Notes under the pieces: generated by a model
The model's database searches: none
Seen by the model: the letters and a program-made list of their open reading frames with translations, nothing else
What the model was told of the DNA's origin: nothing
DNA from: Candidatus Fermentibacteraceae bacterium
Lineage (GTDB): Bacteria; Fermentibacterota; Fermentibacteria; Fermentibacterales; JCC-6
Assembly: GCA_027067855.1 (NCBI GenBank)
Contig: JAMOUX010000002.1
Coordinates: forward strand, 1 to 64,000
Direction: 5' to 3'
DNA: 64,000 nt
In this document: positions 1 to 64,000 of the stretch, in pieces
How positions within the stretch are numbered: the first letter of the stretch is position 1
How the letters are laid out: each line of letters opens with the position of its first letter
Made by a program: the position numbers and the translations under genes

Positions 1-700
1 CCAGTGCTTCTGCGGCGGCGGAGTCTTCTTCCAGGAGAAACACGGCCCCGGCCAGAATAGCCCTGGGATCGCCGGGACATGCTTCTATCCATTCCCACGT
101 AACTTTTTTTCTTGTGCCGGTGGAGGATTCCCGGAGAGAAGACGACAACCATGCATACGCCGTGGACCGCCAGGGAGTGTCCGCGTTTCCCAATTTCTCC
201 AGGAAATTTCTCAGAACGGTAATTCTGGCCGAATCGTCGTTCCAGACGGGATACAGGGATTCGTAGAATTTTGATCCCAGGTAGTCATAGGCCTCGTGGG
301 AAGAGGAAGACATTTCCAGCAGGGTATTTCCCAGGCTGTCGGCCAGGGTGGAATCACCCAGGGCCAGGGCGGTTTCGGAGAGGGCCGACAGGTGTTCCGG
401 TTTCCAATGGAAAACATTTTTCCAGCGAAGCAGGGCTTCGGCGAATTCCTCCGGTGTTCCGCGAAGCCGCGCCCCCGTTTTCGATGGTTTCCAGCACTCT
501 GTGAAGAGACCGGGGGATGGGTGTGCCTCGAAAGCTTCTCGAAATATTTCCCGGGCCAGGGAGTCCCTGCCTGCGGCCCGTTCCACCACGGCCCTCATCG
601 AGTCGTTTTCGGCTATTGCCGCCGCCGCCTGAAAGTCCCGTACGGCCAGGAAATACTCGAAATCACTTCCTCCCAGCAGCAGCGCCACGGCCACGATCAT
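1..700 (-). CDS. Secreted helical-repeat (TPR-like) protein, C-terminus cut by window edge
   Basis: Reading the reverse strand from the ATG at 700 gives 233 codons with no stop before the left edge, so the 3' end is missing. The protein begins MIVAVALLLGG, a very short hydrophobic leader. It continues as Ala/Leu/Glu-rich helices with repeated small-residue spacing (for example SETALALGDSTLADSLG), which looks like degenerate TPR or SEL1-type repeats. A strong AAGGAGG lies 12 nt before the ATG. An in-frame TTG at 706 would have a better 6-nt spacing and adds only two residues, so the start is uncertain. Codon use matches the neighbours, supporting a real gene. I do not recognise a function. A periplasmic or outer-membrane-associated scaffold is an inference from the leader and repeats. 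Confidence 0.7.
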   Translation of the reverse strand, partial: MIVAVALLLGGSDFEYFLAVRDFQAAAAIAENDSMRAVVERAAGRDSLAREIFREAFEAHPSPGLFTECWKPSKTGARLRGTPEEFAEALLRWKNVFHWKPEHLSALSETALALGDSTLADSLGNTLLEMSSSSHEAYDYLGSKFYESLYPVWNDDSARITVLRNFLEKLGNADTPWRSTAYAWLSSSLRESSTGTRKKVTWEWIEACPGDPRAILAGAVFLLEEDSAAAEAL

Positions 701-818
701 GCCCAAATCCGCCCTCCTTAGGGGTTGGAGTTGTGCCGCCACCCGAGGTATCGCGACTTTCGGTAACGATACTCGATTTCCGTTTCCCGGGATAGCCGCA
801 GAAGGCGGCGACACGGAT

Positions 819-847
819 GTTATACTGTTGGAACGGTAGACTGGGAA
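819..847 (-). promoter_or_regulatory. Candidate promoter for the partial gene at 1-700
   Basis: On the reverse strand, TTCCCA (847-842) and TATAAC (824-819) are separated by 17 nt and match 4/6 and 5/6 of the sigma-70 consensus. The distance to the start codon is about 120 nt. Inferred by eye only. Confidence 0.25.
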
Positions 848-890
848 TATTATCTTCAAGCCGCTGATCTCACGTGGATTGGATGCCGTT

Positions 891-1319
891 ATGAACAGGA
901 GAGCGCTGGTCCTCAAGGTGGAAAAGGGCAGGGCTTACGTGTCCCCCGTGGATGTTTCCGACTGCGAAGGATGCGAGGCCGGGAATGCCTGTCGATCGTT
1001 TTCCGGAAAAAATCGGAAACCCCGACCATTCTGGGTGCTGGACGACATCGGGGTGTCCGAGGGAGACGTGGTTGATGTGGAATTGAAACCATCCGTGTCA
1101 CTTACGATAATATCGGTCACCTTCCTTGTTCCGGTTCTCATGTTGTTTGCCGGTTACCTGTTCACCTTGGGAGGGAGTACGCTCGAGGTGGCGTCGGGCA
1201 GCGGGATCGGGCTGCTTGCCGGGATACTGTTTTCCGTTCTGGTGAACAGACGCCTGGCTTACGGCAAGGGATTCGGAATGAGGGTGACGAACGTGGTGAA
1301 AAAAGGCGGTGACGGATGA
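891..1319 (+). CDS. RseC/MucC-like membrane protein (SoxR-reducing system family)
   Basis: This 142-residue protein has the RseC layout. A soluble N-terminal part carries a cysteine cluster C-E-G-C-E-A-G-N-A-C at about residues 25-34. Two hydrophobic membrane segments follow (about 72-93 and 101-118), and then a short basic tail. RseC-family proteins sit in the inner membrane. In known cases they affect sigma-E control or, as RsxC/RseC partners of Rnf-type complexes, keep SoxR reduced. No rnf genes are seen here, so the partner is unknown. The ATG at 891 was preferred over an in-frame TTG at 879 because neither has a strong ribosome site and the ATG gives the family's usual N-terminus. The gene is followed by 189 nt without a gene. 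Confidence 0.7.
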   Translation: MNRRALVLKVEKGRAYVSPVDVSDCEGCEAGNACRSFSGKNRKPRPFWVLDDIGVSEGDVVDVELKPSVSLTIISVTFLVPVLMLFAGYLFTLGGSTLEVASGSGIGLLAGILFSVLVNRRLAYGKGFGMRVTNVVKKGGDG

Positions 1320-1508
1320 GTCCGTGCCGTATGACCGGTGGTGAGGTTTTCCCGGCGTCGGGATCACTCCGCTGCAGAATTCAGGGTGGTACTGCAAACC
1401 GCTGGAACCGTTCTTGACGATCCGTAGCCTCGGCGTTTCCGTGATGAAATCCATTTTTTACGTTCCGCCGATGCTTACCGGGTCGGTCGGACTATAGGAG
1501 GTTTAGTC

Positions 1509-2570
1509 ATGCCTGAAGATATAAGGAGGTGTACCAGGTGTATTCTCCCGGAGAGCTATCCCAACGTGGATTTCGACGAGAACGGGGTTTGCAGGGTATG
1601 CCGGGAGTTCGAAGAGAAACATGCCGCGGTGGATTGGAAGGCCAGGGAAAAGAAGCTGGAGAAGATACTGGACAGGTACCGGAGGCGGGGGCTGAAATAC
1701 GACGTGCTGGTACCCTTCAGCGGCGGTAAGGACAGCACGTACACCCTTTGGCTGCTGAAGAACAAGTACGACATGAGGTGTCTGGCGTTCAATTTCGATA
1801 ACGGGTTCCTGGATGATGACGCCTTGGTGTTCGTAAAGAAAACCGCGCGAAAACTCGGGGTTGACCTGGTGACCTACACGCCCGCCAGGGACTTGCTGAA
1901 CAAGGTTTACAAGCGGGCATTGGAAGCGACCGGCGAGTTCTGCGCCGCATGTGTGGTATTGATGCCCACGGCGATTTTCAGGGCGGCGGAAAACCATGGT
2001 ATAAGGCTCATAGTCGCCGGATTCTCCGACATCCTGGAGGCTCCTCCGCCGGAGACCTCTTACATGGACCGGGTTTGTTTCAGAAATATCATGAAAGATC
2101 ATTTCGACATGCGGGAACTCGAATGGGACTATTTCTTTCCATCATGGAAAAGGATGTTCAAGGTCAAGCAGGTAAATCTTCCCAATTTCATACCCTGGAA
2201 TCTCCCGGAAATCTATCGGACTCTCAACGAGGAACTCGATTTCGGGAAGAGCATGAAGGATGTTAGGTACGATTGCCTGGGAACTCCCCACTCCAGCTAC
2301 CTGTTCAGGCTCAGAACAGGTTTCGGAAAGTACGAGTACCTCTACGCCAACATGGTGAGGGCCGGGGTGATCGATAGGGAGGAGGCCCTGGAGATAGTGC
2401 GGAAAAGAGAGCCGAAGGGGCCGCCGGACGGATTCGAGGAGTTCATCGGGGCACTTGGATGCGACATGTCCGTGATGGACGGTATAGAGGAAAAAAGTGT
2501 TTTCAACTTCAAAACCAGGAACAGGAAACTCCGGGACCTGGCGATAAGGATTCGAAGGTTGGTGCCCTGA
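1509..2570 (+). CDS. PP-loop N-acetyl sugar amidotransferase-like protein
   Basis: This 353-residue protein starts with a zinc-ribbon-like C8-x2-C11 and C28-x2-C31 pair in the context RCTRCILPES, typical of the WbpG/PseA-type N-acetyl sugar amidotransferases. The PP-loop SGGKDS at 71-76 follows, with FNFDNGF at about 94-100, so it is an ATP-pyrophosphatase-fold enzyme. Known relatives convert an N-acetyl sugar to an amidino sugar for LPS or pseudaminic acid-like glycans, with ammonia supplied by HisH/HisF-like partners. No such partners are in the window. GGAGG lies 7 nt before the ATG. The nearby glycan genes (GT9 pair, sugar transferase) fit a surface-sugar role. A thiolation enzyme of the same fold is the main alternative. 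Confidence 0.72.
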   Translation: MPEDIRRCTRCILPESYPNVDFDENGVCRVCREFEEKHAAVDWKAREKKLEKILDRYRRRGLKYDVLVPFSGGKDSTYTLWLLKNKYDMRCLAFNFDNGFLDDDALVFVKKTARKLGVDLVTYTPARDLLNKVYKRALEATGEFCAACVVLMPTAIFRAAENHGIRLIVAGFSDILEAPPPETSYMDRVCFRNIMKDHFDMRELEWDYFFPSWKRMFKVKQVNLPNFIPWNLPEIYRTLNEELDFGKSMKDVRYDCLGTPHSSYLFRLRTGFGKYEYLYANMVRAGVIDREEALEIVRKREPKGPPDGFEEFIGALGCDMSVMDGIEEKSVFNFKTRNRKLRDLAIRIRRLVP

Positions 2571-2585
2571 CCCGGCGGCGAACCG

Positions 2586-3356
2586 TTACCATTTGAACCT
2601 GATGCCCCAGTAAGTTTCCCCATCCAACGCCCTGAATGGCTGTGTGTCCGTGAAGTAATGGGTCAGGTGCATCTCGAATACTCCCGACGGTGCCTGGTAG
2701 GCGGTGTAGATCTCGCCCCTGTGTCTACCTGAACCGGTTCCGTCATTGTGGAAAAAAACATCCCCATGGTAACGCAGTCCGGAAAACCACGACCGGTAGG
2801 ATATTCCCTGGAAATCCAGGTACAAGTGCATAGACCAGTTGAAATCGTGACCTTTCTGGAATGTTTCCCCCTTGGGTCGGTAAAACCCGATGGAGAACCA
2901 CCCGTCGGGCCAGCCCGACGGCAGGAGAACGGGCCGTGCGGAAGCGGGCGGGGCCGGCCGGTCCAGAACCACGCCTGCCTTGACGTTGTTCATGTACTCG
3001 GAGAGAGTGTCGGGCATGTCTATGTTGTGAAAACATTCGTGGTCGGTGTAGACCCTGAGCAGCAGCGGATCCAGGAAGTAACCCAGTTGGGTCTTCAGGT
3101 TCCAGTGACCCCCGTATATGTTGAACTTCATCTCCGGGCTGTTCCAGCTTTCCCCCATGTAGGTTTCCATGGCGAGCCCCAGGCTCCACGAGAAATCGCC
3201 GGCCTGGAGTATCCTTATGTCCGCCGCGATATTGCCGTAGATGAAGTGGTCTATGCTCTGATGGAAAAAGCTGTAAGCCTCCAGGACGCCGCTCGCCTCC
3301 ATCGGGAAATTCACCCCTGAAATCAAAGTGACGTAAACCAGGATCGTTGTTCCCAT
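2586..3356 (-). CDS. Predicted secreted, possibly outer-membrane barrel protein, unknown function
   Basis: This 256-residue protein has a hydrophobic N-terminus (MGTTILVYVTLISGV) resembling a signal peptide. The rest alternates aromatic and polar residues in short strands, for example WSMHLYLDFQ and FSGLRYHGDVFF, and it ends in an aromatic strand (TYWGIRFKW). This pattern is what one expects of a small outer-membrane beta-barrel. I cannot assign a family. It converges tail to tail with the amidotransferase-like gene, 15 nt apart. It lies just downstream of the thioredoxin operon with a 19-nt gap, so co-transcription is possible. Its two central Pro/Ala-rich residues stretches (about 130-150) probably form a loop. 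Function unknown. Confidence 0.55.
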   Translation of the reverse strand: MGTTILVYVTLISGVNFPMEASGVLEAYSFFHQSIDHFIYGNIAADIRILQAGDFSWSLGLAMETYMGESWNSPEMKFNIYGGHWNLKTQLGYFLDPLLLRVYTDHECFHNIDMPDTLSEYMNNVKAGVVLDRPAPPASARPVLLPSGWPDGWFSIGFYRPKGETFQKGHDFNWSMHLYLDFQGISYRSWFSGLRYHGDVFFHNDGTGSGRHRGEIYTAYQAPSGVFEMHLTHYFTDTQPFRALDGETYWGIRFKW

Positions 3357-3375
3357 TGCTTTTCCCTTCCGGGAT

Positions 3376-4062
3376 TTACGTATGGATGTAGTCCATTAGG
3401 TTCTTCTCCCCGGGAGGATCATCCTTCAAAGCTTCCCTGAGAGCCGCCACCAGCATTGATTCCGGAAGAGCGCCCTCCACGTAGAACCTGTCGTTGATCA
3501 CGGTTCTGGGCACGCCCTGGACCCCGTACTTCATGGAGAGTTCCGGAAACTCGTTCGCCTCTATTACTTCCGATTCCACGTTTTCGGAGTACCTGGCCAT
3601 CCTGCTTGCAAGGACCGCCGCCGATGGGCAATGGGGACAGGTGGGAGTTACGAAAACCCGGATTTTCAGTTTTTCATCCAGTCCGTCCAGGAACTCCAGT
3701 GTCTCGCCGGAGAGGGGTTCGTCCTTGCCGCCCATGTCCACCATCACGGTGAGCAATGAACTGAATTCGTAACCCGAGGGAGTCCCGTAGAACTTGACCC
3801 TGGAATGTGTTCCGTCGGATACGACGATAGCCGGAACCATTTCCACGCCGTTCTTTTCCGCTTCTTCGCGGTCGGTCTGAAAGTTGTAAAACTTCACGTG
3901 GAGTTTTTGGGAAAGGTCATCCAATTCCTTGAGGATGGCCTCCGTATCCCGGCATGTCGGACACTCGAGTTTCTGGGTGAACACCTTCACGTACACGTCT
4001 TTAACCAGTACTCCGAATATTTTCCTGACCTCGTTGGCGTCACTTTCGGATAGCAGCGGCAT
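3376..4062 (-). CDS. Protein disulfide oxidoreductase with two thioredoxin/glutaredoxin folds
   Basis: This 228-residue protein contains two thioredoxin-like domains in tandem, each with a complete redox motif: CPTC at residues 34-37 and CPHC at 142-145. Cis-proline-like segments MVPAIVV (about 75-81) and GVPRTVI (about 178-184) are present in each half. This is the arrangement of PDO/Grx-like proteins first known from archaea and hyperthermophiles and of the AhpF N-terminal domain. The start overlaps the stop of trxB by one base (TAATG). The order trxA-trxB-PDO therefore suggests one operon, with TrxB reducing both TrxA and this protein. The likely role is cytosolic disulfide reduction or isomerisation. 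No signal peptide is present. Confidence 0.88.
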   Translation of the reverse strand: MPLLSESDANEVRKIFGVLVKDVYVKVFTQKLECPTCRDTEAILKELDDLSQKLHVKFYNFQTDREEAEKNGVEMVPAIVVSDGTHSRVKFYGTPSGYEFSSLLTVMVDMGGKDEPLSGETLEFLDGLDEKLKIRVFVTPTCPHCPSAAVLASRMARYSENVESEVIEANEFPELSMKYGVQGVPRTVINDRFYVEGALPESMLVAALREALKDDPPGEKNLMDYIHT

Positions 4063-5024
4063 TATACATCACCTTCCTGTTGCATGAGATCGAAAACGGC
4101 GGCGGCGGCCCTGGCGCCGTCCGCTACAGCGGTTACCACCTGGCGCAGTTCGTTGTCGGTTACGTCACCTGCCGCCAGCACGTTTTTTCTCGATGTGTGG
4201 ACCACGTTCACGGTTTTGACCGTGCCGTCGGGATTCAAATCCACCAGTTCCCTGAAGGGTTCGGTGGAAGGCCGTCTTCCGACATATACGAATACTCCGT
4301 CCACTTCCACCCGTGTCTCCCCGTCGGGTGTATTCAGAACAACGGCTTCCACACCGTCGCCGCCCTCTATGGATTTCACGGTGGTGTTCCACATGACATC
4401 GCAATTGTCGCAGGAAAGGAGTTTCTTCCCAAGGTAAGGCTCCGCCCTGAACTTGTTTCTTCTGTGAACCACCGTCAGGTGGGATGCGAAGTCGGCGAGG
4501 TGCAGACTTTCCTTGACCGCACTGTCACCCCCTCCCACAACCATCACGCGCTTGTTTTTAAAGAATGGGGCATCGCAGGTGGCGCAGTAGCTGACTCCCC
4601 TGCCATAGAACTTGTCTTCTCCCGGAACCCCGAGTTTCGCCGGCGCCGCACCTGTGGCTATTATCAGGTACTTGGCGTTGTAGACGGCCGAATCGGTTTT
4701 CACTTCAACCAGGTCTTCTTCCCGGGACGTGGTGCTTGTAACCGTTTCCATCCTGAAAACGCCGCCCCATTTCTCGGCTTGTTCCTTCATTTTTTCCGCC
4801 AGGTCGCCGCCGGCTATTTCCATGATGCCCGGGTAGTTTTCTATCAGAGCTGTGAGGGCGGCCTGTCCCCCCGGCTGATAACTCTCTATCACCACGTGAT
4901 CTATTCCATAACGGGCTGCGTATAGAGCCGCGGCGAGAGCCGCCGGTCCTCCGCCCGCTATGAGCAGATCCACGTCTCCCCCGACGGAGGTTCCGCTTCC
5001 GATTATTCCGGTTTTGAAATCCAT
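4062..5024 (-). CDS. trxB: Thioredoxin reductase
   Basis: This 320-residue flavoprotein has an FAD-binding GGGPAALAAALYAA at about 24-37, the redox-active CATC at 147-150, an NADPH-binding GGGDSAVKE downstream, and the C-terminal FAD contact AAGDVTD. The length is typical of low-molecular-weight bacterial TrxB. The first 17 residues before the dinucleotide fold are longer than usual, so a later start is possible. The gene begins 2 nt after the trxA stop, which makes TrxA (and the downstream double-CXXC protein) the expected substrates. It transfers electrons from NADPH to thioredoxin in the cytosol. Confidence 0.95.
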   Translation of the reverse strand: MDFKTGIIGSGTSVGGDVDLLIAGGGPAALAAALYAARYGIDHVVIESYQPGGQAALTALIENYPGIMEIAGGDLAEKMKEQAEKWGGVFRMETVTSTTSREEDLVEVKTDSAVYNAKYLIIATGAAPAKLGVPGEDKFYGRGVSYCATCDAPFFKNKRVMVVGGGDSAVKESLHLADFASHLTVVHRRNKFRAEPYLGKKLLSCDNCDVMWNTTVKSIEGGDGVEAVVLNTPDGETRVEVDGVFVYVGRRPSTEPFRELVDLNPDGTVKTVNVVHTSRKNVLAAGDVTDNELRQVVTAVADGARAAAAVFDLMQQEGDV

Positions 5025-5026
5025 GG

Positions 5027-5362
5027 TCAGGCCAGTTTCGAATCGACCAGGTTCTCGAGGTGTTTCTTCAACGAGTTCTTGTCACGGAATCCTACCAGGC
5101 GGTCTATTTCCTGACCGTTATGGAATATCACCATGGTGGGAACACCCCTGATGCCGAAACGGGAGGAAGCCTCGGGGCTTTCGTCCACGTCTACGTGAAA
5201 AAAGTCGACCTTGTCTCCGAGTTCATCCGAAACCTTCTTCAAAACCGGGTCCAACATCTTGCATGGTGCGCACCAGACGGCACTGAAATCCACCAACGCC
5301 AGTTTTCCTTCGGGAGAGGTCACGGAAGCGATTTCACTTCCTCTTATATGTTTGACGGCCAT
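5027..5362 (-). CDS. trxA: Thioredoxin
   Basis: This 111-residue protein has the canonical active site WCAPCK (C31 and C34), preceded by LVDFSAVW, and the cis-proline segment GVPTMVIF followed by the G-x-x-x-K-x-x-L helix. The length and order match thioredoxin 1. It is first in a reverse-strand operon with trxB and a protein disulfide oxidoreductase. A good AAGGAG site precedes the ATG, and a palindromic site lies in the likely promoter at 5393-5421. It acts as a general cytosolic disulfide reductant. Confidence 0.96.
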   Translation of the reverse strand: MAVKHIRGSEIASVTSPEGKLALVDFSAVWCAPCKMLDPVLKKVSDELGDKVDFFHVDVDESPEASSRFGIRGVPTMVIFHNGQEIDRLVGFRDKNSLKKHLENLVDSKLA

Positions 5363-5392
5363 CGCGGTCTCCTTCCTGAAAGTTTGTTACTA

Positions 5393-5421
5393 ATTTCACA
5401 AGCAAGCATGTTACATGCCAA
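5393..5421 (-). promoter_or_regulatory. Candidate promoter of the trxA-trxB-PDO operon
   Basis: The reverse strand reads TTGGCA (5421-5416), a 17-nt spacer and TGAAAT (5398-5393), matching 5/6 and 4/6 of the consensus. The start codon is 31 nt further on. A 13-bp palindrome covers the start of the spacer. Confidence 0.4.
5406..5418. promoter_or_regulatory. Palindromic operator-like site GCATGTTACATGC
   Basis: This is a perfect inverted repeat of GCATGT and ACATGC around one central base. It overlaps the -35 element and spacer of the proposed trxA promoter, where a repressor would act. No regulator is identified. Confidence 0.35.
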
Positions 5422-5523
5422 AACAGTGTTCATTAGTCAAAATGTTGCAGTGTTTGTATTAAGGCCAACGATTCCCCGCCCTTCACGTTTTAAAACGATT
5501 CTGTGGGGCCAAAGGGGCACAGG

Positions 5524-5551
5524 TTGTATTCCTTTACATCCATAATATTAT
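5524..5551 (+). promoter_or_regulatory. Candidate promoter for the GT9 gene pair
   Basis: TTGTAT (5524-5529), a 16-nt spacer and TATTAT (5546-5551) lie about 50 nt before the ATG at 5599 in an AT-rich patch. A 12-bp palindrome CGTTTTAAAACG sits upstream at 5486-5497. Confidence 0.35.
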
Positions 5552-5598
5552 CATACGACACGCATATGGTTTCTGCACGCCGTGAAAGGTAGCCGCCC

Positions 5599-6681
5599 AT
5601 GGGAAACCTTCTCAAAAAACTGGAAGCCACCGGCAGAGGGATCCTTACCAGGTACCTGTTCTCCCGGTTTCGGAAGGAGGATGTTGTGTCCGGGATACCG
5701 CCGGACGCGCCTCCTCGTTCGATCCTGCTAATGAGATGGGACGCCGTGGGTGATATGATGGTGTCCCTGCCGTGGTTCAGGAAGGTGAGGGAAGTTTTTC
5801 CCGAAGCAAGGATAGGGATAGTGGTTTCCGGGAGGAATGCCCCGCTCCTGGCGCATGAAACCGGGTTCACCAGGATTCTCTACGACGGGAAGCCGATCCC
5901 GTATCTGAGAAGTTTGGCTGCGGTTGCGGAGTTCGCGGCGGAAGCGATGGTCAATACCAGGATACACTACGATTCCACCACGTCTTTCCTGTACGGAATG
6001 GCTTCGGGAGCGAAATGGCTGGTCTCGGCGGATGTCCGTGAAAGAAAGCTTCCATTCAACGTAAGAGTCAGGATGCCCGACGGGAGGATGCACATTTCGG
6101 ACATGATGCGGATTCTTCTCGGGGGCCTGGGCCGGGAATTGCCCGGGGACGGACCGGATAGGGAGCCGAGATTATCCGGAGAGGAGATGGAGTTCGCTTC
6201 CGCTTTCTGGAGAAAGGCCGGATTGCGGTTGCGGGGGAGGGCCGTGGGGCTGAACTTCCACGCCAGGGATCCCCGCCATAGGTGGCCTCCGGGGAGAGCC
6301 GCTGAGTTGTGCAGACGCTTTTCCGAGGCCGGATGGAGCACCGTGCTTTTCACCATGCCCCGGCAACATGGATTGGCCGTTTCCATCGCCGAGTCCGTTC
6401 CGGGTGTCGTTGCCGTTCCGGCCTGTCCTACCGTGTTGCATGCAGCTGCGGTAATCAGGGATCTCGCCATGTTCGTATCCCCGGACACGGGGTTGGTTCA
6501 CGTCGCTTCCGCCTATGGAGTCCCGGTACTTGGATTGTACATTCCCAACGAGGTGCATTTGCCTCTATGGCATCCCTGGAATGTGGAATACGAGATGGTA
6601 ATGGGAAAAAATTCCGTTTCGGAAATAACGGTGGATTCCGTGGTCGAAGCTGCGGGCAGGCTTGCGGGAAAGGTATTCTGA
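5599..6681 (+). CDS. GT9 glycosyltransferase, heptosyltransferase-like
   Basis: This 360-residue GT9 (ADP-heptose:LPS heptosyltransferase family) enzyme has the N-terminal signature MRWDAVGDMMVSLP at about 45-58. Its C-terminal nucleotide-sugar site is VSPDTGLVHVASAYGVP at about 293-309. It probably adds a heptose or related sugar to lipid A-core at the cytosolic face of the inner membrane. That fits hldA and rfaE2 elsewhere in the window. It is followed by a second GT9 gene whose ATG overlaps its stop (TGATG), so the two are translationally coupled. The exact acceptor cannot be told from sequence. Confidence 0.88.
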   Translation: MGNLLKKLEATGRGILTRYLFSRFRKEDVVSGIPPDAPPRSILLMRWDAVGDMMVSLPWFRKVREVFPEARIGIVVSGRNAPLLAHETGFTRILYDGKPIPYLRSLAAVAEFAAEAMVNTRIHYDSTTSFLYGMASGAKWLVSADVRERKLPFNVRVRMPDGRMHISDMMRILLGGLGRELPGDGPDREPRLSGEEMEFASAFWRKAGLRLRGRAVGLNFHARDPRHRWPPGRAAELCRRFSEAGWSTVLFTMPRQHGLAVSIAESVPGVVAVPACPTVLHAAAVIRDLAMFVSPDTGLVHVASAYGVPVLGLYIPNEVHLPLWHPWNVEYEMVMGKNSVSEITVDSVVEAAGRLAGKVF

Positions 6682-7766
6682 TGGCGGTGGGCAGCCTGAA
6701 AAAATTGGAAGTGGGAGCCAGGAGGCTGTTCTTCCGTGGATTGGCTCCCATGGTGGAAGCCGCCAGGGTGAAGCCTGCAATCGATCCGGATGCGGGGGTG
6801 GAAAGGATCCTGTTGATGAGGCAGGACCGGCTGGGTGACATGATAGTGACCCTGCCCTTGATCAGGATATTAAGGGAGAAGTATGGAAGAGTGGGGGTGG
6901 TGGTGTCTTCCGGGAATGGAATAGTGCTCAAGTACGAGGCGGGGATCGACGTACTTGAATACGGTAAACGTCCCGGCGATTTTCTGGAGTCCCTGCACAG
7001 GGCGAGGGATTTCGCTCCCGATGCGGTAGTGGACATGCACTTCCATGATTCCACCACTTCCTTCGTTTTCTCGGTGGTTTCGGGAGCTGCCTGGAGGGTG
7101 CATGCGGAAGGAGACAGGAAACTTCCCTTCAACGTCAGGGTACCGGTTCCCATGGATGGTCACGTGATGGAAGCCTTCGCCGATCTGCTCTCCGGTCTCG
7201 GCAAGAATATCGACCTGGATCGTGCGACATTGTTGCGCAGACCGGCGGTCTCTCCGGAGGAAGAAGGTTTCGCCCGGCGTTTCTGGAAAACTTCGGGATT
7301 GTCTCCGGAAGAGTGCGTCGCGGTCAACGTATCCGCGGGAAGTTCGAACAGGGATTGGGAGGCGGATAAGTATGCTGCCGTATGCGGTGAGGTGATCAGG
7401 CGGGGAAGCGTTCCGCTGGTGATGTCATCCGTGCGTGACAGGGCTAAGGCCGTAGCCGTTACCGGGAAGGTCAGGGGTGCCGTACCGGCGCCGAAAACCC
7501 CCACCATCCTGCATCTGGCCACCCTTCTCCGGAATGTCAAGCTGGTGGTGAGTCCCGATACCTCGGTAGTGCATCTCGCCGCCTCGATGGAAGTGCCGGT
7601 GGTGGGCATGTACCTTCCGGTGGGAAAACCACTGCCCAAGTGGTATCCCTGGCGGGTCGCCTCCAGGGTCGTGGTTTCTCCCGATTCGGAATCTCTTAAC
7701 GCTCTGGATGCCCGGGAGGTGGTGCCGGCCGTGGCTGAGATGCTGGAGGACGCGGATCATGGGTAG
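6681..7766 (+). CDS. GT9 glycosyltransferase, heptosyltransferase-like (second copy)
   Basis: This 361-residue GT9 enzyme is clearly related to the preceding gene. Shared features are MRQDRLGDMIVTLP near residue 50, the central HFHDSTTSFVFS, the segment RKLPFNVRV, and VSPDTSVVHLAASMEVP in the C-terminal Rossmann fold. The ATG at 6681 was chosen because it overlaps the upstream stop; an upstream in-frame extension is a shadow inside the first gene. The similarity suggests a tandem duplication that produced two successive core-sugar transfer steps. The last 10 nt overlap the tail of the convergent membrane-protein gene. Confidence 0.88.
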   Translation: MAVGSLKKLEVGARRLFFRGLAPMVEAARVKPAIDPDAGVERILLMRQDRLGDMIVTLPLIRILREKYGRVGVVVSSGNGIVLKYEAGIDVLEYGKRPGDFLESLHRARDFAPDAVVDMHFHDSTTSFVFSVVSGAAWRVHAEGDRKLPFNVRVPVPMDGHVMEAFADLLSGLGKNIDLDRATLLRRPAVSPEEEGFARRFWKTSGLSPEECVAVNVSAGSSNRDWEADKYAAVCGEVIRRGSVPLVMSSVRDRAKAVAVTGKVRGAVPAPKTPTILHLATLLRNVKLVVSPDTSVVHLAASMEVPVVGMYLPVGKPLPKWYPWRVASRVVVSPDSESLNALDAREVVPAVAEMLEDADHG

Positions 7767-8998
7767 AGGCCGAAAACGTGTTTGTGCCAGGCGGAGTTAT
7801 GCCAGGGACCCGCGTTCGCCCACGGTACGTCCGCCATGTTTGCGAATCCCACCAGGAAAAGGAATGCGAGCAACGCCATGCTCCTCCCGGAGCGATGCTC
7901 TTCTATCCACTGGGCAACGAAGACGAAGAGCAGGGGCATTGCAAGTATCATCCATCTGAGACCTGCGCATACGCCCCCGTAGTTCCTGGTCCGGAATCCC
8001 AGAAACAGCAGTACGGCCAGGGTTGGGACGCCGATGGTCAGGGCCTCCGGCATCCTGTTTGTGCGGTTCTTCACCGCGGACACGATACTCAGGACCGCCG
8101 GCAGGAACACGGGAGTCATGGAAAAGATGCCGTGGTGGCCCAGTAGGATATGGAAGAAGTATACGTGCTTTGGTTCTGACAGGGAGTCGATGCCGGTCGG
8201 TTCGTTCCAGTAACTTCCGCCGAACCTGTATAGTTCGGGTCTCAGGTATACCGGCAGCAGGGAACCTGTCGCGGCGAGGTTGAGGGCAAAGTGTGCGGCG
8301 ACGGTCAGAGCCGCGGCGGGAAGGAAGAGTCGCAAGGTTTTCCCCGGATTCGCCGAAAAAAGGTATACGAGGAATGCCAGGGTGAAAAATCCGGCCCAGA
8401 ACTCGAAGGTTGAAGCCAGTCCCCCAAGGAAACCCGCCAGTATCCAGGGACTCCTGCGCAGCCGGGAATCGTGTCTGGCCTCGAAGGCGAAGTAAAAGGC
8501 CGCAAGAAGGCAAGCAGCCGATGGAACGTGGTTGGTGAAATCCGTGGCGTAACCCAGTCCGATGAAATTGAAAGTGAAAACCAGGATACCCAGGTTCACG
8601 GTTCTCCGGGAATTGAACAGTTTTTCCAGCAGTTTCCGGAAGAAATAGAGGAGCAGGAGGTAGGGTATCAATCCGAAGATCACGTTGATGAACGCTATGG
8701 AAACGGTCGGATGGTCTGTGAATGTTATACCGGTGAGTTTCGAGAACAGGAAGTAGATCGCCGCCGCCAACGTCGGCAGCATGGGCGGTTTTGAGGAATA
8801 GGCGTGGTCGCCTATCATCACCTTGTCCACGGTGTCCGAGAAGGGTGAGTCGTCTATGGCGAAGGTTCCGCGGTTCACCAGGGATTCCACGGTAGCGAAC
8901 CTGCTTCCGGAGTTGGTGTGAGGGGTGGTTTGCAGAAGGATCGCCACTACCGTCGCCGCGACCACCGCACACATGGTGAACACCGTAGAAGATTTCAT
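7757..8998 (-). CDS. Polytopic membrane protein, GT-C/GT39-like glycosyltransferase candidate
   Basis: This 413-residue protein has about ten hydrophobic segments. An N-terminal TM segment is followed by a periplasmic loop with acidic residues (FAIDDSPFSDT, about 45-55) and then SSKPPMLPTLAA. This is the layout of lipid-linked sugar transferases of the GT-C fold, where loop-1 acidic residues are catalytic. It begins 3 nt after the stop of the sugar transferase gene and ends overlapping the GT9 pair. The whole neighbourhood is glycan assembly. Assignment to a specific family is tentative, and an O-antigen ligase or polymerase-like role is possible. Confidence 0.6.
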   Translation of the reverse strand: MKSSTVFTMCAVVAATVVAILLQTTPHTNSGSRFATVESLVNRGTFAIDDSPFSDTVDKVMIGDHAYSSKPPMLPTLAAAIYFLFSKLTGITFTDHPTVSIAFINVIFGLIPYLLLLYFFRKLLEKLFNSRRTVNLGILVFTFNFIGLGYATDFTNHVPSAACLLAAFYFAFEARHDSRLRRSPWILAGFLGGLASTFEFWAGFFTLAFLVYLFSANPGKTLRLFLPAAALTVAAHFALNLAATGSLLPVYLRPELYRFGGSYWNEPTGIDSLSEPKHVYFFHILLGHHGIFSMTPVFLPAVLSIVSAVKNRTNRMPEALTIGVPTLAVLLFLGFRTRNYGGVCAGLRWMILAMPLLFVFVAQWIEEHRSGRSMALLAFLFLVGFANMADVPWANAGPWHNSAWHKHVFGLYP

Positions 8999-9001
8999 CG
9001 G

Positions 9002-10426
9002 TCAGTAGGCGCCGCGCCTGAAAAGTATGGCCGGTATGGTCATTATGAGTATGGATATGTCCAGCCAGATCGACCAGTTGTCCACGTAATAAAGGTCCAG
9101 CTTGACCATTTCGTCGTACGACAGGTCATTTCTCCCGGAAACCTGGCACACCCCTGTCATTCCCGGCGGGACTTCGAGTTTTTTGAAGTGCCGCAGCGAG
9201 TACCGGCGTACTTCCTCCGGGACGTGAGGCCTGGGACCCACCAGGCTCATGCTTCCCGATATGACGTTGAAAAGCTGGGGAAGCTCGTCGAGGCTGAATT
9301 TGCGCAGAAACTTTCCCACCCTGGTGATTCTCGGATCGTTCCGCGGCTTTGCCAGGAGATCACGTCCGTTTCCGGTCGCGGGTTTCTCCATGGTATCCGC
9401 CCCCACTTTCATCGATCTGAACTTAAGCAGCCGGAAACTTCGGTGGCTCTTGCCCAGGCGGGTTTGCACGTAAAAGACCGGAAAACCCGAATCCGCAACG
9501 ATGGCCAATGCCACCAGCAGGCCCAGGGGCAGTAGCAGCGCAGCCATGGGAACCGCCAGGGCCAGGTCGAAAATTCTCTTGAGCAGCATGCTGCTTCCGC
9601 TGAGAGGTGGAGGTACCGATTCTATCATGGTGATTCCACCCAGGTTTGTAACCCGAGTAGTCATGGTCACAAGATCGGAAACGTCGGCCATCACCTTATA
9701 GGACAGGTTCTCCTTTTCGCAGCCGTATATCATTTCCGCGGTTTCTTCTCTCGAAAGCCCTGGGTCCGCAAGAATCAGTTCGTCTATCCGGTTCTCGGAA
9801 AGCCACCTGAACATTTCGTCCGGGGAATCGAATCGGAGTGTTTCGGGGTCCCGTTCTTTTTCCGTAACGGTCACGAATCCCAGAAAACGGTAGGGAACGG
9901 CGGATCCGCTTCGTATGTATTCGGAGATTTCCCAGGCGTGCTTTCCGGTTCCGTATACCACAACCTTGGGACCTGTCCCCCTGTTCTTGGCCCAGTTGGA
10001 GTAGATGCGGTTGAAGGTGTTGTGCCACATGTATATCGCAAGGGAAGCGGTGGGAAACGCAAAGGCCAGGACGAAGCGGGAAAACATCAGTTGCCTGGAT
10101 GCGAAGGTGAATGCGAAGGTGATGACGACCGCCGTGAAAGTAACCCGGAGTATCCACGAGAGTTCTTCCACCGACGTCACTCCGGATTCCCTGCGATAAA
10201 CGTTGAATGCCCGGAACATGAGTAGTTCAACGCATGCCATGACGATTCCGGATATCACGTAGTTGGAAAGTCCGAGCCTGAAATCGTTAGGGATGCCCAG
10301 GTATTCCTCGAGGAATCCGGCCAGGGCGAAGTGACGTATCCAGTATCCGAAAACGAACACTCCGACCACCAGTAGGAAATCACCCGCGGGAAGGAAGAAA
10401 AAACCGCCGTTTTTCCTGGTATCCAA
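9002..10426 (-). CDS. Undecaprenyl-phosphate sugar phosphotransferase (WcaJ/WbaP-type)
   Basis: This 474-residue polyprenyl-phosphate glycosyl-1-phosphate transferase has four or five N-terminal TM helices, a central CoA-binding-like domain (KVVVYGTGKHAWEI at about 155-168) and a C-terminal bacterial sugar-transferase domain. That domain shows LKRIFDLALAVPMAALLLP, KFRSMKVGADTM, FSLDELPQLFNVISGSMS, VGPRPHVPEEV and PGMTGVCQVSGRNDLSYDEM. These enzymes start O-antigen or capsule units by loading the first sugar-1-phosphate onto undecaprenyl phosphate. The start is TTG with AAAGG upstream. It lies 6 nt after the GT2 gene, so the two are in one operon. Confidence 0.92.
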   Translation of the reverse strand: MDTRKNGGFFFLPAGDFLLVVGVFVFGYWIRHFALAGFLEEYLGIPNDFRLGLSNYVISGIVMACVELLMFRAFNVYRRESGVTSVEELSWILRVTFTAVVITFAFTFASRQLMFSRFVLAFAFPTASLAIYMWHNTFNRIYSNWAKNRGTGPKVVVYGTGKHAWEISEYIRSGSAVPYRFLGFVTVTEKERDPETLRFDSPDEMFRWLSENRIDELILADPGLSREETAEMIYGCEKENLSYKVMADVSDLVTMTTRVTNLGGITMIESVPPPLSGSSMLLKRIFDLALAVPMAALLLPLGLLVALAIVADSGFPVFYVQTRLGKSHRSFRLLKFRSMKVGADTMEKPATGNGRDLLAKPRNDPRITRVGKFLRKFSLDELPQLFNVISGSMSLVGPRPHVPEEVRRYSLRHFKKLEVPPGMTGVCQVSGRNDLSYDEMVKLDLYYVDNWSIWLDISILIMTIPAILFRRGAY

Positions 10427-10432
10427 GGCAGA

Positions 10433-11239
10433 TCAACCTTTCTTCGAAACCCCGTATCCGCAACCTATGGCTACCATGGGATACTCGCTGTAGAATCTAA
10501 CCATGCTCAACAGGTGCAGCCATAGAGCCCTGCCCGGCCGTCGGCTTTCCCGCCTGCCTTCGTGGTATATCATGGCCTCTGGCACGTACCAGACCTCCAT
10601 CCCTTTCCTCGCAGCCCTCATGCACCATTCCACGTCTTCGAAATAGAGGAAATACTTTTCCGACATCAGGCCCACGGTATGCCTTCCCGCGGCGGTGAGC
10701 CACATGGCGGCTCCTACTATCCAATCGGTACGGGAGGGACGGTTGGTGGGCACCGGATGCAGGTGTTTCTCAAGTCTGCCGCGGGCTCCGGGGATTCTGC
10801 CCAGGGGCGTTCTTCTCAGGGCTATGTCAAGGAGGGTGGGCCAGGTCCTGGCGGTGGATTGTATGGAACCGGAAGGATCCGGCATGGCCGGGCCCAGCAA
10901 CGCGGCCCGGGGATGAGAATCCTCGAAGTTCCACAGGGTTTCGAAACATCCTTCCGTCACCCTGGTGTCCGGGTTCAGGAACAACAAGCTTCTTCCCGAG
11001 GCGCTCGCCGCGCCGAGATTGTTCGCCCCGGCAAGGCCCATGTTCCATTTGGAACGTATCAACCGTACGTCGGGGAAGGATTCGGCTATGTCCGGAGAGT
11101 CGTCCGAAGAATCGTTGTCGACGACTATGATCTCCCGGGGTCTTTCCCGCTCCTCCAGACCGAGAACGGATTCGAGGCAGCTTTCCAGGGTTTCGCCGCT
11201 GTTATACGTCGTTACGATGACGGAGAGATTGAGGGGCAT
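10433..11239 (-). CDS. GT2 family glycosyltransferase (rhamnosyltransferase-like)
   Basis: This 268-residue GT-A enzyme begins SVIVTTYNSGETLESCL. It has IIVVDNDSSDDSP (about 38-50), the DXD-type NPDTR (about 92-96) and the acceptor-side motif YFEDVEWCMRAARKG (about 195-209), typical of WbbL/RfbN-like rhamnosyltransferases. No membrane segment is evident. It is followed by the undecaprenyl sugar-transferase gene, so it probably extends the lipid-linked O-unit in the cytosol. It lies downstream of the HU gene and its terminator, so it probably has its own promoter. Confidence 0.88.
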   Translation of the reverse strand: MPLNLSVIVTTYNSGETLESCLESVLGLEERERPREIIVVDNDSSDDSPDIAESFPDVRLIRSKWNMGLAGANNLGAASASGRSLLFLNPDTRVTEGCFETLWNFEDSHPRAALLGPAMPDPSGSIQSTARTWPTLLDIALRRTPLGRIPGARGRLEKHLHPVPTNRPSRTDWIVGAAMWLTAAGRHTVGLMSEKYFLYFEDVEWCMRAARKGMEVWYVPEAMIYHEGRRESRRPGRALWLHLLSMVRFYSEYPMVAIGCGYGVSKKG

Positions 11240-11253
11240 ATCACCATCTCGGG

Positions 11254-11278
11254 AAAAGGGGCGGGCTTTCCCCGCCCC
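11254..11278 (-). terminator. Rho-independent terminator of the HU gene
   Basis: GGGGCGGG (11258-11265) pairs perfectly with CCCGCCCC (11271-11278) across a 5-nt loop. On the reverse strand the stem is followed by TTTT. It begins 15 nt after the HU stop. Confidence 0.75.
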
Positions 11279-11293
11279 GTTAAATCCGGACCT

Positions 11294-11566
11294 CTAGAGG
11301 ACGGTTTCCTTGAGGCTCTTGCCGGGCTTGAAATGGGGAACTTTCTTGGCCGGATAAGTCACTTTTTTCTTGGTGGCGGGATTCACGCCGGTTCTGCTCT
11401 TGCGCTTTTTCACCGAGAAAGTTCCAAAGCCGACAAGACTGACCTTTTCGCCCTTCTTGAGAGAGTCTTTGATCCCTTCGATGACGGCGTCGACAGCTAC
11501 ACCGGCCTCTTTCTTGGTGATTCCGGCGTTTTCGGCAACCTTTGCGATGAGTTCTTTTTTAGTCAC
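11294..11566 (-). CDS. HU/IHF-family histone-like DNA-binding protein
   Basis: This 90-residue protein, the normal HU length, starts VTKKELIAKVAENAGITKK from a GTG at 11566. It contains the signature VSLVGFGTFSVKKRK (about 44-58) and the DNA-contact arm GVNPATKKKVTYPAKKVPHF. The Arg/Pro tip of classic HU is conserved in part (NPATKK). An upstream extension to 11662 was rejected because a GGGGGTGA site lies just before the GTG. It compacts DNA and assists architectural protein-DNA complexes. It is monocistronic, with a TTGACA promoter upstream and a hairpin terminator downstream. Confidence 0.95.
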   Translation of the reverse strand: MTKKELIAKVAENAGITKKEAGVAVDAVIEGIKDSLKKGEKVSLVGFGTFSVKKRKSRTGVNPATKKKVTYPAKKVPHFKPGKSLKETVL

Positions 11567-11597
11567 TTGCTCACCCCCTCTCCTTGACCGTTGCCGT

Positions 11598-11626
11598 AAC
11601 GTATAGGCTTGAAATACTGATGTCAA
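11598..11626 (-). promoter_or_regulatory. Promoter of the HU gene
   Basis: The reverse strand has a perfect TTGACA (11626-11621), a 17-nt spacer and TACGTT (11603-11598). TATACG two bases upstream is an alternative -10. The start codon is 31 nt downstream. The region from here to 11748 is AT-rich and non-coding. Confidence 0.6.
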
Positions 11627-11748
11627 GTCCTTCATACGGAAGAGAAAACGTGAATATTTCAATCTATATCAGCATATACCATGGTTGCGCCTTGATGTAA
11701 GGAATTTATACTCAGAACTATAACCATAGATATAGATAACAACAGGGA

Positions 11749-13938
11749 TTAAAAGCTACTTACATGTTGCTCGATTTTGATGTCGGGAAGATCGACTATG
11801 TTTATTTTGAAATAAAATCCGCTGTCTATCTCCGAGATATGCCTGACAAACACGGCTTCCCAGCAGTGCAGTTCCCGTCTCAGGGTGTAACTCTGGTTTA
11901 TGAAGCCACCGTTGAGGAGATCGTAATAAGCGTTGTACTCTATGGACCATCCGGGCGTAACGTCTAGTGATACCCTGAACTTGAGTTTGCTCACTGCGGG
12001 GCTGTCTCCAAGGGGGTGCCTGTAAAAATGGGAGAGGGAGAGGCGTAGGGGAAGACCGGGTTCCAGGGCGCCGGAGTCGGGGAATAATGTTCCGTCGTAC
12101 CCGGACAGCTTGAACCCCGTGGACAGGGACAAGTCCGTGAATTCCCGCCGGTACGGATCCCAGGAACCGGTTCCGGTCAGGCTGACGGCCTGTATCGGTT
12201 TAAGGCCCAGCGTGGCGCAAAGAGGGGAGAAGGGTTTGTCGCTTTCGCTCAGGTTCATGGTTGTTGTGATGTCCAGGGATGCCAGGTCGAACTTGGAAAC
12301 GCGCCGGCGCAGAATCTTTTTACCTTCCAGGGTGTTCGACAGGGAGAGAACGAGAAGCTTGCTCCCTTCCGGGGGACCGAAGTCGGCGAAGGTGTAGTAC
12401 TCGAGATACGTCGAGTCGGTGGATGCGGCGCCGTCTTCGCTCAGGTAGGTATTCGGCGCATAATGCAGGGTCACTTCCGGAGAGACGGTGTGTCTCAGTG
12501 CATTCATGCCCAGCAGTCCTCCCCCGAATATTCCGTAGATTTCCGTCGATGCCGATATTCCGGTGGATCCGTGTATCCACCATGGAAACCTGTTGCCGTT
12601 CCTGTCCCTGTCGAAGACCGTTCCCGAGGCGGAGAGGTACTGTGACAGCGTCAGCCATCCCCACGCCCTCTGGGAACTGGTCAGTCCCGACGCGAGCCTG
12701 AATGCCGAGTTGGTGGCCCGGAATTCTTCCATTTGCACGTCCCTGGCCAGGTAATGTGCGCTCAGATTCCAGTACAAGGAATGCCATGGCCTGCGGCGAT
12801 CCGGATCGGAGGGGATGTGGAGGAGCGGGGCGGAAGGCAGTGAAAACCTGATATCCGGAGCCTCCTGGACCACCTCCGTCTCCCCGGGTATCGTGTCGGG
12901 ATCCGTATGGAGGTAGCTCGTCCTGCTGACCGCCGCCTGGACGGCCAGTCTTCCGAAATGCCTGTTGACACTGAACCAGGAGCTGACCTCGCCGGTCATC
13001 CTGTCTTCCGGGTTCTGTTGCGTCTCTTCCAGGTAAGACCTGTCGCTCAGGAATTCTCCCTGCAGCCTCAGCGAGGTTCCGTCGGGGAAGTCATGGAGGT
13101 GGTGTCCGAAGAACATCCACCTGTCCCGTTTGTTCCGGAATTCCCTTCTCCACTCGGCTTTTGTTCCGCCGTTGCAGACATATCTCAGTTTATGTCTCTC
13201 ATCCGCCGCGAGTACGAAACGGGTTTTCTCCATTATGTCCCCGTGAAGCCATAGATCCGCGTAGTCCGAGAAGACGAAATAATAACCGGCTTCCCTGAGG
13301 AACCTTCCGTCTCTGCCCGTTCTTCCGAGTTTCGGCATGGTGAACCCGGGCTGTCTTCCACGTCGTATGGGAAAAATCCAGTAAGGAAAATAGAAGACAG
13401 GAGTATTCTTCACGAACATGTAGACAGGTTTTGCCACCGCTTTATCGTCCGGAAAGACTTTCAGAACCGGACAGTAGAAATGGTAATGGGGTGGAGTGTA
13501 GTCGCATGTCGTGAACCTCGCGTCGGTTATGTTGAATTCGTTGCGTCCCACCCTGGTAATGGATGATCCGGTATAGAAACCGGCATCGTACCGGGAAGCG
13601 GCCTGGATTATATGTCCCTTCCTGGTCTCCACGTCGTATATCATCGTGGTTCCCCTGATGGATTCTCCCCTCTCGAATAGCTCGGATTCTCCCCTGGAGA
13701 CGATTACGCCGGCTTCCGCATCGTACTTCACGGTGTCCGCCCGGAGAGTCATGTCCCTGTAATCGATGGTCACTTCTCCCACGAGGAACAGGACTTCCCC
13801 GGAAGGCAGGAAGAGCAGCGAATCGGCGGAGTACGATATGCTCTCCAGGGTTACCCGGGAGGACGAGTCCGGAAGAGAATCATTCATTCCGGTATCCGGC
13901 GACGAGACCAGCACCGCCAGCAGAATGGAGAGAATCAT
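11749..13938 (-). CDS. lptD: LPS-assembly protein LptD (OstA)
   Basis: This 729-residue outer-membrane protein has a signal peptide (MILSILLAVLVSS), an OstA/LptA-like jellyroll domain at about 35-130 (EVTIDYRDMTLRADTVKYD) and the LptD C-terminal barrel. Hallmarks include FTTCDYTPPHYHFYCP, AKPVYMFVKNTPVFYFPYW and GRQPGFTMPKLG at about 140-210. LptD inserts lipopolysaccharide into the outer leaflet with the lipoprotein LptE, which was not seen here. The start overlaps the ROK gene stop (ATGA). Its presence is the clearest evidence for an LPS-containing outer membrane in this organism. Confidence 0.93.
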   Translation of the reverse strand: MILSILLAVLVSSPDTGMNDSLPDSSSRVTLESISYSADSLLFLPSGEVLFLVGEVTIDYRDMTLRADTVKYDAEAGVIVSRGESELFERGESIRGTTMIYDVETRKGHIIQAASRYDAGFYTGSSITRVGRNEFNITDARFTTCDYTPPHYHFYCPVLKVFPDDKAVAKPVYMFVKNTPVFYFPYWIFPIRRGRQPGFTMPKLGRTGRDGRFLREAGYYFVFSDYADLWLHGDIMEKTRFVLAADERHKLRYVCNGGTKAEWRREFRNKRDRWMFFGHHLHDFPDGTSLRLQGEFLSDRSYLEETQQNPEDRMTGEVSSWFSVNRHFGRLAVQAAVSRTSYLHTDPDTIPGETEVVQEAPDIRFSLPSAPLLHIPSDPDRRRPWHSLYWNLSAHYLARDVQMEEFRATNSAFRLASGLTSSQRAWGWLTLSQYLSASGTVFDRDRNGNRFPWWIHGSTGISASTEIYGIFGGGLLGMNALRHTVSPEVTLHYAPNTYLSEDGAASTDSTYLEYYTFADFGPPEGSKLLVLSLSNTLEGKKILRRRVSKFDLASLDITTTMNLSESDKPFSPLCATLGLKPIQAVSLTGTGSWDPYRREFTDLSLSTGFKLSGYDGTLFPDSGALEPGLPLRLSLSHFYRHPLGDSPAVSKLKFRVSLDVTPGWSIEYNAYYDLLNGGFINQSYTLRRELHCWEAVFVRHISEIDSGFYFKINIVDLPDIKIEQHVSSF

Positions 13939-14825
13939 CGGCTTTCCGCCGCCATGAGGGCCGCTCCCTCGGCCCCGGCGCAGCTTCCGGAGGGAAGTAT
14001 CTCAACGTTCCATGGATGGGAACATCTTTTCAGAAATTCGGTTCTTGCCGCATCGATGAAATACGTGGCGGCACGGGACAGTCCGCCTGCCAGGAATACG
14101 CCGTGAGGGTCGAAACATTGGGCCAGGTTCGCCAGGCCAACTCCCAGCCATCCACCGAATTCTTCGAAGGCTTCGATTGCGGCGGTTTCTCCCCCGGCGG
14201 CAAGTTTTGAAAGTTCCATCGGCCCTTCAGAAATTCCGGTACGTTCCAGGTAGTAGCCTGACAGGGCCCCCGCCGAAGCATATTTCTCCCAGCATCCCCA
14301 TGAACCACAGGAACAGTTCTTCCCGTCGACTTTCACAGTAGCATGCCCGAACTCTCCCGCGTGACCCCTTCCGTATACTATTTCACCGTCGAGGACTATG
14401 GTGCCCCCTATGCCGGTTCCCAGGGTGACCGTCAACCAGAGTCCTTTCGGAGGAATCGAACCTTTCCGTATGGCTCCGAAAGCAAAGGCGTTGGCATCGT
14501 TGTCCATCACCACCGGGCATCCGAGTATGTCGGCGAGCCTGAGCTTCACGGGATATCCGTCCCATCCCGGAAGGTTTGGTGAAGTTATGAGTATTCCGTT
14601 CTTTCCGTCCACGAGTCCGGCGATACCTATGCCGGATGAAACGGGATGCGGATCCTTTTCCAGGATTACGTCCGCCAGCCTTTTCAGTTTTTCGTCGGGA
14701 GGCTCATCCGGCGAACCGGTCTCCAGGGTAGCCACCAGGTGGAAATCTCCATCGCCCAGGAAACCGGTGACCATAGTCGTTCCTCCCACGTCTATGCCCC
14801 AGTGATAGCCGTTACGTTCAGTCAA
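13935..14825 (-). CDS. ROK-family sugar kinase (glucokinase-like)
   Basis: This 296-residue protein has the phosphate-binding DVGGTT at 12-17, the catalytic Asp in MDNDANAF (D110), GTGIGGTIV at 136-144, the ExGH motif in GEFGHATV (E158, H161) and the ROK zinc cluster CSCGSWGCWEKYAS at 171-184. It phosphorylates a hexose, most likely glucose or an N-acetylhexosamine, in the cytosol. It lies between an LpoA-like lipoprotein and lptD with start/stop overlaps on both sides, so it is in an envelope operon. The substrate could be an amino sugar from wall or LPS turnover, but this is inference. Confidence 0.9.
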   Translation of the reverse strand: MTERNGYHWGIDVGGTTMVTGFLGDGDFHLVATLETGSPDEPPDEKLKRLADVILEKDPHPVSSGIGIAGLVDGKNGILITSPNLPGWDGYPVKLRLADILGCPVVMDNDANAFAFGAIRKGSIPPKGLWLTVTLGTGIGGTIVLDGEIVYGRGHAGEFGHATVKVDGKNCSCGSWGCWEKYASAGALSGYYLERTGISEGPMELSKLAAGGETAAIEAFEEFGGWLGVGLANLAQCFDPHGVFLAGGLSRAATYFIDAARTEFLKRCSHPWNVEILPSGSCAGAEGAALMAAESR

Positions 14826-16482
14826 TTCCGATTATCTCCCCGTCGATTATTTTCACCAGCGGGTAAGCGGAACGTGGAATGGAGACGCTTCCTATAGTAC
14901 ATGCTCCGGTTGCGCCGTAATAAACCTCCAGGCCCTGCAGGTATCGCTCCAGGGATGTTCTGGAAAGACCTGCGTTCCTGCAGGCATCCAATATGATCAT
15001 TGCGGTGTCGTAACCCTGAGCCGCGAGAATATTCGGCTGTTCGTCGTACCGGCGTCGGTAGTGGTACGAGAAGCGTGCCGTGGCGGGGTTTATCGATCCG
15101 ACCCTGAAGGATACGGGAAACACCGCTCCTTCCACGTACTCACCACCGTGCTCCAACAATATCTCGTCGTCCCAGCCTGAATCGCCGAAGAGAGCGGCAT
15201 CCACCATGTAAAACCTCAGTTGGGGGGCTATCTGAATTGCGTCCCAAGCGGATACCGGAAGGAAGATACCGTCGGGATGTCCGTGCTTCACCGCGTTTAT
15301 TTGTTCCTTGAAATCGGTGGAACCGGTCTCGTAACCCTCGACCGCCACGATTTCGCCCCCCAGTTCCCTTACCACCGAAACGAACTGTTCCGCTTCGGAT
15401 ACCGACTGGGAGGTATACTCGTGTATCACGGCGAAGGTGTTACATCCCGCTTCCCTGACGGCATACTCCGCCACGGCTCCCGCCGCTTCGCCGGTGGATA
15501 CCACGAGCCTGTGAACGTATTCACCGAATGAATCCAGGTTATTGGAGGTGGCGGTGGGGGTGATCATAGGAAGTGAACTCCTGCGCACGACCGGTGCGGC
15601 CAGTTCGGCGTTCCTGCTGGTCAGTGGGCCTATCACAGCCAGACACGAAGAGTTATCGCCAAGGGATCGCATTATATCAACCACGTCTTCCATGGAGCAA
15701 TCGAACTCCAGAAGAATAGGAGCATTCATGCTAAGGTCTGATGACATTTCAAACGCCATTCTGACCCCTCGCGCCACTTTCTCGGCATATACGGCCCCCT
15801 CGCCCGAAAATGGCATGACCAAGGCTATGAACATCCTTTCGGGCTCGTGGATTTCCAACCTTCCGTACCTGTCGTGGGCATCGGGGTACCGGCGGTCTAT
15901 TTCCGTACCTACCATCAGCGCCTTGTCGTAGTCTCCGGCGGAGGCGTAGCGTTTTTCGAGTTCCAGGAGAAGCAAGACTTCCGTCCATCCGGTGGCGGGT
16001 CTGGATGCCAGGTAGTCCGTATCCAGCTTCCGGAGACAGGTTCTGGCCAATTCCACCGCTTGGGAGGATTCCGCCTCGTCAAGATTCTCCTGATGTACTT
16101 CCGACAACCGCCGGAAAGCATTACGGAATGCTCCCCGGGCGAAAGATATGCGGGCCAGCATTAACATGGCCGAAGCCTTAGTGTGCGCGTCCGGAGCCTC
16201 TTCCACCGCCTTCAGTGCGGATTGTTCGGCTTCGTCCGGCCGCTTCATGGCCAGGAGGGCGCCGGCTCGGCCCAGATGCCACGATGCGTAACGGATGTCT
16301 CCGGGGAATTCTTCGAGAGCCCTGGAATAAAGGCGCAGAGCCTTGGTGTGGTTTCCCGAATTCATCGCCGCTTCGGCGAGGGCGGTTATTCCTTCCGGGG
16401 TATTCTCGTCGTGTACAGGCCTGCATCCGTTGAAAAGCAGTATCGATATGAAGAAAAACAGGATCAAAATACGACCAAGCAA
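14818..16482 (-). CDS. TPR plus periplasmic-binding-fold lipoprotein, LpoA-like
   Basis: This 554-residue protein has a lipoprotein signal peptide (LILFFFISILLFNGC, lipid-accepting Cys near residue 20). A helical TPR region follows (about 30-205, NHTKALRLYSRALEEFPGD). The C-terminal half (about 215-550) is a type I periplasmic-binding fold of the branched-chain amino-acid receptor class, with VIGPLTSRN and AAQGYDTAMIILDA. This is the architecture of LpoA, the outer-membrane activator of penicillin-binding protein 1A. No permease or ATPase genes for an amino-acid transporter are adjacent, and the neighbours are envelope-biogenesis genes. The start is TTG after GGAGGTGATAC. An orphan receptor is the alternative. 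Confidence 0.78.
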   Translation of the reverse strand: MLGRILILFFFISILLFNGCRPVHDENTPEGITALAEAAMNSGNHTKALRLYSRALEEFPGDIRYASWHLGRAGALLAMKRPDEAEQSALKAVEEAPDAHTKASAMLMLARISFARGAFRNAFRRLSEVHQENLDEAESSQAVELARTCLRKLDTDYLASRPATGWTEVLLLLELEKRYASAGDYDKALMVGTEIDRRYPDAHDRYGRLEIHEPERMFIALVMPFSGEGAVYAEKVARGVRMAFEMSSDLSMNAPILLEFDCSMEDVVDIMRSLGDNSSCLAVIGPLTSRNAELAAPVVRRSSLPMITPTATSNNLDSFGEYVHRLVVSTGEAAGAVAEYAVREAGCNTFAVIHEYTSQSVSEAEQFVSVVRELGGEIVAVEGYETGSTDFKEQINAVKHGHPDGIFLPVSAWDAIQIAPQLRFYMVDAALFGDSGWDDEILLEHGGEYVEGAVFPVSFRVGSINPATARFSYHYRRRYDEQPNILAAQGYDTAMIILDACRNAGLSRTSLERYLQGLEVYYGATGACTIGSVSIPRSAYPLVKIIDGEIIGID

Positions 16483-16527
16483 GTATCACCTCCACGATAA
16501 TCTTTATCCTGACGAATATACCCTCTG

Positions 16528-16549
16528 CATGGATTCGGGGAAATCCATG
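16528..16549. repeat. Inverted repeat upstream of the LpoA-like gene
   Basis: CATGGATT (16528-16535) and AATCCATG (16542-16549) form a perfect 8-bp inverted repeat around a 6-nt loop, immediately past the surA-like terminator and about 45 nt before the LpoA-like start. It could be an operator or a leader hairpin. Confidence 0.4.
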
Positions 16550-16550
16550 T

Positions 16551-16587
16551 ATTGAAAAAAAGCCCGGGGCGTAAACCCCGGGCTTTT
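16551..16587 (-). terminator. Strong Rho-independent terminator after the SurA-like gene
   Basis: A 12-bp perfect stem, AAAAGCCCGGGG (16558-16569) with CCCCGGGCTTTT (16576-16587), has a 6-nt loop. On the reverse strand it is followed by a run of seven T, so it ends transcription of the isomerase gene. Confidence 0.9.
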
Positions 16588-16603
16588 GCGATCGGAAATC
16601 CGG

Positions 16604-17842
16604 TTATTCGCCGGAAGTCTCTTCCCCGGTGTTTTCCAGTTGCTGGGATTCTTCCACGAAAATACTTTCCGGAGGTACGCCGAGATGATCTATCATCCAC
16701 TGGGCATCGTCCGCGAAATCGGACTCGGGATAATTGTTGATCACGGCCTGGAAAGCATTCTCCGCGGCTTCGTAGTCCTCCAGGTATTCGGAGCAAGTAA
16801 AGCCGATCAGGAACTGGGCCTGGTGAGCCCTCTCGTTGTCGGGGAAGCGCTTCAGGAAGAGCTCGAAGTAGGTTACCGCTCTTTGTGGATTATCCTTCAT
16901 GAGGTTCTGGGCCATCTGGAACAACGAATCGGATGGAGTGTCTTCCGGGGGGAGGAAAGCGTCCTCGTTCACCGTTACACCGTAATGGTCCCTGAGAGAA
17001 GGAATGATCGTTTCCTTGAAATACATGTTGACCATGGCGGGCTTGAGGGTATTCTCTATGGATTCCCTGACCTCTTCGAGGGGTATGCTTCCTTCTTCCT
17101 TAACGTCCGATATCTTGAAGAAATGGTAACCCATCGGGGTTGCAAAGGGTCCGAGAACGTCTCCGGACTGTCCCTCGAAAAGTTTCCGCAGGATTTCATC
17201 CTGTCTGCCCAGGTACGGCATGGGTGATCCCAGAGTTATCCAGCCGATACTGCCGTCGTCTTCCTTCGTGGCTTCATGCTCGCTGAATTTCTCTACCAGG
17301 GATTCGAAAGATTCTCCGGCATCCAGCGCTTCCTTTACCGCTGTGGTGTCCGCCGGGTCCGTCAGGAGTATGTGAGAGACCAGGAGCTGTTTTTCCTGGT
17401 GATAGATATCATCCTTATGTTCCTCGTAGTATTCGAGGATTTCATCTTCCGGTACTGTTACCTGGTCCACCACGTACTGCTCGTAATAACTTTGAAGCAT
17501 GGCCCTGTCTTTCGCGGTCTCCACCTGCTTCATGGCGAGTTCCACCTGGGCTATGACGAACGAATCTTTTTCCAGACCCCGTTTCTCCGCTTCCTGAAGC
17601 AGGAGTTCACGCTCTATTATATGGTCCAGCAGAAGACGCTTGCCTTCCGGAGACTCGAAGGAACTTCTCTGGTATGGCGGAATGAGTTCCAGTTCTTCCT
17701 TGATCATGTCTTCGGTGATTTTCACATCACCCACGGTTGCGTAGATTTTCGAAGTATCCTGGGCGGCATCAGCCTGGGTGCCTGTTGTCACGCAGGATGC
17801 GGCAATCAACATCAGAAACGCGGCAATGGGAATGAGTTTCAT
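16604..17842 (-). CDS. Peptidyl-prolyl isomerase lipoprotein, SurA/PrsA-like with C-terminal TPR
   Basis: This 412-residue protein has a lipoprotein-type signal peptide (LMLIAASC, Cys17). A SurA_N-like helical chaperone region (about 30-145) is followed by one parvulin/rotamase domain at about 150-255 (LLVSHILLTDPADTTAV; GPFATPMGYHFFKI). The C-terminal extension at about 310-400 resembles YbgF/TPR repeats (PQRAVTYFELFLKRFPDNERA). It probably folds outer-membrane and exported proteins in the periplasm. Fusion of parvulin to a TPR tail is less usual and may tether it to a partner. It is preceded by rpoZ 18 nt upstream and followed by a strong terminator. Confidence 0.88.
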   Translation of the reverse strand: MKLIPIAAFLMLIAASCVTTGTQADAAQDTSKIYATVGDVKITEDMIKEELELIPPYQRSSFESPEGKRLLLDHIIERELLLQEAEKRGLEKDSFVIAQVELAMKQVETAKDRAMLQSYYEQYVVDQVTVPEDEILEYYEEHKDDIYHQEKQLLVSHILLTDPADTTAVKEALDAGESFESLVEKFSEHEATKEDDGSIGWITLGSPMPYLGRQDEILRKLFEGQSGDVLGPFATPMGYHFFKISDVKEEGSIPLEEVRESIENTLKPAMVNMYFKETIIPSLRDHYGVTVNEDAFLPPEDTPSDSLFQMAQNLMKDNPQRAVTYFELFLKRFPDNERAHQAQFLIGFTCSEYLEDYEAAENAFQAVINNYPESDFADDAQWMIDHLGVPPESIFVEESQQLENTGEETSGE

Positions 17843-17860
17843 ATCGTGTCCTTTCTCGGT

Positions 17861-18088
17861 TCAGGTCTCGGGGTAAATCTTGTCGTTCAGCATATAAGTA
17901 ATCTTTCCCTTGGTGAATTCCTCGGCGGCGGCCAGGAATGGTTGTTTCCGCGGGTTTTCCACGTCGTCCACCAGGCATGGGGCGCCGGATCTCAATTTCC
18001 TGACTCTTTTCGCTATGGCCAGGGCCAGGAGGTACTGGTTGTCCGTGTTTTCCCCCATCTTATCCATTTCTCTGAACGCATCCGACAT
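17861..18088 (-). CDS. rpoZ: RNA polymerase omega subunit
   Basis: This 75-residue protein contains the omega core NQYLLALAIAKRVRKLRSG, followed by PFLAAAEEFTKGKITYML, the conserved helix that clamps the beta-prime C-terminus. The ATG at 18088 was chosen because GGAGGTACAA precedes it; the ATG at 18100 would contain that site. Omega promotes RNA polymerase assembly and in some bacteria forms part of a ppGpp site. It heads a two-gene reverse unit with the SurA-like gene. Confidence 0.85.
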   Translation of the reverse strand: MSDAFREMDKMGENTDNQYLLALAIAKRVRKLRSGAPCLVDDVENPRKQPFLAAAEEFTKGKITYMLNDKIYPET

Positions 18089-18180
18089 TTGTACCTCCAT
18101 ATTACATTTTGCAGGACGAATACACGAGGGATATATCCCTATTTCGCCTTCAATGTTCCATCCATCCCGGGTTTACCCGG

Positions 18181-19575
18181 TTACTCGCCTTTTTCGGAAG
18201 CTGTATCGGCGAAATGAGATGACAGGAATTCCCAAGTCGGCTCATCGAGGAGATCTACATCCCTTTCGTCGATCTTTACGTCACCGAGTTCGGTTTTTTC
18301 CCAGAAGTAGATTACGGTCACCTTGTCGTTGTCTCCGGGAGCTGCTCCCTCGGCTCTGCTGGGGAAGGTCATGGGATGGGAGAAATAAACCTCTACCTTG
18401 GATGAATCGGAATCCGCGGTGGTGTATCCTACGAATTTCAATGTTTCCACCACGATGGAGTCACCCCTGGCCCTGCGTGTTCTGCCCCGTGGATTTTCGT
18501 AGAAGACATAAGTGGTGTCGAGGACCAGTTCAAAAACGTACTCACCTCCCAGGGGGTCGATGAGTTCGTCGATCCCTACTTCCAGATTGTCGGGATCCTT
18601 GGGAATTATCACCACGGGATACCTTTGAGCGAGGTAAGCCGCTTCCTCCTCCGCAGCCCTGATCAGATTGGCCCTGGAAGCTTGCAATCTGCGCATCCTG
18701 GCATACTCCGGGAAGGCATACACCAGTTGTGTTTCAGACCAGTCCGGTTCCATGAATACGCTGTCGGGGTAGTCTTTTTCGAAAAATCCCCCCACCACTC
18801 CGCCGTGTCTGTCTATGTTCGGACACGAAATGGAGAATTGCGTTCCCAGGGCCAGCTTGGGATCGTAGGAATAGGTGGAGTCGAAATACCCCCCCCTCCA
18901 TAAGGTCGGGCAGACGGCGGCTACCGTACGGGCCACGGAATCCTTGCGTGCCGGAGCGATGGAACTGTTGAATTCGCTTATCAGGGAAGTTATCGAGTCA
19001 GCCGCGGCGGCCAGCGATTCTTCCATATTCAGTAGTTCGGTCACGTCGAAACCCAGTGAATCGTTGAAATATTCCCCGGGCGACAGGTCCTCGTTTTCCA
19101 TTTCGGCGGTTTTGATGAAGGCATCGCGGAGTACCAGCAGAGAGTCGAGCGGGAACCCGAGTTCCGCTTCCCTGTTTACGATTACGGAAAGTACCGAGTC
19201 GTATTTCGACCGGGTGATTGCAAGGTTTTTCCGGAGAGTGCCCAGTGCGGTTTCGTTCCAGAGGTTCTTCCATGCCTCCGGTATTTTCACGCGTCGTGTA
19301 ATGTCGTTTCGGAAAACAACGGTGATGCTGTCGGCATTCATCGTCGTTGAGAAATAACCTTTCTCTTCCGCGTACTTCAGAAGACTGTCGAGATCGGGAG
19401 CGGGAGAACCCTCATGTTCGAAAATATGTTGAACGTTAGCCTTCGCCAGGGTTTCTATCTGTGCGCGACATAGTTCCCTGGGGATTCTGTAGGTCTCCAC
19501 TCTCTGATGAATCCTGAATATGAGGAAAGCAGCAAGAAGCACGATCAGAATTCTCACCAGAATCTTGGATCTCAT
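18181..19575 (-). CDS. Membrane-anchored protein of unknown function
   Basis: This 464-residue protein has an uncleaved-looking N-terminal TM segment (ILVRILIVLLAAFLIF, residues 5-20). The rest is predicted extracytoplasmic and rich in Asp/Glu/Ser. A central helical region (about 100-200) is followed by repeated 'YxFELVLDTTYVFYENP' style strands near residue 345, and an acidic C-terminus. The N-terminus has a pilin-like feel, with a single hydrophobic helix followed by a Glu-containing helix, but there is no prepilin peptidase motif. It is followed after 93 nt by rpoZ and preceded by a YbbR-like gene. I cannot name a family; an envelope or wall-associated role is a guess from context. Confidence 0.6.
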   Translation of the reverse strand: MRSKILVRILIVLLAAFLIFRIHQRVETYRIPRELCRAQIETLAKANVQHIFEHEGSPAPDLDSLLKYAEEKGYFSTTMNADSITVVFRNDITRRVKIPEAWKNLWNETALGTLRKNLAITRSKYDSVLSVIVNREAELGFPLDSLLVLRDAFIKTAEMENEDLSPGEYFNDSLGFDVTELLNMEESLAAAADSITSLISEFNSSIAPARKDSVARTVAAVCPTLWRGGYFDSTYSYDPKLALGTQFSISCPNIDRHGGVVGGFFEKDYPDSVFMEPDWSETQLVYAFPEYARMRRLQASRANLIRAAEEEAAYLAQRYPVVIIPKDPDNLEVGIDELIDPLGGEYVFELVLDTTYVFYENPRGRTRRARGDSIVVETLKFVGYTTADSDSSKVEVYFSHPMTFPSRAEGAAPGDNDKVTVIYFWEKTELGDVKIDERDVDLLDEPTWEFLSSHFADTASEKGE

Positions 19576-19651
19576 AGGTTATTCCTCCATGAGTGTACAC
19601 GGTTGCTTAAGATCGCACGTTCGATCGAACACCGGAACGAATCTACCCACG

Positions 19652-20347
19652 TTATTCGATACCTGTCAACCGGTGTCGCTCCAGCCGGTGTACCACGGGA
19701 ACCGGGGGAATCAGCCGTATGCTCAGGCGCCCGGGAACGATTTCCAGTACACCTCTGGGTGGTACCAGTGAAACGGTGACTGTGCCGGAATCGTGTGGTA
19801 TGGGTTCGGTTGGGATGCTGTCGAGTTCTTCAACCACCGACGCCGCGCCTTCTATTTCTATGTTCTCCACCGGTGATTCGACCCAATAATACCTTCCGGG
19901 TACGCCGAATGCCGTTCTCACCGAGAATGGAATGGTTCTGCCGATTCTGCGATCCACGGTTGCGACCATGATGGACGGGCTGAAGGCCGAAGGTTTCAAC
20001 TCCCGGAACGGTTTGCCCCGGAAAACGACGTTCCTTTCCGACAACGCCTCCGAAACAGTGACCGGCAGATCGCTTTCCCTCTCATCAACATTCAGTTTGA
20101 CGGCAACCGACACCGGGTAACCTGAGATCTGATCCAGAAGCACGTTTGTTCCGAAGCCTTCGAAAATCACGTCTACCGAGTCCGCGACGGGATCGTTCAG
20201 AACTATGAGCGAGGGCGAGGTAACGGTGATGTCTACCGGTAACCTGGCATTCACTTTGAATTTTCTGTTATCGATGGCCACTATCCAGAGCAAAATGGAG
20301 AGGAAGACCGCGAGGGTCCACTGAAGCGGTCCGGTGGATCTGAGCAC
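19652..20347 (-). CDS. YbbR-like domain protein (CdaR-type)
   Basis: This 231-residue protein starts from GTG. One N-terminal TM helix with the typical LSILLWIVAIDNRKF turn (about 14-29) is followed by two or three YbbR-type beta domains, with repeats such as ADSVDVIFEGFGTNV and REL-P-A-F near residue 115. YbbR proteins sit at the cytoplasmic membrane. The Firmicutes member CdaR regulates the c-di-AMP cyclase, but no cyclase gene is beside this one. It starts 13 nt after the DUF3467 gene stop, so the two are probably co-transcribed. Confidence 0.68.
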   Translation of the reverse strand: MLRSTGPLQWTLAVFLSILLWIVAIDNRKFKVNARLPVDITVTSPSLIVLNDPVADSVDVIFEGFGTNVLLDQISGYPVSVAVKLNVDERESDLPVTVSEALSERNVVFRGKPFRELKPSAFSPSIMVATVDRRIGRTIPFSVRTAFGVPGRYYWVESPVENIEIEGAASVVEELDSIPTEPIPHDSGTVTVSLVPPRGVLEIVPGRLSIRLIPPVPVVHRLERHRLTGIE

Positions 20348-20360
20348 CGCGTGAGCCGTC

Positions 20361-20681
20361 CTACTCCTGCTCGATTACCGGGTTGTTACCCCGGTTCTGG
20401 AACCCGAATGCCGCAGAGCCTTCTCCCTCGAGTTTGCCGAACTTGGATTCGTAGGATTCGATTTGAGATTGCAATGCCTGGACCAGGGCCTTCATGCGGT
20501 AAGGCGATACTATGATCCGGGCTTTCAATCTGGCTCCGTTGACCCCAGGCACCACCCTGGCGAAATCCAGTACGAACTCGGCCCTGGATACCGCGATGAA
20601 GAATACGTTGCTGTATACTCCGTCTATTTCCCGGTCGTTCGCGTTGATTACCGCCGGGGGCTTTACGATTTTCGATTCCAT
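20361..20681 (-). CDS. DUF3467 family protein
   Basis: This 106-residue protein matches the DUF3467 pattern: DGVYSNVFFIAVSRAEFVLDFA at about 21-42, then ARIIVSPYRMKALVQALQSQ at about 55-74, and a Y-E-x-x-F-G-x-L helix. The family is widespread, small and of unknown function, and it is often next to YbbR or ribosome-associated genes. The ATG at 20681 with AAGGAG five bases upstream was preferred over a GTG at 20687 that overlaps the ribosome site. It is transcribed away from hldA. Confidence 0.82.
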   Translation of the reverse strand: MESKIVKPPAVINANDREIDGVYSNVFFIAVSRAEFVLDFARVVPGVNGARLKARIIVSPYRMKALVQALQSQIESYESKFGKLEGEGSAAFGFQNRGNNPVIEQE

Positions 20682-20693
20682 CCTCACTCCTTT

Positions 20694-20721
20694 TTCACAT
20701 CGGTGATATCGTTTATATATG
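20694..20721 (+). promoter_or_regulatory. Candidate promoter of the hldA operon
   Basis: TTCACA (20694-20699), a 16-nt spacer and TATATG (20716-20721) match 5/6 and 4/6 of the consensus, 22 nt before the TTG start. The 62-bp divergent region probably also carries the DUF3467 promoter. Confidence 0.4.
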
Positions 20722-20743
20722 GCATCCCGGACGGAGGTGTTTC

Positions 20744-21757
20744 TTGGCTCATATCAATATTGGGAACATACTAAACGGCTTCAAGGGGAAAAGGGTCCTC
20801 GTGGTCGGTGACCTGATACTCGATCGTTACCTGGAGGGACGAGTGGAGCGCATCTCTCCCGAGGCCCCCGTCCCGGTGGTTTCATTGGAGAACGGTCGGG
20901 GAAGGCTGGTCCCGGGCGGTGCGGCCAACGTCGCACGGAACGTATTTTCCCTGGGAGGAATTCCCGTGGTGGCCGGCGTAGGCGGAGACGACGCCGAAGG
21001 CGGCATGCTGAAGGACCTTTTGCGGGATGAGGGGATAGACACGACGGCCCTGGTCACCGATTCCGACCGGCCCACCACGACGAAGACCCGGGTGATGTCG
21101 GGAGGGCACCAGCTGATCAGGCTGGACAGGGAAGTGACGTCACCCGTCTCCGAGCGTGTGCGGAAGGATATCCTTGCCGGGATGGCGACCGTGATGGACT
21201 CCATCGACGTGGTGATACTGGAGGATTACAACAAGGGGGTCCTGGTGCCGGAGCTTATCGCGGAAACCATCACTCTGGCCCGGGAGAAGGATGTCCCGGT
21301 GATCGTGGATCCGAAATTCACGAATTTTTTCGCTTACAGGGGCTGCAGCCTCTTCAAGCCCAACAGGCTGGAGACGTCCCGCGCTCTTGGAATGGATATT
21401 CAAACCCCGGAGGACGCCGCTGTCGCCGGAGAGTCGTTGCTGGACAGGTTGAACGCTTCCGCCGTTCTCATAACCCTCGGCAGTCGGGGCAGCCTCCTCT
21501 GCAGAAAGGGCATGGAACCTTTTCACGTGAAAGCGGCGACCATCCACGTTTACGACGTATCCGGCGCCGGTGATACCGTGGCCGCCGTCATGGCCCTCGC
21601 CATGGCCGCGGGCGTTCCCCTGGAAGAAGGAGTGAGAATCGCCGTGTTGGCGGCTGCTGCGACGTGCGGCGAACCGGGTGTTTACGCCGTGAGGCCGGAA
21701 GACGTCGTGAGGGAGGAGGAACGCCATTCGGAAAGCTCCGATCTTGTCCGCGGATGA
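20744..21757 (+). CDS. hldA: D-glycero-beta-D-manno-heptose-7-phosphate kinase
   Basis: This 337-residue PfkB-type kinase corresponds to the N-terminal half of HldE/RfaE. Motifs are GDLILDRYLEGRVERISPEAPVP split over about 22-45, GGAANVARNVFSLGG (about 58-72), DPKFTNFFAYRG, and the catalytic GAGDTVAAVMAL near residue 275. It phosphorylates D-glycero-beta-D-manno-heptose 7-phosphate at C1 in ADP-heptose synthesis. The start is TTG with GGAGGTG four bases upstream. The stop overlaps the rfaE2 gene, which supplies the cytidylyltransferase-like second half, so HldE is split here rather than fused. Confidence 0.93.
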   Translation: MAHINIGNILNGFKGKRVLVVGDLILDRYLEGRVERISPEAPVPVVSLENGRGRLVPGGAANVARNVFSLGGIPVVAGVGGDDAEGGMLKDLLRDEGIDTTALVTDSDRPTTTKTRVMSGGHQLIRLDREVTSPVSERVRKDILAGMATVMDSIDVVILEDYNKGVLVPELIAETITLAREKDVPVIVDPKFTNFFAYRGCSLFKPNRLETSRALGMDIQTPEDAAVAGESLLDRLNASAVLITLGSRGSLLCRKGMEPFHVKAATIHVYDVSGAGDTVAAVMALAMAAGVPLEEGVRIAVLAAAATCGEPGVYAVRPEDVVREEERHSESSDLVRG

Positions 21758-22208
21758 AGCCGCCGAAGTAAGCCGGAAACTCAGGAAGCAGGGTTTGAAG
21801 GTGGTCTTCACCAACGGATGTTTCGACATCGCGCACCCCGGGCACGTGCATGTTCTCAGAAGGGCGAGGGCGCTTGGCGACAAGTTGTTCGTGGGTGTGA
21901 ACACTGATTCTTCCGTTCGAAAACTGAAGGGTAGCGGACGTCCCGTGAACGATTTGAATGCCAGGTTGGCGGTTCTGTCCGAGTTCAGGTCCGTGGATTT
22001 TCTGGTTCCATTCGGGGAGGAGACCCCATACGAACTTATAAGGCTCATAGTTCCCGACGTCCTTGTGAAGGGTGGAGATTACACGGCGGAAACCGTGGTG
22101 GGCGCGGAATTCGTTCTTGCCGGGGGCGGCAGTGTTGAGATAGTGGAATACCTCGAGGACTATTCTTCCTCGGGGATCTTGAAGTCGATGATGGAAAGTT
22201 CATCGTAA
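21744..22208 (+). CDS. rfaE2: D-beta-D-heptose 1-phosphate adenylyltransferase
   Basis: This 154-residue (TTG start) nucleotidyltransferase has VVFTNGCFDIAHPGHVHVL (HxGH-type motif) at about 20-38, VGVNTDSSVRKLKG, and the C-terminal VKGGDYTAETVVG. It adds AMP to heptose 1-phosphate to give ADP-heptose for the GT9 enzymes. The TTG at 21744 has no ribosome site. A perfect GGAGGAGGA (21712-21720) instead lies 5 nt before an in-frame ATT at 21726, which would add RKAPI and a sixth residue, as in homologues. The true start may therefore be AUU. The gene overlaps the end of hldA. Confidence 0.9.
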   Translation: MSADEAAEVSRKLRKQGLKVVFTNGCFDIAHPGHVHVLRRARALGDKLFVGVNTDSSVRKLKGSGRPVNDLNARLAVLSEFRSVDFLVPFGEETPYELIRLIVPDVLVKGGDYTAETVVGAEFVLAGGGSVEIVEYLEDYSSSGILKSMMESSS

Positions 22209-22264
22209 ACCTCGGTTCCCGGCGTCCGAAGACTCGGGCCGAGCGGGGAGAGTGAGTAAATGAA

Positions 22265-24325
22265 ATGAATATGCTGGTAATGAGATACTCCGGTTTGGTT
22301 ATAGCGGTGATCGCCGCCGCAGTGGTCTTTCTCAGGTATCATTTCCTGAAGAAAGCTCCTGTGGGTACCGAAAAGATGCGGATCCTGGCCGACAAAATAC
22401 ATGCGGGGGCGATGACGTACCTGAAGACCCAGTACCGGATACTGCTGGTGTTCGTGCTGCTGGTGGCCCTGGCGCTTTTCTTCGGAGTGGATCACGGAAC
22501 GGCGCTGGCTTTCGTTTTCGGCGCCGGTTTCAGCATGCTCGCGGGATTTTTCGGTATGAATGCCGCGACAGTGGGAAACGTCAGAACCACGGAAGCGGCG
22601 AGGAAGGGATTACCGGAAGCCCTGGCGGTGGCATTCGACGGGGGCAGCGTCATGGGCCTCGCCGTTGCGGCCCTGGGATTGCTGGGAGTTTCGATATTCT
22701 ACCTGTTCTATGAGAGCGTACCCGAACTGAAGTCATTAGTGGAATCGCTGATAGGTCCGGTTACCCTGGAAAACATCGCGGGCTTCGGCATGGGAGCTAG
22801 TTCCATCGCCCTGTTCGCCAGGGTGGGTGGAGGAATATTCACGAAGAGCGCCGATGTGGGTGCGGACCTGGTCGGCAAGGTGGAAGCCGGCATACCGGAG
22901 GATGATCCCAGGAACCCGGCTGTCATCGCCGATAATGTTGGTGACAATGTGGGAGACGTTGCCGGAATGGGTGCCGATCTGTTCGAGTCGTTCGTGGGAA
23001 GCATCATAGCCGCGGTAGTCCTGGCCTTCGGTTTCGGGGTCACCGGGATTCCCAGGGGCTTGCTGAAAGACGCTGCCGTGACCGACCCGACGATACTGGT
23101 AGCTCTGCCGTTGCTCCTGGCCGCGGTGGGTACGGTGGCGAGCATGGCGGGCATATTCTCCGTCAGGATACTCAGCAGGCTGGGCAGCCCCGCTTCGGTC
23201 CTGAGAAATTCCACGCTGGTCAGTACCCTGTTGTCCGTGATCTTTTCCCTGGTCACCATTCGCGCCACGGGAGTCGGAATGGGAGTATTCTGGGCAATCG
23301 TGTGCGGTATCGTATCCGGAACCGCCATCGGCCTGGTGACGGAGTATTACACCAGCGGCGGCCCCGTGAGACGAATTTCCAGGAGTACGAGGACCGGTCC
23401 CGCCACCTGTATCATCGAGGGAGTAAGCGTGGGCATGGAATCCGCCGTGTTGCCCATCCTGTTCATTTCGGCGGCTATAATCGTCAGTTTCGAACTTGCC
23501 GGTCTTTACGGGATAGCCATGGCCGCTCTGGGCATGCTGATAAACGTGGGTATGACCATGTCCGTCGATGCTTACGGTCCGGTGGCCGACAACGCCGGAG
23601 GTATAGCGGAGATGGCGTCGTTGCCCGGAGAGGTGCGAAAAAGGACCGACAAGTTGGATTCCCTGGGTAACACCACGGCGGCTATGGGAAAGGGTTTCGC
23701 GATAGGTTCCGCCGCCCTTACCGCCTTGGCTCTCTTCAGTGCGTATGCCTATTCCACCGGGCTTTCATCCATAGACCTTCTCAAGGCGAACGTGGTGGCG
23801 GGCCTGTTGTTCGGTGCCCTGCTCCCATACCTGTTCGCTTCCCTCACCCTGAGGGCTGTGGGACGTACCGCCATGAAAATGGTGAATGAAGTGAGAAGAC
23901 AGTTCCGAGAGATAAAGGGCATCATGGAAGGCGACGCGGAGCCCGACACGGAAAAATGCATAGAGATAGCCACGGAAGGTGCCATCAGGGAAATGGTGCT
24001 GCCGGGAGTATTGGCCGTGGTGATACCCGTGATCGTTTACTTCGCATTCGGCGAAGCGGGACCGGAAACCCTGGGCGGTGTCTTGGCGGGAGCCATAGCA
24101 TCCGGCGTGCTTCTCGCGGTGTTCATGTCCAATTCGGGAGGTGCGTGGGACAACGCCAAGAAGTTCATAGAGCAAGGTGAGTACGGCGGCAAGGGAACCC
24201 CGGAACATGCGGCCGCGGTGATCGGTGATACCGTGGGTGACCCGTTCAAGGATACCAGCGGTCCCTCGCTCAATATATTGATAAAGCTCATGACCATGGT
24301 TTCCCTGGTAATTTCGCAGGTCTGA
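22265..24325 (+). CDS. hppA: Membrane-bound ion-pumping pyrophosphatase, K+-dependent type
   Basis: This 686-residue polytopic protein has about 16 TM helices. The pyrophosphatase signature [20 protein letters not shown] (about 193-212) is followed by [19 protein letters not shown]. The second site includes [18 protein letters not shown], and the C-terminal [19 protein letters not shown] completes the substrate pocket. [10 protein letters not shown] at 468-477 carries Ala472 and Gly475, the residues of K+-dependent enzymes; K+-independent ones have Lys and Thr. It couples PPi hydrolysis to H+ and/or Na+ pumping across the inner membrane. The pumped ion cannot be settled by eye. A 56-nt gap separates it from the heptose genes. 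Confidence 0.95.
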
Positions 24326-24342
24326 GAACGGAGGTTCGTTTC

Positions 24343-24597
24343 ATGGTGGATGAAGAAGTAAAAACTCCGGACTTCAACGAGGAGAACGTGAGGGCGGAAA
24401 TAGAGAAGATTCGCCCCGTGCTTCAGAGGGACGGCGGCGACATCGAATTCGTGGGACTGGACGACAAGGTGGTCAAGGTCAGGCTTCAGGGAGCGTGCTC
24501 GGGATGTTCCATGGCTACGATCACCCTGCAGTGGACGGTGGAGCGAAATCTCAGGTCGGTGTTCCCGGAGATCGAGAAGGTGGAAAACGTCCGCTAG
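24343..24597 (+). CDS. NifU C-terminal domain Fe-S scaffold protein
   Basis: This 84-residue protein consists of one NifU-like domain. It has [19 protein letters not shown] near 23-41 and the cluster-binding [11 protein letters not shown] (C-x2-C) near 52-62, followed by an amphipathic helix ending in [10 protein letters not shown]. Stand-alone proteins of this type (NfuA C-terminal-like) bind and pass [4Fe-4S] clusters to client enzymes. It lies 17 nt downstream of hppA and 28 nt before rsmB, so it is inside an operon-like run. Possible clients in the window are the radical SAM protein and others elsewhere. Confidence 0.93.
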
Positions 24598-24625
24598 GAG
24601 CCCCGGAGAGATCTCCAGGAGGGCC

Positions 24626-25795
24626 GTGATAGGGGTTTTGGCCGGGGGCGGTACGTTTTCCGCTCTCCGGGGAAGGGACAAAGCGTTCGCCCTGCGGCTT
24701 CTCAGGGAGACCGTGGTGTGGAAAGCCAGACTTGACAGGGCGTTGACCCGTTATTGTAATGTACCCCTTCAGAACTTGGATGACGAAGTGCTGGCCGCCC
24801 TGAGGGTGGGAGCGGCACAGCTTCTGGTTCTGGGCACGCCTCCCCATGCCGCGGTGTCGGAGACGGTGGGTGCCGTGGATGGCGGAGGCAGGGGACTTGT
24901 CAACGCCGTTCTCAGGAAATTGGCTTCATGCGGTGAGCCGGACCCCGGAAGTGCCGGGGATCATGAAATGTTCTCCCATCCGGCCCACTTGGTCGAAAAA
25001 TGGAGATCCTCGTTCGGAGTTTCCGATGCCGGGGCCCTCATGGAATGGAATAATGCCGTTCCGACCTTGGGAGCCTGTTTCAAGGATCCTCCCGCAGGGC
25101 TCGGGGCGGGAAGGTACATGGCGGACTACCGTATCATCGATAGGACCGGGTACAGACCCCTTGAATCGCTGACGGAACCCGTTTACATCCAGGACGAGGC
25201 TGCGGTCGTGGTAGGGAGGGCCGCCGCATCCCTGGCGGTGGGAGGAAGAGTTCTCGAGGTGGGTGCGGCGCCGGGGGGGAAGACGCATCACCTGCAGGTT
25301 GCGGCCGAAATGGTGGTTTCCATGGACTGCAATGCCGCTAGAGCGGCCAGGTGGCTCGAGAACTCGCGTAGGTTGGGATGGCGTTCATGCTTTCCCGTGG
25401 TGGGGGATGGAACGTTACCTCCTCTGGCCGCCGGTTTCGATCTTGTATTTCTTGATGCGCCCTGTACCAATACGGGAGTTTTCCGGAGAAGGCCCGAGGC
25501 CAGGTGGAAATGGTCCCCTGCCTACCTCGGCGGGATGGTGAAGATGCAGCGCGATCTTCTGACAGGTTCGGCAGCGATGGTTAAACCCGGAGGTTTTCTC
25601 GTGTATTCCACCTGCAGCCTGGAGCCGGAAGAAAACGTGGAACAGGTCCGGTGGTTCGAAGAGCATGTGAAGGGATTCACCGGCGTGGGGCTTCCTGCGC
25701 CGCCGCAGCTTGTCAGTAAAGGTATGATTAGCATATTCCCACCTGAACACGGGATCGACGGGATGTTCGCCGCTGCTTGGAGGCGTGACGGTTGA
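24626..25795 (+). CDS. rsmB: 16S rRNA m5C methyltransferase RsmB-like (NusB domain + Rossmann)
   Basis: This 389-residue protein has an N-terminal NusB-like RNA-binding helix bundle (about 15-120, RDKAFALRLLRETVVW). A SAM-binding Rossmann domain follows: VLEVGAAPGGKTHHL (about 208-222), FLDAPCTNTGVFRRRPEARW with the resolving Cys, and the catalytic VYSTCSLEPEENVEQV. It methylates a cytosine, expected C967, of 16S rRNA. The start is GTG immediately after AGGAGGGCC. The reading frame is open further upstream but has no start codon. Its stop overlaps the PASTA gene start (TTGA). Confidence 0.92.
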   Translation: MIGVLAGGGTFSALRGRDKAFALRLLRETVVWKARLDRALTRYCNVPLQNLDDEVLAALRVGAAQLLVLGTPPHAAVSETVGAVDGGGRGLVNAVLRKLASCGEPDPGSAGDHEMFSHPAHLVEKWRSSFGVSDAGALMEWNNAVPTLGACFKDPPAGLGAGRYMADYRIIDRTGYRPLESLTEPVYIQDEAAVVVGRAAASLAVGGRVLEVGAAPGGKTHHLQVAAEMVVSMDCNAARAARWLENSRRLGWRSCFPVVGDGTLPPLAAGFDLVFLDAPCTNTGVFRRRPEARWKWSPAYLGGMVKMQRDLLTGSAAMVKPGGFLVYSTCSLEPEENVEQVRWFEEHVKGFTGVGLPAPPQLVSKGMISIFPPEHGIDGMFAAAWRRDG

Positions 25796-26553
25796 AAAGT
25801 TCGACCAGGTACGTGGTCCTGGGAATTTCAGGGGCGGTACTGGCGTTCATCGCCGGTATGATTCTGGCGCCTACCGTTTTCGGGACTCCGAGATTCGTTT
25901 CATCCGTGGGAGCGGCCTCGGTGCCCGTAGAGATGCCTGACGTGGTGGGACTGTCCAGGCAGGAAGCCCAGAGAGAGATAGAATCATCCAGCCTCGTACT
26001 GGCGGGACAATGGTCGGAGTACGGTCCCATGGAAACCATGGGGACCGTGATAAGGCAGGATCCTCCGCCGGGCACGCTTACTCCCAGGGGTACGCCCGTA
26101 AGTATTTTCTGGAACATAGGACCCTTATTCAGGACGTTTCACCCGGATTCCCTGCTGGGCATGACCGCCGTGGAGGCCGAGGAGAAGATAGCGGACTGGC
26201 AGCTTTATTCGATGGGAAGGAGCAGGGTTCCCCATCCCGTCGTTCCCGCCGGGGTCGTGGTGGCCGTGTGTCCCAGGCAGTACGACAGCCTTCCGGTAAC
26301 CACCTCGGTTCGGCTGCTGGTTTCCAGCGGATGGGAAGGCATGCCCAGATTCCTGGACATGACCGTGGAACAGGCGGAGGAACTGGCTCGGGAAAGGGAT
26401 TTGTTCCTGGTGGTGAAGGAGAAACCGGTTGAGGATCTTGCCATGGAAGGTATCGTGGTGGAGCAGCAGGTACCGCCCGGTACCGCATACGAAAAGGGTG
26501 ATTCGATCACTGTCCTCATAGGCAAGGTGGGCCTGGATTGGGGGGCCTGGTGA
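25792..26553 (+). CDS. PASTA-domain membrane protein without a kinase domain
   Basis: This 253-residue protein has one N-terminal TM helix (VVLGISGAVLAFIAGMIL, about 8-25) and three PASTA repeats outside: PDVVGLSRQEAQREIESS (about 49-66), HPDSLLGMTAVEAEEKIADW (about 116-135) and PRFLDMTVEQAEELARERD (about 185-203). PASTA repeats bind peptidoglycan fragments in PrkC/PknB kinases and in PBPs. Here there is no kinase or transpeptidase, yet the gene sits between rsmB and rpe. That is the slot held by the PASTA kinase prkC in Firmicutes gene order. It may be a wall-sensing or septal protein that lost its catalytic part. Confidence 0.85.
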   Translation: MKSSTRYVVLGISGAVLAFIAGMILAPTVFGTPRFVSSVGAASVPVEMPDVVGLSRQEAQREIESSSLVLAGQWSEYGPMETMGTVIRQDPPPGTLTPRGTPVSIFWNIGPLFRTFHPDSLLGMTAVEAEEKIADWQLYSMGRSRVPHPVVPAGVVVAVCPRQYDSLPVTTSVRLLVSSGWEGMPRFLDMTVEQAEELARERDLFLVVKEKPVEDLAMEGIVVEQQVPPGTAYEKGDSITVLIGKVGLDWGAW

Positions 26554-27227
26554 AAGACGGCGTTCTTATCGCTCCATCCATACTGGGCTGTGATCAAGGG
26601 ATGCTTGCTTCCGAATCGCGGAAGCTGCAGGAAGCGGGAGCGGACATGATACATCTCGACGTCATGGACGGGGTTTTCGTTCCTGTCCTGACCGTGGGTC
26701 CCGCGGTTTCCGAGGCAGTGTGTTCCGCGGTGGACATTCCCGTCGATGCCCATCTTATGGTAAGTATTCCCGGTAACCAACTGCAGGATTTCGCCCGGTC
26801 GGGATGCAGGTATATCACGGTTCATGCCGAGGTGGACGTCCACTTGGACAGATTGCTGGGACGCATTCGCGATCTGGGATGTCTTGCCGGGCTGGCATTC
26901 AATCCGGCCACGCCCCTGGATACGCTGAAATGGGTGTCCCGAGCGGTTGACCTGGTGCTGATAATGACGGTAAATCCCGGGTACGGCGGCCAGAAACACA
27001 TGGCGCACCTTCACGGTAAGGTGAATGAGGCCAGGAAGATACTTGACAATAACGGTGGTTCCGGTGCGTTGCTCTCCGTAGATGGAGGCGTGGATTCGGA
27101 GAATGCTTCCTCACTGATCGATGCCGGGGCCGACGTGCTGGTGGCCGGGAGCTTTATAACCCGTTCGAATGATCCCGCCCGGGCGATGGACATGCTTCGT
27201 GGCCGTCATCACCGACACACCTCCTGA
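26550..27227 (+). CDS. rpe: Ribulose-phosphate 3-epimerase
   Basis: This 225-residue TIM-barrel enzyme has the catalytic and metal-site motifs IAPSILGCD, MIHLDVMDGVFVP, PVDAHLMVS, VNPGYGGQKH and LSVDGGVDSEN in the usual order. It interconverts ribulose 5-phosphate and xylulose 5-phosphate in the pentose phosphate pathway. The GTG at 26550 overlaps the stop of the PASTA gene (GTGA); a TTG 12 nt earlier is possible. The C-terminal tail is short and His/Arg-rich (GRHHRHTS), which is unusual but not in the active site. Confidence 0.94.
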   Translation: MKDGVLIAPSILGCDQGMLASESRKLQEAGADMIHLDVMDGVFVPVLTVGPAVSEAVCSAVDIPVDAHLMVSIPGNQLQDFARSGCRYITVHAEVDVHLDRLLGRIRDLGCLAGLAFNPATPLDTLKWVSRAVDLVLIMTVNPGYGGQKHMAHLHGKVNEARKILDNNGGSGALLSVDGGVDSENASSLIDAGADVLVAGSFITRSNDPARAMDMLRGRHHRHTS

Positions 27228-27286
27228 CGAAGTTTCCTGACCGGAGTTTTGAATCGGGGGAATCCCAGGGGTAATTTCGCGCGAAC

Positions 27287-27315
27287 TTGTTCACATCCTT
27301 GCGATAAAGTATAGT
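27287..27315 (+). promoter_or_regulatory. Candidate promoter of the ffh-rpsP-trmD operon
   Basis: TTGTTC (27287-27292), a 17-nt spacer and TATAGT (27310-27315) lie 62 nt before the ffh start in a 149-nt intergenic stretch. The -10 matches 5/6, the -35 only 3/6. Confidence 0.4.
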
Positions 27316-27376
27316 TGCATGCTCCGCGGAACGGCGCGGGCGTGATGTATCCAGCGATTGCCGATGGGAGGCTCGT

Positions 27377-28699
27377 TTGTTCGAAGCACTGTCCGACAGG
27401 CTGAATGAAGCTTTTCGCCGCATTACCAGCCGGGGCGTGATAACCGAGAGTGACGTCAGGCAAGCCATGAGGCAGGTACGCAGGGCCCTCCTGGAGGCCG
27501 ATGTCAACTTCAAGGTAGTCAGGGACTTCGTGGCCGGGGTCAACGAGAAGGCCGTCGGTGAAAAAGTTCTCAGGAGTATCGACCCGGGCAAACAGGTGAT
27601 AAAGATCGTGCACGACGAGATGGTGAATCTCTTGGGCGGGGAGACGGTTCCCCTGGAACAAAAGGGCGCCGCCCCCCTTGTTTACGTTCTCGTGGGGCTA
27701 CAGGGATCCGGGAAGACCACCACGGCGGCCAAGCTCGCTCGGTGGTTGTCCGATAACAGGGCTAAGAGAGTGCTCCTGGCTGCTTGCGATTTGCAGAGAC
27801 CGGGGGCCGTCCGGCAACTGGAGACTTTGGCATCCGGTGCCGGCGCGGGATTTTTCGGGCCCGGTTCCGCCGGCGGAGATCCCCTGGAGGTATTGACGGG
27901 AGCCGTTTCGGAGGCCCGGTTGAAGAGCTACGACGTGGTGGTGGCCGATACCGCGGGACGTTTGCACGTCGACGAGGAATTGATGCAGGAGTTGGAAAGG
28001 ATATGTACCGTTGCGGCTCCGGCGGAGACTCTCCTGGTTCTCGACGGACTTTCAGGTCAGGATGCCGTGTCGGTAGCAGTGGAATTCAAGGAGAGAATAG
28101 ATCTTACCGGTGCGGTGATAACCAAGATGGACGGTGATTCCAGGGGAGGAGCGGCGCTGTCGCTCCGGGCCGTGACCGGTTTGCCCATAAAGTTCATCGG
28201 AACCGGCGAAAAGCCGGACGGACTCGAACCCATGGATCCCCGCAGGTTGGCGGGCAGGATTCTCGGTATGGGCGACGTGGTGGGCCTGGTAGAGAAGGCC
28301 CAGAAGGTCTTCGATATGGAGGAGGCCAGGAAGATCGAGAGGAAACTGGTTTCCAACTCGTTCACACTGGAGGATTTTGCCGGGGAATTGAAGAAACTCG
28401 GAAAACTGGGATCTCTTGGCGATCTCCTGGGCATGCTGCCTAAGGGTATGATGCCCAAGGGAGTTGAAGTGGACGAGTCGCAGTTCCGGAAAATGTTGGC
28501 GATCATAGATTCCATGACTGTAAAGGAAAAGTTGCACCCGGAGATAATCAACGGCAGCAGGAGAAAGAGAATCGCCATGGGCAGCGGTACCAGGGTAAGC
28601 GATGTCAACCGGCTCCTGCGGGAATTCAACGTGATGAAGAAAATGATGAAACGGATCAAAAAGGGCGGAAGCGTCGGGCTTCGCAGCTTGTTCCGATGA
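27377..28699 (+). CDS. ffh: Signal recognition particle protein Ffh
   Basis: This 440-residue SRP54 GTPase has an N-domain four-helix bundle and a G-domain with GLQGSGKTTTAAKLA (about 108-122), CDLQRPGAVRQL, DTAGRLHVDEEL and TKMDGDSRGGAALS. Its Met-rich M-domain includes GMMPKGVEVDE and GSGTRVSDVNRLLREFN. It binds 4.5S RNA and signal sequences and delivers ribosomes to FtsY. The TTG start is supported by GGGAGG five bases upstream. Ffh followed by rpsP, khpA, rimM, trmD and rplS is a widely conserved operon order. I did not detect the 4.5S RNA gene itself in the window. Confidence 0.97.
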   Translation: MFEALSDRLNEAFRRITSRGVITESDVRQAMRQVRRALLEADVNFKVVRDFVAGVNEKAVGEKVLRSIDPGKQVIKIVHDEMVNLLGGETVPLEQKGAAPLVYVLVGLQGSGKTTTAAKLARWLSDNRAKRVLLAACDLQRPGAVRQLETLASGAGAGFFGPGSAGGDPLEVLTGAVSEARLKSYDVVVADTAGRLHVDEELMQELERICTVAAPAETLLVLDGLSGQDAVSVAVEFKERIDLTGAVITKMDGDSRGGAALSLRAVTGLPIKFIGTGEKPDGLEPMDPRRLAGRILGMGDVVGLVEKAQKVFDMEEARKIERKLVSNSFTLEDFAGELKKLGKLGSLGDLLGMLPKGMMPKGVEVDESQFRKMLAIIDSMTVKEKLHPEIINGSRRKRIAMGSGTRVSDVNRLLREFNVMKKMMKRIKKGGSVGLRSLFR

Positions 28700-28715
28700 C
28701 ACACGGAGGTGAGAT

Positions 28716-29042
28716 TTGGTAGTCATACGTCTCAAGAGAATGGGAAGCAAGGGAGAACCGTATTACCGCATAGTGGCTGCGGACAGGCGGAAGGCTCCCA
28801 CGGGCAGGTTTCTGGATAGTTTCGGATTCTACGACCCGTTAAAGAAACCCATGGAAATAAAGGTAGACGAAAAACGGGTTTTTTACTGGCTTGACAAGGG
28901 TGCCCAGGTTTCAGATACAGTAAAGAGTATACTGAAAAGGACCGGAACTTGGTCGAAGTGGTCCCGGATCTCCGTCGGAGAAAAGGAGATCGAGCCCGAG
29001 GTCGTGTTTCTCAAAGGTGAAAACAGGACTTCCCGAGGCTGA
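28716..29042 (+). CDS. rpsP: 30S ribosomal protein S16
   Basis: This 108-residue protein begins VVIRLKRMGSKGEPYYRIV after a TTG start, then DRRKAPTGRFLDSFGFYDPL and ERVFYWLDKGAQVSDTVKS-type sequence, the S16 hallmark. It is longer than the usual 80-90 residues because of a charged C-terminal tail. GGAGGTGAGAT precedes the start. S16 is an early-assembly protein of the 30S subunit. Confidence 0.95.
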   Translation: MVVIRLKRMGSKGEPYYRIVAADRRKAPTGRFLDSFGFYDPLKKPMEIKVDEKRVFYWLDKGAQVSDTVKSILKRTGTWSKWSRISVGEKEIEPEVVFLKGENRTSRG

Positions 29043-29087
29043 TAGGAACAAGGCAAGCCGTACTAGCATCTTGACTGGAGGGTCCTC

Positions 29088-29318
29088 ATGAAAGAGCTTG
29101 TTGAAATGATGGCCAAGACGCTCGTGGCCGATCCCGATTCGGTTTCCGTCTCGGAAACGATGGAGGATGACGTTACGGTGTACGAATTGAAGGTGGCCGA
29201 GGCCGATCTCGGGAGGGTCATCGGACGGGACGGAAAGATAGCCAAGGCCATGCGCCTGATAATAAGGTCGGCTGCGGCGCGCCTGGAGCAGAAAGCCACC
29301 GTCAAGATCATTGACTGA
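29088..29318 (+). CDS. khpA: KH-domain RNA-binding protein KhpA
   Basis: This 76-residue protein is a single type II KH domain with the RNA-binding loop LGRVIGRDGKIAKAMRLIIR (GxxG is GRDG). It matches the small KH protein found between rpsP and rimM in many genomes. KhpA partners with KhpB/EloR in some bacteria to bind sRNAs and mRNAs. It ends 8 nt inside the start of rimM, so the two are translationally coupled. Confidence 0.94.
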   Translation: MKELVEMMAKTLVADPDSVSVSETMEDDVTVYELKVAEADLGRVIGRDGKIAKAMRLIIRSAAARLEQKATVKIID

Positions 29319-29841
29319 TCCGGACGCAGCGGTGCCGGAGGAACTGGTTCTTCTCGGCGTCGCCGAAAAGCCTCACGGATTGAAGGGTGCTCTCAGTTTC
29401 AGGATTGATGTGGGACTGGGGGATCCTGAATTTCCCGTCGGCGTCGAGTTGATTCTCGAGGGAATCGGACGGGTTACCGTTGCAAGGTGCATACCACGGA
29501 AGGATTCCAGGTTCAGTTTAACCTTCCGGGAAATTCGAAGCCGTACGGAAGCGGAGGATTACAGGGGGAGTTCATTGTATGCTCCCCGGGCCTGGGTGAG
29601 GGACAAGCTCGGGTTCGTTCCGATACACGCGTTTATCGGCTTTGCGTTGAATGCAAGGGATACCGGCTTGGAAGTGGTGGATGTGGAACCGTCCATCGTG
29701 AATCCCATGTTGGTATTGGACGGAATGGAAAAAAGGTTTACGGTACCCCTGGTGATGGTGGCGAGCCTGGGAGAGATCGACTGGGAGGAGAGGTCGATGA
29801 ACGTGGATCTTCCGGAAGGGCTCGAGGATTTGGATTTGTAG
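29311..29841 (+). CDS. rimM: Ribosome maturation factor RimM
   Basis: This 176-residue protein has an N-terminal RimM beta-barrel (VLLGVAEKPHGLKGALSF, about 13-30) and a C-terminal PRC-barrel domain (VVDVEPSIVNPMLVL and IDWEERSMNVDLPEGL). It assists 30S maturation, around S19 and the head of 16S rRNA. The TTG start at 29311 overlaps the end of khpA. A GTG at 29332 is an alternative without a ribosome site. The order khpA-rimM-trmD is the classical one. Confidence 0.92.
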   Translation: MTDPDAAVPEELVLLGVAEKPHGLKGALSFRIDVGLGDPEFPVGVELILEGIGRVTVARCIPRKDSRFSLTFREIRSRTEAEDYRGSSLYAPRAWVRDKLGFVPIHAFIGFALNARDTGLEVVDVEPSIVNPMLVLDGMEKRFTVPLVMVASLGEIDWEERSMNVDLPEGLEDLDL

Positions 29842-29853
29842 ACTGGAGTCCCG

Positions 29854-30606
29854 TTGCAGGTTGCTGTTGCCACCCTTTTCCCCGAGATGTTCCGGCCGTT
29901 TCTTGGCTGCGGTGTGGTGGGAAAAGCTATTGAGAAAGAGCTGGTACGGGTTACTCTGCTCGACATCCGGGAAAGAGCGGTGGACGCTCGGGGATCGGTG
30001 GACGATTACCAGTTCGGTGGCGGTGCCGGAATGGTGCTTCGTCCGGAACCGCTGTTCGAGACTTTTGAAAGGATTCCCTGGAGGGACCGGGCCAGGGTTT
30101 TATGTATGACGCCGGCAGGCAGAAGGTTCGACCACCGGCTGGCGGTGGAGCTTGCCGGGGAGGATCACCTGGTAGTGATCTGCGGAAGGTACGGCGGGAT
30201 CGACGAGCGTTTCGTAGACAGCGTCGTGACTGACAGGCTCAGCGTTGGAGACGCGGTGGTTTCCGGGGGCGAGGTACCTGCCATGTACGTGCTGGAAGCG
30301 GTGTTCAGGTGGATTCCCGGAGTTCTGGGGAAGATGGAGTCCGCCCAATCCGACAGTTTCGCCACGGGCCTGCTTGATTATCCGCGGTACACCAGGCCCG
30401 CCAGGTACAGGAATATGGATGTTCCCGGGGTTCTGCTTTCGGGTGATCATGCGGGAATCCGGGAATGGAGATTCGAGAAAGCCCTGGAAGCCACCAGGGA
30501 GTACCACCCGGAACTCCTCGAAGGAAGGAGTCCGGAAGAATTGAGAGAACTTTTCATCCGCTCTGTAAGGAGGGCGGACCGGCAGAAGGAGCAGAACGAT
30601 GGATGA
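29854..30606 (+). CDS. trmD: tRNA (guanine-N1-)-methyltransferase TrmD
   Basis: This 250-residue SPOUT-fold enzyme has [30 protein letters not shown], the SAM-knot segment [13 protein letters not shown] and [20 protein letters not shown]. The C-terminal helical domain includes [16 protein letters not shown]. It methylates G37 of tRNAs to prevent frameshifting. The start is TTG with TGGAG five bases upstream. Its last 8 nt overlap rplS. Confidence 0.96.
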
Positions 30607-30952
30607 GGTTATAAAAAAAGTCGAGGAAGTTCAGATCAGGAGCGATCACCCGGAATTCAAAGCCGGAGACACCGTCAAGGTTCACTTCCAGGTCAAGGAA
30701 GGCGAGAAAGTGAGGACGCAGGTTTTCCAGGGAGTGGTCATCTCCAGGAGGGGGGGCGGCATATCCGAAACTTTCACCGTCAGAAAGATATCCGGCGGTG
30801 TTAGCGTCGAAAGGATTTTCCCCTTTCATACGCCCCTGATAGAGAAGATCGAGGTGGTCAGGATCGGTAAGGTCCGCAGGTCCAAACTTTTCTACCTGCG
30901 GAACAAGACCGGCAAGGCTGCCCGCATCAAGGAGAAGAAGACCTACGGCTGA
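30599..30952 (+). CDS. rplS: 50S ribosomal protein L19
   Basis: This 117-residue protein matches L19 throughout: [16 protein letters not shown] at about 20-35, [41 protein letters not shown] and the basic C-terminus [20 protein letters not shown]. It sits at the 30S-50S interface. The start overlaps the end of trmD. Confidence 0.97.
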
Positions 30953-31004
30953 TCGAACCCGGGATCTTCTTCGGTTCGACGAGTCTTACAGGCCGGGTTG
31001 CGCC

Positions 31005-31577
31005 GTGCTTGCCGGGATGGATGAAGCAGGCAGGGGTCCGCTTGCCGGTCCCCTGGCGGCGGCGGCGGTAGTCTTTCCTCCCGGGTTTTCGGTGAAAGGT
31101 GTCAGGGATAGTAAGACTCTGAGCCCCAAAAAACGCAAAATACTCTACGACGTCATAATTTCCTCGTCCGACTGGTCGGTGGCTTTCGTGCAGCCACGCG
31201 AGATAGATGAATTCGGCATGACGGAGGCGGTGAGAACCTGTTTCAACAGGGCCGCCGCCGGCCTGGATATTCGTCCGGACCTGTTTCTCGTGGACGGGCT
31301 GCCGGTGCAAGGGTTGGACTTTCCGGCGGAATTCCTGGTCAGGGGCGATTCCCGAAGCTTTTCCGTAGCCGCCGCCGGCATAATCGCCAAGGTCAGCAGG
31401 GACGGGGTGATGGTGAGGGCGGACTCTATGTATCCGGGTTACGGCTTTATAAAAAACAAGGGTTATGGGACCAGGGAGCACCTGGAGGCCCTGGAACGAT
31501 TGGGACCGTCGCCCATTCACAGAAGGTCCTTTGCACCGCTGAAGGATCGTTTTCAATTGGAGCTGCCTCTTGAGTGA
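31005..31577 (+). CDS. rnhB: Ribonuclease HII
   Basis: This 190-residue enzyme has the catalytic DEAGRGPLAGPLAAAA at the very N-terminus (D6, E7), DSKTLSPKKR, FLVDGLPVQG with the third Asp, and the C-terminal YGFIKNKGYGTREHLEAL that binds the junction. It cleaves RNA in RNA/DNA hybrids. Homologues usually have 10-15 more residues before the DEAGRG strand. The frame is open upstream (RFDESYRPGCAV) but offers no start codon, so GTG 31005 is used although no ribosome site precedes it. Confidence 0.93.
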   Translation: MLAGMDEAGRGPLAGPLAAAAVVFPPGFSVKGVRDSKTLSPKKRKILYDVIISSSDWSVAFVQPREIDEFGMTEAVRTCFNRAAAGLDIRPDLFLVDGLPVQGLDFPAEFLVRGDSRSFSVAAAGIIAKVSRDGVMVRADSMYPGYGFIKNKGYGTREHLEALERLGPSPIHRRSFAPLKDRFQLELPLE

Positions 31578-31929
31578 GATTGCGAAGCTCGCCGAGGATT
31601 TCACGTGCCTGTGGCTGAAATCCAGGGGCTGGAAAATATTGGAGAAGAACTACAGGACACGCAGGGCCGAGGTGGACGTGGTGGCGGTGAAGAACGAGGT
31701 GCTGGCATTCGTCGAGGTCAAGTTCGCCGGTGACGGTTCCCGGACCATGGCATTGGAAAAGGTGAACATGGCCAAACAGGGCAGGCTGACCCACGCGGCT
31801 TCCGCATATCTTGCCGAAAATCCGCATGATGGGGAAGTCAGGTTCGACGTGGCGGTGGTGCGGGGCAAGCGCGGGGACATGAGGATGGAGGAATACATTC
31901 CCGATGCCTTCAGACCCCGGGCGATGTGA
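31570..31929 (+). CDS. yraN: UPF0102 (YraN-like) nuclease-fold protein
   Basis: This 119-residue protein has the UPF0102 pattern: EDFTCLWLKSRGWKILEKNYRTRRAEVDVVA split over about 9-39, then FVEVKFAGDG with the endonuclease-like E-x-K, and a C-terminal RFDVAVV. The fold resembles Holliday-junction nucleases of the restriction-endonuclease class. The start is TTG, overlapping the end of rnhB, with TTGGAG eight bases upstream. The rnhB-yraN-comM order is common in bacteria. Here comM follows one gene later. Confidence 0.9.
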   Translation: MSEIAKLAEDFTCLWLKSRGWKILEKNYRTRRAEVDVVAVKNEVLAFVEVKFAGDGSRTMALEKVNMAKQGRLTHAASAYLAENPHDGEVRFDVAVVRGKRGDMRMEEYIPDAFRPRAM

Positions 31930-31969
31930 TCCTGTTCCGTAGTAAGCATGGCAAAGGAAGAATGGATAC

Positions 31970-33541
31970 GTGTTCCATCTGAGAAAACCTTCCGGGATCG
32001 CGTTGCCCGGGTATGCGGCGCTGGCGGGACTGATCCTGCCCTACCTGGCGGTCGTGGCGGCCGTTCTGCTGTCGGGAGTACCCCGGTATTTCAGGGAGGG
32101 TGACGGAGCTCTCCTGGAGTACTCCACCAGGACCACCGCCGCTCTCCGGACACTTACCGGGCCGTATTCCAGATTCGGTTTCCATCATCCGGGACCTTTC
32201 TATTTTTTTACCAGGATCCCCATGTATTTTCTGCTGGGAATGAAGAGTTCCGCCGATTACGTAACAACCTCACTGCTGGCTATACTCACCTTGTCCGCAT
32301 CGGCATTCGCGGTTTCGACCGGGAAGAACCGCCGGGAGATGACCTGGTTCTGTCTTCTCGCCGCCACTTACATGTTGGTGTTCAAACCCGTCATCTGGCT
32401 CAATGACTGGAATCCGTTTATCGTGGTGTTTCCAATGCTTCTTGCGGTTCTATCGCTGGTTGCGGCGGTCTCGGATGGGCGACGGCGATGGTGGTGGGCC
32501 GTTGCGGGAGCCTTGTCGGGTTCTTTCGCCATGCAGACCCACCTGGGCTGCGCTCCGGCCGTGGTCGTTCCGGCGCTGTATACCCTCCTGGTCCTGTTCG
32601 GGCGTGGTGATGGCGATTCGAAAAAAATCGCCGGGATTTTCCTGGTGGTTACGGCGGCGTCTTGGTTTCCTGTCGCCGTTTCCTTTTTTACCGGGGCGGG
32701 GTTGAAGAACGTTTACGCGTTTGCGAAGTTCCTGTCAGAGGGCGGGGATACCGTGGATCCCCGGAATGCGCTGATGATCTGGACGGATGCGATGACGGGG
32801 TTCGAAACGTTTTTCCTTCCCGTTCGCCGCCTCAGGGTGAGCGGTACGCTGATGCTCGCCAAAGGTGCGGTATTGTTTTTCAGGATCTTTTTGCTGGCAT
32901 ACTTCACCTTGAGGACGGGGCGTCCCAGGAAATCCGGATTCCGGTTTCATTTGGGAATCGTGGTGCTCATCCTTCACGGAGTAACCCTGTTTTCAGTGAT
33001 GGGAGTGAAGGGAGTGCCGCACCAGTATCTTTTCATCTGGTTTTCGGTGGTGGGGCTGCTTTCCTGGATTGCGATCGCCTCGGCGGTTACCGGTGAATTC
33101 GCCTGGAAAGGCCGTTTTAGGGATACATGTAGTGTGGTGGCGGCGATACTGACCATCCTGGTGGGAACGGCGAACGCCCGGGAAGTCTTGCGAAAAGGCG
33201 GAGGACTCTTCGATCCGCTGGGATTCGACGATCCGCAGACGCGGGAAGCTTCCGAAGACGTTCTCGCCGGTATTCCGGGTCGTGGACCATGGGTAATCGT
33301 ACCGGTATCACACGAATACTGGCCGCTCATGGCGGGATTGCTGAACGCCCTGGACAGGGATGGACTGGAAGTATGTGTACCCGGGGGCTACTCCTTCATG
33401 ACCGGTATGGAACCGGTTGCCGGGGCGGATTCTCTTTTCGTGGCTCCACCGGGATATGGTTCGGGTTTTCTCGAAGTGCTCTACGAGGACAGCCTGGTGA
33501 TCGTGGGTTACCGGGAATATCGCCGTTCCGGCGCCCCGTAA
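31970..33541 (+). CDS. Polytopic membrane protein, GT-C-like, unknown substrate
   Basis: This 523-residue protein has about ten hydrophobic helices. The segment RFGFHHPGPFYFFTRIP (about 65-81) sits in the first extracytoplasmic loop, and a soluble C-terminal domain occupies about 420-520 (PVSHEYWPLMAGLLNALDR). The HHPGP-type loop and Asp/Trp-rich LNDWNPF are seen in GT-C-like, lipid-linked sugar transferases of uncharacterised families. The start GTG at 31970 has AGGAAG upstream at a long spacing. It interrupts the usual yraN-comM neighbourhood. The function is unknown. No strict catalytic motif could be confirmed. Confidence 0.6.
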   Translation: MFHLRKPSGIALPGYAALAGLILPYLAVVAAVLLSGVPRYFREGDGALLEYSTRTTAALRTLTGPYSRFGFHHPGPFYFFTRIPMYFLLGMKSSADYVTTSLLAILTLSASAFAVSTGKNRREMTWFCLLAATYMLVFKPVIWLNDWNPFIVVFPMLLAVLSLVAAVSDGRRRWWWAVAGALSGSFAMQTHLGCAPAVVVPALYTLLVLFGRGDGDSKKIAGIFLVVTAASWFPVAVSFFTGAGLKNVYAFAKFLSEGGDTVDPRNALMIWTDAMTGFETFFLPVRRLRVSGTLMLAKGAVLFFRIFLLAYFTLRTGRPRKSGFRFHLGIVVLILHGVTLFSVMGVKGVPHQYLFIWFSVVGLLSWIAIASAVTGEFAWKGRFRDTCSVVAAILTILVGTANAREVLRKGGGLFDPLGFDDPQTREASEDVLAGIPGRGPWVIVPVSHEYWPLMAGLLNALDRDGLEVCVPGGYSFMTGMEPVAGADSLFVAPPGYGSGFLEVLYEDSLVIVGYREYRRSGAP

Positions 33542-33543
33542 GA

Positions 33544-33573
33544 TTGACACCGGCTTCCCGCTGCGGGTATCGT
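33544..33573 (+). promoter_or_regulatory. Candidate promoter upstream of the comM/yifB-like gene
   Basis: TTGACA (33544-33549, perfect), an 18-nt spacer and TATCGT (33568-33573) lie 245 nt before the GTG start. The remaining 33574-33817 holds no convincing gene. Confidence 0.4.
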
Positions 33574-33817
33574 AGCCACCAAAGTTTTCCTCTTCACCGT
33601 CGAAAGGGTCTGCCATGACGGAATTCGCAGAGCCGGCATCATTTTTTTTCTCTTTCGTTGCCATCGGTTCTTCCGGAAGGTCCACGCACTTCATGTCGAA
33701 TGAGACGGTCGCGAACCCGGAACCAGGGAGCCGACTGCATCCGACCCGGATTCGTGGAAACGACGGAACGTTCGTTGATCCATGGAGATTACGTTGGCCG
33801 GATGAAAGGAACCACGG

Positions 33818-35356
33818 GTGATAGCCACTTCCAGGAGCCTGGCTCTCTATGGTATAGACGCCTACCCGGTAGAGGTCGAGGCGGACGTTTCCACGGGATT
33901 GCCCACTTTTACGATAGTCGGCCTTCCCGACAGCGCCGTTCGCGAATCCAAACAGCGCATACAGTCGGCGCTCCACAATATCGGAGTAAGGTTGCCCGGT
34001 AAGAAAATAACCGTGAACATGGCCCCTGCGGGAAGGAAGAAGGAGGGCCCGGGTTTCGATCTTCCCATAGCGGTGAGCATCCTGTCCGCTCTGGGCGTCG
34101 TTCCGGCAGGGTCGGTGTCCAGACGTTTCTTCATAGGAGAACTGGCCCTTGATGGTACTCTCAGACCGGTCAGGGGTATGTTGCCCATGTCCGACCGGGC
34201 CAGGCGGGAGCAGCACTCCGGACTGGTGGTTCCGAGGGGCAATTCCAGGGAAGCTGCGGTGCCGGGAGGTCAAAACGTATACCCGGTGGATGATCTTGTG
34301 GAAGTCATAGGTTTCCTGAAGGGTGAAATTGACCTGGAACCGGCGTTATTCAGGTGGGAATGGAACGAGGATGCCCCCGACAACCTGCCGGACTTCGAAG
34401 ATGTCAGGGGGCAGGAATCGGCCAAGAGAGCCCTCGAAGTTGCGGCGGCAGGCGGTCACAACATACTGATGGTGGGACCGCCGGGATCAGGCAAGACCAT
34501 GTTGGCCAAGAGGATATCTTCCATACTGCCGCCTCTCACTCCCGAAGAGGCAATAGAGACGACCAAGATACACAGCGTAGCCGGCCTTCTGGCTCCCGAT
34601 GGCTCGCTGGTATGTTCCCGGCCCTTTCGTGCTCCGCACCACACCGTTTCCGATGCCGGCCTGATAGGCGGAGGAACCGTGCCGGGTCCCGGTGAGGTGA
34701 GCCTGGCGCACAACGGGGTGCTGTTTCTCGATGAGTTGCCCGAGTTCAGGAGGAATGTGCTGGAAGTTCTCAGGCAGCCGCTGGAAGATGGAAAGGTGAC
34801 CATTACGAGGGCGGCGATGACCACCACGTTTCCCGCCGATTTCATGCTGGCTGCGGCCATGAATCCGTGTCCTTGCGGTTACCTCACCGACCCTTCCCAT
34901 TCCTGTAATTGCACGGGACCCAAGGTTCAACGTTACCTGGAACGCATTTCCGGTCCGCTCCTGGACAGGATAGATATCCACGTGGACGTTGCTCCCGTGG
35001 GTTACGACGACCTGTCTTCGGATCTGCCCACGGGTGAACCGTCATCGGATATCCGCCGGCGGGTGGTTCGGGCCAGGAAGATACAGTTGGCGAGATTCCG
35101 GGCCGTCTCCGGAGTGTACTGCAACGGAGGAATGACCACTTCCATGGTAAGAGAGTTCTGCCCTCTTGACGATAAGGGTAAGGCACTGTTGAAATCCGCG
35201 ATGGAACTCTACGGATTTTCCGCTAGGGCTTACGACAGGATAGTCAAGGTATCCAGAACCATAGCCGATCTCACCGGCTCGGCGGACATAGGTTCGGAGC
35301 ATCTGGCCGAGGCGGTCCAGTACCGTTCCGTCACTTCCGGTACCTACTTCGGTTAG
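33818..35356 (+). CDS. ComM/YifB family Mg-chelatase-like AAA+ ATPase
   Basis: This 512-residue protein has an N-terminal Lon-protease-like ChlI domain ([20 protein letters not shown], about 26-45). An AAA+ core follows, with Walker [17 protein letters not shown] (about 221-236), Walker [13 protein letters not shown] and a zinc-like cluster [15 protein letters not shown]. It ends in a C-terminal helical domain ([15 protein letters not shown]). The family includes ComM, a bidirectional DNA helicase for branch migration during natural transformation. The start GTG follows GAAAGGA. It lies downstream of rnhB-yraN, as in many genomes, with one membrane-protein gene between. Confidence 0.94.
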
Positions 35357-35471
35357 GTTGCCGCGGAGAGCTGAGACGGAGAACGCCGGTAAGAGCCGTA
35401 ACCGGTTGTCGATGCTTTCAGCGTGACATTATTGTTCCCCCGCGGGGAGGGTATCGAGCACGGATTATTCT

Positions 35472-36989
35472 ATGAAGGGAATGTACGGGGTGAAGGTACT
35501 GTTCTACTACAGGGGCAGAGAGAGTTTGGGAGTCGAGTACCTCTCCGCCGTCCTCAAGCAGGCGGGTCACACCGTCCGGTTGATATTCGATCCGGGCCTC
35601 GACAATAACTTCTATTGGAAGAACGATCTTCTCCGCCGTTTGCACATGGAAGAAGAGATGTTCGGACTGGCGGAGGAATTCCAGCCCGATCTTCTGGCCT
35701 TTTCCTCCACCACCAACGAATACCCTTTCGTGCTGAAAGTCGCCGCCGAGTTGAAGAAGAGATTGCCGGTTCCGGTTATAGTGGGAGGGATCCATCCCAC
35801 CTCGGTTCCGGAATTCGTAATTTCGAATCCCCTGGTCGATATGATCTGCATAGGCGAGGGGGAGTCGGCCATCCTGGAATTGCTGGACCGGATGAGCAAC
35901 CAAAGGGATTACGGCGATGTGCGTAACATATGGGTGAAAAAACCTAACGGCGACGTGGAGAGAAACGAACTCAGAAATCTCATAGAAGACCTGGACAGCC
36001 TTCCCTTCCCCGACAAGGACATCTTCTACCAGTTCGGTGTCTTCAAGGGGCTGATGCAGGTGATGACCGGCAGGGGTTGTCCGTTCAGCTGCTCCTACTG
36101 CCACAACAATGTCTGCAGAAGGATGTACAGGGGCAGAGGAAAATACGTCAGGAGGAGATCTCCGGGTAACGTGATAAAGGAGCTGAAGTTATACAAGGAG
36201 AAATATCCCGTTACGGGGGTAAGTTTCCAGGACGACCTCTTTCTCATGGATAGGGAGTGGATCGAAGAGTTCTATTCCATGTACGTGACGGAGGTGAATC
36301 TTCCGTTCTCATGCAACGCGTTTCCCACCAGGATGGATGAGAAAGTGGTCTCCATGCTTAAAGAGATGGGATGCAGGAACCTTTTCGTAGGGATCGATTC
36401 GGGTAACGAGGAATTGAGGAATAGCGTTCTGAACCGGAAAACCCCCATTGACGAAATAAAAAAGAACATGGCCATAGTCAGGAAATACGGAATACCGATA
36501 GAGCTTTCGGCCGTATTCTGTTTTCCCGGGGAAACCCCGGAACAGATGTGGGAAACCATAGACCTGGTGGACGAACTCGGGCCTTCGGCGGTCCAGTCGC
36601 ACATTCTCTTTCCGTTTCCGGGAACGGACGTGTACAGGAAATGCATAAAGACAGGCATGATAGATGAAGAGACGGTCGAACTCATAAAAAGGGGAGAAGG
36701 TTCGATCGTAGGTGAAAGTTTACTGAAACATCCGTACAAGGATCTGGCCTACGTACTGGCCAAGCTCATGGCGGTGTACGTGAAATTGCCGAAATTTCTC
36801 AAACCGCTGTTCCGGCGTCTCATGACCGAAAAGGCGAAGCCCGTGGCGAACGCCGTATTCCTGCTTACCATTCCCTTCCTGTTTCCGTGGCAGGGGATGG
36901 AAAGGATCAGGGAGTTGATATTGATGGTTTTGAAGAGCAGGAAATACTATTCCCACCAGCGCTCCACTGGTATTTCCGGAGGTTCGTAG
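35472..36989 (+). CDS. B12-binding-type radical SAM protein
   Basis: This 505-residue protein has an N-terminal cobalamin-binding-like Rossmann domain (about 10-150; GVEYLSAVLKQAGHTVRLI and PVIVGGIHPTSVPEF). The radical SAM core has the cluster motif TGRGCPFSCSYCHNN (CxxxCxxC), then NLFVGIDSGNEELRNSVL and FCFPGETPEQMWETI. Enzymes of this class methylate or rearrange inactive carbons, but specificity cannot be read off. The C-terminal 100 residues contain a hydrophobic stretch (ANAVFLLTIPFLFPW) suggesting membrane association. The ATG at 35472 is one of three close in-frame starts (also 35481 and 35490). A lipid or glycan substrate is a guess from the neighbouring flippase. Confidence 0.85.
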   Translation: MKGMYGVKVLFYYRGRESLGVEYLSAVLKQAGHTVRLIFDPGLDNNFYWKNDLLRRLHMEEEMFGLAEEFQPDLLAFSSTTNEYPFVLKVAAELKKRLPVPVIVGGIHPTSVPEFVISNPLVDMICIGEGESAILELLDRMSNQRDYGDVRNIWVKKPNGDVERNELRNLIEDLDSLPFPDKDIFYQFGVFKGLMQVMTGRGCPFSCSYCHNNVCRRMYRGRGKYVRRRSPGNVIKELKLYKEKYPVTGVSFQDDLFLMDREWIEEFYSMYVTEVNLPFSCNAFPTRMDEKVVSMLKEMGCRNLFVGIDSGNEELRNSVLNRKTPIDEIKKNMAIVRKYGIPIELSAVFCFPGETPEQMWETIDLVDELGPSAVQSHILFPFPGTDVYRKCIKTGMIDEETVELIKRGEGSIVGESLLKHPYKDLAYVLAKLMAVYVKLPKFLKPLFRRLMTEKAKPVANAVFLLTIPFLFPWQGMERIRELILMVLKSRKYYSHQRSTGISGGS

Positions 36990-37307
36990 GAAATATTGAC
37001 GTCGGCCTGCGGCGGAGAATCAACCGCGGAACGGTCTCCCGGCATGCGGGTTTTGGCAGTTGACGTTTGACCGGACCGGTTTCTCGGAATATGCTCGATT
37101 CCCGGCGGCCGGTCGTAACCCTGGAACGGGATATTCTTGATTTTGAAGATGAAACCATTTGCGGACAGGTTGCACGTTACCCGGGATCCTGAGCATCGGT
37201 TCATCATGGAAAGATATGAGAGTTCTTAATATGCGGATCATATCCGATGTAATTACGAACTCATCCGTTCAATTTCGGACGGCAATCATCCCGGTTATTC
37301 CCGGAAA
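36990..37307. other. 318-nt intergenic stretch with a promoter candidate and an operator-like repeat
   Basis: No gene is convincing here. On the + strand TTGACC (37067-37072), 17 nt and TATGCT (37090-37095) form a promoter candidate. A perfect inverted repeat CGGAT-cat-ATCCG lies at 37234-37246. The AT content rises towards the flippase start. A reverse-strand 86-codon frame (36947-37207) lacks a ribosome site. Confidence 0.4.
37067..37095 (+). promoter_or_regulatory. Candidate promoter upstream of the flippase gene
   Basis: TTGACC and TATGCT with a 17-nt spacer match 5/6 and 4/6 of the consensus. The leader to the flippase start would be about 210 nt, so a second, closer promoter is possible. 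Confidence 0.3.
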
Positions 37308-38804
37308 TTGGAATATGAATTGAAAGCGATTTCAAGGGGAGCCAACAGTATCTACATGATAGCGGGCCAGTTCATGGGCAAGGGCTCGCTGTTCCTTTCG
37401 GTGATGCTTCTTTCACGTTACCTTTCCGACAGCGATTTTGGAGTTTTGCTTTTCGCAGTGGCCCTTGGGCAGGTTTATTTAATTTTCTCCGATATGGGCC
37501 TGTCACTGGTATTGAACATGCGGGCCAGCGTTAGGCCGGAAGACACGCAGGAATTACTTTCCGCTTCCACGACCATGAAGGTCGCTCTTGGTATTCTCGG
37601 TCTGCCCGTTCTGGTGATGGCTGGAGCGGTTCTGGGGATGTCCGGGAATAGGCTGCTCGTATTGGGGGTGGTGGGAATCTCGGTACTCCTGGAATCCTTC
37701 GCAGAGATGTATTATTCGGTTTTCAGAGCCAGGGAAAGGATGCTGAGCGAAGGAATCTCGAGGATTTCCAAGGGTATTACCGGGCTTGCCCTGGTAATGT
37801 TGGCCACGAGATTCGGGGCGGATCTCCTGACCATCTCCTTCACTTACGTCGTCCGTGCGATGGTGGCTGTTTTCGTGGCTATTGCCGGTATAAGGCGCCT
37901 GGGTTACACGGTGAAACCCCGCTTGGAATGGAACCGGGCCAGGGAACTTTTTGTGGCTTCCCTGCCCCTGGGAATCATGGGACTCGTCACCGTGGCGCAT
38001 CAGAAGGCGGATACCATGATACTCATGGGGACATTGGGGGAAAACGCGGTGGCCGCGTGGCAGCAGTGCCTGCGGATCACGGAGTTCATGCTCCTGCTGG
38101 TGGTGCCCACACTACTTCCCGGCGCTCTTTTTCCCGGTCTCTGCAGGTCTTTCAGGGATGGACGGAGCGCCAGGGAAACAGGGGACATGGCCAGGGTCTT
38201 CACCGCCTTCGCGGCGGCGGCGGCGCTGGGCGCGGTATCGACGGGAGAAAGGTTTCTGCGATTCATATGGGGAAGCGAGTACCTGAGGAGTTTCAGTTCT
38301 TCCGACCTGCAGTTGAACCTTTACCTGTGCCTGGCCGGGTTGGCGGTGCTTTACCTGGTTAACATACTCCTGACATCCCTGCTGGCCGTCAACAAGGTAA
38401 AGGTGGTCGTTCCCGTTACTTCAGCCGCGTTGGTACTGATTGTCGCGGGTAACATCCACATGATACCCAAGCTGGGATTGAGGTCCGTAGGCGTGTTCTA
38501 TCTTATCGGTAACCTTCTGGTCCTGGTAAGCTACTGGCTCTTCCTGAAATTACGTGGATTCAGTCTTCCCGTCTTCAGGGAATCGGGGCTTACGTTGCTG
38601 GTGGCTCTTCCTTTCTTTGCGCTGACTCCCCTGACGGGACGGCTGCCTTTCGTTCCGGCCCTGTTGCTGCCGGTGATACTCTTCTTCCTGGCATGGTCGC
38701 TCACCGGAGGGCTTGAAGCGGCCGGGAGGCTTTTCAACATCGGTAACGACGCCCCGTTGAAGGTTAATGATCATTTCCGATCCCACCGGGGGGCGGACGG
38801 ATGA
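37308..38804 (+). CDS. Polysaccharide flippase (MOP superfamily, Wzx-like)
   Basis: This 498-residue protein has 12-14 TM helices in the MOP/PST layout. The opening SRGANSIYMIAGQFMGKGS and LLSRYLSDSDFGVLLFAVA (about 38-56) is the usual oligosaccharide-flippase N-terminus. GIMGLVTVAHQKADTMILM (about 223-241) marks the repeat half. It would move lipid-linked sugars from the inner to the outer leaflet of the inner membrane, matching the sugar transferase and GT genes in the window. TTG 37308 is the track start; GGAAA is the only ribosome-site-like sequence, so the exact start is uncertain. It overlaps the Cache lipoprotein gene (ATGA). Confidence 0.88.
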   Translation: MEYELKAISRGANSIYMIAGQFMGKGSLFLSVMLLSRYLSDSDFGVLLFAVALGQVYLIFSDMGLSLVLNMRASVRPEDTQELLSASTTMKVALGILGLPVLVMAGAVLGMSGNRLLVLGVVGISVLLESFAEMYYSVFRARERMLSEGISRISKGITGLALVMLATRFGADLLTISFTYVVRAMVAVFVAIAGIRRLGYTVKPRLEWNRARELFVASLPLGIMGLVTVAHQKADTMILMGTLGENAVAAWQQCLRITEFMLLLVVPTLLPGALFPGLCRSFRDGRSARETGDMARVFTAFAAAAALGAVSTGERFLRFIWGSEYLRSFSSSDLQLNLYLCLAGLAVLYLVNILLTSLLAVNKVKVVVPVTSAALVLIVAGNIHMIPKLGLRSVGVFYLIGNLLVLVSYWLFLKLRGFSLPVFRESGLTLLVALPFFALTPLTGRLPFVPALLLPVILFFLAWSLTGGLEAAGRLFNIGNDAPLKVNDHFRSHRGADG

Positions 38805-39709
38805 GGATGACCATGCCGGGTTATGCCGTTCTGTTTTTCCTGCTGTTCCAGTGGGTGTCCTGCACAGGAGGAAACGGTGGTCTAGATCTTTCGATGTATG
38901 ATTACAGAGATACGAAGAAACTCGTCCGTTTTGTCCACGATGCCGCGGTGCTGCTGGAGTCGGATGAAAATGCGCTGGATTCCCTCCGGTCCGACAGGGA
39001 CAGGTATGACAAGGACGATTATTACCTGTACGTGTACGATACGTCGGGAGTGAACGTTTTCCATGCCGGCATGGAATTCCTGGAAGGCCGGCATCTCGGT
39101 GATGTAGTGGACGTGAAGGGCAGGAACATCTTCCAGCTTATCCTGGAAGCGGTGGCCGATTCCTGCAATCCGCATTCATGGGTGCATTACTCCTGGTGGG
39201 AGCCGGGCAACATATTCCCCGTCCCTAAATCTTCCTGTCATTTTCTTGTAACAACCCCCGGGGGCAGAAACCTGGTGCTGGGAGGTGGAATGAACTACCC
39301 GTTGGAAGAACGGGAATTCGTGAGGATAGCGGTGGATGGGGCCGCGGCGGAGTTCGAGAAGGAAGGGAAACCCGCGTTGGGGCATATAGGCGACCCTTGT
39401 TCACGTTTCAATTTCCGCGATGTACGCGTCTTCGCAGCCGGCCCGGACGGTGCCGTAGCGATTTCCCCGTTGATGGCCGACGACCTGCTTCAGATGAACC
39501 TGCTGGACGTCGTGGATTTTACGGGTACGAAGTATTTTGCCCTCGCCCTTGAAAAATTGTCCTCGGGAGACGCAGTATGGCAGGTTTTCTTGGCGAGGAC
39601 ACGTTTCAGCAGACAACCGGTTAAAATGGGATTGTACCTGAAGAGAGCCGTTTCCGGTGATGACACGTTGTTTTTCGGGGCGGTGACGAATCTGCCGATG
39701 CCGCCGTGA
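38801..39709 (+). CDS. Lipoprotein with Cache-type sensor domain(s)
   Basis: This 302-residue protein has a lipoprotein signal peptide (VLFFLLFQWVSC, Cys near residue 21). A single-Cache-like domain occupies about 35-170, with the segment YYLYVYDTSGVNVFHAG followed by GRHLGDVVDVKGRNIF, the W-V-H-Y-x-W-W element and LVLGGGMNY. The second half (about 185-300) resembles a second, more degenerate copy (DVRVFAAGPDGAVAIS). Cache domains bind small ligands outside the cell, normally fused to a kinase or chemoreceptor. Here there is no TM or signalling domain. It lies between a flippase and an NCS2 permease with tight spacing on both sides, so it may feed ligand to a partner. Confidence 0.75.
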   Translation: MRMTMPGYAVLFFLLFQWVSCTGGNGGLDLSMYDYRDTKKLVRFVHDAAVLLESDENALDSLRSDRDRYDKDDYYLYVYDTSGVNVFHAGMEFLEGRHLGDVVDVKGRNIFQLILEAVADSCNPHSWVHYSWWEPGNIFPVPKSSCHFLVTTPGGRNLVLGGGMNYPLEEREFVRIAVDGAAAEFEKEGKPALGHIGDPCSRFNFRDVRVFAAGPDGAVAISPLMADDLLQMNLLDVVDFTGTKYFALALEKLSSGDAVWQVFLARTRFSRQPVKMGLYLKRAVSGDDTLFFGAVTNLPMPP

Positions 39710-39716
39710 GGTTTAC

Positions 39717-41063
39717 ATGAAGAGTAATGACGGTTACAAGTACGGCGTAGACGACCTGCCTCCCCTGAGGCACCTGTTGGTCCTGTCTGTTCAGCACCTG
39801 ATGCTCATGTTCATGTCGCTTGGCCTGCCCATACTTTTTTGCGGCCAGATAGGTGCTTCCCGGGAGGTAACGGCATCCGTGATATCCTTTTCCATGCTTG
39901 CGGCGGGTATCGGATCCGTACTGCAATCCCTGAGGCTTCGTTACCTGGGATCGGGATACCTTTGTCCCAATGTCTGCGGACCGTCGTATTTCAGCCTTTC
40001 TCTTTCGGCGGCATGGATCGGGGGTATCCCCTTGATGAGGGGAATGATAATCTTTGCCGGCCTCGTGGAGATGATACTTGCTCCCTTGGTTCGAAAGCTG
40101 AAGAGGATATTCCCTCCCTACGTGGTCGGATTGGTGGTGGCCATGGTCGGCGTAAGCATCATCAAGACGTCCGTGTCCTCGATGTTCGGTCTTAGGTTCC
40201 ACGGGGATTCCGTCAGCGGCACGGATATCCTGACAGGTTTTTTCACGTTGCTTGTCATGGTCTTCAGCAACGTTTGGGGAAAAGGTTTTCTGAAAATGTA
40301 CTGCCTGCTCGTAGGCATAGTGGCCGGGTGGCTTTTTGCCGCTTTGCTGATGCCCGGGTACGATATTTCCGCCGCGGCTCTGGGGAAGGTTCCCTTTTTC
40401 GCTTTCCCTTCCATGCCATGGGGAATGAGTAACATATCGTTCGATCCCGGAATGATGATTCCTTTTCTTGTAATAGCGGTGAGCGGATCGCTGAAATCCT
40501 TTGGTAACCTGCTGGCTTCCCAGAAAATATCTCGTCCGGAGCTGGAACGGGTGGATTTCAGACCGATAAGGAACGGGCTGCTGACCGACGGCTTATCCAC
40601 TTCGCTGGCCGGGTTTATGGGCGCGATGGCGGTGGACACTTCTTCCAGCAACGTGGGTCTCGCTGGTTCGACGGGCGTGTTGAGCAGGTGGATAGCGACC
40701 ACGGCCGGGATACTTTTCTCCCTTTTCGCTTTCTTCCCGAGATTCACGCTGTTCGTTTCTCACATGCCCCGGCCCGTTCTCGGCGCATCCATCGTTTTCG
40801 CCGGGTGTTTCATGGTAATGGCCGGTTTCAGGGAAATGTTTCACGAATACTGGGATCAAAAACGTACCTTCGTGGTGGGCATAGCTCTCTTCATGGGGCT
40901 CAGTACCGCCATCCTGCCGGAACTCTACGCGAGAACGCCGGGTTTCATGCGGACTTTTTTTACGGATCCCCTGCCGACAGCGACGATAGTGGCCGTAGTA
41001 ATGAACCTGCTGCTCGATCTTGACCGGTTTTTCCGAAGACAGGAATCGAACTCACCCCGGTAA
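39717..41063 (+). CDS. NCS2-family purine/uracil permease
   Basis: This 448-residue protein has 12-14 TM helices. NCS2/UraA-UapA features are the amphipathic start PPLRHLLVLSVQHLMLMF (about 15-32), GPSYFSLSLSAAW, a TM8-like FGNLLASQ region and DTSSSNVGLAGSTGVLSRW (about 303-321), which includes the NxGxxxxTG/R motif. These transporters import xanthine, uric acid or uracil with H+ or Na+. The substrate is not resolved. The ATG has GAGG nine bases upstream. It is followed by a 642-nt non-coding stretch. Confidence 0.92.
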   Translation: MKSNDGYKYGVDDLPPLRHLLVLSVQHLMLMFMSLGLPILFCGQIGASREVTASVISFSMLAAGIGSVLQSLRLRYLGSGYLCPNVCGPSYFSLSLSAAWIGGIPLMRGMIIFAGLVEMILAPLVRKLKRIFPPYVVGLVVAMVGVSIIKTSVSSMFGLRFHGDSVSGTDILTGFFTLLVMVFSNVWGKGFLKMYCLLVGIVAGWLFAALLMPGYDISAAALGKVPFFAFPSMPWGMSNISFDPGMMIPFLVIAVSGSLKSFGNLLASQKISRPELERVDFRPIRNGLLTDGLSTSLAGFMGAMAVDTSSSNVGLAGSTGVLSRWIATTAGILFSLFAFFPRFTLFVSHMPRPVLGASIVFAGCFMVMAGFREMFHEYWDQKRTFVVGIALFMGLSTAILPELYARTPGFMRTFFTDPLPTATIVAVVMNLLLDLDRFFRRQESNSPR

Positions 41064-41705
41064 GGTGTTCGATATGCCTTGTATCGACGTATGTGGCGGA
41101 AGGCCATACATCGATTTACCCGGCTTCTCAATCATTTCCGGTGAATCAAGCAGAGTTCGCGTGAATGATGTATGAAGTTCTTGCCGGAAGGAAGCGGTTG
41201 ATAGGTTTCTGGCAGGTCAGGCAACAACCGTCTAAGTCTCGAGGATGCGATACGTTGCTTCCGGGTGATATCGCAGAGCGGCTTCGCAATAAGCTGGACG
41301 ATACTGATGACTATTCTTTCAGATTATCATGATTTGCTGGAATAATTAGCCCGATTATCGCATTACCGTTAGTATTGATATCATGCCGTGACATCAACCG
41401 CCCGGACAAGCCGGCCGGTGACCTCGGCTGGAATCCCGAGGGCGATGTCGATTCATTCCTTGCGAGCCCTGTGGAGAACGCGAAATACACTTGCATTTCC
41501 GGTATCCGCTGCGGAATGGTGGATTACAAACCCTCCGATTTTTTCAGCGGCTGTCGAATACTTTCCGGCGGCGGTTCGGCGAGCGGTTCCGGTTCCTCTT
41601 CGGGAACATCCGGGATTCATTCGGCGCAAAACATATATGTCACCTTCCAGATTGATATTATATATGTTGGTCAAGTTCTTTTTCTTGATAGAAAGGAGGA
41701 TCATT
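41064..41705. other. 642-nt intergenic stretch, with a GC-rich island of overlapping open frames
   Basis: No gene is supported. The first 300 nt are AT-rich and include a weak inverted repeat TCGATA...TATCGA at 41074-41092. From about 41388 to 41640 a GC-rich block is open in two forward frames and one reverse frame, but none has a ribosome site or recognisable protein. It may be a gene remnant. The last 70 nt are AT-rich (ATATATGT, TATTATATATG) and probably carry the promoter for the lipoprotein gene at 41706. Confidence 0.45.
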
Positions 41706-42035
41706 TTGATCAGGCTGTACTTCGCACCGATCGTGATACTTTTTTTGATGGCCGGGTGCGATGACACTTCGTATCCGTTCGATAGTGTCACCGAGCCGTT
41801 CACATTCACGTACGAACTTGCCGCGGATGGATCCGTGGACATTTTCGTGGTGAACAGCTACCTGGTGATCGTAAGAAACCTGGTAAACGATGAATCACAA
41901 ACACAGGGAAGCCACTCGCTGGAGTGGGACCTGCAGGATAACGGGGGCCGGAGAGTACCGGAGGGACTTTACTACATTCGGATAATGTTGGATGATGAAC
42001 TTATCAAAACTCTCATGTACGAGGTGTACAAATGA
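41706..42035 (+). CDS. Small lipoprotein consisting of a FlgD-like Ig domain
   Basis: This 109-residue protein starts from TTG with a perfect AAAGGAGG six bases upstream. It has a lipoprotein signal (VILFLMAGC, Cys18) followed by one FlgD_ig/sorting-domain-like fold. The segments are FTYELAADGSVDIFVVNSYL, HSLEWDLQDNGGRRVPEG and LYYIRIMLDDELIKTLMY. This fold usually caps T9SS-like cargo as a C-terminal sorting domain; here it stands alone and is lipidated. A longer in-frame extension back to 41388 was rejected. The stop overlaps the barrel-protein gene (ATGA), so the two products probably act together at the outer membrane. Confidence 0.8.
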   Translation: MIRLYFAPIVILFLMAGCDDTSYPFDSVTEPFTFTYELAADGSVDIFVVNSYLVIVRNLVNDESQTQGSHSLEWDLQDNGGRRVPEGLYYIRIMLDDELIKTLMYEVYK

Positions 42036-42739
42036 GCGCGTTGATGATGCTCTGCCTGATATTCCAGTCCGTTCCCGTTTGTGAAGATAATGGCACCACC
42101 ATAAGGCTGGGAGTTTCCTCTACCGCTTCTTTCCCCTCCATGGAAGACGAGAAGGAGTTCGCCGACATGATGAATGCGGCGGGTCTGTCTTTCGAACTGG
42201 CGGGAACGGCATGGGGCGGAACTGCGGAAATTCTCGGCGATCTCACCTCCAGGTTCAGGCTGAGAGGCGGGATAAGTGTTTCAAGACTTCATGGTGCATA
42301 CTCGAAAGGGTATGATCCCATGACCTACATCGTTTTGGGCATCCTTTCTCTGGGCATGGGTTTCTTCATCCCCCAGGACGAGAATGTGATTGACCTGAAC
42401 GACGAAGCCTTCTCCATTGAAACTGAAATGTACTACCTTTTCAGCAGGTCCCGGTCCGTATCTTTTTCAGTCGGTGCGGGACCCATGTTTACCTTTGCCG
42501 GCCGACGCCTTGACTCTCCGAATACTTCTACGAAAGGAAACGGTACGGGGTTCGGAATGATGGCATCTCTGAGGCTTGACCAGGAATCCCGGTGGAAATT
42601 GGGATTTATTCCCCTGATGTTCGGCCTGGAAGCAGGCTACCGAATGAATGCGGTTGAAATCGATAACAACGAAGCCGGGGATTTCCAACTGGACTTCTCG
42701 GGACTTTTCCTGAAGGTGGGTTCATACATAGGGTTGTAA
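42032..42739 (+). CDS. Outer-membrane beta-barrel-like protein of unknown function
   Basis: This 235-residue protein has a signal-peptide-like start (MSALMMLCLIFQSVPV). Alternating strands typical of a small barrel follow, for example TTIRLGVSSTASFPSM, SFSVGAGPMFTFAGRR and FGLEAGYRMNAVEI, with a terminal Leu (KVGSYIGL). One hydrophobic helix-like stretch (YIVLGILSLGMGFFIP, about 91-106) is unusual for a barrel. It is coupled to the preceding FlgD-fold lipoprotein. It ends near a convergent zinc-transport operon with 144 nt between. I cannot assign a family. Confidence 0.6.
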   Translation: MSALMMLCLIFQSVPVCEDNGTTIRLGVSSTASFPSMEDEKEFADMMNAAGLSFELAGTAWGGTAEILGDLTSRFRLRGGISVSRLHGAYSKGYDPMTYIVLGILSLGMGFFIPQDENVIDLNDEAFSIETEMYYLFSRSRSVSFSVGAGPMFTFAGRRLDSPNTSTKGNGTGFGMMASLRLDQESRWKLGFIPLMFGLEAGYRMNAVEIDNNEAGDFQLDFSGLFLKVGSYIGL

Positions 42740-42883
42740 AGTTTCGGTATTATGGCTGAGGCGGTTCCGTCGAAACTGCAGAGGGTGATTTGCCGCCTTT
42801 ACGGTTCCATGTCTCCTTTTTCCGGGAATCATGCCTGAATTTTACAATGACTCACGGCGTCGCTTTCAAAGGAGAATCCGGAC

Positions 42884-43693
42884 TCAGACCCAGTGCGATC
42901 TGAGCCTTTCGACGAGGAGTGCCGCCGCATAACATGCCGCCGCCAGCAGGATCACCACGGAACCCGGAGGCAGATCGAGGGCATAGGCGAGGAACAATCC
43001 CCCCACGCTGAATACCGCGGAGAGAATTGATGCCAGTACCATCATCTTGCGGAGGCTGGTGGTGAACATCTCCGCGATTGCAGGGGGGATCGAAAGCATG
43101 GCTATGACCATTATGAGCCCGGTTATCCTCATGAGCAGGACAGCGGTAAGTGCGGTAAGAACCAGGAAGATCGTTCTCACCAGTCCCACGGGAACCCCCT
43201 GCAGCATCGCGAACCGGTGATCGTACGCCACGGCCAGGAACTCCTTGTACAGTATGGTGATCACGGAGATTACGAGCAGGTTGAGCAGGACGGCGTAGAT
43301 GATGTCATTGGTATTGACGGCCAGTATGCTGCCGAAAAGCCAGCTCATCAGGTCGGCGGCATAGGTGCCTGATATCTTTATCAGTACCAGGCCCACGGCC
43401 ATACCGGTGGCCCACACCGCGGCCATGGCGGTTTCCGTTTTCATGGCTGAACGGCCGGATATGGCGCCGATAACCAGGGAGGCGAGGACCGCGAAGATAG
43501 TGGCTCCGACAAGAGGGTTCAATCCGAGGATATAAGCCAGCCCCAGACCTCCGAAGGATGCGTGGGCTATGCTGCCCGCCAGGGAGGACATTCTGTTCAC
43601 ATTCACCAATGTGCCGATAGTGCCCGCGGCTATGGAGGCCAGTACCGAGACGATCAGGGCTTTCTGCATGAAGGCGTACGACAGTATTTCCAT
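42884..43693 (-). CDS. znuB: Zinc/manganese ABC transporter permease, ZnuB-like
   Basis: This 269-residue ABC-3 permease has eight or nine TM helices, with LAGSIAHASFGGLGLAYILG (about 35-54) as the family signature and IMVIAMLSIPPAIAEMF further on. It forms the inner-membrane channel for metal uptake. Its ATG is one base after the znuC stop (GACTAG, C, ATG), so it is translated directly after ZnuC. The zur-znuA-znuC-znuB order, with the Fur-family repressor first, supports zinc as the substrate. Confidence 0.92.
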   Translation of the reverse strand: MEILSYAFMQKALIVSVLASIAAGTIGTLVNVNRMSSLAGSIAHASFGGLGLAYILGLNPLVGATIFAVLASLVIGAISGRSAMKTETAMAAVWATGMAVGLVLIKISGTYAADLMSWLFGSILAVNTNDIIYAVLLNLLVISVITILYKEFLAVAYDHRFAMLQGVPVGLVRTIFLVLTALTAVLLMRITGLIMVIAMLSIPPAIAEMFTTSLRKMMVLASILSAVFSVGGLFLAYALDLPPGSVVILLAAACYAAALLVERLRSHWV

Positions 43694-43694
43694 G

Positions 43695-44462
43695 CTAGTC
43701 TTCTTCCCGGGAATGTTTACCGCCCAGTACCCTGTGGGGAACCGGTCCGTGGGAGATCAGTTCGAACGGGCATCCGTAGGTCCTGGATACCGATTCCCCG
43801 GAAATGCCGGCCCCATGTCCCGTAAGAGTTCCGTTTATACAGGCGATATTCTTAACGTGGGCGGAAATCGCTCCCACGTCATGGGTCACCATGATAATGG
43901 TCATGCGGTGGTTCAGTTCCACGAGAAGGTTGTAGAAACTCTCCTGGGTGGTGCTGTCTACGCTGGCCACCGGTTCGTCCAGCAATAGTATCCTGGGATC
44001 GCCCGCCAGTGCCCTGGCTATCAACACCCTTTGTTTCTGGCCGCCGGAGAGCAGATTCATGTCTGCCTGCGCAAGATTCGCTATTCCCAGCAGGTTCAGT
44101 TTCTCCACGGCGATTTCCCTGTCTTTTTTCGTGAACCTGCCGGGGATTCCGGCATGTATCAGTCTTCCCATGAGTACCACGTCCATGACGGTTATCGGGA
44201 AGCTCTTCCCGGGGATGACCTGGGGGACATATCCGACTTTCCCCCGGACGTATTTGGGGGAGGTTCCCAATATCTCCACCGTTCCCTCCCATGGTTCCAG
44301 CAGGCCTAGCATCACGTTGAGGAGGGTCGTCTTGCCTCCACCGTTGGGTCCTATCACCGCCAGGAAGTCTCCATCTTCCACCAGGAGATTTATTTTCCTG
44401 ATAACCGGCTTGCCGCGTTCATAGCCGGCGGTGACTTCGTTCAGCCTTATCACCGGGTTCAA
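43695..44462 (-). CDS. znuC: Zinc/manganese ABC transporter ATP-binding protein, ZnuC-like
   Basis: This 255-residue ATPase has Walker A GPNGGGKTTLL (about 37-47), the ABC signature LLSGGQKQRVLIARAL (about 138-153), Walker B RILLLDEPVASVD, and MVTHDVGA with the switch His. The start is TTG immediately after the znuA stop (TAG TTG). The C-terminal tail of about 40 residues after the switch is His/Gly-rich and slightly longer than in E. coli ZnuC. It drives uptake with ZnuB and ZnuA. Confidence 0.94.
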   Translation of the reverse strand: MNPVIRLNEVTAGYERGKPVIRKINLLVEDGDFLAVIGPNGGGKTTLLNVMLGLLEPWEGTVEILGTSPKYVRGKVGYVPQVIPGKSFPITVMDVVLMGRLIHAGIPGRFTKKDREIAVEKLNLLGIANLAQADMNLLSGGQKQRVLIARALAGDPRILLLDEPVASVDSTTQESFYNLLVELNHRMTIIMVTHDVGAISAHVKNIACINGTLTGHGAGISGESVSRTYGCPFELISHGPVPHRVLGGKHSREED

Positions 44463-45389
44463 CTAATTCGCCTCCTGGCTTCCGGAGAGCCTCGCTATCG
44501 CTTCCGCCACCCTGCCCAGATTGTCGGACCAGTCCGGCGCCAGTGGATCGATGTAGGCGATCTCGGCGCCTATTTCGGCGGCTATGGCCTTTGCCGGAGA
44601 TGTATTGAACTGAGGGGACACGAAAATCGTGCTGATGCCGTGGGAAACGGCGAAGTCCACGAGCATGGCCATCTCACCGGGAGAAGGATCGCTTCCCGCG
44701 TTTTCCACCGGCACCTGGAACAGGCCGAATTCGTCCGCGAAATATCCCCACGCCGGGTGGAAGACCATGAAGCCACGGAATGAAAGAGTATCCAGTAAAG
44801 AGTGGATATAGGCCTGCAACGAGTCTATTTCCCTGTTGAAATTTTCCAGGTTGGCCGTGTAATAATAGGCCCGGGCCGGGTCGAGTTCCGCAAGTGTTTC
44901 GGCCATCCTGCCGGCCTGCACTCTCACCAGTTCAGGCGAAAGCCATACGTGGGGATCGGGGGAACCGGCACCCGTTACCGCTCCTTCCGAGACCAGCGAT
45001 TGGATGGAATACCTGTCCAAAGGTTTCTTGGGGATGTCTTCCGCGGTGTTGACCACGATGAGATCGGGATTGGATCCGGTGAACCTGGGTATCCACGGTT
45101 CTTCGAAAGCGACACCCACGGTGAACCATACCTTTACGTCGCTCATGGCCCTCATGTCGGAAGGAGATGGTTCGTACGACGCCGGTCCGGCCCCGGGGGG
45201 AACGACTACGGTTATCTCCGTCCGGTCGCCGCCTACTTTCTCCAGGAAGTATTTTTGGGGAAGTATGCTTACCGCGGCGGATATCACGTCGTCCGGAGAA
45301 TCATTCTTTTCCGCGAATCCGCATGCCGCGAGGATGACGATGACCGCGACGATCGGGGCGAAGATCTTCAGTTTAGTTTCAACGCGCAT
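44463..45389 (-). CDS. znuA: Zinc ABC transporter substrate-binding lipoprotein, ZnuA-like
   Basis: This 308-residue cluster A-I metal receptor has a lipobox LAAC (Cys23). Two metal-site regions are present: DPHVWLSP with His147 and FHPAWGYFADEF with His211, then the C-terminal AYIDPLAPDW with a candidate Asp. The first ligand site is changed: the usual PHTYEP reads PASYEP at 69-74, so no His is present there. No His-rich loop is seen. Zinc or manganese binding is still expected, but with altered geometry. Its start overlaps the last 22 nt of the Fur-family gene, coupling receptor to regulator. Confidence 0.92.
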   Translation of the reverse strand: MRVETKLKIFAPIVAVIVILAACGFAEKNDSPDDVISAAVSILPQKYFLEKVGGDRTEITVVVPPGAGPASYEPSPSDMRAMSDVKVWFTVGVAFEEPWIPRFTGSNPDLIVVNTAEDIPKKPLDRYSIQSLVSEGAVTGAGSPDPHVWLSPELVRVQAGRMAETLAELDPARAYYYTANLENFNREIDSLQAYIHSLLDTLSFRGFMVFHPAWGYFADEFGLFQVPVENAGSDPSPGEMAMLVDFAVSHGISTIFVSPQFNTSPAKAIAAEIGAEIAYIDPLAPDWSDNLGRVAEAIARLSGSQEAN

Positions 45390-45793
45390 TTACAGCACTT
45401 CCCTTCGAGGAGCAGGTCGGATCCCTCCACCATGAAGTCGCCGGATGCTTCCAGTTTTTTTACGAAATCCTCCGGAAGGGTATAGCGGACGGGGAACCGT
45501 TTCCCGCAATCCATGCACCTGAAGTGGCCGTGATCGGGATAGAATGTTCTGGAACATCTGTACCTGAGTACTCCGTCATCATTTCTGTCCAGCCTGAGAA
45601 ATCCCGCCTTTTCCAGCGAGGACAGGCAGCGGTGTACCGAGGAAATGTGGGGATTTTCCCCGATGGAGTTCTTCACGTCCGCCGCGGATAGTCCGCATGC
45701 TCCACCGAGAAAGAGTTCCACTATCTTCTTTTTCAGGGGCGTCATTCGTAACCCCTTGCCGCGAAGCATGCTCCATATCTTCGCAGAGTCCAT
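45368..45793 (-). CDS. Fur-family metal-responsive repressor, Zur-like
   Basis: This 141-residue protein starts at ATG 45793 with AAGGGA upstream. The winged-helix N-terminus has SSVHRCLSSLEKAGFLRLDR, the Fur recognition helix. Its dimer domain has H88 and H90 in DHGHFRCMDCGKRF, and two structural-zinc CxxC pairs, C93/C96 and C133/C136. It heads the znuACB operon and a 17-bp palindrome overlaps the divergent promoters upstream, so it is most likely Zur. Fur or PerR cannot be excluded by sequence alone. A longer in-frame extension to 46069 runs over the divergent gene and was rejected. Confidence 0.88.
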   Translation of the reverse strand: MDSAKIWSMLRGKGLRMTPLKKKIVELFLGGACGLSAADVKNSIGENPHISSVHRCLSSLEKAGFLRLDRNDDGVLRYRCSRTFYPDHGHFRCMDCGKRFPVRYTLPEDFVKKLEASGDFMVEGSDLLLEGKCCKCALKLN

Positions 45794-45810
45794 CGGCGTT
45801 CCCTTCGATG

Positions 45811-45839
45811 TTGTTGCAAAGACTTTGCAATAGTATAAT
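45811..45839 (+). promoter_or_regulatory. Candidate promoter for the YggS-like gene, overlapping the zur operator
   Basis: TTGTTG (45811-45816), a 17-nt spacer and a perfect TATAAT (45834-45839) lie about 60 nt before the ATG at 45900. The 17-bp palindrome 45814-45830 fills most of the spacer. Confidence 0.5.
45814..45830. promoter_or_regulatory. 17-bp palindromic operator TTGCAAAGACTTTGCAA, probable Zur box
   Basis: The sequence is a perfect inverted repeat (8 bp, one centre base, 8 bp). It lies between the divergent zur-znuACB and yggS genes and overlaps the promoters on both strands. The position and symmetry fit a Fur-family binding site controlling the zinc operon. Confidence 0.65.
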
Positions 45840-45860
45840 GGGCCTCCACGTGACGGTAAA
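45832..45860 (-). promoter_or_regulatory. Candidate promoter of the zur-znuACB operon
   Basis: On the reverse strand, TTTACC (45860-45855), a 17-nt spacer and TATACT (45837-45832, 5/6) are followed at once by the palindrome, so a bound repressor would cover the transcription start. Confidence 0.5.
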
Positions 45861-45899
45861 CCCTGGTTTTTCCATATTCCCAGGATGCGGGAGGCATTG

Positions 45900-46607
45900 A
45901 TGGAAATATCCGTGGAAAACATAAGAGAGAATCTGGCCAGGGCCCGCGGGATGCTGGCCGAGGCCGCCGTTTCCGCCGGACGCTCCGGTGCCGGGGTTAA
46001 AGTAATGGCCGTGACGAAGACGCATCCCACGGAGATAGTGAGGATGGCCGTGGAGGCCGGCGCGGACATGATCGGGGAGAATCGCGTCAGTGAGGGTGGC
46101 AGGAAGATCAGGGCGCTTGGAAAGGATTTCGCGGAATTTCATATGATAGGTCCGCTTCACACGAAAGAAGTACGACGGGTCGTAAAGGATTTCCACTGGA
46201 TAGACTCGGTGGATCGGATGAAGATAGCCGAAGAAATCGCGTTCAGGACCGTCGACAGGGAGGAGAGGCCGCCCGGCATACTCCTGGAGGTAAACACGTC
46301 GGGAGAAGATTCGAAATTCGGTTTTTCACCGGAAATAACCTTGCTGGAGGATGTTATCGGCAGAATTTTCGAGTCGGGGCTGGAGGTTTCGGGATTTCTC
46401 ACGGTCGGCCCGCTGGGAGCTTCGGAAATTTCTACCAGAAAAGCATTTGCAACGCTGAGAGAACTGAGGGACCGGCTGAGTGAAAGGTTGGGTGTTCCGC
46501 TGCCGGAACTTTCCATGGGAATGAGTGATGATTTCATACTGGCCGCTGCGGAAGGGGCCACCACGGTAAGACTGGGCAGATTCCTCCTGGGATCGCGAAA
46601 GACCTGA
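45900..46607 (+). CDS. PLP homeostasis protein YggS/PLPBP-like
   Basis: This 235-residue alanine-racemase-like TIM-barrel protein has the PLP-lysine motif VMAVTKTHPTEI (about 35-46), IGENRVSEGGRK, FHMIGPLHTKEVRRV and the C-terminal SMGMSDDFILAAAEGATTVRLG split over the phosphate site. It buffers pyridoxal phosphate; no enzymatic reaction is known. The ATG at 45900 was chosen because GGGAGG lies just before it; an upstream ATG (45885) is also in frame. It is divergent from zur and shares its operator. It is followed by divIVA, in keeping with the yggS-divIVA pairing in many bacteria. Confidence 0.92.
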   Translation: MEISVENIRENLARARGMLAEAAVSAGRSGAGVKVMAVTKTHPTEIVRMAVEAGADMIGENRVSEGGRKIRALGKDFAEFHMIGPLHTKEVRRVVKDFHWIDSVDRMKIAEEIAFRTVDREERPPGILLEVNTSGEDSKFGFSPEITLLEDVIGRIFESGLEVSGFLTVGPLGASEISTRKAFATLRELRDRLSERLGVPLPELSMGMSDDFILAAAEGATTVRLGRFLLGSRKT

Positions 46608-46612
46608 TGGAA

Positions 46613-46640
46613 TTGACTTATGTGGATGCAGTGCTATCTT
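46613..46640 (+). promoter_or_regulatory. Candidate promoter of divIVA
   Basis: TTGACT (46613-46618), a 16-nt spacer and TATCTT (46635-46640) match 5/6 and 4/6 of the consensus, about 65 nt before the divIVA start and just after the yggS stop. Confidence 0.45.
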
Positions 46641-46705
46641 CCTTGGAGGGATGACTTTTCACCGGGCGGCGAACCCGCTTGAATGAACGGGAATGGAGAA
46701 TCATC

Positions 46706-47239
46706 TTGCGTTTGACGCCTCTTGATATAAGAAGACAAAATTTCCGCAGGACCATGCGGGGATATGACGTCGAGGAGGTCGAGGCTTTCCTTGAGATGGT
46801 GGCTTCGGCCTGGGAGGAACTTGTAGAAAGCCTGGAGAGCGCCGAGAGGGAACTGACGGTCCTCCGGGCCAGAGTGGCTGATTTCGATCGCATGGAGAGC
46901 GCGGTGCGTGACGTTCTGGTACAGCAACAGCAGAGTGCCGCACTGGCCAGAAAGGAAGCCGACAGGGAAGCGGAACTTATAATAATGGATGCCGAGGTAA
47001 AGGCATCGAACCTTATATCCGAGGCCAAGGAGAGGATCCAGATACTCACGGAAGTCATAAGGGAACTGCAGGATCGTCGTCTTTCCATCCTCTCGCAAAT
47101 GAGGGCCTTCATGGATTCGCAAAACCGGATGCTGGACATGGAAGAGGAGCGGATAAGGTCCGAGATGGTTCCGGAATCCGAGAAATTACCCGGAGAAGAG
47201 GACGGCGACTCTCCCCTGCTGGAACTCACGGAACTTTAA
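46706..47239 (+). CDS. DivIVA-domain coiled-coil protein
   Basis: This 177-residue protein begins LRLTPLDIRRQNFRRTMRG from TTG at 46706, the standard DivIVA N-terminal lipid-binding motif, followed by GYDVEEVEAFLEM. The rest is long coiled coil (about 30-150; heptads such as LESAERELTVLRARVADF) and an acidic tail. DivIVA-type proteins mark curved membrane, poles or septa. GGAG seven bases upstream supports the start; TTG 46679 would add nine unsupported residues. It is followed 23 nt later by the PorU-like gene. Confidence 0.88.
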   Translation: MRLTPLDIRRQNFRRTMRGYDVEEVEAFLEMVASAWEELVESLESAERELTVLRARVADFDRMESAVRDVLVQQQQSAALARKEADREAELIIMDAEVKASNLISEAKERIQILTEVIRELQDRRLSILSQMRAFMDSQNRMLDMEEERIRSEMVPESEKLPGEEDGDSPLLELTEL

Positions 47240-47262
47240 CCTCTGAGTATGGAGGATCTTTT

Positions 47263-50200
47263 GTGAATCTAGCCTTCGTTCTTTTCGCCGTTCAGGCGGG
47301 CAACGCCGTGTTGTTGGATGGTGAACCGGTGGTGATGAGTCCGGGGGAGACCGTGTTTACATGGGATTGTCCCGAACTGGTTCCCATGGAGGTGGTGCCC
47401 GGGGACTTGGACGGTTTCACCGCCGACGGTTGCGCTTTTTCGGGGGAAGACGGTCGGGTACTTCTTCCGGCGAGGAACGTTTTCCTGGCGGTGCCTCCGG
47501 GCTCCGAGGCGGAACTGAGGGTGATTGCGGAAGGAGTGGAAAGACTGGGACCCGTGAGGATCGCGAGGGTGGATCCGACTCCTTCCGGCTCGGACTCGTA
47601 CTCGCCCGCCGGTTACGACGTTCCTTCCGACTGGGGCGTGATGGTCGAGAAGGGGGAGTTCCGCAGGGCGGGATTACTCCGTGTGCGACTGCATCCGGCG
47701 GTGATCAGGGACGGGATCCTCTATGGGGCTAAAAGGTTAAGGATTACCGTGGAACATCCGTCCCGTTCGCTCCCGGCCCCTTCCGGGGGGGAGTCGGGCA
47801 GGATATTCGACGTGCTGTTCATCGGCGGAAACACCGTATGGGAGTCGCTTCCCCGGGAAACTGACGACAAACGTTTATGGGGTTTGCCGTGGTACTCCAT
47901 GAAAGTGGACACCGCCGGCATCTACAGGGTGACCTGCAGTGAAGTGCCGCAGGCCGAAGGAGCGCCCTCTTCGACTATTGCCCTCTTTTGCGGCCGGGGG
48001 CGTGATATGGGTGACTCTCCCTGGGAAAATGCGTATGAACCCAGGCCCGTGCCGATACTGATGGAAGATGGTGGTGACGGCACCTTTGACCAGGGAGACA
48101 GTTTCGTTTTTTTCGGAAGGGGGCTGTCGTGGTGGGAGTCCGACGGTAACAAGTTGCCGCTGCATTTCAACCACAGGTTCGACGATTCCAACAGGTACTG
48201 GCTGACGTGGGGCGGAGAAGACGGTTCGAGGATGGATGTGCAGGACGGTTCGATCACCGGGGCGCCCGGAGTCCCCGGATCGTTCCTGGCAAGGTACCAC
48301 TTTGAACAAAACACCGAGAAATGCAGGGAAATCGCAAGTCTTGCCGACGATTGGGCATGGATCAAATCTTCCGGCAGCAGTAGCAGTTGGCACTATTTCG
48401 ATTTCGATCTGCCGGAAGCCGACGGAGGGGGCTACCTCCGTCTCAATCTCGATGCGGTGCCGAGTATCCGTCACAGGATTAGGGTTTATCTGAATTCCAG
48501 CATGGTGTGCGATACGGTGTGGTCGGGTTCCGGAACCTTTTCCCCATTGCTCAAGGTGGAAAATTTCGTTGCCGGTAAAAACACTCTTGCACTGGAGGTG
48601 GTAAGGGACCAAGATAGTTATACCCTCTACTTCGACTGGTTCGAGGTTTTCCCCTGGCTGCCGGCGTTTACCGGGGACCGGGTTCACGTTCCCATGGAAT
48701 GGTGGGAAGGAGAGGGCAGGCACGGTCTGAAATGGCCGGACCTGCAGGATGCGGATATCTTCATGGTGGGTGGAGACACCCTGGCGGTAGCCGTTTCCGC
48801 GGCGGACAGTTCCGGGTTCGAGTTCGAATTTCCCGACTCATGGCTTTCCAGGGAGTTCTGGATCGTGGCGAAGGACCGGATGATGACTCCTTCTTCCATA
48901 GAGTACGGAACACCGGGAAGAATAAAGGGTTCCCTCTCCGGCGCGAAGTGCATTTATCTTCCGGCCGACGTGTTCGAAGACGATATCCGGCCCCTGTGCG
49001 GAAGAGAAGGAACCGTTTGCGTGACCGCGTCGGAGGTATACGACGAGTTCAACGGCGGCGTACGTGATCCGGGCGCGATCCGGGCTTTCATCAAATACGT
49101 CGTAGACAACTGGAATCCCATACCGCTCGATCTGGTACTGGTGGGAGGTGGAACCTGGGATCCCCGGCACTTCGCATATTCCAGGGAGTCTTTCATAGAC
49201 GTGCTTTACATTGGGACAACGGCTATCGTCAGCGATGATCGTTTTGCCGTGGTCGGGGACATTTCGATACCGCAGATGGCTGTTTCAAGGATAAACGTGG
49301 ACAATGCTTCCGATCTCCAGAGGGTGGTGAGCCGTTCATTGGAATACAGGAACGGTACCGCCAGGGGCGAGTGGCAGACCGTGGTCCTGGGAGCCGCGGA
49401 CGACGAACGTTCACCCCTTCACGGAAGCGACGAAGTCTACCACACCCGGAGTGTCGAGAAGCTGCTGACGGATCATCTTCCGGGTATACTGCGCCCGGAA
49501 AAGATGTATATGATATTCTACGACTGGAACAGCGCGTGGAAAAAGCCGCAGGCCAGGCTTGATTATATCGAGAAGTGGAGCGAAGGAGCGCTGGTATCCC
49601 TGTACCTGGGGCATGGCTCATTCGACCAGTTGGCCGACGAAGGCCTGCTCTACCTGGAGGATCTGGGGTTGCTTGCGTGTGGTCCCCGACTGCCGGTGGC
49701 CCTGTTCGGATCATGTGACGTCGGTCGTTTCCAGGATCCGTTTTCGCAATGCATAGGTCAGCAGGTTACCACCTCGCCCACCGGGGGGGGCATCCTGGGA
49801 GTGGCCGCCACGGACAAGACCACCGGGCCGCTGAACGAATCCCTGATCGCGGCGATCCTGGACAGGCTTTTTTCGGTACGGCATCTTTCCGCAGGTACTT
49901 GCGTGCTCCTTGGCAAACTGGATGCGGGTTTTTCCACAAACAACGCCCAATACGCGGTTTTCGGGGATGGCAGCGTTCCCCTTGCATACCCGTGGGAAAC
50001 TTTCTCCGTAACGGGTGAATCTCTGTACACCGGTGAACTCAACACCATAAACGGTACGGCCCCGGGCCGGGGTCTGCTGCTGGTGGACGCATGGGAGTCG
50101 TGCCGTCCGGACACCTATTACACCTTCAGACAGTCCGTCCCCATCAGCTACCTGTCGTTGCCGGGCCGGTTCTACTCGGGTACTTCCACGGGAGAGCCGG

Positions 50201-50982
50201 AATTTTCGGTGGATATGTTCGTTCCCGTGGACAGCAAGACGGGCAGGTTGAGCAGGACCGAATTTGTGTTTCTGGACCGGGACGGCATAGCGGTGGCCTC
50301 CACCTATCCGTCGATACTGCTCAAAGGCTCTCCGGGCAGTGACTCTCAGGGTCCGGACATAGAACTCTGGATAGAAGGGTGCAGGGGAATCCCGGACCCG
50401 TCGGTTTCCGGTGAAGTGATGGTATCCGCCGTACTCTCGGACAGTTCCGGCATCAACCTGCTGGATAACGTGGGCAGGCAACTGGTGCTGTACGTGGACG
50501 GTTCGCCCATGGAGGTGTCCCGGTACTTCGAGTACGACAGGGGTTCGAGTACCACCGGGAGCCTGAGTTGCAACATAGGAATTTTGGAACCCGGTACGCA
50601 CAAATTGGTGTTGCGGGCGTCGGACGGTCTTCTTAACGTTTCGGAGGAGGCATTGGAGTTCGATGTAATACAATCGACCGGTTTCCGGATATTCGACGTT
50701 TTCGCGTACCCCAATCCATGTACCGACGGAACGTCCGTCAACTGGCACCAGACTTCTCCGGGGGAAGTGTCGATTTCCATATTCACGTTGACGGGACGCA
50801 GGGTTACGAAGTTCGGGAACATAGATGGGGTAACCGAATATAACCAGTACTGGTGGGATTGCAGAGACAGCGACGGTGACCCGGTTTCGAACGGATCGTA
50901 CATATTTGTGGTTTCACCGCAATCAGTGCCGGTGGGTACCGGGCCCACGGCGGCTACGGGTGTTATAGTCGTGGTACGTTGA
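47263..50982 (+). CDS. PorU-like C25 (gingipain-type) surface peptidase
   Basis: This 1239-residue protein starts from GTG with GGAGG seven bases upstream. It has a short N-terminal hydrophobic start and a long beta-rich prodomain region. The C25 peptidase domain (about 580-860) carries the catalytic dyad His784 in YLGHGSFDQLADEG and Cys818 in LFGSCDVGRFQDP. The C-terminal FlgD/type-A sorting-like domain has FAYPNPCTDGTSVNWHQ and WDCRDSDGDPVSNGSYIFV. In the Bacteroidota PorU is the sortase that removes the C-terminal signal of T9SS cargo and attaches it to the surface. Adjacency to a PorV-type gene argues for that role over a plain protease. Confidence 0.88.
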   Translation: MNLAFVLFAVQAGNAVLLDGEPVVMSPGETVFTWDCPELVPMEVVPGDLDGFTADGCAFSGEDGRVLLPARNVFLAVPPGSEAELRVIAEGVERLGPVRIARVDPTPSGSDSYSPAGYDVPSDWGVMVEKGEFRRAGLLRVRLHPAVIRDGILYGAKRLRITVEHPSRSLPAPSGGESGRIFDVLFIGGNTVWESLPRETDDKRLWGLPWYSMKVDTAGIYRVTCSEVPQAEGAPSSTIALFCGRGRDMGDSPWENAYEPRPVPILMEDGGDGTFDQGDSFVFFGRGLSWWESDGNKLPLHFNHRFDDSNRYWLTWGGEDGSRMDVQDGSITGAPGVPGSFLARYHFEQNTEKCREIASLADDWAWIKSSGSSSSWHYFDFDLPEADGGGYLRLNLDAVPSIRHRIRVYLNSSMVCDTVWSGSGTFSPLLKVENFVAGKNTLALEVVRDQDSYTLYFDWFEVFPWLPAFTGDRVHVPMEWWEGEGRHGLKWPDLQDADIFMVGGDTLAVAVSAADSSGFEFEFPDSWLSREFWIVAKDRMMTPSSIEYGTPGRIKGSLSGAKCIYLPADVFEDDIRPLCGREGTVCVTASEVYDEFNGGVRDPGAIRAFIKYVVDNWNPIPLDLVLVGGGTWDPRHFAYSRESFIDVLYIGTTAIVSDDRFAVVGDISIPQMAVSRINVDNASDLQRVVSRSLEYRNGTARGEWQTVVLGAADDERSPLHGSDEVYHTRSVEKLLTDHLPGILRPEKMYMIFYDWNSAWKKPQARLDYIEKWSEGALVSLYLGHGSFDQLADEGLLYLEDLGLLACGPRLPVALFGSCDVGRFQDPFSQCIGQQVTTSPTGGGILGVAATDKTTGPLNESLIAAILDRLFSVRHLSAGTCVLLGKLDAGFSTNNAQYAVFGDGSVPLAYPWETFSVTGESLYTGELNTINGTAPGRGLLLVDAWESCRPDTYYTFRQSVPISYLSLPGRFYSGTSTGEPEFSVDMFVPVDSKTGRLSRTEFVFLDRDGIAVASTYPSILLKGSPGSDSQGPDIELWIEGCRGIPDPSVSGEVMVSAVLSDSSGINLLDNVGRQLVLYVDGSPMEVSRYFEYDRGSSTTGSLSCNIGILEPGTHKLVLRASDGLLNVSEEALEFDVIQSTGFRIFDVFAYPNPCTDGTSVNWHQTSPGEVSISIFTLTGRRVTKFGNIDGVTEYNQYWWDCRDSDGDPVSNGSYIFVVSPQSVPVGTGPTAATGVIVVVR

Positions 50983-51075
50983 GGTTGATGTATGTTCGCA
51001 GGGCCTGTTACCATGCGGGAACATATTCACCGGAATACCGATGCCGACCTGCAGGGGCACGGTTCAGGAGGACAA

Positions 51076-52089
51076 ATGAAAATTTCATCGATGTTTGTCG
51101 CATTTCTTTTTCTACTATCGATCACGGGGCTCTCCATGGGTGCCACGGCAAGCGTGATCTGGATGACCATCACTCCGGGGGCCAGGCCCAACGGCATGGG
51201 AGAAGCCTTCACCGCCATGTCCGACGATGCCACCGCATCGTATTGGAACCCGGCCGGCCTCGCGTTCTCCGGGGTTTCCGGGAAACAGGAACTGACTCTC
51301 CAGCACAGCAACTGGTTGCCTCAGCTGGCCGACGATCTTTACTATGAGTTCCTGGGATACTCCAAGTATATAGACGGATGGGGAGGAGTCGGCGGTAACA
51401 TCACTTTCATGTCCATGGGTGAACAATTGGAGACTTCCGAGTCGGGCCAGGAACTGGGAGAGTTCTACTCGTACGGTATAGCCATGACCGGTTCTTTCGG
51501 CACCGAGGTGGCTCCCGGCGTTTCAGTGGGCTTGGGGCTGAAATTCATTTATGACCATCTCTACTACCAGGACTCGGGGAAGGGGACGTCGTTCGGGGTC
51601 GATCTGGGCGCATTATACAGGGTGCCCATGGAAGAACTCGGTCTCGAAAATGTAGGCAAGGTCAACTTGGGAGGAAGCCTTTCCAACCTGGGGCCGAACA
51701 TGAGTTACGGCGGCAACACCGAGAATAATCCTCTTCCCAGGACCCTCCGGATGGGGCTTGCGTACATTCCTTTCGACGAGCAGCTGATGAGATTGAGAAT
51801 ATGCGCCGACTACAGTAAGCTCCTGGTGAACGTCGACGACGGTCTGGGAGAAGAATTCAAGGAGAACAAGTGGGGAGTGGGTACCGAGTTCTGGTATTAC
51901 GACCTTCTTGCTCTCAGGGCCGGTTACATCCATGACACCGAGGGTATTTCCACGATACAGGGTCCCACCTTCGGCGCGGGCCTGCAATATGCCGGTTTCC
52001 AGTTGGACATGGCCTTTATACCTGTGGAGGAGAACCTCCAGGGTGCGGGCAAGTACAATTCCAAGTATTCGTTGACTGTGAGATTCTGA
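51076..52089 (+). CDS. PorV/PorQ-like outer-membrane barrel (UPF0164-type)
   Basis: This 337-residue protein starts at ATG 51076 with GGAGGACAA upstream. A signal peptide (MFVAFLFLLSITGLSMG) is followed at once by the PorV/UPF0164 signature PGARPNGMGEAFTAMSDDA and SYWNPAGLAF, then about 14 amphipathic strands ending in YSLTVRF, a typical terminal strand. PorV carries T9SS cargo from the translocon to PorU. The gene directly follows the PorU-like gene, as in Bacteroidota, where porU and porV are adjacent. A 28-residue extension upstream was rejected. Confidence 0.88.
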   Translation: MKISSMFVAFLFLLSITGLSMGATASVIWMTITPGARPNGMGEAFTAMSDDATASYWNPAGLAFSGVSGKQELTLQHSNWLPQLADDLYYEFLGYSKYIDGWGGVGGNITFMSMGEQLETSESGQELGEFYSYGIAMTGSFGTEVAPGVSVGLGLKFIYDHLYYQDSGKGTSFGVDLGALYRVPMEELGLENVGKVNLGGSLSNLGPNMSYGGNTENNPLPRTLRMGLAYIPFDEQLMRLRICADYSKLLVNVDDGLGEEFKENKWGVGTEFWYYDLLALRAGYIHDTEGISTIQGPTFGAGLQYAGFQLDMAFIPVEENLQGAGKYNSKYSLTVRF

Positions 52090-52093
52090 TTCC

Positions 52094-54928
52094 ATGTACA
52101 GAGCGGTGGTCATCGTTTTCCTGACGGCTGCTGTCGGTTTCGGCGCCGCTCCCCTGGTCAGCGGCATTATGCCTCCTCTTCATGAGAGACCGTCGGAAGG
52201 AAAGGCCATCATCGGATCGGCGGAGACCGAAACGGTTTCCAATGGAACGATGAAGGTTTGCATGCTCAGGGTACAGTTTCTTGAGGATTTCACCGATCTC
52301 ACCACCGGCAACGGCAGGATGAACCTGGATGTTTCTCCGCCTCACAACAGGAAATACTTCCAGGGAATGGCCGACGATCTGGCCGCTTATTACCTGGATG
52401 TGAGCGGGGGGAAGGTGATCCTGGATGTGGACGTGTATCCGCCTTCCCGGGACGGTTGCTACACTCTTGATTACCAGATGATGCACTACGGTGACGATGA
52501 TGATTTCATGGGCGGGGTATGCAGGCTTTTCAGAGATGCCGTGAAAGCCGCCGACGGGGACGTGGATTATTCCGGTTACGACGCGGTGATAGTGGTTCAT
52601 GCCGGGGCCGGCCAGGAGGCCGATATCCGCAGGAACAGCCCCGGTGATATCGGTTCGGTGTTCCTGACGCTCATGGACCTGATCTACTACCTGCCGGAGG
52701 CCGGATTGGATTACAGGGGAATACCCACCGATGACGGCGTCTTAGTGGCGGAAGGAATGATAGTCCCGGAACAGGAATCCCAGGATGGATTCGGCCTTGG
52801 GGTTTTGGGCACTCTCGTTCACGAGTTCGGGCACCAATTGGGGCTGCCGGATCTTTACGACACTTTCACCGGAAAGGTCGGGGTCGGCGGATGGGATCTC
52901 ATGGGATACGGTCAGTGGATGATGAGCGGTTTCTGGCCTACGGCTCCCAGCGCCTGGTGCAGGGTTCGCCTTGGTTGGGTCTACCCTATTACGGTCCGGG
53001 AGGGAAACTACGTCGTGGCGGCGAATGATACCGTGCTTAAGGTGCCCTTGAACGCCACCGAATATCTCCTCATAGAAAACAGGCAGCGTGATCCCGACGA
53101 AGACGGTATGTGTGGTGTCGACGAACACGATTTCGGGCTGGCCGGTTCCGGTATTCTCATATGGCATATAGATGAGACCAGGCTGGGCCGGTACGTGGCG
53201 ACCAACATGGTTAACGTGGATCCGGCCCACAAAGGTGTGGATCTGGAGGAAGCCGACGGCATCCAGGACTTCGATTATTCTCTTCCCGACATATATGGGT
53301 ACGAGGGCAGCGAATTCGATCCCTGGTATCCCTCGGGGTACGCATGGATATTTTCTCCCGAATCTGAACCTTCGAGTGACGCCAGCTGGGGGGGGAAGAC
53401 TTTCGTGACCGTCGAGGTTCTGGACGATCCGTCCGGTGAGATGGAGGTATCGATTTCCAGGTCCGGTATTTGTCCCGGATGGCCCGTGTATGCGGGACCC
53501 CTGAAATTTGGTCCGGTACCCTGGAGCGGCGCCGGCGGCGGACGGAAAGACATGGTGGTGGTAACCACGACCACGGGTTATCCATTGGCTTACGACTTGG
53601 ACGGTGAAGGTCCGGTTAACATGGGAAGTGGTGTTTCGGCCTCGCCGGTAGTGGTGGACGCATGGAGCGAGAGCCGGCTTTTACTGTGCGGGGATGACGG
53701 AAGCATACACATCAGGAACCCTCAATGGGAGGAGCCCGAGGGTTGGCCGGTTTATCTTCCGGACGGAGGGAAAGGTATCTACGCATTCTTCGACGGGTCC
53801 GACGGGGTGATCGCCGTGGCCTCCGACAGGAATAAGGTGCACCTTTACGACCTTGCGGGAAAACCTTTGAAGGGATGGCCCAGGCCGGTGTCCGCACCCG
53901 TGGCCGGAATAGCCTGCTACCCGGGAGAAGACGAAAATGCCGGTGTGGTGGCGGCTACCCGTGACGGGAGAGTCTACAGGTGGAATCTTTCCGGGGACGT
54001 TGTGGACGGTTGGCCGGTTATTCCCGGTGATGGCGAGATGAGTATTCCCATGGTATCGGACATGAACAGGGACGGTTGCTATGATGTGGCGGTCCTCAGC
54101 GGGGAATATATCCACGCCTGGGACGGGAACGGTTATCCGCTTCCCGGGTTTCCCGCATTGCTTCCGTCACGGCCCCTCTGCTCGCCGACCCTGGCGGATC
54201 CCGACGAAAACGGAAGGCCTGACATCGTAGTCCCCACGTGGAGTGGTGTTTCAGCGGTGGGTCCTGCCGGGGCCACGCTGGAGAATTGGCCCGTTTCCAT
54301 GGAGCAGGACAGCCTCGTTGCCGGGTTCGTTCCCGGAAGAGGTGGGGCGGGAGGATACGGATTCGCTTTGGTTACGCTTCCCGACGGAAGGATATGCCTG
54401 ATGAACGGCTCCGGAAAGCAACAGGGGGCGTTTCCCCTGTCGGTCGGGGATGCACCGGTCGGTAAACCTCTTCTTTGGAGTCCCGGAGATCAGGGGCGAT
54501 GGAGGGTGGTGGCGGCGGCCTCGAACGGTAATGTCTATTGCTGGTACACGGATTACGAGCCCCGAGGATGGTTTACCGGCGCGGATTGTTCCGGATGCAA
54601 CTGCTGGAGGAAGGAGGATCTCCCTGCGGTGAACGATCCCGGTACCGTATTGCAGGAAGGTTCGTTCTACGTATATCCCAACCCGGTCAGAAACGGGACC
54701 GGGATTGTGAGATTCGTCCCGGGTGTCGACTGTTCGTGGAAGATCAGGATTTTCAATATCGCCGGTGACCTCGTGGCGGAGATGTCCGGCGACGCTCCGG
54801 GCGGATCCGCCTGGGAGGAGGAATGGGATACTGAGGATCTCGCCCCGGGTGTATATTTCGTAACGCTGGAAATATCCTTCCCCGGAGGAAACCTGGAGAC
54901 ACTATTTCACGCGGCGGTGATCAACTGA
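52094..54928 (+). CDS. Secreted M6-type metalloprotease with FG-GAP/propeller region and sorting domain
   Basis: This 944-residue protein has a signal peptide and an M6/immune-inhibitor-A-like peptidase domain (about 50-470) with zinc site HEFGHQLGLPD (H243, H247, D253), and a Met-turn WDLMGYGQWM. The middle (about 490-850) is a WD/PQQ-like propeller of short repeats such as GWPVYLPDGGKGIYAFFDG and DMNRDGCYDVAVL, resembling FG-GAP/VCBS. The end (about 865-944) is a sorting-type domain, FYVYPNPVRNGTGIVRF, with GDLVAEMSGD and APGVYFVTLEI. It is likely T9SS-like cargo for the adjacent PorU/PorV pair. Confidence 0.9.
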   Translation: MYRAVVIVFLTAAVGFGAAPLVSGIMPPLHERPSEGKAIIGSAETETVSNGTMKVCMLRVQFLEDFTDLTTGNGRMNLDVSPPHNRKYFQGMADDLAAYYLDVSGGKVILDVDVYPPSRDGCYTLDYQMMHYGDDDDFMGGVCRLFRDAVKAADGDVDYSGYDAVIVVHAGAGQEADIRRNSPGDIGSVFLTLMDLIYYLPEAGLDYRGIPTDDGVLVAEGMIVPEQESQDGFGLGVLGTLVHEFGHQLGLPDLYDTFTGKVGVGGWDLMGYGQWMMSGFWPTAPSAWCRVRLGWVYPITVREGNYVVAANDTVLKVPLNATEYLLIENRQRDPDEDGMCGVDEHDFGLAGSGILIWHIDETRLGRYVATNMVNVDPAHKGVDLEEADGIQDFDYSLPDIYGYEGSEFDPWYPSGYAWIFSPESEPSSDASWGGKTFVTVEVLDDPSGEMEVSISRSGICPGWPVYAGPLKFGPVPWSGAGGGRKDMVVVTTTTGYPLAYDLDGEGPVNMGSGVSASPVVVDAWSESRLLLCGDDGSIHIRNPQWEEPEGWPVYLPDGGKGIYAFFDGSDGVIAVASDRNKVHLYDLAGKPLKGWPRPVSAPVAGIACYPGEDENAGVVAATRDGRVYRWNLSGDVVDGWPVIPGDGEMSIPMVSDMNRDGCYDVAVLSGEYIHAWDGNGYPLPGFPALLPSRPLCSPTLADPDENGRPDIVVPTWSGVSAVGPAGATLENWPVSMEQDSLVAGFVPGRGGAGGYGFALVTLPDGRICLMNGSGKQQGAFPLSVGDAPVGKPLLWSPGDQGRWRVVAAASNGNVYCWYTDYEPRGWFTGADCSGCNCWRKEDLPAVNDPGTVLQEGSFYVYPNPVRNGTGIVRFVPGVDCSWKIRIFNIAGDLVAEMSGDAPGGSAWEEEWDTEDLAPGVYFVTLEISFPGGNLETLFHAAVIN

Positions 54929-55587
54929 TGAAGAAGTCGTCTTTATTTGCGATAGTTCTGGTATTGCTGCTGGGCGGAGAATCTTCGGCCCTGAATACCC
55001 GGGGAAAAGCGGTGATGAGATCGGCCCTGTTACCTGGATGGGGACAAATTCATCTGGGCCACGAAACCAGGGGCCTGGTTTTCGTGGGGGTGGACCTGGC
55101 TACCTGGGCCGGCGTAGGACTGTCGTACCTGGAAGGCGTCTTCAAAAGGGATGATTACACTTGGCTGGCGTCGTCACAGGCGGGTATCTTCGTGGAAGGA
55201 CGTTCGAGAGACTTTCTCGACGACCTTTCCAATTTCGATTCCAGTACGGAATACAACGACTACGTTCACAGGCTTGCAAGGTACTATTACCCCGACGATC
55301 CGGAAGCTCAGAGGAAGTACTACGAAACCCATGCAAGATATGGTGACGATGCCTGGGACTGGTCTTCGGAAGAGGCCCGGGTCACCTTTGCGAGGCATCT
55401 GCAGGATAGCCGTCAGTGGTTTCGCAGAAGCCTTTACATCGCGGCCTTTGCCCTGGTCAACAGGGTCGTCAGCATTATAGACGTTTCGCTGCTGAAGGAG
55501 GCGGATACCGGTATGTACACCTCGCTGAACTTTCCCGACCGCCGGGACTTCTCCTCGTTCAGGTTCGTCGTGGGAGCGAGGTTCTGA
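54928..55587 (+). CDS. DUF5683-like small membrane-associated protein
   Basis: This 219-residue protein has a signal peptide and the motif RSALLPGWGQIHLGHETRG (about 30-48). This is the P-G-x-G-Q-x-x-x-G element of DUF5683/TM2-like proteins found beside T9SS-type genes in Bacteroidota-related bacteria. Hydrophobic stretches at about 48-66 and 168-185 suggest two TM helices around a polar, Tyr/Asp-rich middle (HRLARYYYPDDPEAQRKYY). Its ATG overlaps the protease stop (ATGA) and its TGA overlaps the next start. The function is unknown, but its coupling to both proteases argues for a role in the same secretion process. Confidence 0.7.
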   Translation: MKKSSLFAIVLVLLLGGESSALNTRGKAVMRSALLPGWGQIHLGHETRGLVFVGVDLATWAGVGLSYLEGVFKRDDYTWLASSQAGIFVEGRSRDFLDDLSNFDSSTEYNDYVHRLARYYYPDDPEAQRKYYETHARYGDDAWDWSSEEARVTFARHLQDSRQWFRRSLYIAAFALVNRVVSIIDVSLLKEADTGMYTSLNFPDRRDFSSFRFVVGARF

Positions 55588-57260
55588 TGGTTTCGCATCT
55601 GCTGGCCGCCCTCCTTGTCCTGGGATCCTCCCCGAACCCGCCGATGTGGACGGATGGAACACCGCTGGTTCCCGGGATAATGGAGATGACCGGGCGTCAC
55701 GACCCCACGGTTCTTCCCTCCGGTCCCCTGGCCTCCGGGGATAAGGGACACGAGGTAGGAGACACCATCAATTTCTGGGCCATCGATTATAGCGGTGAAT
55801 ATCCGAAATTTTACATTACCCCGGCCACATGCAGGTATGTGGGGGGACGTACCTACATCTTCGTGGAGGACAGCCAGTGGGAGGTGAACTACGACCAGGA
55901 GGCGCTCGCGGCCTTTGCCCAATCCCTGGAACATAGTACCCCTGCGTGCTCCCTGGGTATCGTAGAAAGGGACACGCAGGTATTCGGCGGGATTCCCGAC
56001 GAGATCGACGGTGATCCCAAAGTGTACTTCCTCGTGCTGGACATCCGGGACGGGTTCGATCCCCTGGAAGGTGGTTCGTACATAGCCGGTTTCTTCAGCC
56101 CTTACAACCAGTTCACGGAGACGGAGGCTTACCTTTACTACGGAGGTCATTCCAACGAGGTGGAAATGCTGTATATCGACTGTTTTCCGGCCGACCAGTA
56201 CGATGCGGCTTACACGGCGTCCCACGAGTTGGTTCACCTGATACAATGGGGATTGAAACCTTTCAACTCCGAGGAATTGTGGGTGATTGAGAATCAGGCC
56301 CAGGCGGGGACCTTCGTCTGCGGATACCCGGCGTTCCAGGTCACGACCTTTCTGGAGGTGGGCGGAGTAACACCCATAAAGTGGACCGACCTCAATGATA
56401 TGGTCGAATACGTGGCCGGTTACGGGGCCGGTTACCTCTTCTTCGCATACCTGTTCGAGCACTACGGCGGGGAAGATTACCTGTACAGGTCGCTGAGAAC
56501 CTCCGAAGGGGGTATCCAGGGGATTTCACAGGCGATCCTGGAGGCTACCGGGGAATATCCCGATATGGACCGGATACTGGCGGACTGGATGTTGGCATGC
56601 TGGATAGACGATCCCGGGTTCGGTAACGGGAGATACGGATGGAAGTCGTTCAGGATAGCCGATTATGATACCATCGCCCCCGGCAACAGGCCGGGCCTGG
56701 ATTACGACTTTCTGGTGGAACGGGATCCGTTCCTGTCTTCCGGTCATCGTCTCTCGTCGTACCAGGGTGGTTATTACACCGTAAGTCCCCAGGTGGGCGG
56801 CAGTTTCAGGGCCGATGCCTACGGGCTCGGTACCCTGACCTCGTATGTTTACGATCCGGCGGCCGGGACACTGTCGGAAGTGGGAACCGGCATGTCCGGC
56901 GACGTATCGATACCACTCCCCCTGGATGGGGATATATTGCTACTGTGCAGCTCGTTCAGCGGACTGAATCTGGACGTGGCCGCAGGTTCCGTCGCCGGGA
57001 CCGGAGACGTGTTTGCGCTGTATCCCCAGCCGTGTCACGGAACTCTGTACCTGCAGTTCATGTCTGACGGATCCGACGTGGTTTTCGAGATTTTTTCCGT
57101 GGACTCCCGCCACGTGGACACGGTGGAGTTCGAGTCTCCCGGTACCGGCGAGGTCACCCTGGCCTTGCCGGTGGTGGCCGACATGGCCTCGGGGACCTAC
57201 CTGTACAGGTTCAAGCAAGGGAGCAGGGTTGAAACCGGCTCGTTCGCCGTGGTGCGTTAG
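55587..57260 (+). CDS. M30-type secreted metallopeptidase with sorting-like C-terminus
   Basis: This 557-residue protein starts at ATG 55587, overlapping the previous stop (TGATG). It has a signal peptide (HLLAALLVLGSS) and a peptidase domain with zinc ligands in ASHELVHLIQWG (HExxH at 213-217) and a downstream Glu in LWVIENQAQAG (E235). This is the hyicolysin/M30 pattern rather than the aspzincin or gluzincin GTxxD. The C-terminal 80 residues are a degenerate sorting domain, YPQPCHGTLYLQF and TYLYRFKQGS. A plausible T9SS-like cargo. The extension upstream to 55416 overlaps the DUF5683-like gene and was rejected. Confidence 0.82.
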   Translation: MVSHLLAALLVLGSSPNPPMWTDGTPLVPGIMEMTGRHDPTVLPSGPLASGDKGHEVGDTINFWAIDYSGEYPKFYITPATCRYVGGRTYIFVEDSQWEVNYDQEALAAFAQSLEHSTPACSLGIVERDTQVFGGIPDEIDGDPKVYFLVLDIRDGFDPLEGGSYIAGFFSPYNQFTETEAYLYYGGHSNEVEMLYIDCFPADQYDAAYTASHELVHLIQWGLKPFNSEELWVIENQAQAGTFVCGYPAFQVTTFLEVGGVTPIKWTDLNDMVEYVAGYGAGYLFFAYLFEHYGGEDYLYRSLRTSEGGIQGISQAILEATGEYPDMDRILADWMLACWIDDPGFGNGRYGWKSFRIADYDTIAPGNRPGLDYDFLVERDPFLSSGHRLSSYQGGYYTVSPQVGGSFRADAYGLGTLTSYVYDPAAGTLSEVGTGMSGDVSIPLPLDGDILLLCSSFSGLNLDVAAGSVAGTGDVFALYPQPCHGTLYLQFMSDGSDVVFEIFSVDSRHVDTVEFESPGTGEVTLALPVVADMASGTYLYRFKQGSRVETGSFAVVR

Positions 57261-57288
57261 CTCGATATCACTTGTACGAGTTTCGATA

Positions 57289-58008
57289 TTGGTGGCGTTG
57301 ACGATGGTGTCGGTTGAGCCTTGTCTTCCAGGGGTGATGTCGCTGGAGACTCCCGGGAATCTCCTGGAAGCCGAAGTCGATGCGGAAGGTAACGTCTACT
57401 TTCTTTCCCCGGGACTTCCCCACCTGGTCGTTGTTCATAGCGACTGTTCCCGTTCACGTTACGACCTGGACGAGGTGAGGATACCCGGCGGAATGTGGAT
57501 CGACGGGCCGTGGGGATGGTACGTGAGCTGTGAGTTGTCCGGCACGGTCTTCAGATACGATGCGGAGGGTGAACCCGTTTCCTCGTGGGAAGCGCCGGGG
57601 ATCCCGGGTGACGTGGCGGTATCCGGATTCTCCGTTTTTTATGTGTCGAAAACTGATGGAAGTGTGAGGCTCCTCTCGGATCCGGAGGTCTCGGTCACCG
57701 GGGCTTATTCCCTGGAAGACGGCAGATTGAGCCCGATAGTTGATGGATTGGTCTATTCGGGAAGCAATGGAGCCGTGACGGTTGGAATGTTCGATTCCCC
57801 CAGACCGCTTCCCGGTTCCGGATGGTGGGTTTCCGACGGTCTTGAGCCTCTCCTGGTTACGGACTCGTCGGTTTGCAGGAGGAACGGGGACGAACTGTTC
57901 AGGTGGTCTCCTTCTCACTCTTTCTCAAAGGTTTCGGTTTCCCCGGGCGGAAGATACTGCCTCCTGTGGTCTCCCGGGGCTGACGGCGCGATATTGATTT
58001 CGAGGTGA
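57289..58008 (+). CDS. Secreted beta-propeller-like protein
   Basis: This 239-residue protein has a signal-peptide-like start (VALTMVSVEPCLPGVM). A repeated pattern of short strands follows: NLLEAEVDAEGNVYFLSPG, HLVVVHSDCSRSRYDL, GDVAVSGFSVFYVSKTD, and VSPGGRYCLLWSPGADG near the end. This looks like an NHL/SMP-30-type beta-propeller, perhaps incomplete. The start is unclear: TTG 57289 is used, with GTG 57292 and ATG 57304 as alternatives and no strong ribosome site. Its stop overlaps the big barrel gene (GTGA). It may bind the surface structure or cap cargo; function unknown. Confidence 0.55.
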   Translation: MVALTMVSVEPCLPGVMSLETPGNLLEAEVDAEGNVYFLSPGLPHLVVVHSDCSRSRYDLDEVRIPGGMWIDGPWGWYVSCELSGTVFRYDAEGEPVSSWEAPGIPGDVAVSGFSVFYVSKTDGSVRLLSDPEVSVTGAYSLEDGRLSPIVDGLVYSGSNGAVTVGMFDSPRPLPGSGWWVSDGLEPLLVTDSSVCRRNGDELFRWSPSHSFSKVSVSPGGRYCLLWSPGADGAILISR

Positions 58009-61000
58009 TTTCCGGTATTGTCGCTCTGTTCGCGCTGGCATCCATCACGCTGGAAGTGGAGAGCGACGGATCATCCTTTTTCGAAATACCCGATTCCCTG
58101 TGGGTGGCGCCGGGTACCGTAATCGCCGTGGTCTCCGGTGACACCCTGGAAGCCGTTCCAGGAGTTTCAGGCGCCAGGACCGGAATTTTTCTATCGCCGG
58201 TTCCCCGACCGGGGGACACGATCGTTCTCACTTTCGAAGTATTGCCCCTGAACGTTCCCACGTCCGTGGCCCTGGAAATAGGAACCGCCGGAATGGAATT
58301 CGAGGAAGTATCGAACCGGGAACGGTCGTGGGAATCCGCGGACGGTGGTCTTTATGTCTCCGGATCTAAAAGGATCGGTTTTTCCGTTGGAGAGGGTGGC
58401 GGCCTGGACCAGGGCACCAGGATTTCGGTGGAAGGAACGGCGGCGCCCGGAATCACGGTTTCCGGCAATGTTACGGACAGGGAACTGGGGCCCTATTCGT
58501 CGGAACTCGCGTCACAGTTGGACAGGATATTCTTCGAGGTCGAAGGAAGGGAATGGAAGACCAGGCTTGGCGATATGGAATGGAGAAGCGGAGAGGGAAC
58601 CGGTCCCATGGCGTGGAGGCGCGAGGTGAGCGGAATAGATGCCGGTGCCCATGTCGGAGGAGGCTTCACGGTGGGAGCCGGGTATGGAACCTCGGCGGAT
58701 ACCAGGAAGCGGACGGTTTTCCTGACGCAGGAAGGAGTTCAAGGGCCGTACCGGGTTACCTCGGGATGGGAGATCGCTCCCGGAAGCGAACGGGTATGGC
58801 TGGACGGAGAGTTGCTTTGCCGAGGCTCGACGGAGGATTACGAGATGGAATACTCCGCGGGTCTGCTCACTTTCACTCCATCTAGGTTGATAAGAGAGGG
58901 ACAAAGGGTGGAGGTGACATTCTTTCAGCGAGGGGACGGTTTCAGAAAAGACCTGGTGAACGCGGCCGGTTCGTACGTAGACGGATCCCTTTCCGTTGAA
59001 GTGAAGGGTTTCTCCAGCGGCGACGACAGGAATTCCCCCCTGGGTTTCGTTCTGACTCCGGAAGCCATGGCCGCTTTGGCCGCCGCCGGTGAAGATTCTT
59101 CGATGGCCTGGGTGGACGGCGGTGAGTACGTGGGGGATGGGAATGGGGATTATACCCTGGATTCCCTGGAACACTTCGTGTACCGGGGGCCGGATCAGGG
59201 TGACTGGAGCGTCGTGTTCGGTAGACCGCCGGACGGAAACGGTGACTACGTTTATGACAGCCAGCTGGGGGGGTATCTTTGGATCGGGGAAGGGGAAGGC
59301 ACTCACCTGCCCAGGCAATACGTCCAGATTCCTTCTTCTTATGAGACCGGTGCGGCGGCCGCGTCCCTCGACGGAGAAGAACTCGACCTGCACATGGAAG
59401 CGGCGCTCTCCAGGAGGACCGGTAACCTGTTCAACCCCGGGGAAACCACCAGGGAGGGGACCTATCTGTCGGGTTCCGGTGACATGGAGTTTTGGGAGGG
59501 GGGGCCCGGAATAACCGTGAAAGGAAGGTTCGTTTCCTGCGGATACCGTTCTCCCGGTCGGCTGGAGGCCGACAGCTCGCTTTCCTCATGGTCGTTGCCC
59601 GCGGGTTATAACGGTAACGATAACCTCCTGTCCGTGGGATTGGGGGGAGACAGGCTGATGTTCAGGGGCGGAGGAAGATACCTCGAGGAGGGTGGAATAG
59701 TGGAGCGATACTCGCTCTCTACGGAACCTTTGCTTGCCGGATTATGTTTTTCCTCGAGGGGGTATACGCTTAAACGTGTGGGCACTACCGGGTTGGCTGT
59801 CGGAGGGATATCCGGCATCGGACTCTCCGTCATCCCGGAGCAAGGTTCGCTGAAGCCCTTTGCCGGTTTCGAGACTTCCGGGGAGACGTGGGCCGACAGT
59901 GTGCACGGGCCCGTGAGGACCGGCTTCGGAGGTGCTCTGCTCGAAACTCCGGATATGAAAGGGTCGCTGAGACTGGAGCTTCGGCGTGACGCCAGGGAGG
60001 GGGGCGGGGCTCCGGGTCCGATGAGGGTATTCAGGGGAAAACTGGAAGGCTCGTATACTTTTATGGAGTACAGCTTGAAAGGGAGCCTGGAACATTCCCT
60101 CACCGGTTACGACGAGGGGGGAAGATTGCAGGCGGACGCCGTGCGGCTTTCATTCACCGGAATTTCGGGGGACCTGTGGTCGGAAACGGCGTATAGTGCT
60201 TCCGGCACCATAAGTCATTCTCTTGAAGTAGTTTATGTTTATGTTGGAGAGGGATCCGGCGAATACTCGTATGATCCCGACAGCGGTGAATACTACCCGG
60301 ATCCGGGTGGTGGGTACGTGTTGGTCTACCGGCCCGGGGAAGAAGGGCGGAAGGTGACGTCGGCTTTACTGGAATCGACCGCGACACTCTCCGGGGATGG
60401 TTTCGGGCTGAACGCCGCCGCAGGTATTTCATCGGGGGGAGAGGAGCGAACGGCCTCGTTGCTCCTGTATGGAGCCTTTAACGAGGAGAACGCAGGGGGA
60501 TACAATCTGGAACTCTCCCCATGGATGTCCTGGGAGGAGGGATTGCTGTCCAGGCTGGACCTGGATCTTTCGGTCAGCGACAGGCGAACGGAGTACAGCG
60601 GTCCCGGGTTGCTTGCTGAAAAGGAATGGTCCGTGAAGGCGTCGCCCGTCCTTGTACCGCTGAAGGACCTGGAAATTCGCATGGAGGCCGGAACGTGGAG
60701 GCGCAGGCAAACCCTTTATTCCCACAGAGACACCAGGGGAACCAGGCTGGAAGTCGATCCCGTCCTGGTGGGGAGCGGGCTGCGCCCGGGTCTGGCTCTC
60801 GCATGGGAAGGAAGAAAAGAAAAGAACTCGGGGCTTTCGGCGGAACTTTTCGAAATATCTCCGCATTTTTCGTGGACGGGATCCGGATGGTACTCGACAT
60901 CGACGGTGACGGCGGGTTACATGCCCGGGGAGGCCGAAATACCCGTATGGTTCTTCGACGGTAACAGGCCGGGGCTTTCCTGGAGGGTGTCGGCGAGGGT

Positions 61001-61112
61001 AAGCAAGAAACTGGAGTCGGGGCTGGACCTGGGTTTGTTCTACAACGGCCGCAGACCCGCGGACGAGGGTTGGACCCAAATGGCCGGGCTGGACGGGACG
61101 GTAAACTTTTGA
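58005..61112 (+). CDS. Large outer-membrane barrel protein with SprA-like features
   Basis: This 1035-residue protein has a signal peptide (ISGIVALFALASITL) and then a very strand-rich sequence. Near 258-305 it shows ERVWLDGELL, DYEMEYSAGLLTF and EGQRVEVTFF, the repeated 'G-s-E-x-V-x-L-D-G / Y-E-i-D-Y-x-x-G-x-l-t-F' element of SprA/Sov, the T9SS translocon. Two G-x-Y-x-Y-D blocks at about 378-420 and 747-770 (GNGDYVYDSQLGGY; GSGEYSYDPDSGEYYP) are also of that style. Its size is about half that of SprA, so it would be a smaller barrel. The GTG start overlaps the upstream stop. Family membership is inferred from motif style only. Confidence 0.65.
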   Translation: MISGIVALFALASITLEVESDGSSFFEIPDSLWVAPGTVIAVVSGDTLEAVPGVSGARTGIFLSPVPRPGDTIVLTFEVLPLNVPTSVALEIGTAGMEFEEVSNRERSWESADGGLYVSGSKRIGFSVGEGGGLDQGTRISVEGTAAPGITVSGNVTDRELGPYSSELASQLDRIFFEVEGREWKTRLGDMEWRSGEGTGPMAWRREVSGIDAGAHVGGGFTVGAGYGTSADTRKRTVFLTQEGVQGPYRVTSGWEIAPGSERVWLDGELLCRGSTEDYEMEYSAGLLTFTPSRLIREGQRVEVTFFQRGDGFRKDLVNAAGSYVDGSLSVEVKGFSSGDDRNSPLGFVLTPEAMAALAAAGEDSSMAWVDGGEYVGDGNGDYTLDSLEHFVYRGPDQGDWSVVFGRPPDGNGDYVYDSQLGGYLWIGEGEGTHLPRQYVQIPSSYETGAAAASLDGEELDLHMEAALSRRTGNLFNPGETTREGTYLSGSGDMEFWEGGPGITVKGRFVSCGYRSPGRLEADSSLSSWSLPAGYNGNDNLLSVGLGGDRLMFRGGGRYLEEGGIVERYSLSTEPLLAGLCFSSRGYTLKRVGTTGLAVGGISGIGLSVIPEQGSLKPFAGFETSGETWADSVHGPVRTGFGGALLETPDMKGSLRLELRRDAREGGGAPGPMRVFRGKLEGSYTFMEYSLKGSLEHSLTGYDEGGRLQADAVRLSFTGISGDLWSETAYSASGTISHSLEVVYVYVGEGSGEYSYDPDSGEYYPDPGGGYVLVYRPGEEGRKVTSALLESTATLSGDGFGLNAAAGISSGGEERTASLLLYGAFNEENAGGYNLELSPWMSWEEGLLSRLDLDLSVSDRRTEYSGPGLLAEKEWSVKASPVLVPLKDLEIRMEAGTWRRRQTLYSHRDTRGTRLEVDPVLVGSGLRPGLALAWEGRKEKNSGLSAELFEISPHFSWTGSGWYSTSTVTAGYMPGEAEIPVWFFDGNRPGLSWRVSARVSKKLESGLDLGLFYNGRRPADEGWTQMAGLDGTVNF

Positions 61113-62464
61113 CGGGCGTGGCCTCGTTCGTTCTGATCTTGCTGGTGTCGGGGAACCCGGTGTACGTGTCCCTGAAGGGAAGTCCCCCGTTGCCCGACAT
61201 CCGGGAATTGGGCTTCGCCGCCATGATCGTTACCGATTCGTCCATGGCCGACCTGCAGGAAGGGTTGATGAAATGGTATCTCGACGAGGGTTATCCCTTC
61301 GCTTCCGCCGGTTTCTACTTTTCTTCGGAAGATACCCTGGTGGTCAACGTGGTTCCGGGAAGGCACGCCCTTCTGGAGGAAATAAGAATAGAAGGGATGC
61401 CGGGAACCAGGCCTCGGGTTTTCACGAGGCTCATGCCCCGTGGTCTGGGAGAGCCCTTCAGCAGGGAAGTCCTGGAAGAATGGCTCCGGAGGATAGGGAA
61501 GCTGCCGTTCGTGGCTGCCGTCGGTTCCACGGAACTGCTGCTGGGACCGCGGGGCAACCTGGTGGTCGTTCAGCACCTGGTGAAGGGGAAACAGGGCCAT
61601 TTCACCGCATCCCTGGACTGGAAGGGTGAATCCCTGGAAGGCATGGGAGAGGTGCGCCTTCTGAACCTTGCGGGTACGGCCAGGAAACTCGGAATATCGG
61701 GAAAGACCGTGGCATGGGGAGGATTCGATGCCCACCTGGATTACCTGGAACCGTGGATATTCGGAACTCCGGTTTCACTGTTCCTGGTAATGTCGCAGGA
61801 AACGCCAGAAAGCGCCTGGGTGAACAGGGAAGGCAGTCTTGAAGGAATATTGGACCTGGGAAGGGTCTCCGTATCCATGGGAGCGGGTGCATGGCGCGGA
61901 TTTCCTCCCGGTGGCGCCCGGGAAAAATACGATTACGGATCAGCGGGTATGGGTTACGATGCGAAAAAAAAGGTGCCCCAGGGGTCCGGCGGCCTGGATG
62001 TGGCGCTGCGGTGCAGGGCGGGCCGCAGGATGGAGGCCGACTCGACAGGTGTCCTGTCCATGGCGCATCTTTCATTCGACTACCGTTTCTATCAAGGGGT
62101 GCTGGGTGCCGGTGGCAGCGTTTCCGGTGGGGGAGTTCTGCAGGGAGATTGTTTTACCGGCCTTATGGACAGGTTGGGAGGGCAATCCACGTTGAGAGGA
62201 TATCCGGAAAATGCCTTCCGCGCCAAAATGCACGTATTGGCCAGGCCGGAGTTGTCCCTTGGTGAAACCGAGACCAGGATATATGTCTTCACTGATGCCG
62301 CCATATTGAAGAACGAAGAAAATGAGATACTTCGCCCGGTAGGCGTGGGAATAGGCATGCGAGGGGCGAGCGGCGTGTTCGACGCCGATGTTTCCGCGGG
62401 CTTTCCCCTGGAAGAAGGCATCGGCGGCGCCAGGGTCTACCTGGAACTCACCGCGTCGATCTGA
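61109..62464 (+). CDS. Omp85/BamA-family outer-membrane protein with one POTRA
   Basis: This 451-residue protein starts from TTG 61109 overlapping the upstream stop (TTGA). It has a signal peptide (ASFVLILLVSGNPVYVS) and one or possibly two POTRA domains (about 30-165; DSSMADLQEGLMKWYLDEGYPF and VFTRLMPRGLGEPFSREVL). A C-terminal 16-strand barrel (about 175-451) carries the lid-lock motif GGQSTLRGYPENAFRA, the (V/L)RGF-type element of Omp85 proteins. The length is close to TamA- or FhaC-type members and shorter than BamA. It may assist insertion of the large barrel encoded just before it. Confidence 0.85.
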   Translation: MTGVASFVLILLVSGNPVYVSLKGSPPLPDIRELGFAAMIVTDSSMADLQEGLMKWYLDEGYPFASAGFYFSSEDTLVVNVVPGRHALLEEIRIEGMPGTRPRVFTRLMPRGLGEPFSREVLEEWLRRIGKLPFVAAVGSTELLLGPRGNLVVVQHLVKGKQGHFTASLDWKGESLEGMGEVRLLNLAGTARKLGISGKTVAWGGFDAHLDYLEPWIFGTPVSLFLVMSQETPESAWVNREGSLEGILDLGRVSVSMGAGAWRGFPPGGAREKYDYGSAGMGYDAKKKVPQGSGGLDVALRCRAGRRMEADSTGVLSMAHLSFDYRFYQGVLGAGGSVSGGGVLQGDCFTGLMDRLGGQSTLRGYPENAFRAKMHVLARPELSLGETETRIYVFTDAAILKNEENEILRPVGVGIGMRGASGVFDADVSAGFPLEEGIGGARVYLELTASI

Positions 62465-62524
62465 ATGAAGGGTACGGGCGGCCCGGTCGATCCGGATCGT
62501 AATGTACACGGGAAAGGAGTACTT

Positions 62525-63757
62525 ATGCCCGGCAGTGGAAGAAAGCTGATATCGGCGAAGGTGTTGTACAACGGCAAAGGTAGACGGGAGGGATGTACCG
62601 TCGTGGTGGAGAACGGCGTGATATCCGACGTGGTGGATGGACGGATCGAACCCGATTTCGAAGGGTATGTGACGCCGGCCTTCATCGATGCTCACTCGCA
62701 CATAGGCATGGACCGTGAGGGAGAGCCCTGGACCGAGTCGGAGACCAACGACACGTTGGACCAGATTCTTCCCCTGAACGATCCGTTGAACAGTATCTAT
62801 TTCGATGACAGGGCGTTCAGGGATGCGGTGGATTTCGGTGTGTTGTACAGCTGCGTGGTTCCCGGAAGCGGCAATGTACTTGGCGGAAAAGCCAAGGTGA
62901 TAAAGAATTTCGCCGTTAACAGGAAGGATGCCGTGGTGAAAGACTACGGTTACAAAATGGCGCTGGGTTTCAACCCGCGTTCCACCACCGATTGGAAGGG
63001 AGACAGGCCGAACACCCGCATGGGAGTTTACGCCATGCTGGAGCAGAAGCTGGAAGAGGTAAGGATAAAAAGGGATAAGGCCCTGTTGGAGAAAGAGAAG
63101 GAGCTTCACAAGCTGGACTCCGATCCGGAATCCGCCAAGTTGGATTTGAAGGAGCGGGAATTCCGGAGAGAGATGATAGAAAAGGAGTACCTGCAAAGCT
63201 TCGACCCGTCCGATTTCGCGATAATGGAGATGCTGGACGGCAGTAAGACCGCCAAGGTGCACGTTCACAAGGAGGACGACGTTCTATATCTCATCGAACT
63301 GGCTCGAAGGTACGGAATGAAGGTTACCGCGGAGCATACCTGCGACGTGTTCAGAAGCGAGGTGTTCGACGAACTGGGAAAAGAGGGGATCCCCGTGGTA
63401 TACGGTCCGCTGGGAACCGTTGGATACAAAGTGGAGCTCAAGCACGCATACTACCAGAATGCCGGTCTGCTCATGCAATCGGAAGCGTTCTTCGGCCTGA
63501 TGACCGATCACCCGGAGATATGGTCGCCCTCCCTGCGTGACAGTCTGAAATTCTTTCTCATTGCCGGCATGTCCCCGGAAGAAGCCATTTCCGTGATAAC
63601 GTACAGGAACGCCCGGATACTGGGTATTGAAGACCGCCTGGGCACCGTCGAAGCGGGTAAGACGGCGAGCCTGGTGGTTTGGGACAGGGATCCCCTGGAC
63701 CTTGCCGCTTTTCCCGTTATGGTGATGGGGGAAGGCGAGGTATTGAGAAAGAGGTGA
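62525..63757 (+). CDS. Amidohydrolase-superfamily enzyme (imidazolonepropionase/D-aminoacylase-like)
   Basis: This 410-residue protein starts at ATG 62525 with AAAGGAG five bases upstream. The amidohydrolase metal site is HxH in IDAHSHIGMDREG (about 59-71), then AEHTCDVF with a His ligand, and TDHPEIWSP with an Asp ligand. A helical insert rich in Lys/Glu (about 170-225; EEVRIKRDKALLEKEKEL) is unusual. The C-terminal beta-sandwich has LGTVEAGKTASLVVWDRDPL, the family's closing motif. The reaction is probably hydrolysis of a C-N bond in a small molecule or peptide; substrate unknown. It is downstream of the surface cluster but has no start/stop overlap with it. Confidence 0.85.
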   Translation: MPGSGRKLISAKVLYNGKGRREGCTVVVENGVISDVVDGRIEPDFEGYVTPAFIDAHSHIGMDREGEPWTESETNDTLDQILPLNDPLNSIYFDDRAFRDAVDFGVLYSCVVPGSGNVLGGKAKVIKNFAVNRKDAVVKDYGYKMALGFNPRSTTDWKGDRPNTRMGVYAMLEQKLEEVRIKRDKALLEKEKELHKLDSDPESAKLDLKEREFRREMIEKEYLQSFDPSDFAIMEMLDGSKTAKVHVHKEDDVLYLIELARRYGMKVTAEHTCDVFRSEVFDELGKEGIPVVYGPLGTVGYKVELKHAYYQNAGLLMQSEAFFGLMTDHPEIWSPSLRDSLKFFLIAGMSPEEAISVITYRNARILGIEDRLGTVEAGKTASLVVWDRDPLDLAAFPVMVMGEGEVLRKR

Positions 63758-63916
63758 CGAAGAATCCCGAAAATTCCGGTACCTGCCAAACAGGAAGCAA
63801 ACGGCGTCCGGATATCAATCCGGAGCGGACATCGTTTCCTGGCCGGAGCCCTGCTTTCGGTAAAACCGGGGGATGGTGCGCATTGCCGGGTTGATCCCCT
63901 GAAGAATATGAACTAT

Positions 63917-63959
63917 CAGATCAAGAAGAGGAGTCTTTTTCCTTCCTCTTCTTGATCTG
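63917..63959 (+). repeat. 16-bp perfect inverted repeat
   Basis: CAGATCAAGAAGAGGA (63917-63932) pairs with TCCTCTTCTTGATCTG (63944-63959) around an 11-nt loop GTCTTTTTCCT. It is not followed by a T-run, so it may be a processing or regulatory hairpin rather than a simple terminator. Confidence 0.7.
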
Positions 63960-63969
63960 GTTGCGCCTA

Positions 63970-63993
63970 ACCCACACAGCTATGCGGGTTTTT
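63970..63993 (+). terminator. Candidate terminator after the amidohydrolase gene
   Basis: ACCCACA (63970-63976) and TGCGGGT (63983-63989) form a stem with one A-C mismatch and a 6-nt loop, followed by TTTTT. On the other strand the stem pairs fully with a G-U wobble but lacks the T-run. Confidence 0.45.
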
Positions 63994-64000
63994 GAGTCGG

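Follow-up and report, generated by a model that had tools for sequence, protein, structure and literature searches.

Does the giant β-barrel protein encoded at this locus represent the T9SS translocon SprA in a reduced form, or does it serve T9SS bacteria in another way? The question is raised by a 1035-residue protein encoded in one run of genes with PorU- and PorV-like proteins in the window, i.e. the whole 64,000-nt stretch of DNA analysed here. We consider it probable, if by no means assured, that the barrel belongs to an undescribed, widespread family, distantly related to SprA, which, in FCB-group bacteria with a T9SS, would act alongside SprA as a T9SS-linked companion and would not replace SprA.

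A conserved barrel gene in a PorU/PorV neighbourhood

The open reading frame lies on the forward strand (58005–61112), starts with GTG and encodes a predicted giant SprA-related outer-membrane barrel with amphipathic strands and a C-terminal Phe; position and length are as originally predicted. A Pfam profile search with the 1035-residue protein returned zero matches, and an NCBIfam search returned one, a local match to TIGR04189 (SprA; E 8.5e-4, 16.6 bits); neither Pfam nor NCBIfam has a model for the family. As judged by protein searches, the gene is present in single copy in 41 of the 60 sampled genomes. The observation is not due to chance, since the protein keeps 37–61% identity across its own order and, in other phyla, about 20%, or about 30% if the N-terminal half is taken alone. 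Invariant residues run along the whole barrel, including the C-terminal Phe, in an alignment of 18 members, and a 28-member alignment drawn from many families gives the same conservation pattern. The conserved block of the latter reads SDQ..P.QPEG.T..L.ELD, followed by EG.QGPY....GSE.V..DG...RG..DY.IDY..G.ITFT, its second half being the SprA-like segment discussed below. Family members are about 950–1300 residues long. In Ca. Sabulitectum silens (L038, 6320–9423; L076) the barrel gene is split into several frames, which may reflect a sequencing error or a decayed copy.

Upstream of the barrel gene, and on the same strand, the window encodes a PorU-like C25 sortase with a T9SS CTD (47263–50982; PF01364, E 4.8e-52; NF033707, E 2.9e-95), a PorV-family protein (50992–52089; NF033709, E 1e-67), an M6-like T9SS-dependent protein with a type A CTD (52094–54928; NF052323, E 3.9e-93; TIGR04183, 24.3 bits), a small DUF5683-like protein also seen at the PorUV locus in other lineages (54928–55587; a weak PF18935 match, E 0.0024), an exported protein with an HExxH-like region and a weak T9SS CTD (55587–57260; TIGR04183, E 0.0074; MXAN_6640_HExxH, E 0.024) and a small exported protein (57256–58008). 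A short Omp85/BamA-like protein (61106–62464, forward strand, exact start uncertain) follows the barrel. The same arrangement is found within the order. The M6-like protein matches the NCBIfam family of 'inactivated' T9SS-dependent M6 proteins and accompanies PorU/PorV in several lineages. The original prediction had placed the barrel in one transcription unit with the PorU/PorV-like genes; the run is indeed tight and co-directional, and may well be transcribed as one.

The two immediate neighbours recur as partners of the barrel. While the small exported protein upstream returned zero matches in a Pfam search, phmmer detects similarity to an NHL protein of another lineage (L114; E 4.6e-4) and its position is conserved; it probably corresponds to the NHL-propeller protein found there. 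The downstream protein is a member of the Omp85 superfamily, combining POTRA domains with an Omp85 barrel: it matches TIGR03303 below the cut-off (E 2.9e-8) and PF07244 and PF01103 at sub-threshold level, carries an LRGY motif, and its AlphaFold2 model (pLDDT 78.5) has two POTRA-like units and about 14–16 strands. Homologous Omp85 neighbours in other lineages match PF01103 clearly, and the window's Omp85 is an additional paralogue that exists besides a larger BamA-like protein.

Outside Bacteroidota and the order itself, an Omp85 gene lies directly downstream of the barrel gene in 15 of 21 neighbourhoods and a propeller gene directly upstream in 13 of 21; in representative neighbours, Pfam searches confirm the NHL repeats and the Omp85/POTRA domains. 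Outside Bacteroidota, the usual arrangement is thus a cassette in which the giant barrel is flanked by a propeller protein and a BamA-like Omp85. The genes porU, porV and M6 stand just upstream of the barrel in three further loci (L032, L121 and L123) and parts of the set do so in L113 and L120; all or part of the porU/porV/M6/DUF5683 synteny is seen in four other families (L032, L121, L123/L120 and L113). In the Bacteroidota neighbourhoods examined, the barrel gene adjoins neither Omp85 nor T9SS genes, and only one of these neighbourhoods keeps a propeller.

Co-occurrence of the barrel with full-length SprA

A separate full-length SprA is encoded by all 22 of the same-order relatives that have the barrel (own genome not counted). 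These SprA proteins are mostly about 1870–1900 residues long, with open frames of 1544–1652 residues in a few, and their genes lie on another contig than the barrel, adjoining lptF/lptG-like and pilB-like genes. In G015, a 92% complete genome of the same genus, SprA is present and the short barrel was undetected, through either loss or an assembly gap. Outside the phylum, SprA accompanies the barrel in 78 of 78 barrel-positive genomes of a 388-genome sample (E ≤ 1e-30 for the barrel, E ≤ 1e-15 for SprA). Among 248 Bacteroidota, SprA is present in all 146 barrel-positive genomes, a further 45 carry SprA alone and 57 lack both; since these counts include related genomes, which are not independent, the Fisher p-values are not to be taken literally. 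Furthermore, independent SprA losses are few, so that the raw counts make the nesting look stronger as evidence than it is. As 45 of the 191 SprA-positive Bacteroidota do without the barrel that the other 146 possess, it is dispensable for the T9SS as such. One Bacteroidota species (G571) has the barrel along with an SprA that hardly differs from the F. johnsoniae protein, from which we infer that laboratory Flavobacterium very probably also has a protein of this family, which in F. johnsoniae UW101 would be about 1150 residues long. In a related Flavobacterium genome (L138), the barrel gene lies close to a gene for an aspartate-kinase-like protein. The family has so far been found only in bacteria with SprA, apparently including Flavobacterium.

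In the source genome (G000), searches with SprA of the same genus and with LptF both returned no match, but samples from the two ends of a 72-kb stretch of contig C11 (8001–80000) read N, with one open frame spanning the full stretch, and negative searches in this genome are therefore unreliable. Positions 80001–110000 of C11 are collinear with contig 13 of the same-genus genome G001 from 36 kb on. Since sprA lies at 10.3–15.9 kb of the latter contig, its counterpart in the source genome is expected inside the N stretch, adjoining lptF/lptG at around 54–60 kb. Loss of SprA from the source genome, which we had entertained, was rejected once this stretch was found to read N; a 24,259-residue open frame on C11 is false and comes from the same run of N. 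The T9SS sorting-domain model has 34 matches in the source genome, about 31 of them over the cut-off (type A CTD), and a working T9SS is therefore likely.

The co-occurrence could also reflect nothing but shared ancestry, if the barrel serves outer-membrane biogenesis or transport (lipid, glycan or OMP assembly) in the FCB group in general and works with the BamA-like Omp85. Such a role would suit the Omp85 partner, the Bacteroidota copies unlinked to T9SS genes and the small number of independent SprA losses. However, leaving aside the source genome with its N stretch, the barrel was never found without SprA in two samples, and in several lineages it is placed repeatedly behind porU-porV-M6. 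On balance, we regard a general biogenesis role as possible but rather doubtful.

Predicted structure of the barrel

The AlphaFold2 model of the barrel, computed from 30 sequences and of modest confidence (pLDDT 71.8, pTM 0.56), has a small N-terminal β domain followed by about 40 long strands between residues 115 and 1034; segments 343–442 and 749–771 are of low confidence yet conserved. Hydrophobicity alternates along the strands far beyond what is seen in shuffled strands (z 7.5). With about 40 long amphipathic strands, the predicted barrel is not half the size of SprA, and the 'half-size' label of the original prediction holds for the chain and fails for the predicted strand number. To our knowledge, very few giant single-chain barrels are known; SprA has 36 strands.

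Foldseek comparison of the model with the PDB returned generic barrels only, with TM-scores of 0.31 or lower and no close fold. Ranked by E-value, the matches are headed by SlpA, TonB receptors and other barrels of this generic kind; with TM-scores normalised by the query, SprA structures come first among the matches listed, but reach only 0.27. Searches of PDB sequences with the barrel, both single-sequence and profile, found nothing relevant, and the Pfam profile search returned no LptD match.

As the barrel gene sits among genes for CTD-bearing cargo, its product might itself be secreted T9SS surface cargo and not an integral outer-membrane protein, but the barrel has no CTD match, it has a C-terminal Phe and amphipathic strands, and its gene neighbours an Omp85 gene, which makes a cargo role very unlikely. 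We give scarcely any credence to an ordinary TonB-dependent receptor, usher or porin-like barrel: while the best Foldseek E-values go to SlpA, TonB receptors and generic barrels, the TM-scores are low, Pfam matches to the plug and receptor domains are absent from the ORF and 17 homologues, and the predicted strand number is well above the 22 of TonB-dependent receptors. Families of the TonB receptor, usher and porin-like type have 16–24 strands. The ordinary TonB-type or porin-like barrel that the original prediction had considered as the opposite outcome was not obtained.

Relation to SprA

The TIGR04189 match aligns residues 253–306 of the barrel (58761–58922, forward strand; PGSERVWLDG..RG..DYEMEY.AGLLTFTPSRLI) with positions 600–651 of the 2319-position profile (52 positions). 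Within it, at about residues 264–290, lies the LDG...DYEMEYSAGLLTF block. This is the SprA-like LDG segment of the original prediction, which is present and matched by TIGR04189, although its motif reads D-Y-E-M-E-Y and not Y-E-x-D-Y; the G-x-Y-x-(Y/L)-D blocks were also found, at residues 381–386, 413–418 and 750–771, and are conserved across the order. Seventeen of 18 family members match TIGR04189 locally (best E 8.5e-8), and hhalign of the barrel family with full-length SprA from the same and other phyla gives 92 aligned columns with a probability of 91 and E 1e-6, so that profile–profile comparison bears out a relation to SprA. In HMM searches both ways between the barrel family and SprA, the module alone is significant. 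As judged by these comparisons, detectable SprA homology is confined to one module of 50–90 residues. Three family members also match the phage distal tail model TIGR02217 (best 2.7e-4), and the module alone is therefore weak evidence for a common function.

The β module, with the consensus GPY...SE.V..DG...DY.IDY..G.I.F, seems to be doubled in many members: in the window, a copy at 58044–58235 (residues 14–77) precedes that at residues 253–306. The doubled module bears a weak resemblance to a domain of phage distal tail proteins (TIGR02217/DUF2460).

The barrel is not SprA itself. Its 16.6 bits compare with a curated TIGR04189 cut-off of 200 bits, the profile is covered at positions 600–651 only, and Pfam searches of the ORF and 17 homologues found no SprA_N domain (PF14349). 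Nor is it its genome's sole SprA, as judged by relatives in which both proteins are encoded. That the barrel is the T9SS translocon of its lineage, as an ancestral or simplified SprA, is hardly conceivable to us: the SprA-like module, the large predicted barrel, the run of genes with PorU/PorV and the lack of an SprA match in its own genome would all suit such a role, but barrel-positive genomes of the same order (22/22) and distant ones alike have a separate SprA, and the missing match is explained by the N stretch (C11:8001–80000) together with same-genus synteny. What survives of the proposed half-size or ancestral SprA translocon is thus a predicted giant barrel with one SprA-like module and a tie to PorU/PorV; the translocon itself falls with the separate full-length SprA of every relative tested.

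Possible role and comparison with known systems

A T9SS accessory fits better than a translocon, we suggest, because the barrel is not seen without SprA, often stands behind porU-porV and is dispensable in some SprA genomes. Family conservation, co-occurrence with SprA, the PorU/PorV link in several lineages and the cassette outside Bacteroidota are computed directly. The presence of a dedicated Omp85 beside so unusually large a barrel suggests that the Omp85 would help to insert or gate it; the propeller would dock on the barrel, and the complex would work beside the SprA–PorV translocon. Most likely, the complex would serve part of the T9SS traffic as an accessory conduit or docking scaffold, or would take part in surface processing after SprA. 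More speculatively, and we would rate this specific version as unlikely, the barrel may form a second giant, single-chain FCB channel of about 38–40 strands that handles a particular group of T9SS substrates or their delivery from PorV to the surface, equipped with a BamA-like assembler and a propeller subunit outside Bacteroidota.

We found no description of an SprA-like second barrel, or of a T9SS in Fermentibacteria, in the open-access literature; keyword searches of papers on the SprA translocon (PMC10994853) and on the BAM complex of F. johnsoniae (PMC12611786) turned up no passage on a second barrel of this kind. A second family of this size would be outer-membrane machinery that has escaped notice next to a well-studied secretion system. 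SprA-positive genomes that lack the barrel provide a natural comparison for its role, which the apparent presence of the family in Flavobacterium makes testable.

Among known systems, SprA/Sov (TIGR04189; PDB 6H3I, 6H3J, 8GL6 and 8GL8) resembles the barrel in being a giant outer-membrane barrel that shares one β module with it (residues 253–306), occurs in the same genomes and is genetically linked to PorV/PorU. The barrel differs in being about half as long, in leaving the rest of the profile unmatched, in lacking SprA_N and in coexisting with SprA; about 40 strands are predicted as compared to 36, and the global TM-score between its model and the SprA structure 6H3J is 0.27. LptD is the 26-strand lipopolysaccharide barrel: both are very large outer-membrane barrels, but LptD has fewer strands and other neighbours. 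The downstream partner shares POTRA domains, the Omp85 barrel and the RGY motif with Omp85 proteins of the BamA/TamA type, from which it differs in being short (about 450 residues in this phylum, about 590 elsewhere) and linked to a giant barrel. Finally, the upstream partner resembles NHL six-bladed propeller proteins, with NHL repeats (PF01436) in other lineages and divergence beyond Pfam detection in this phylum; unlike NHL-repeat propeller proteins generally, it holds a conserved position adjoining the barrel.
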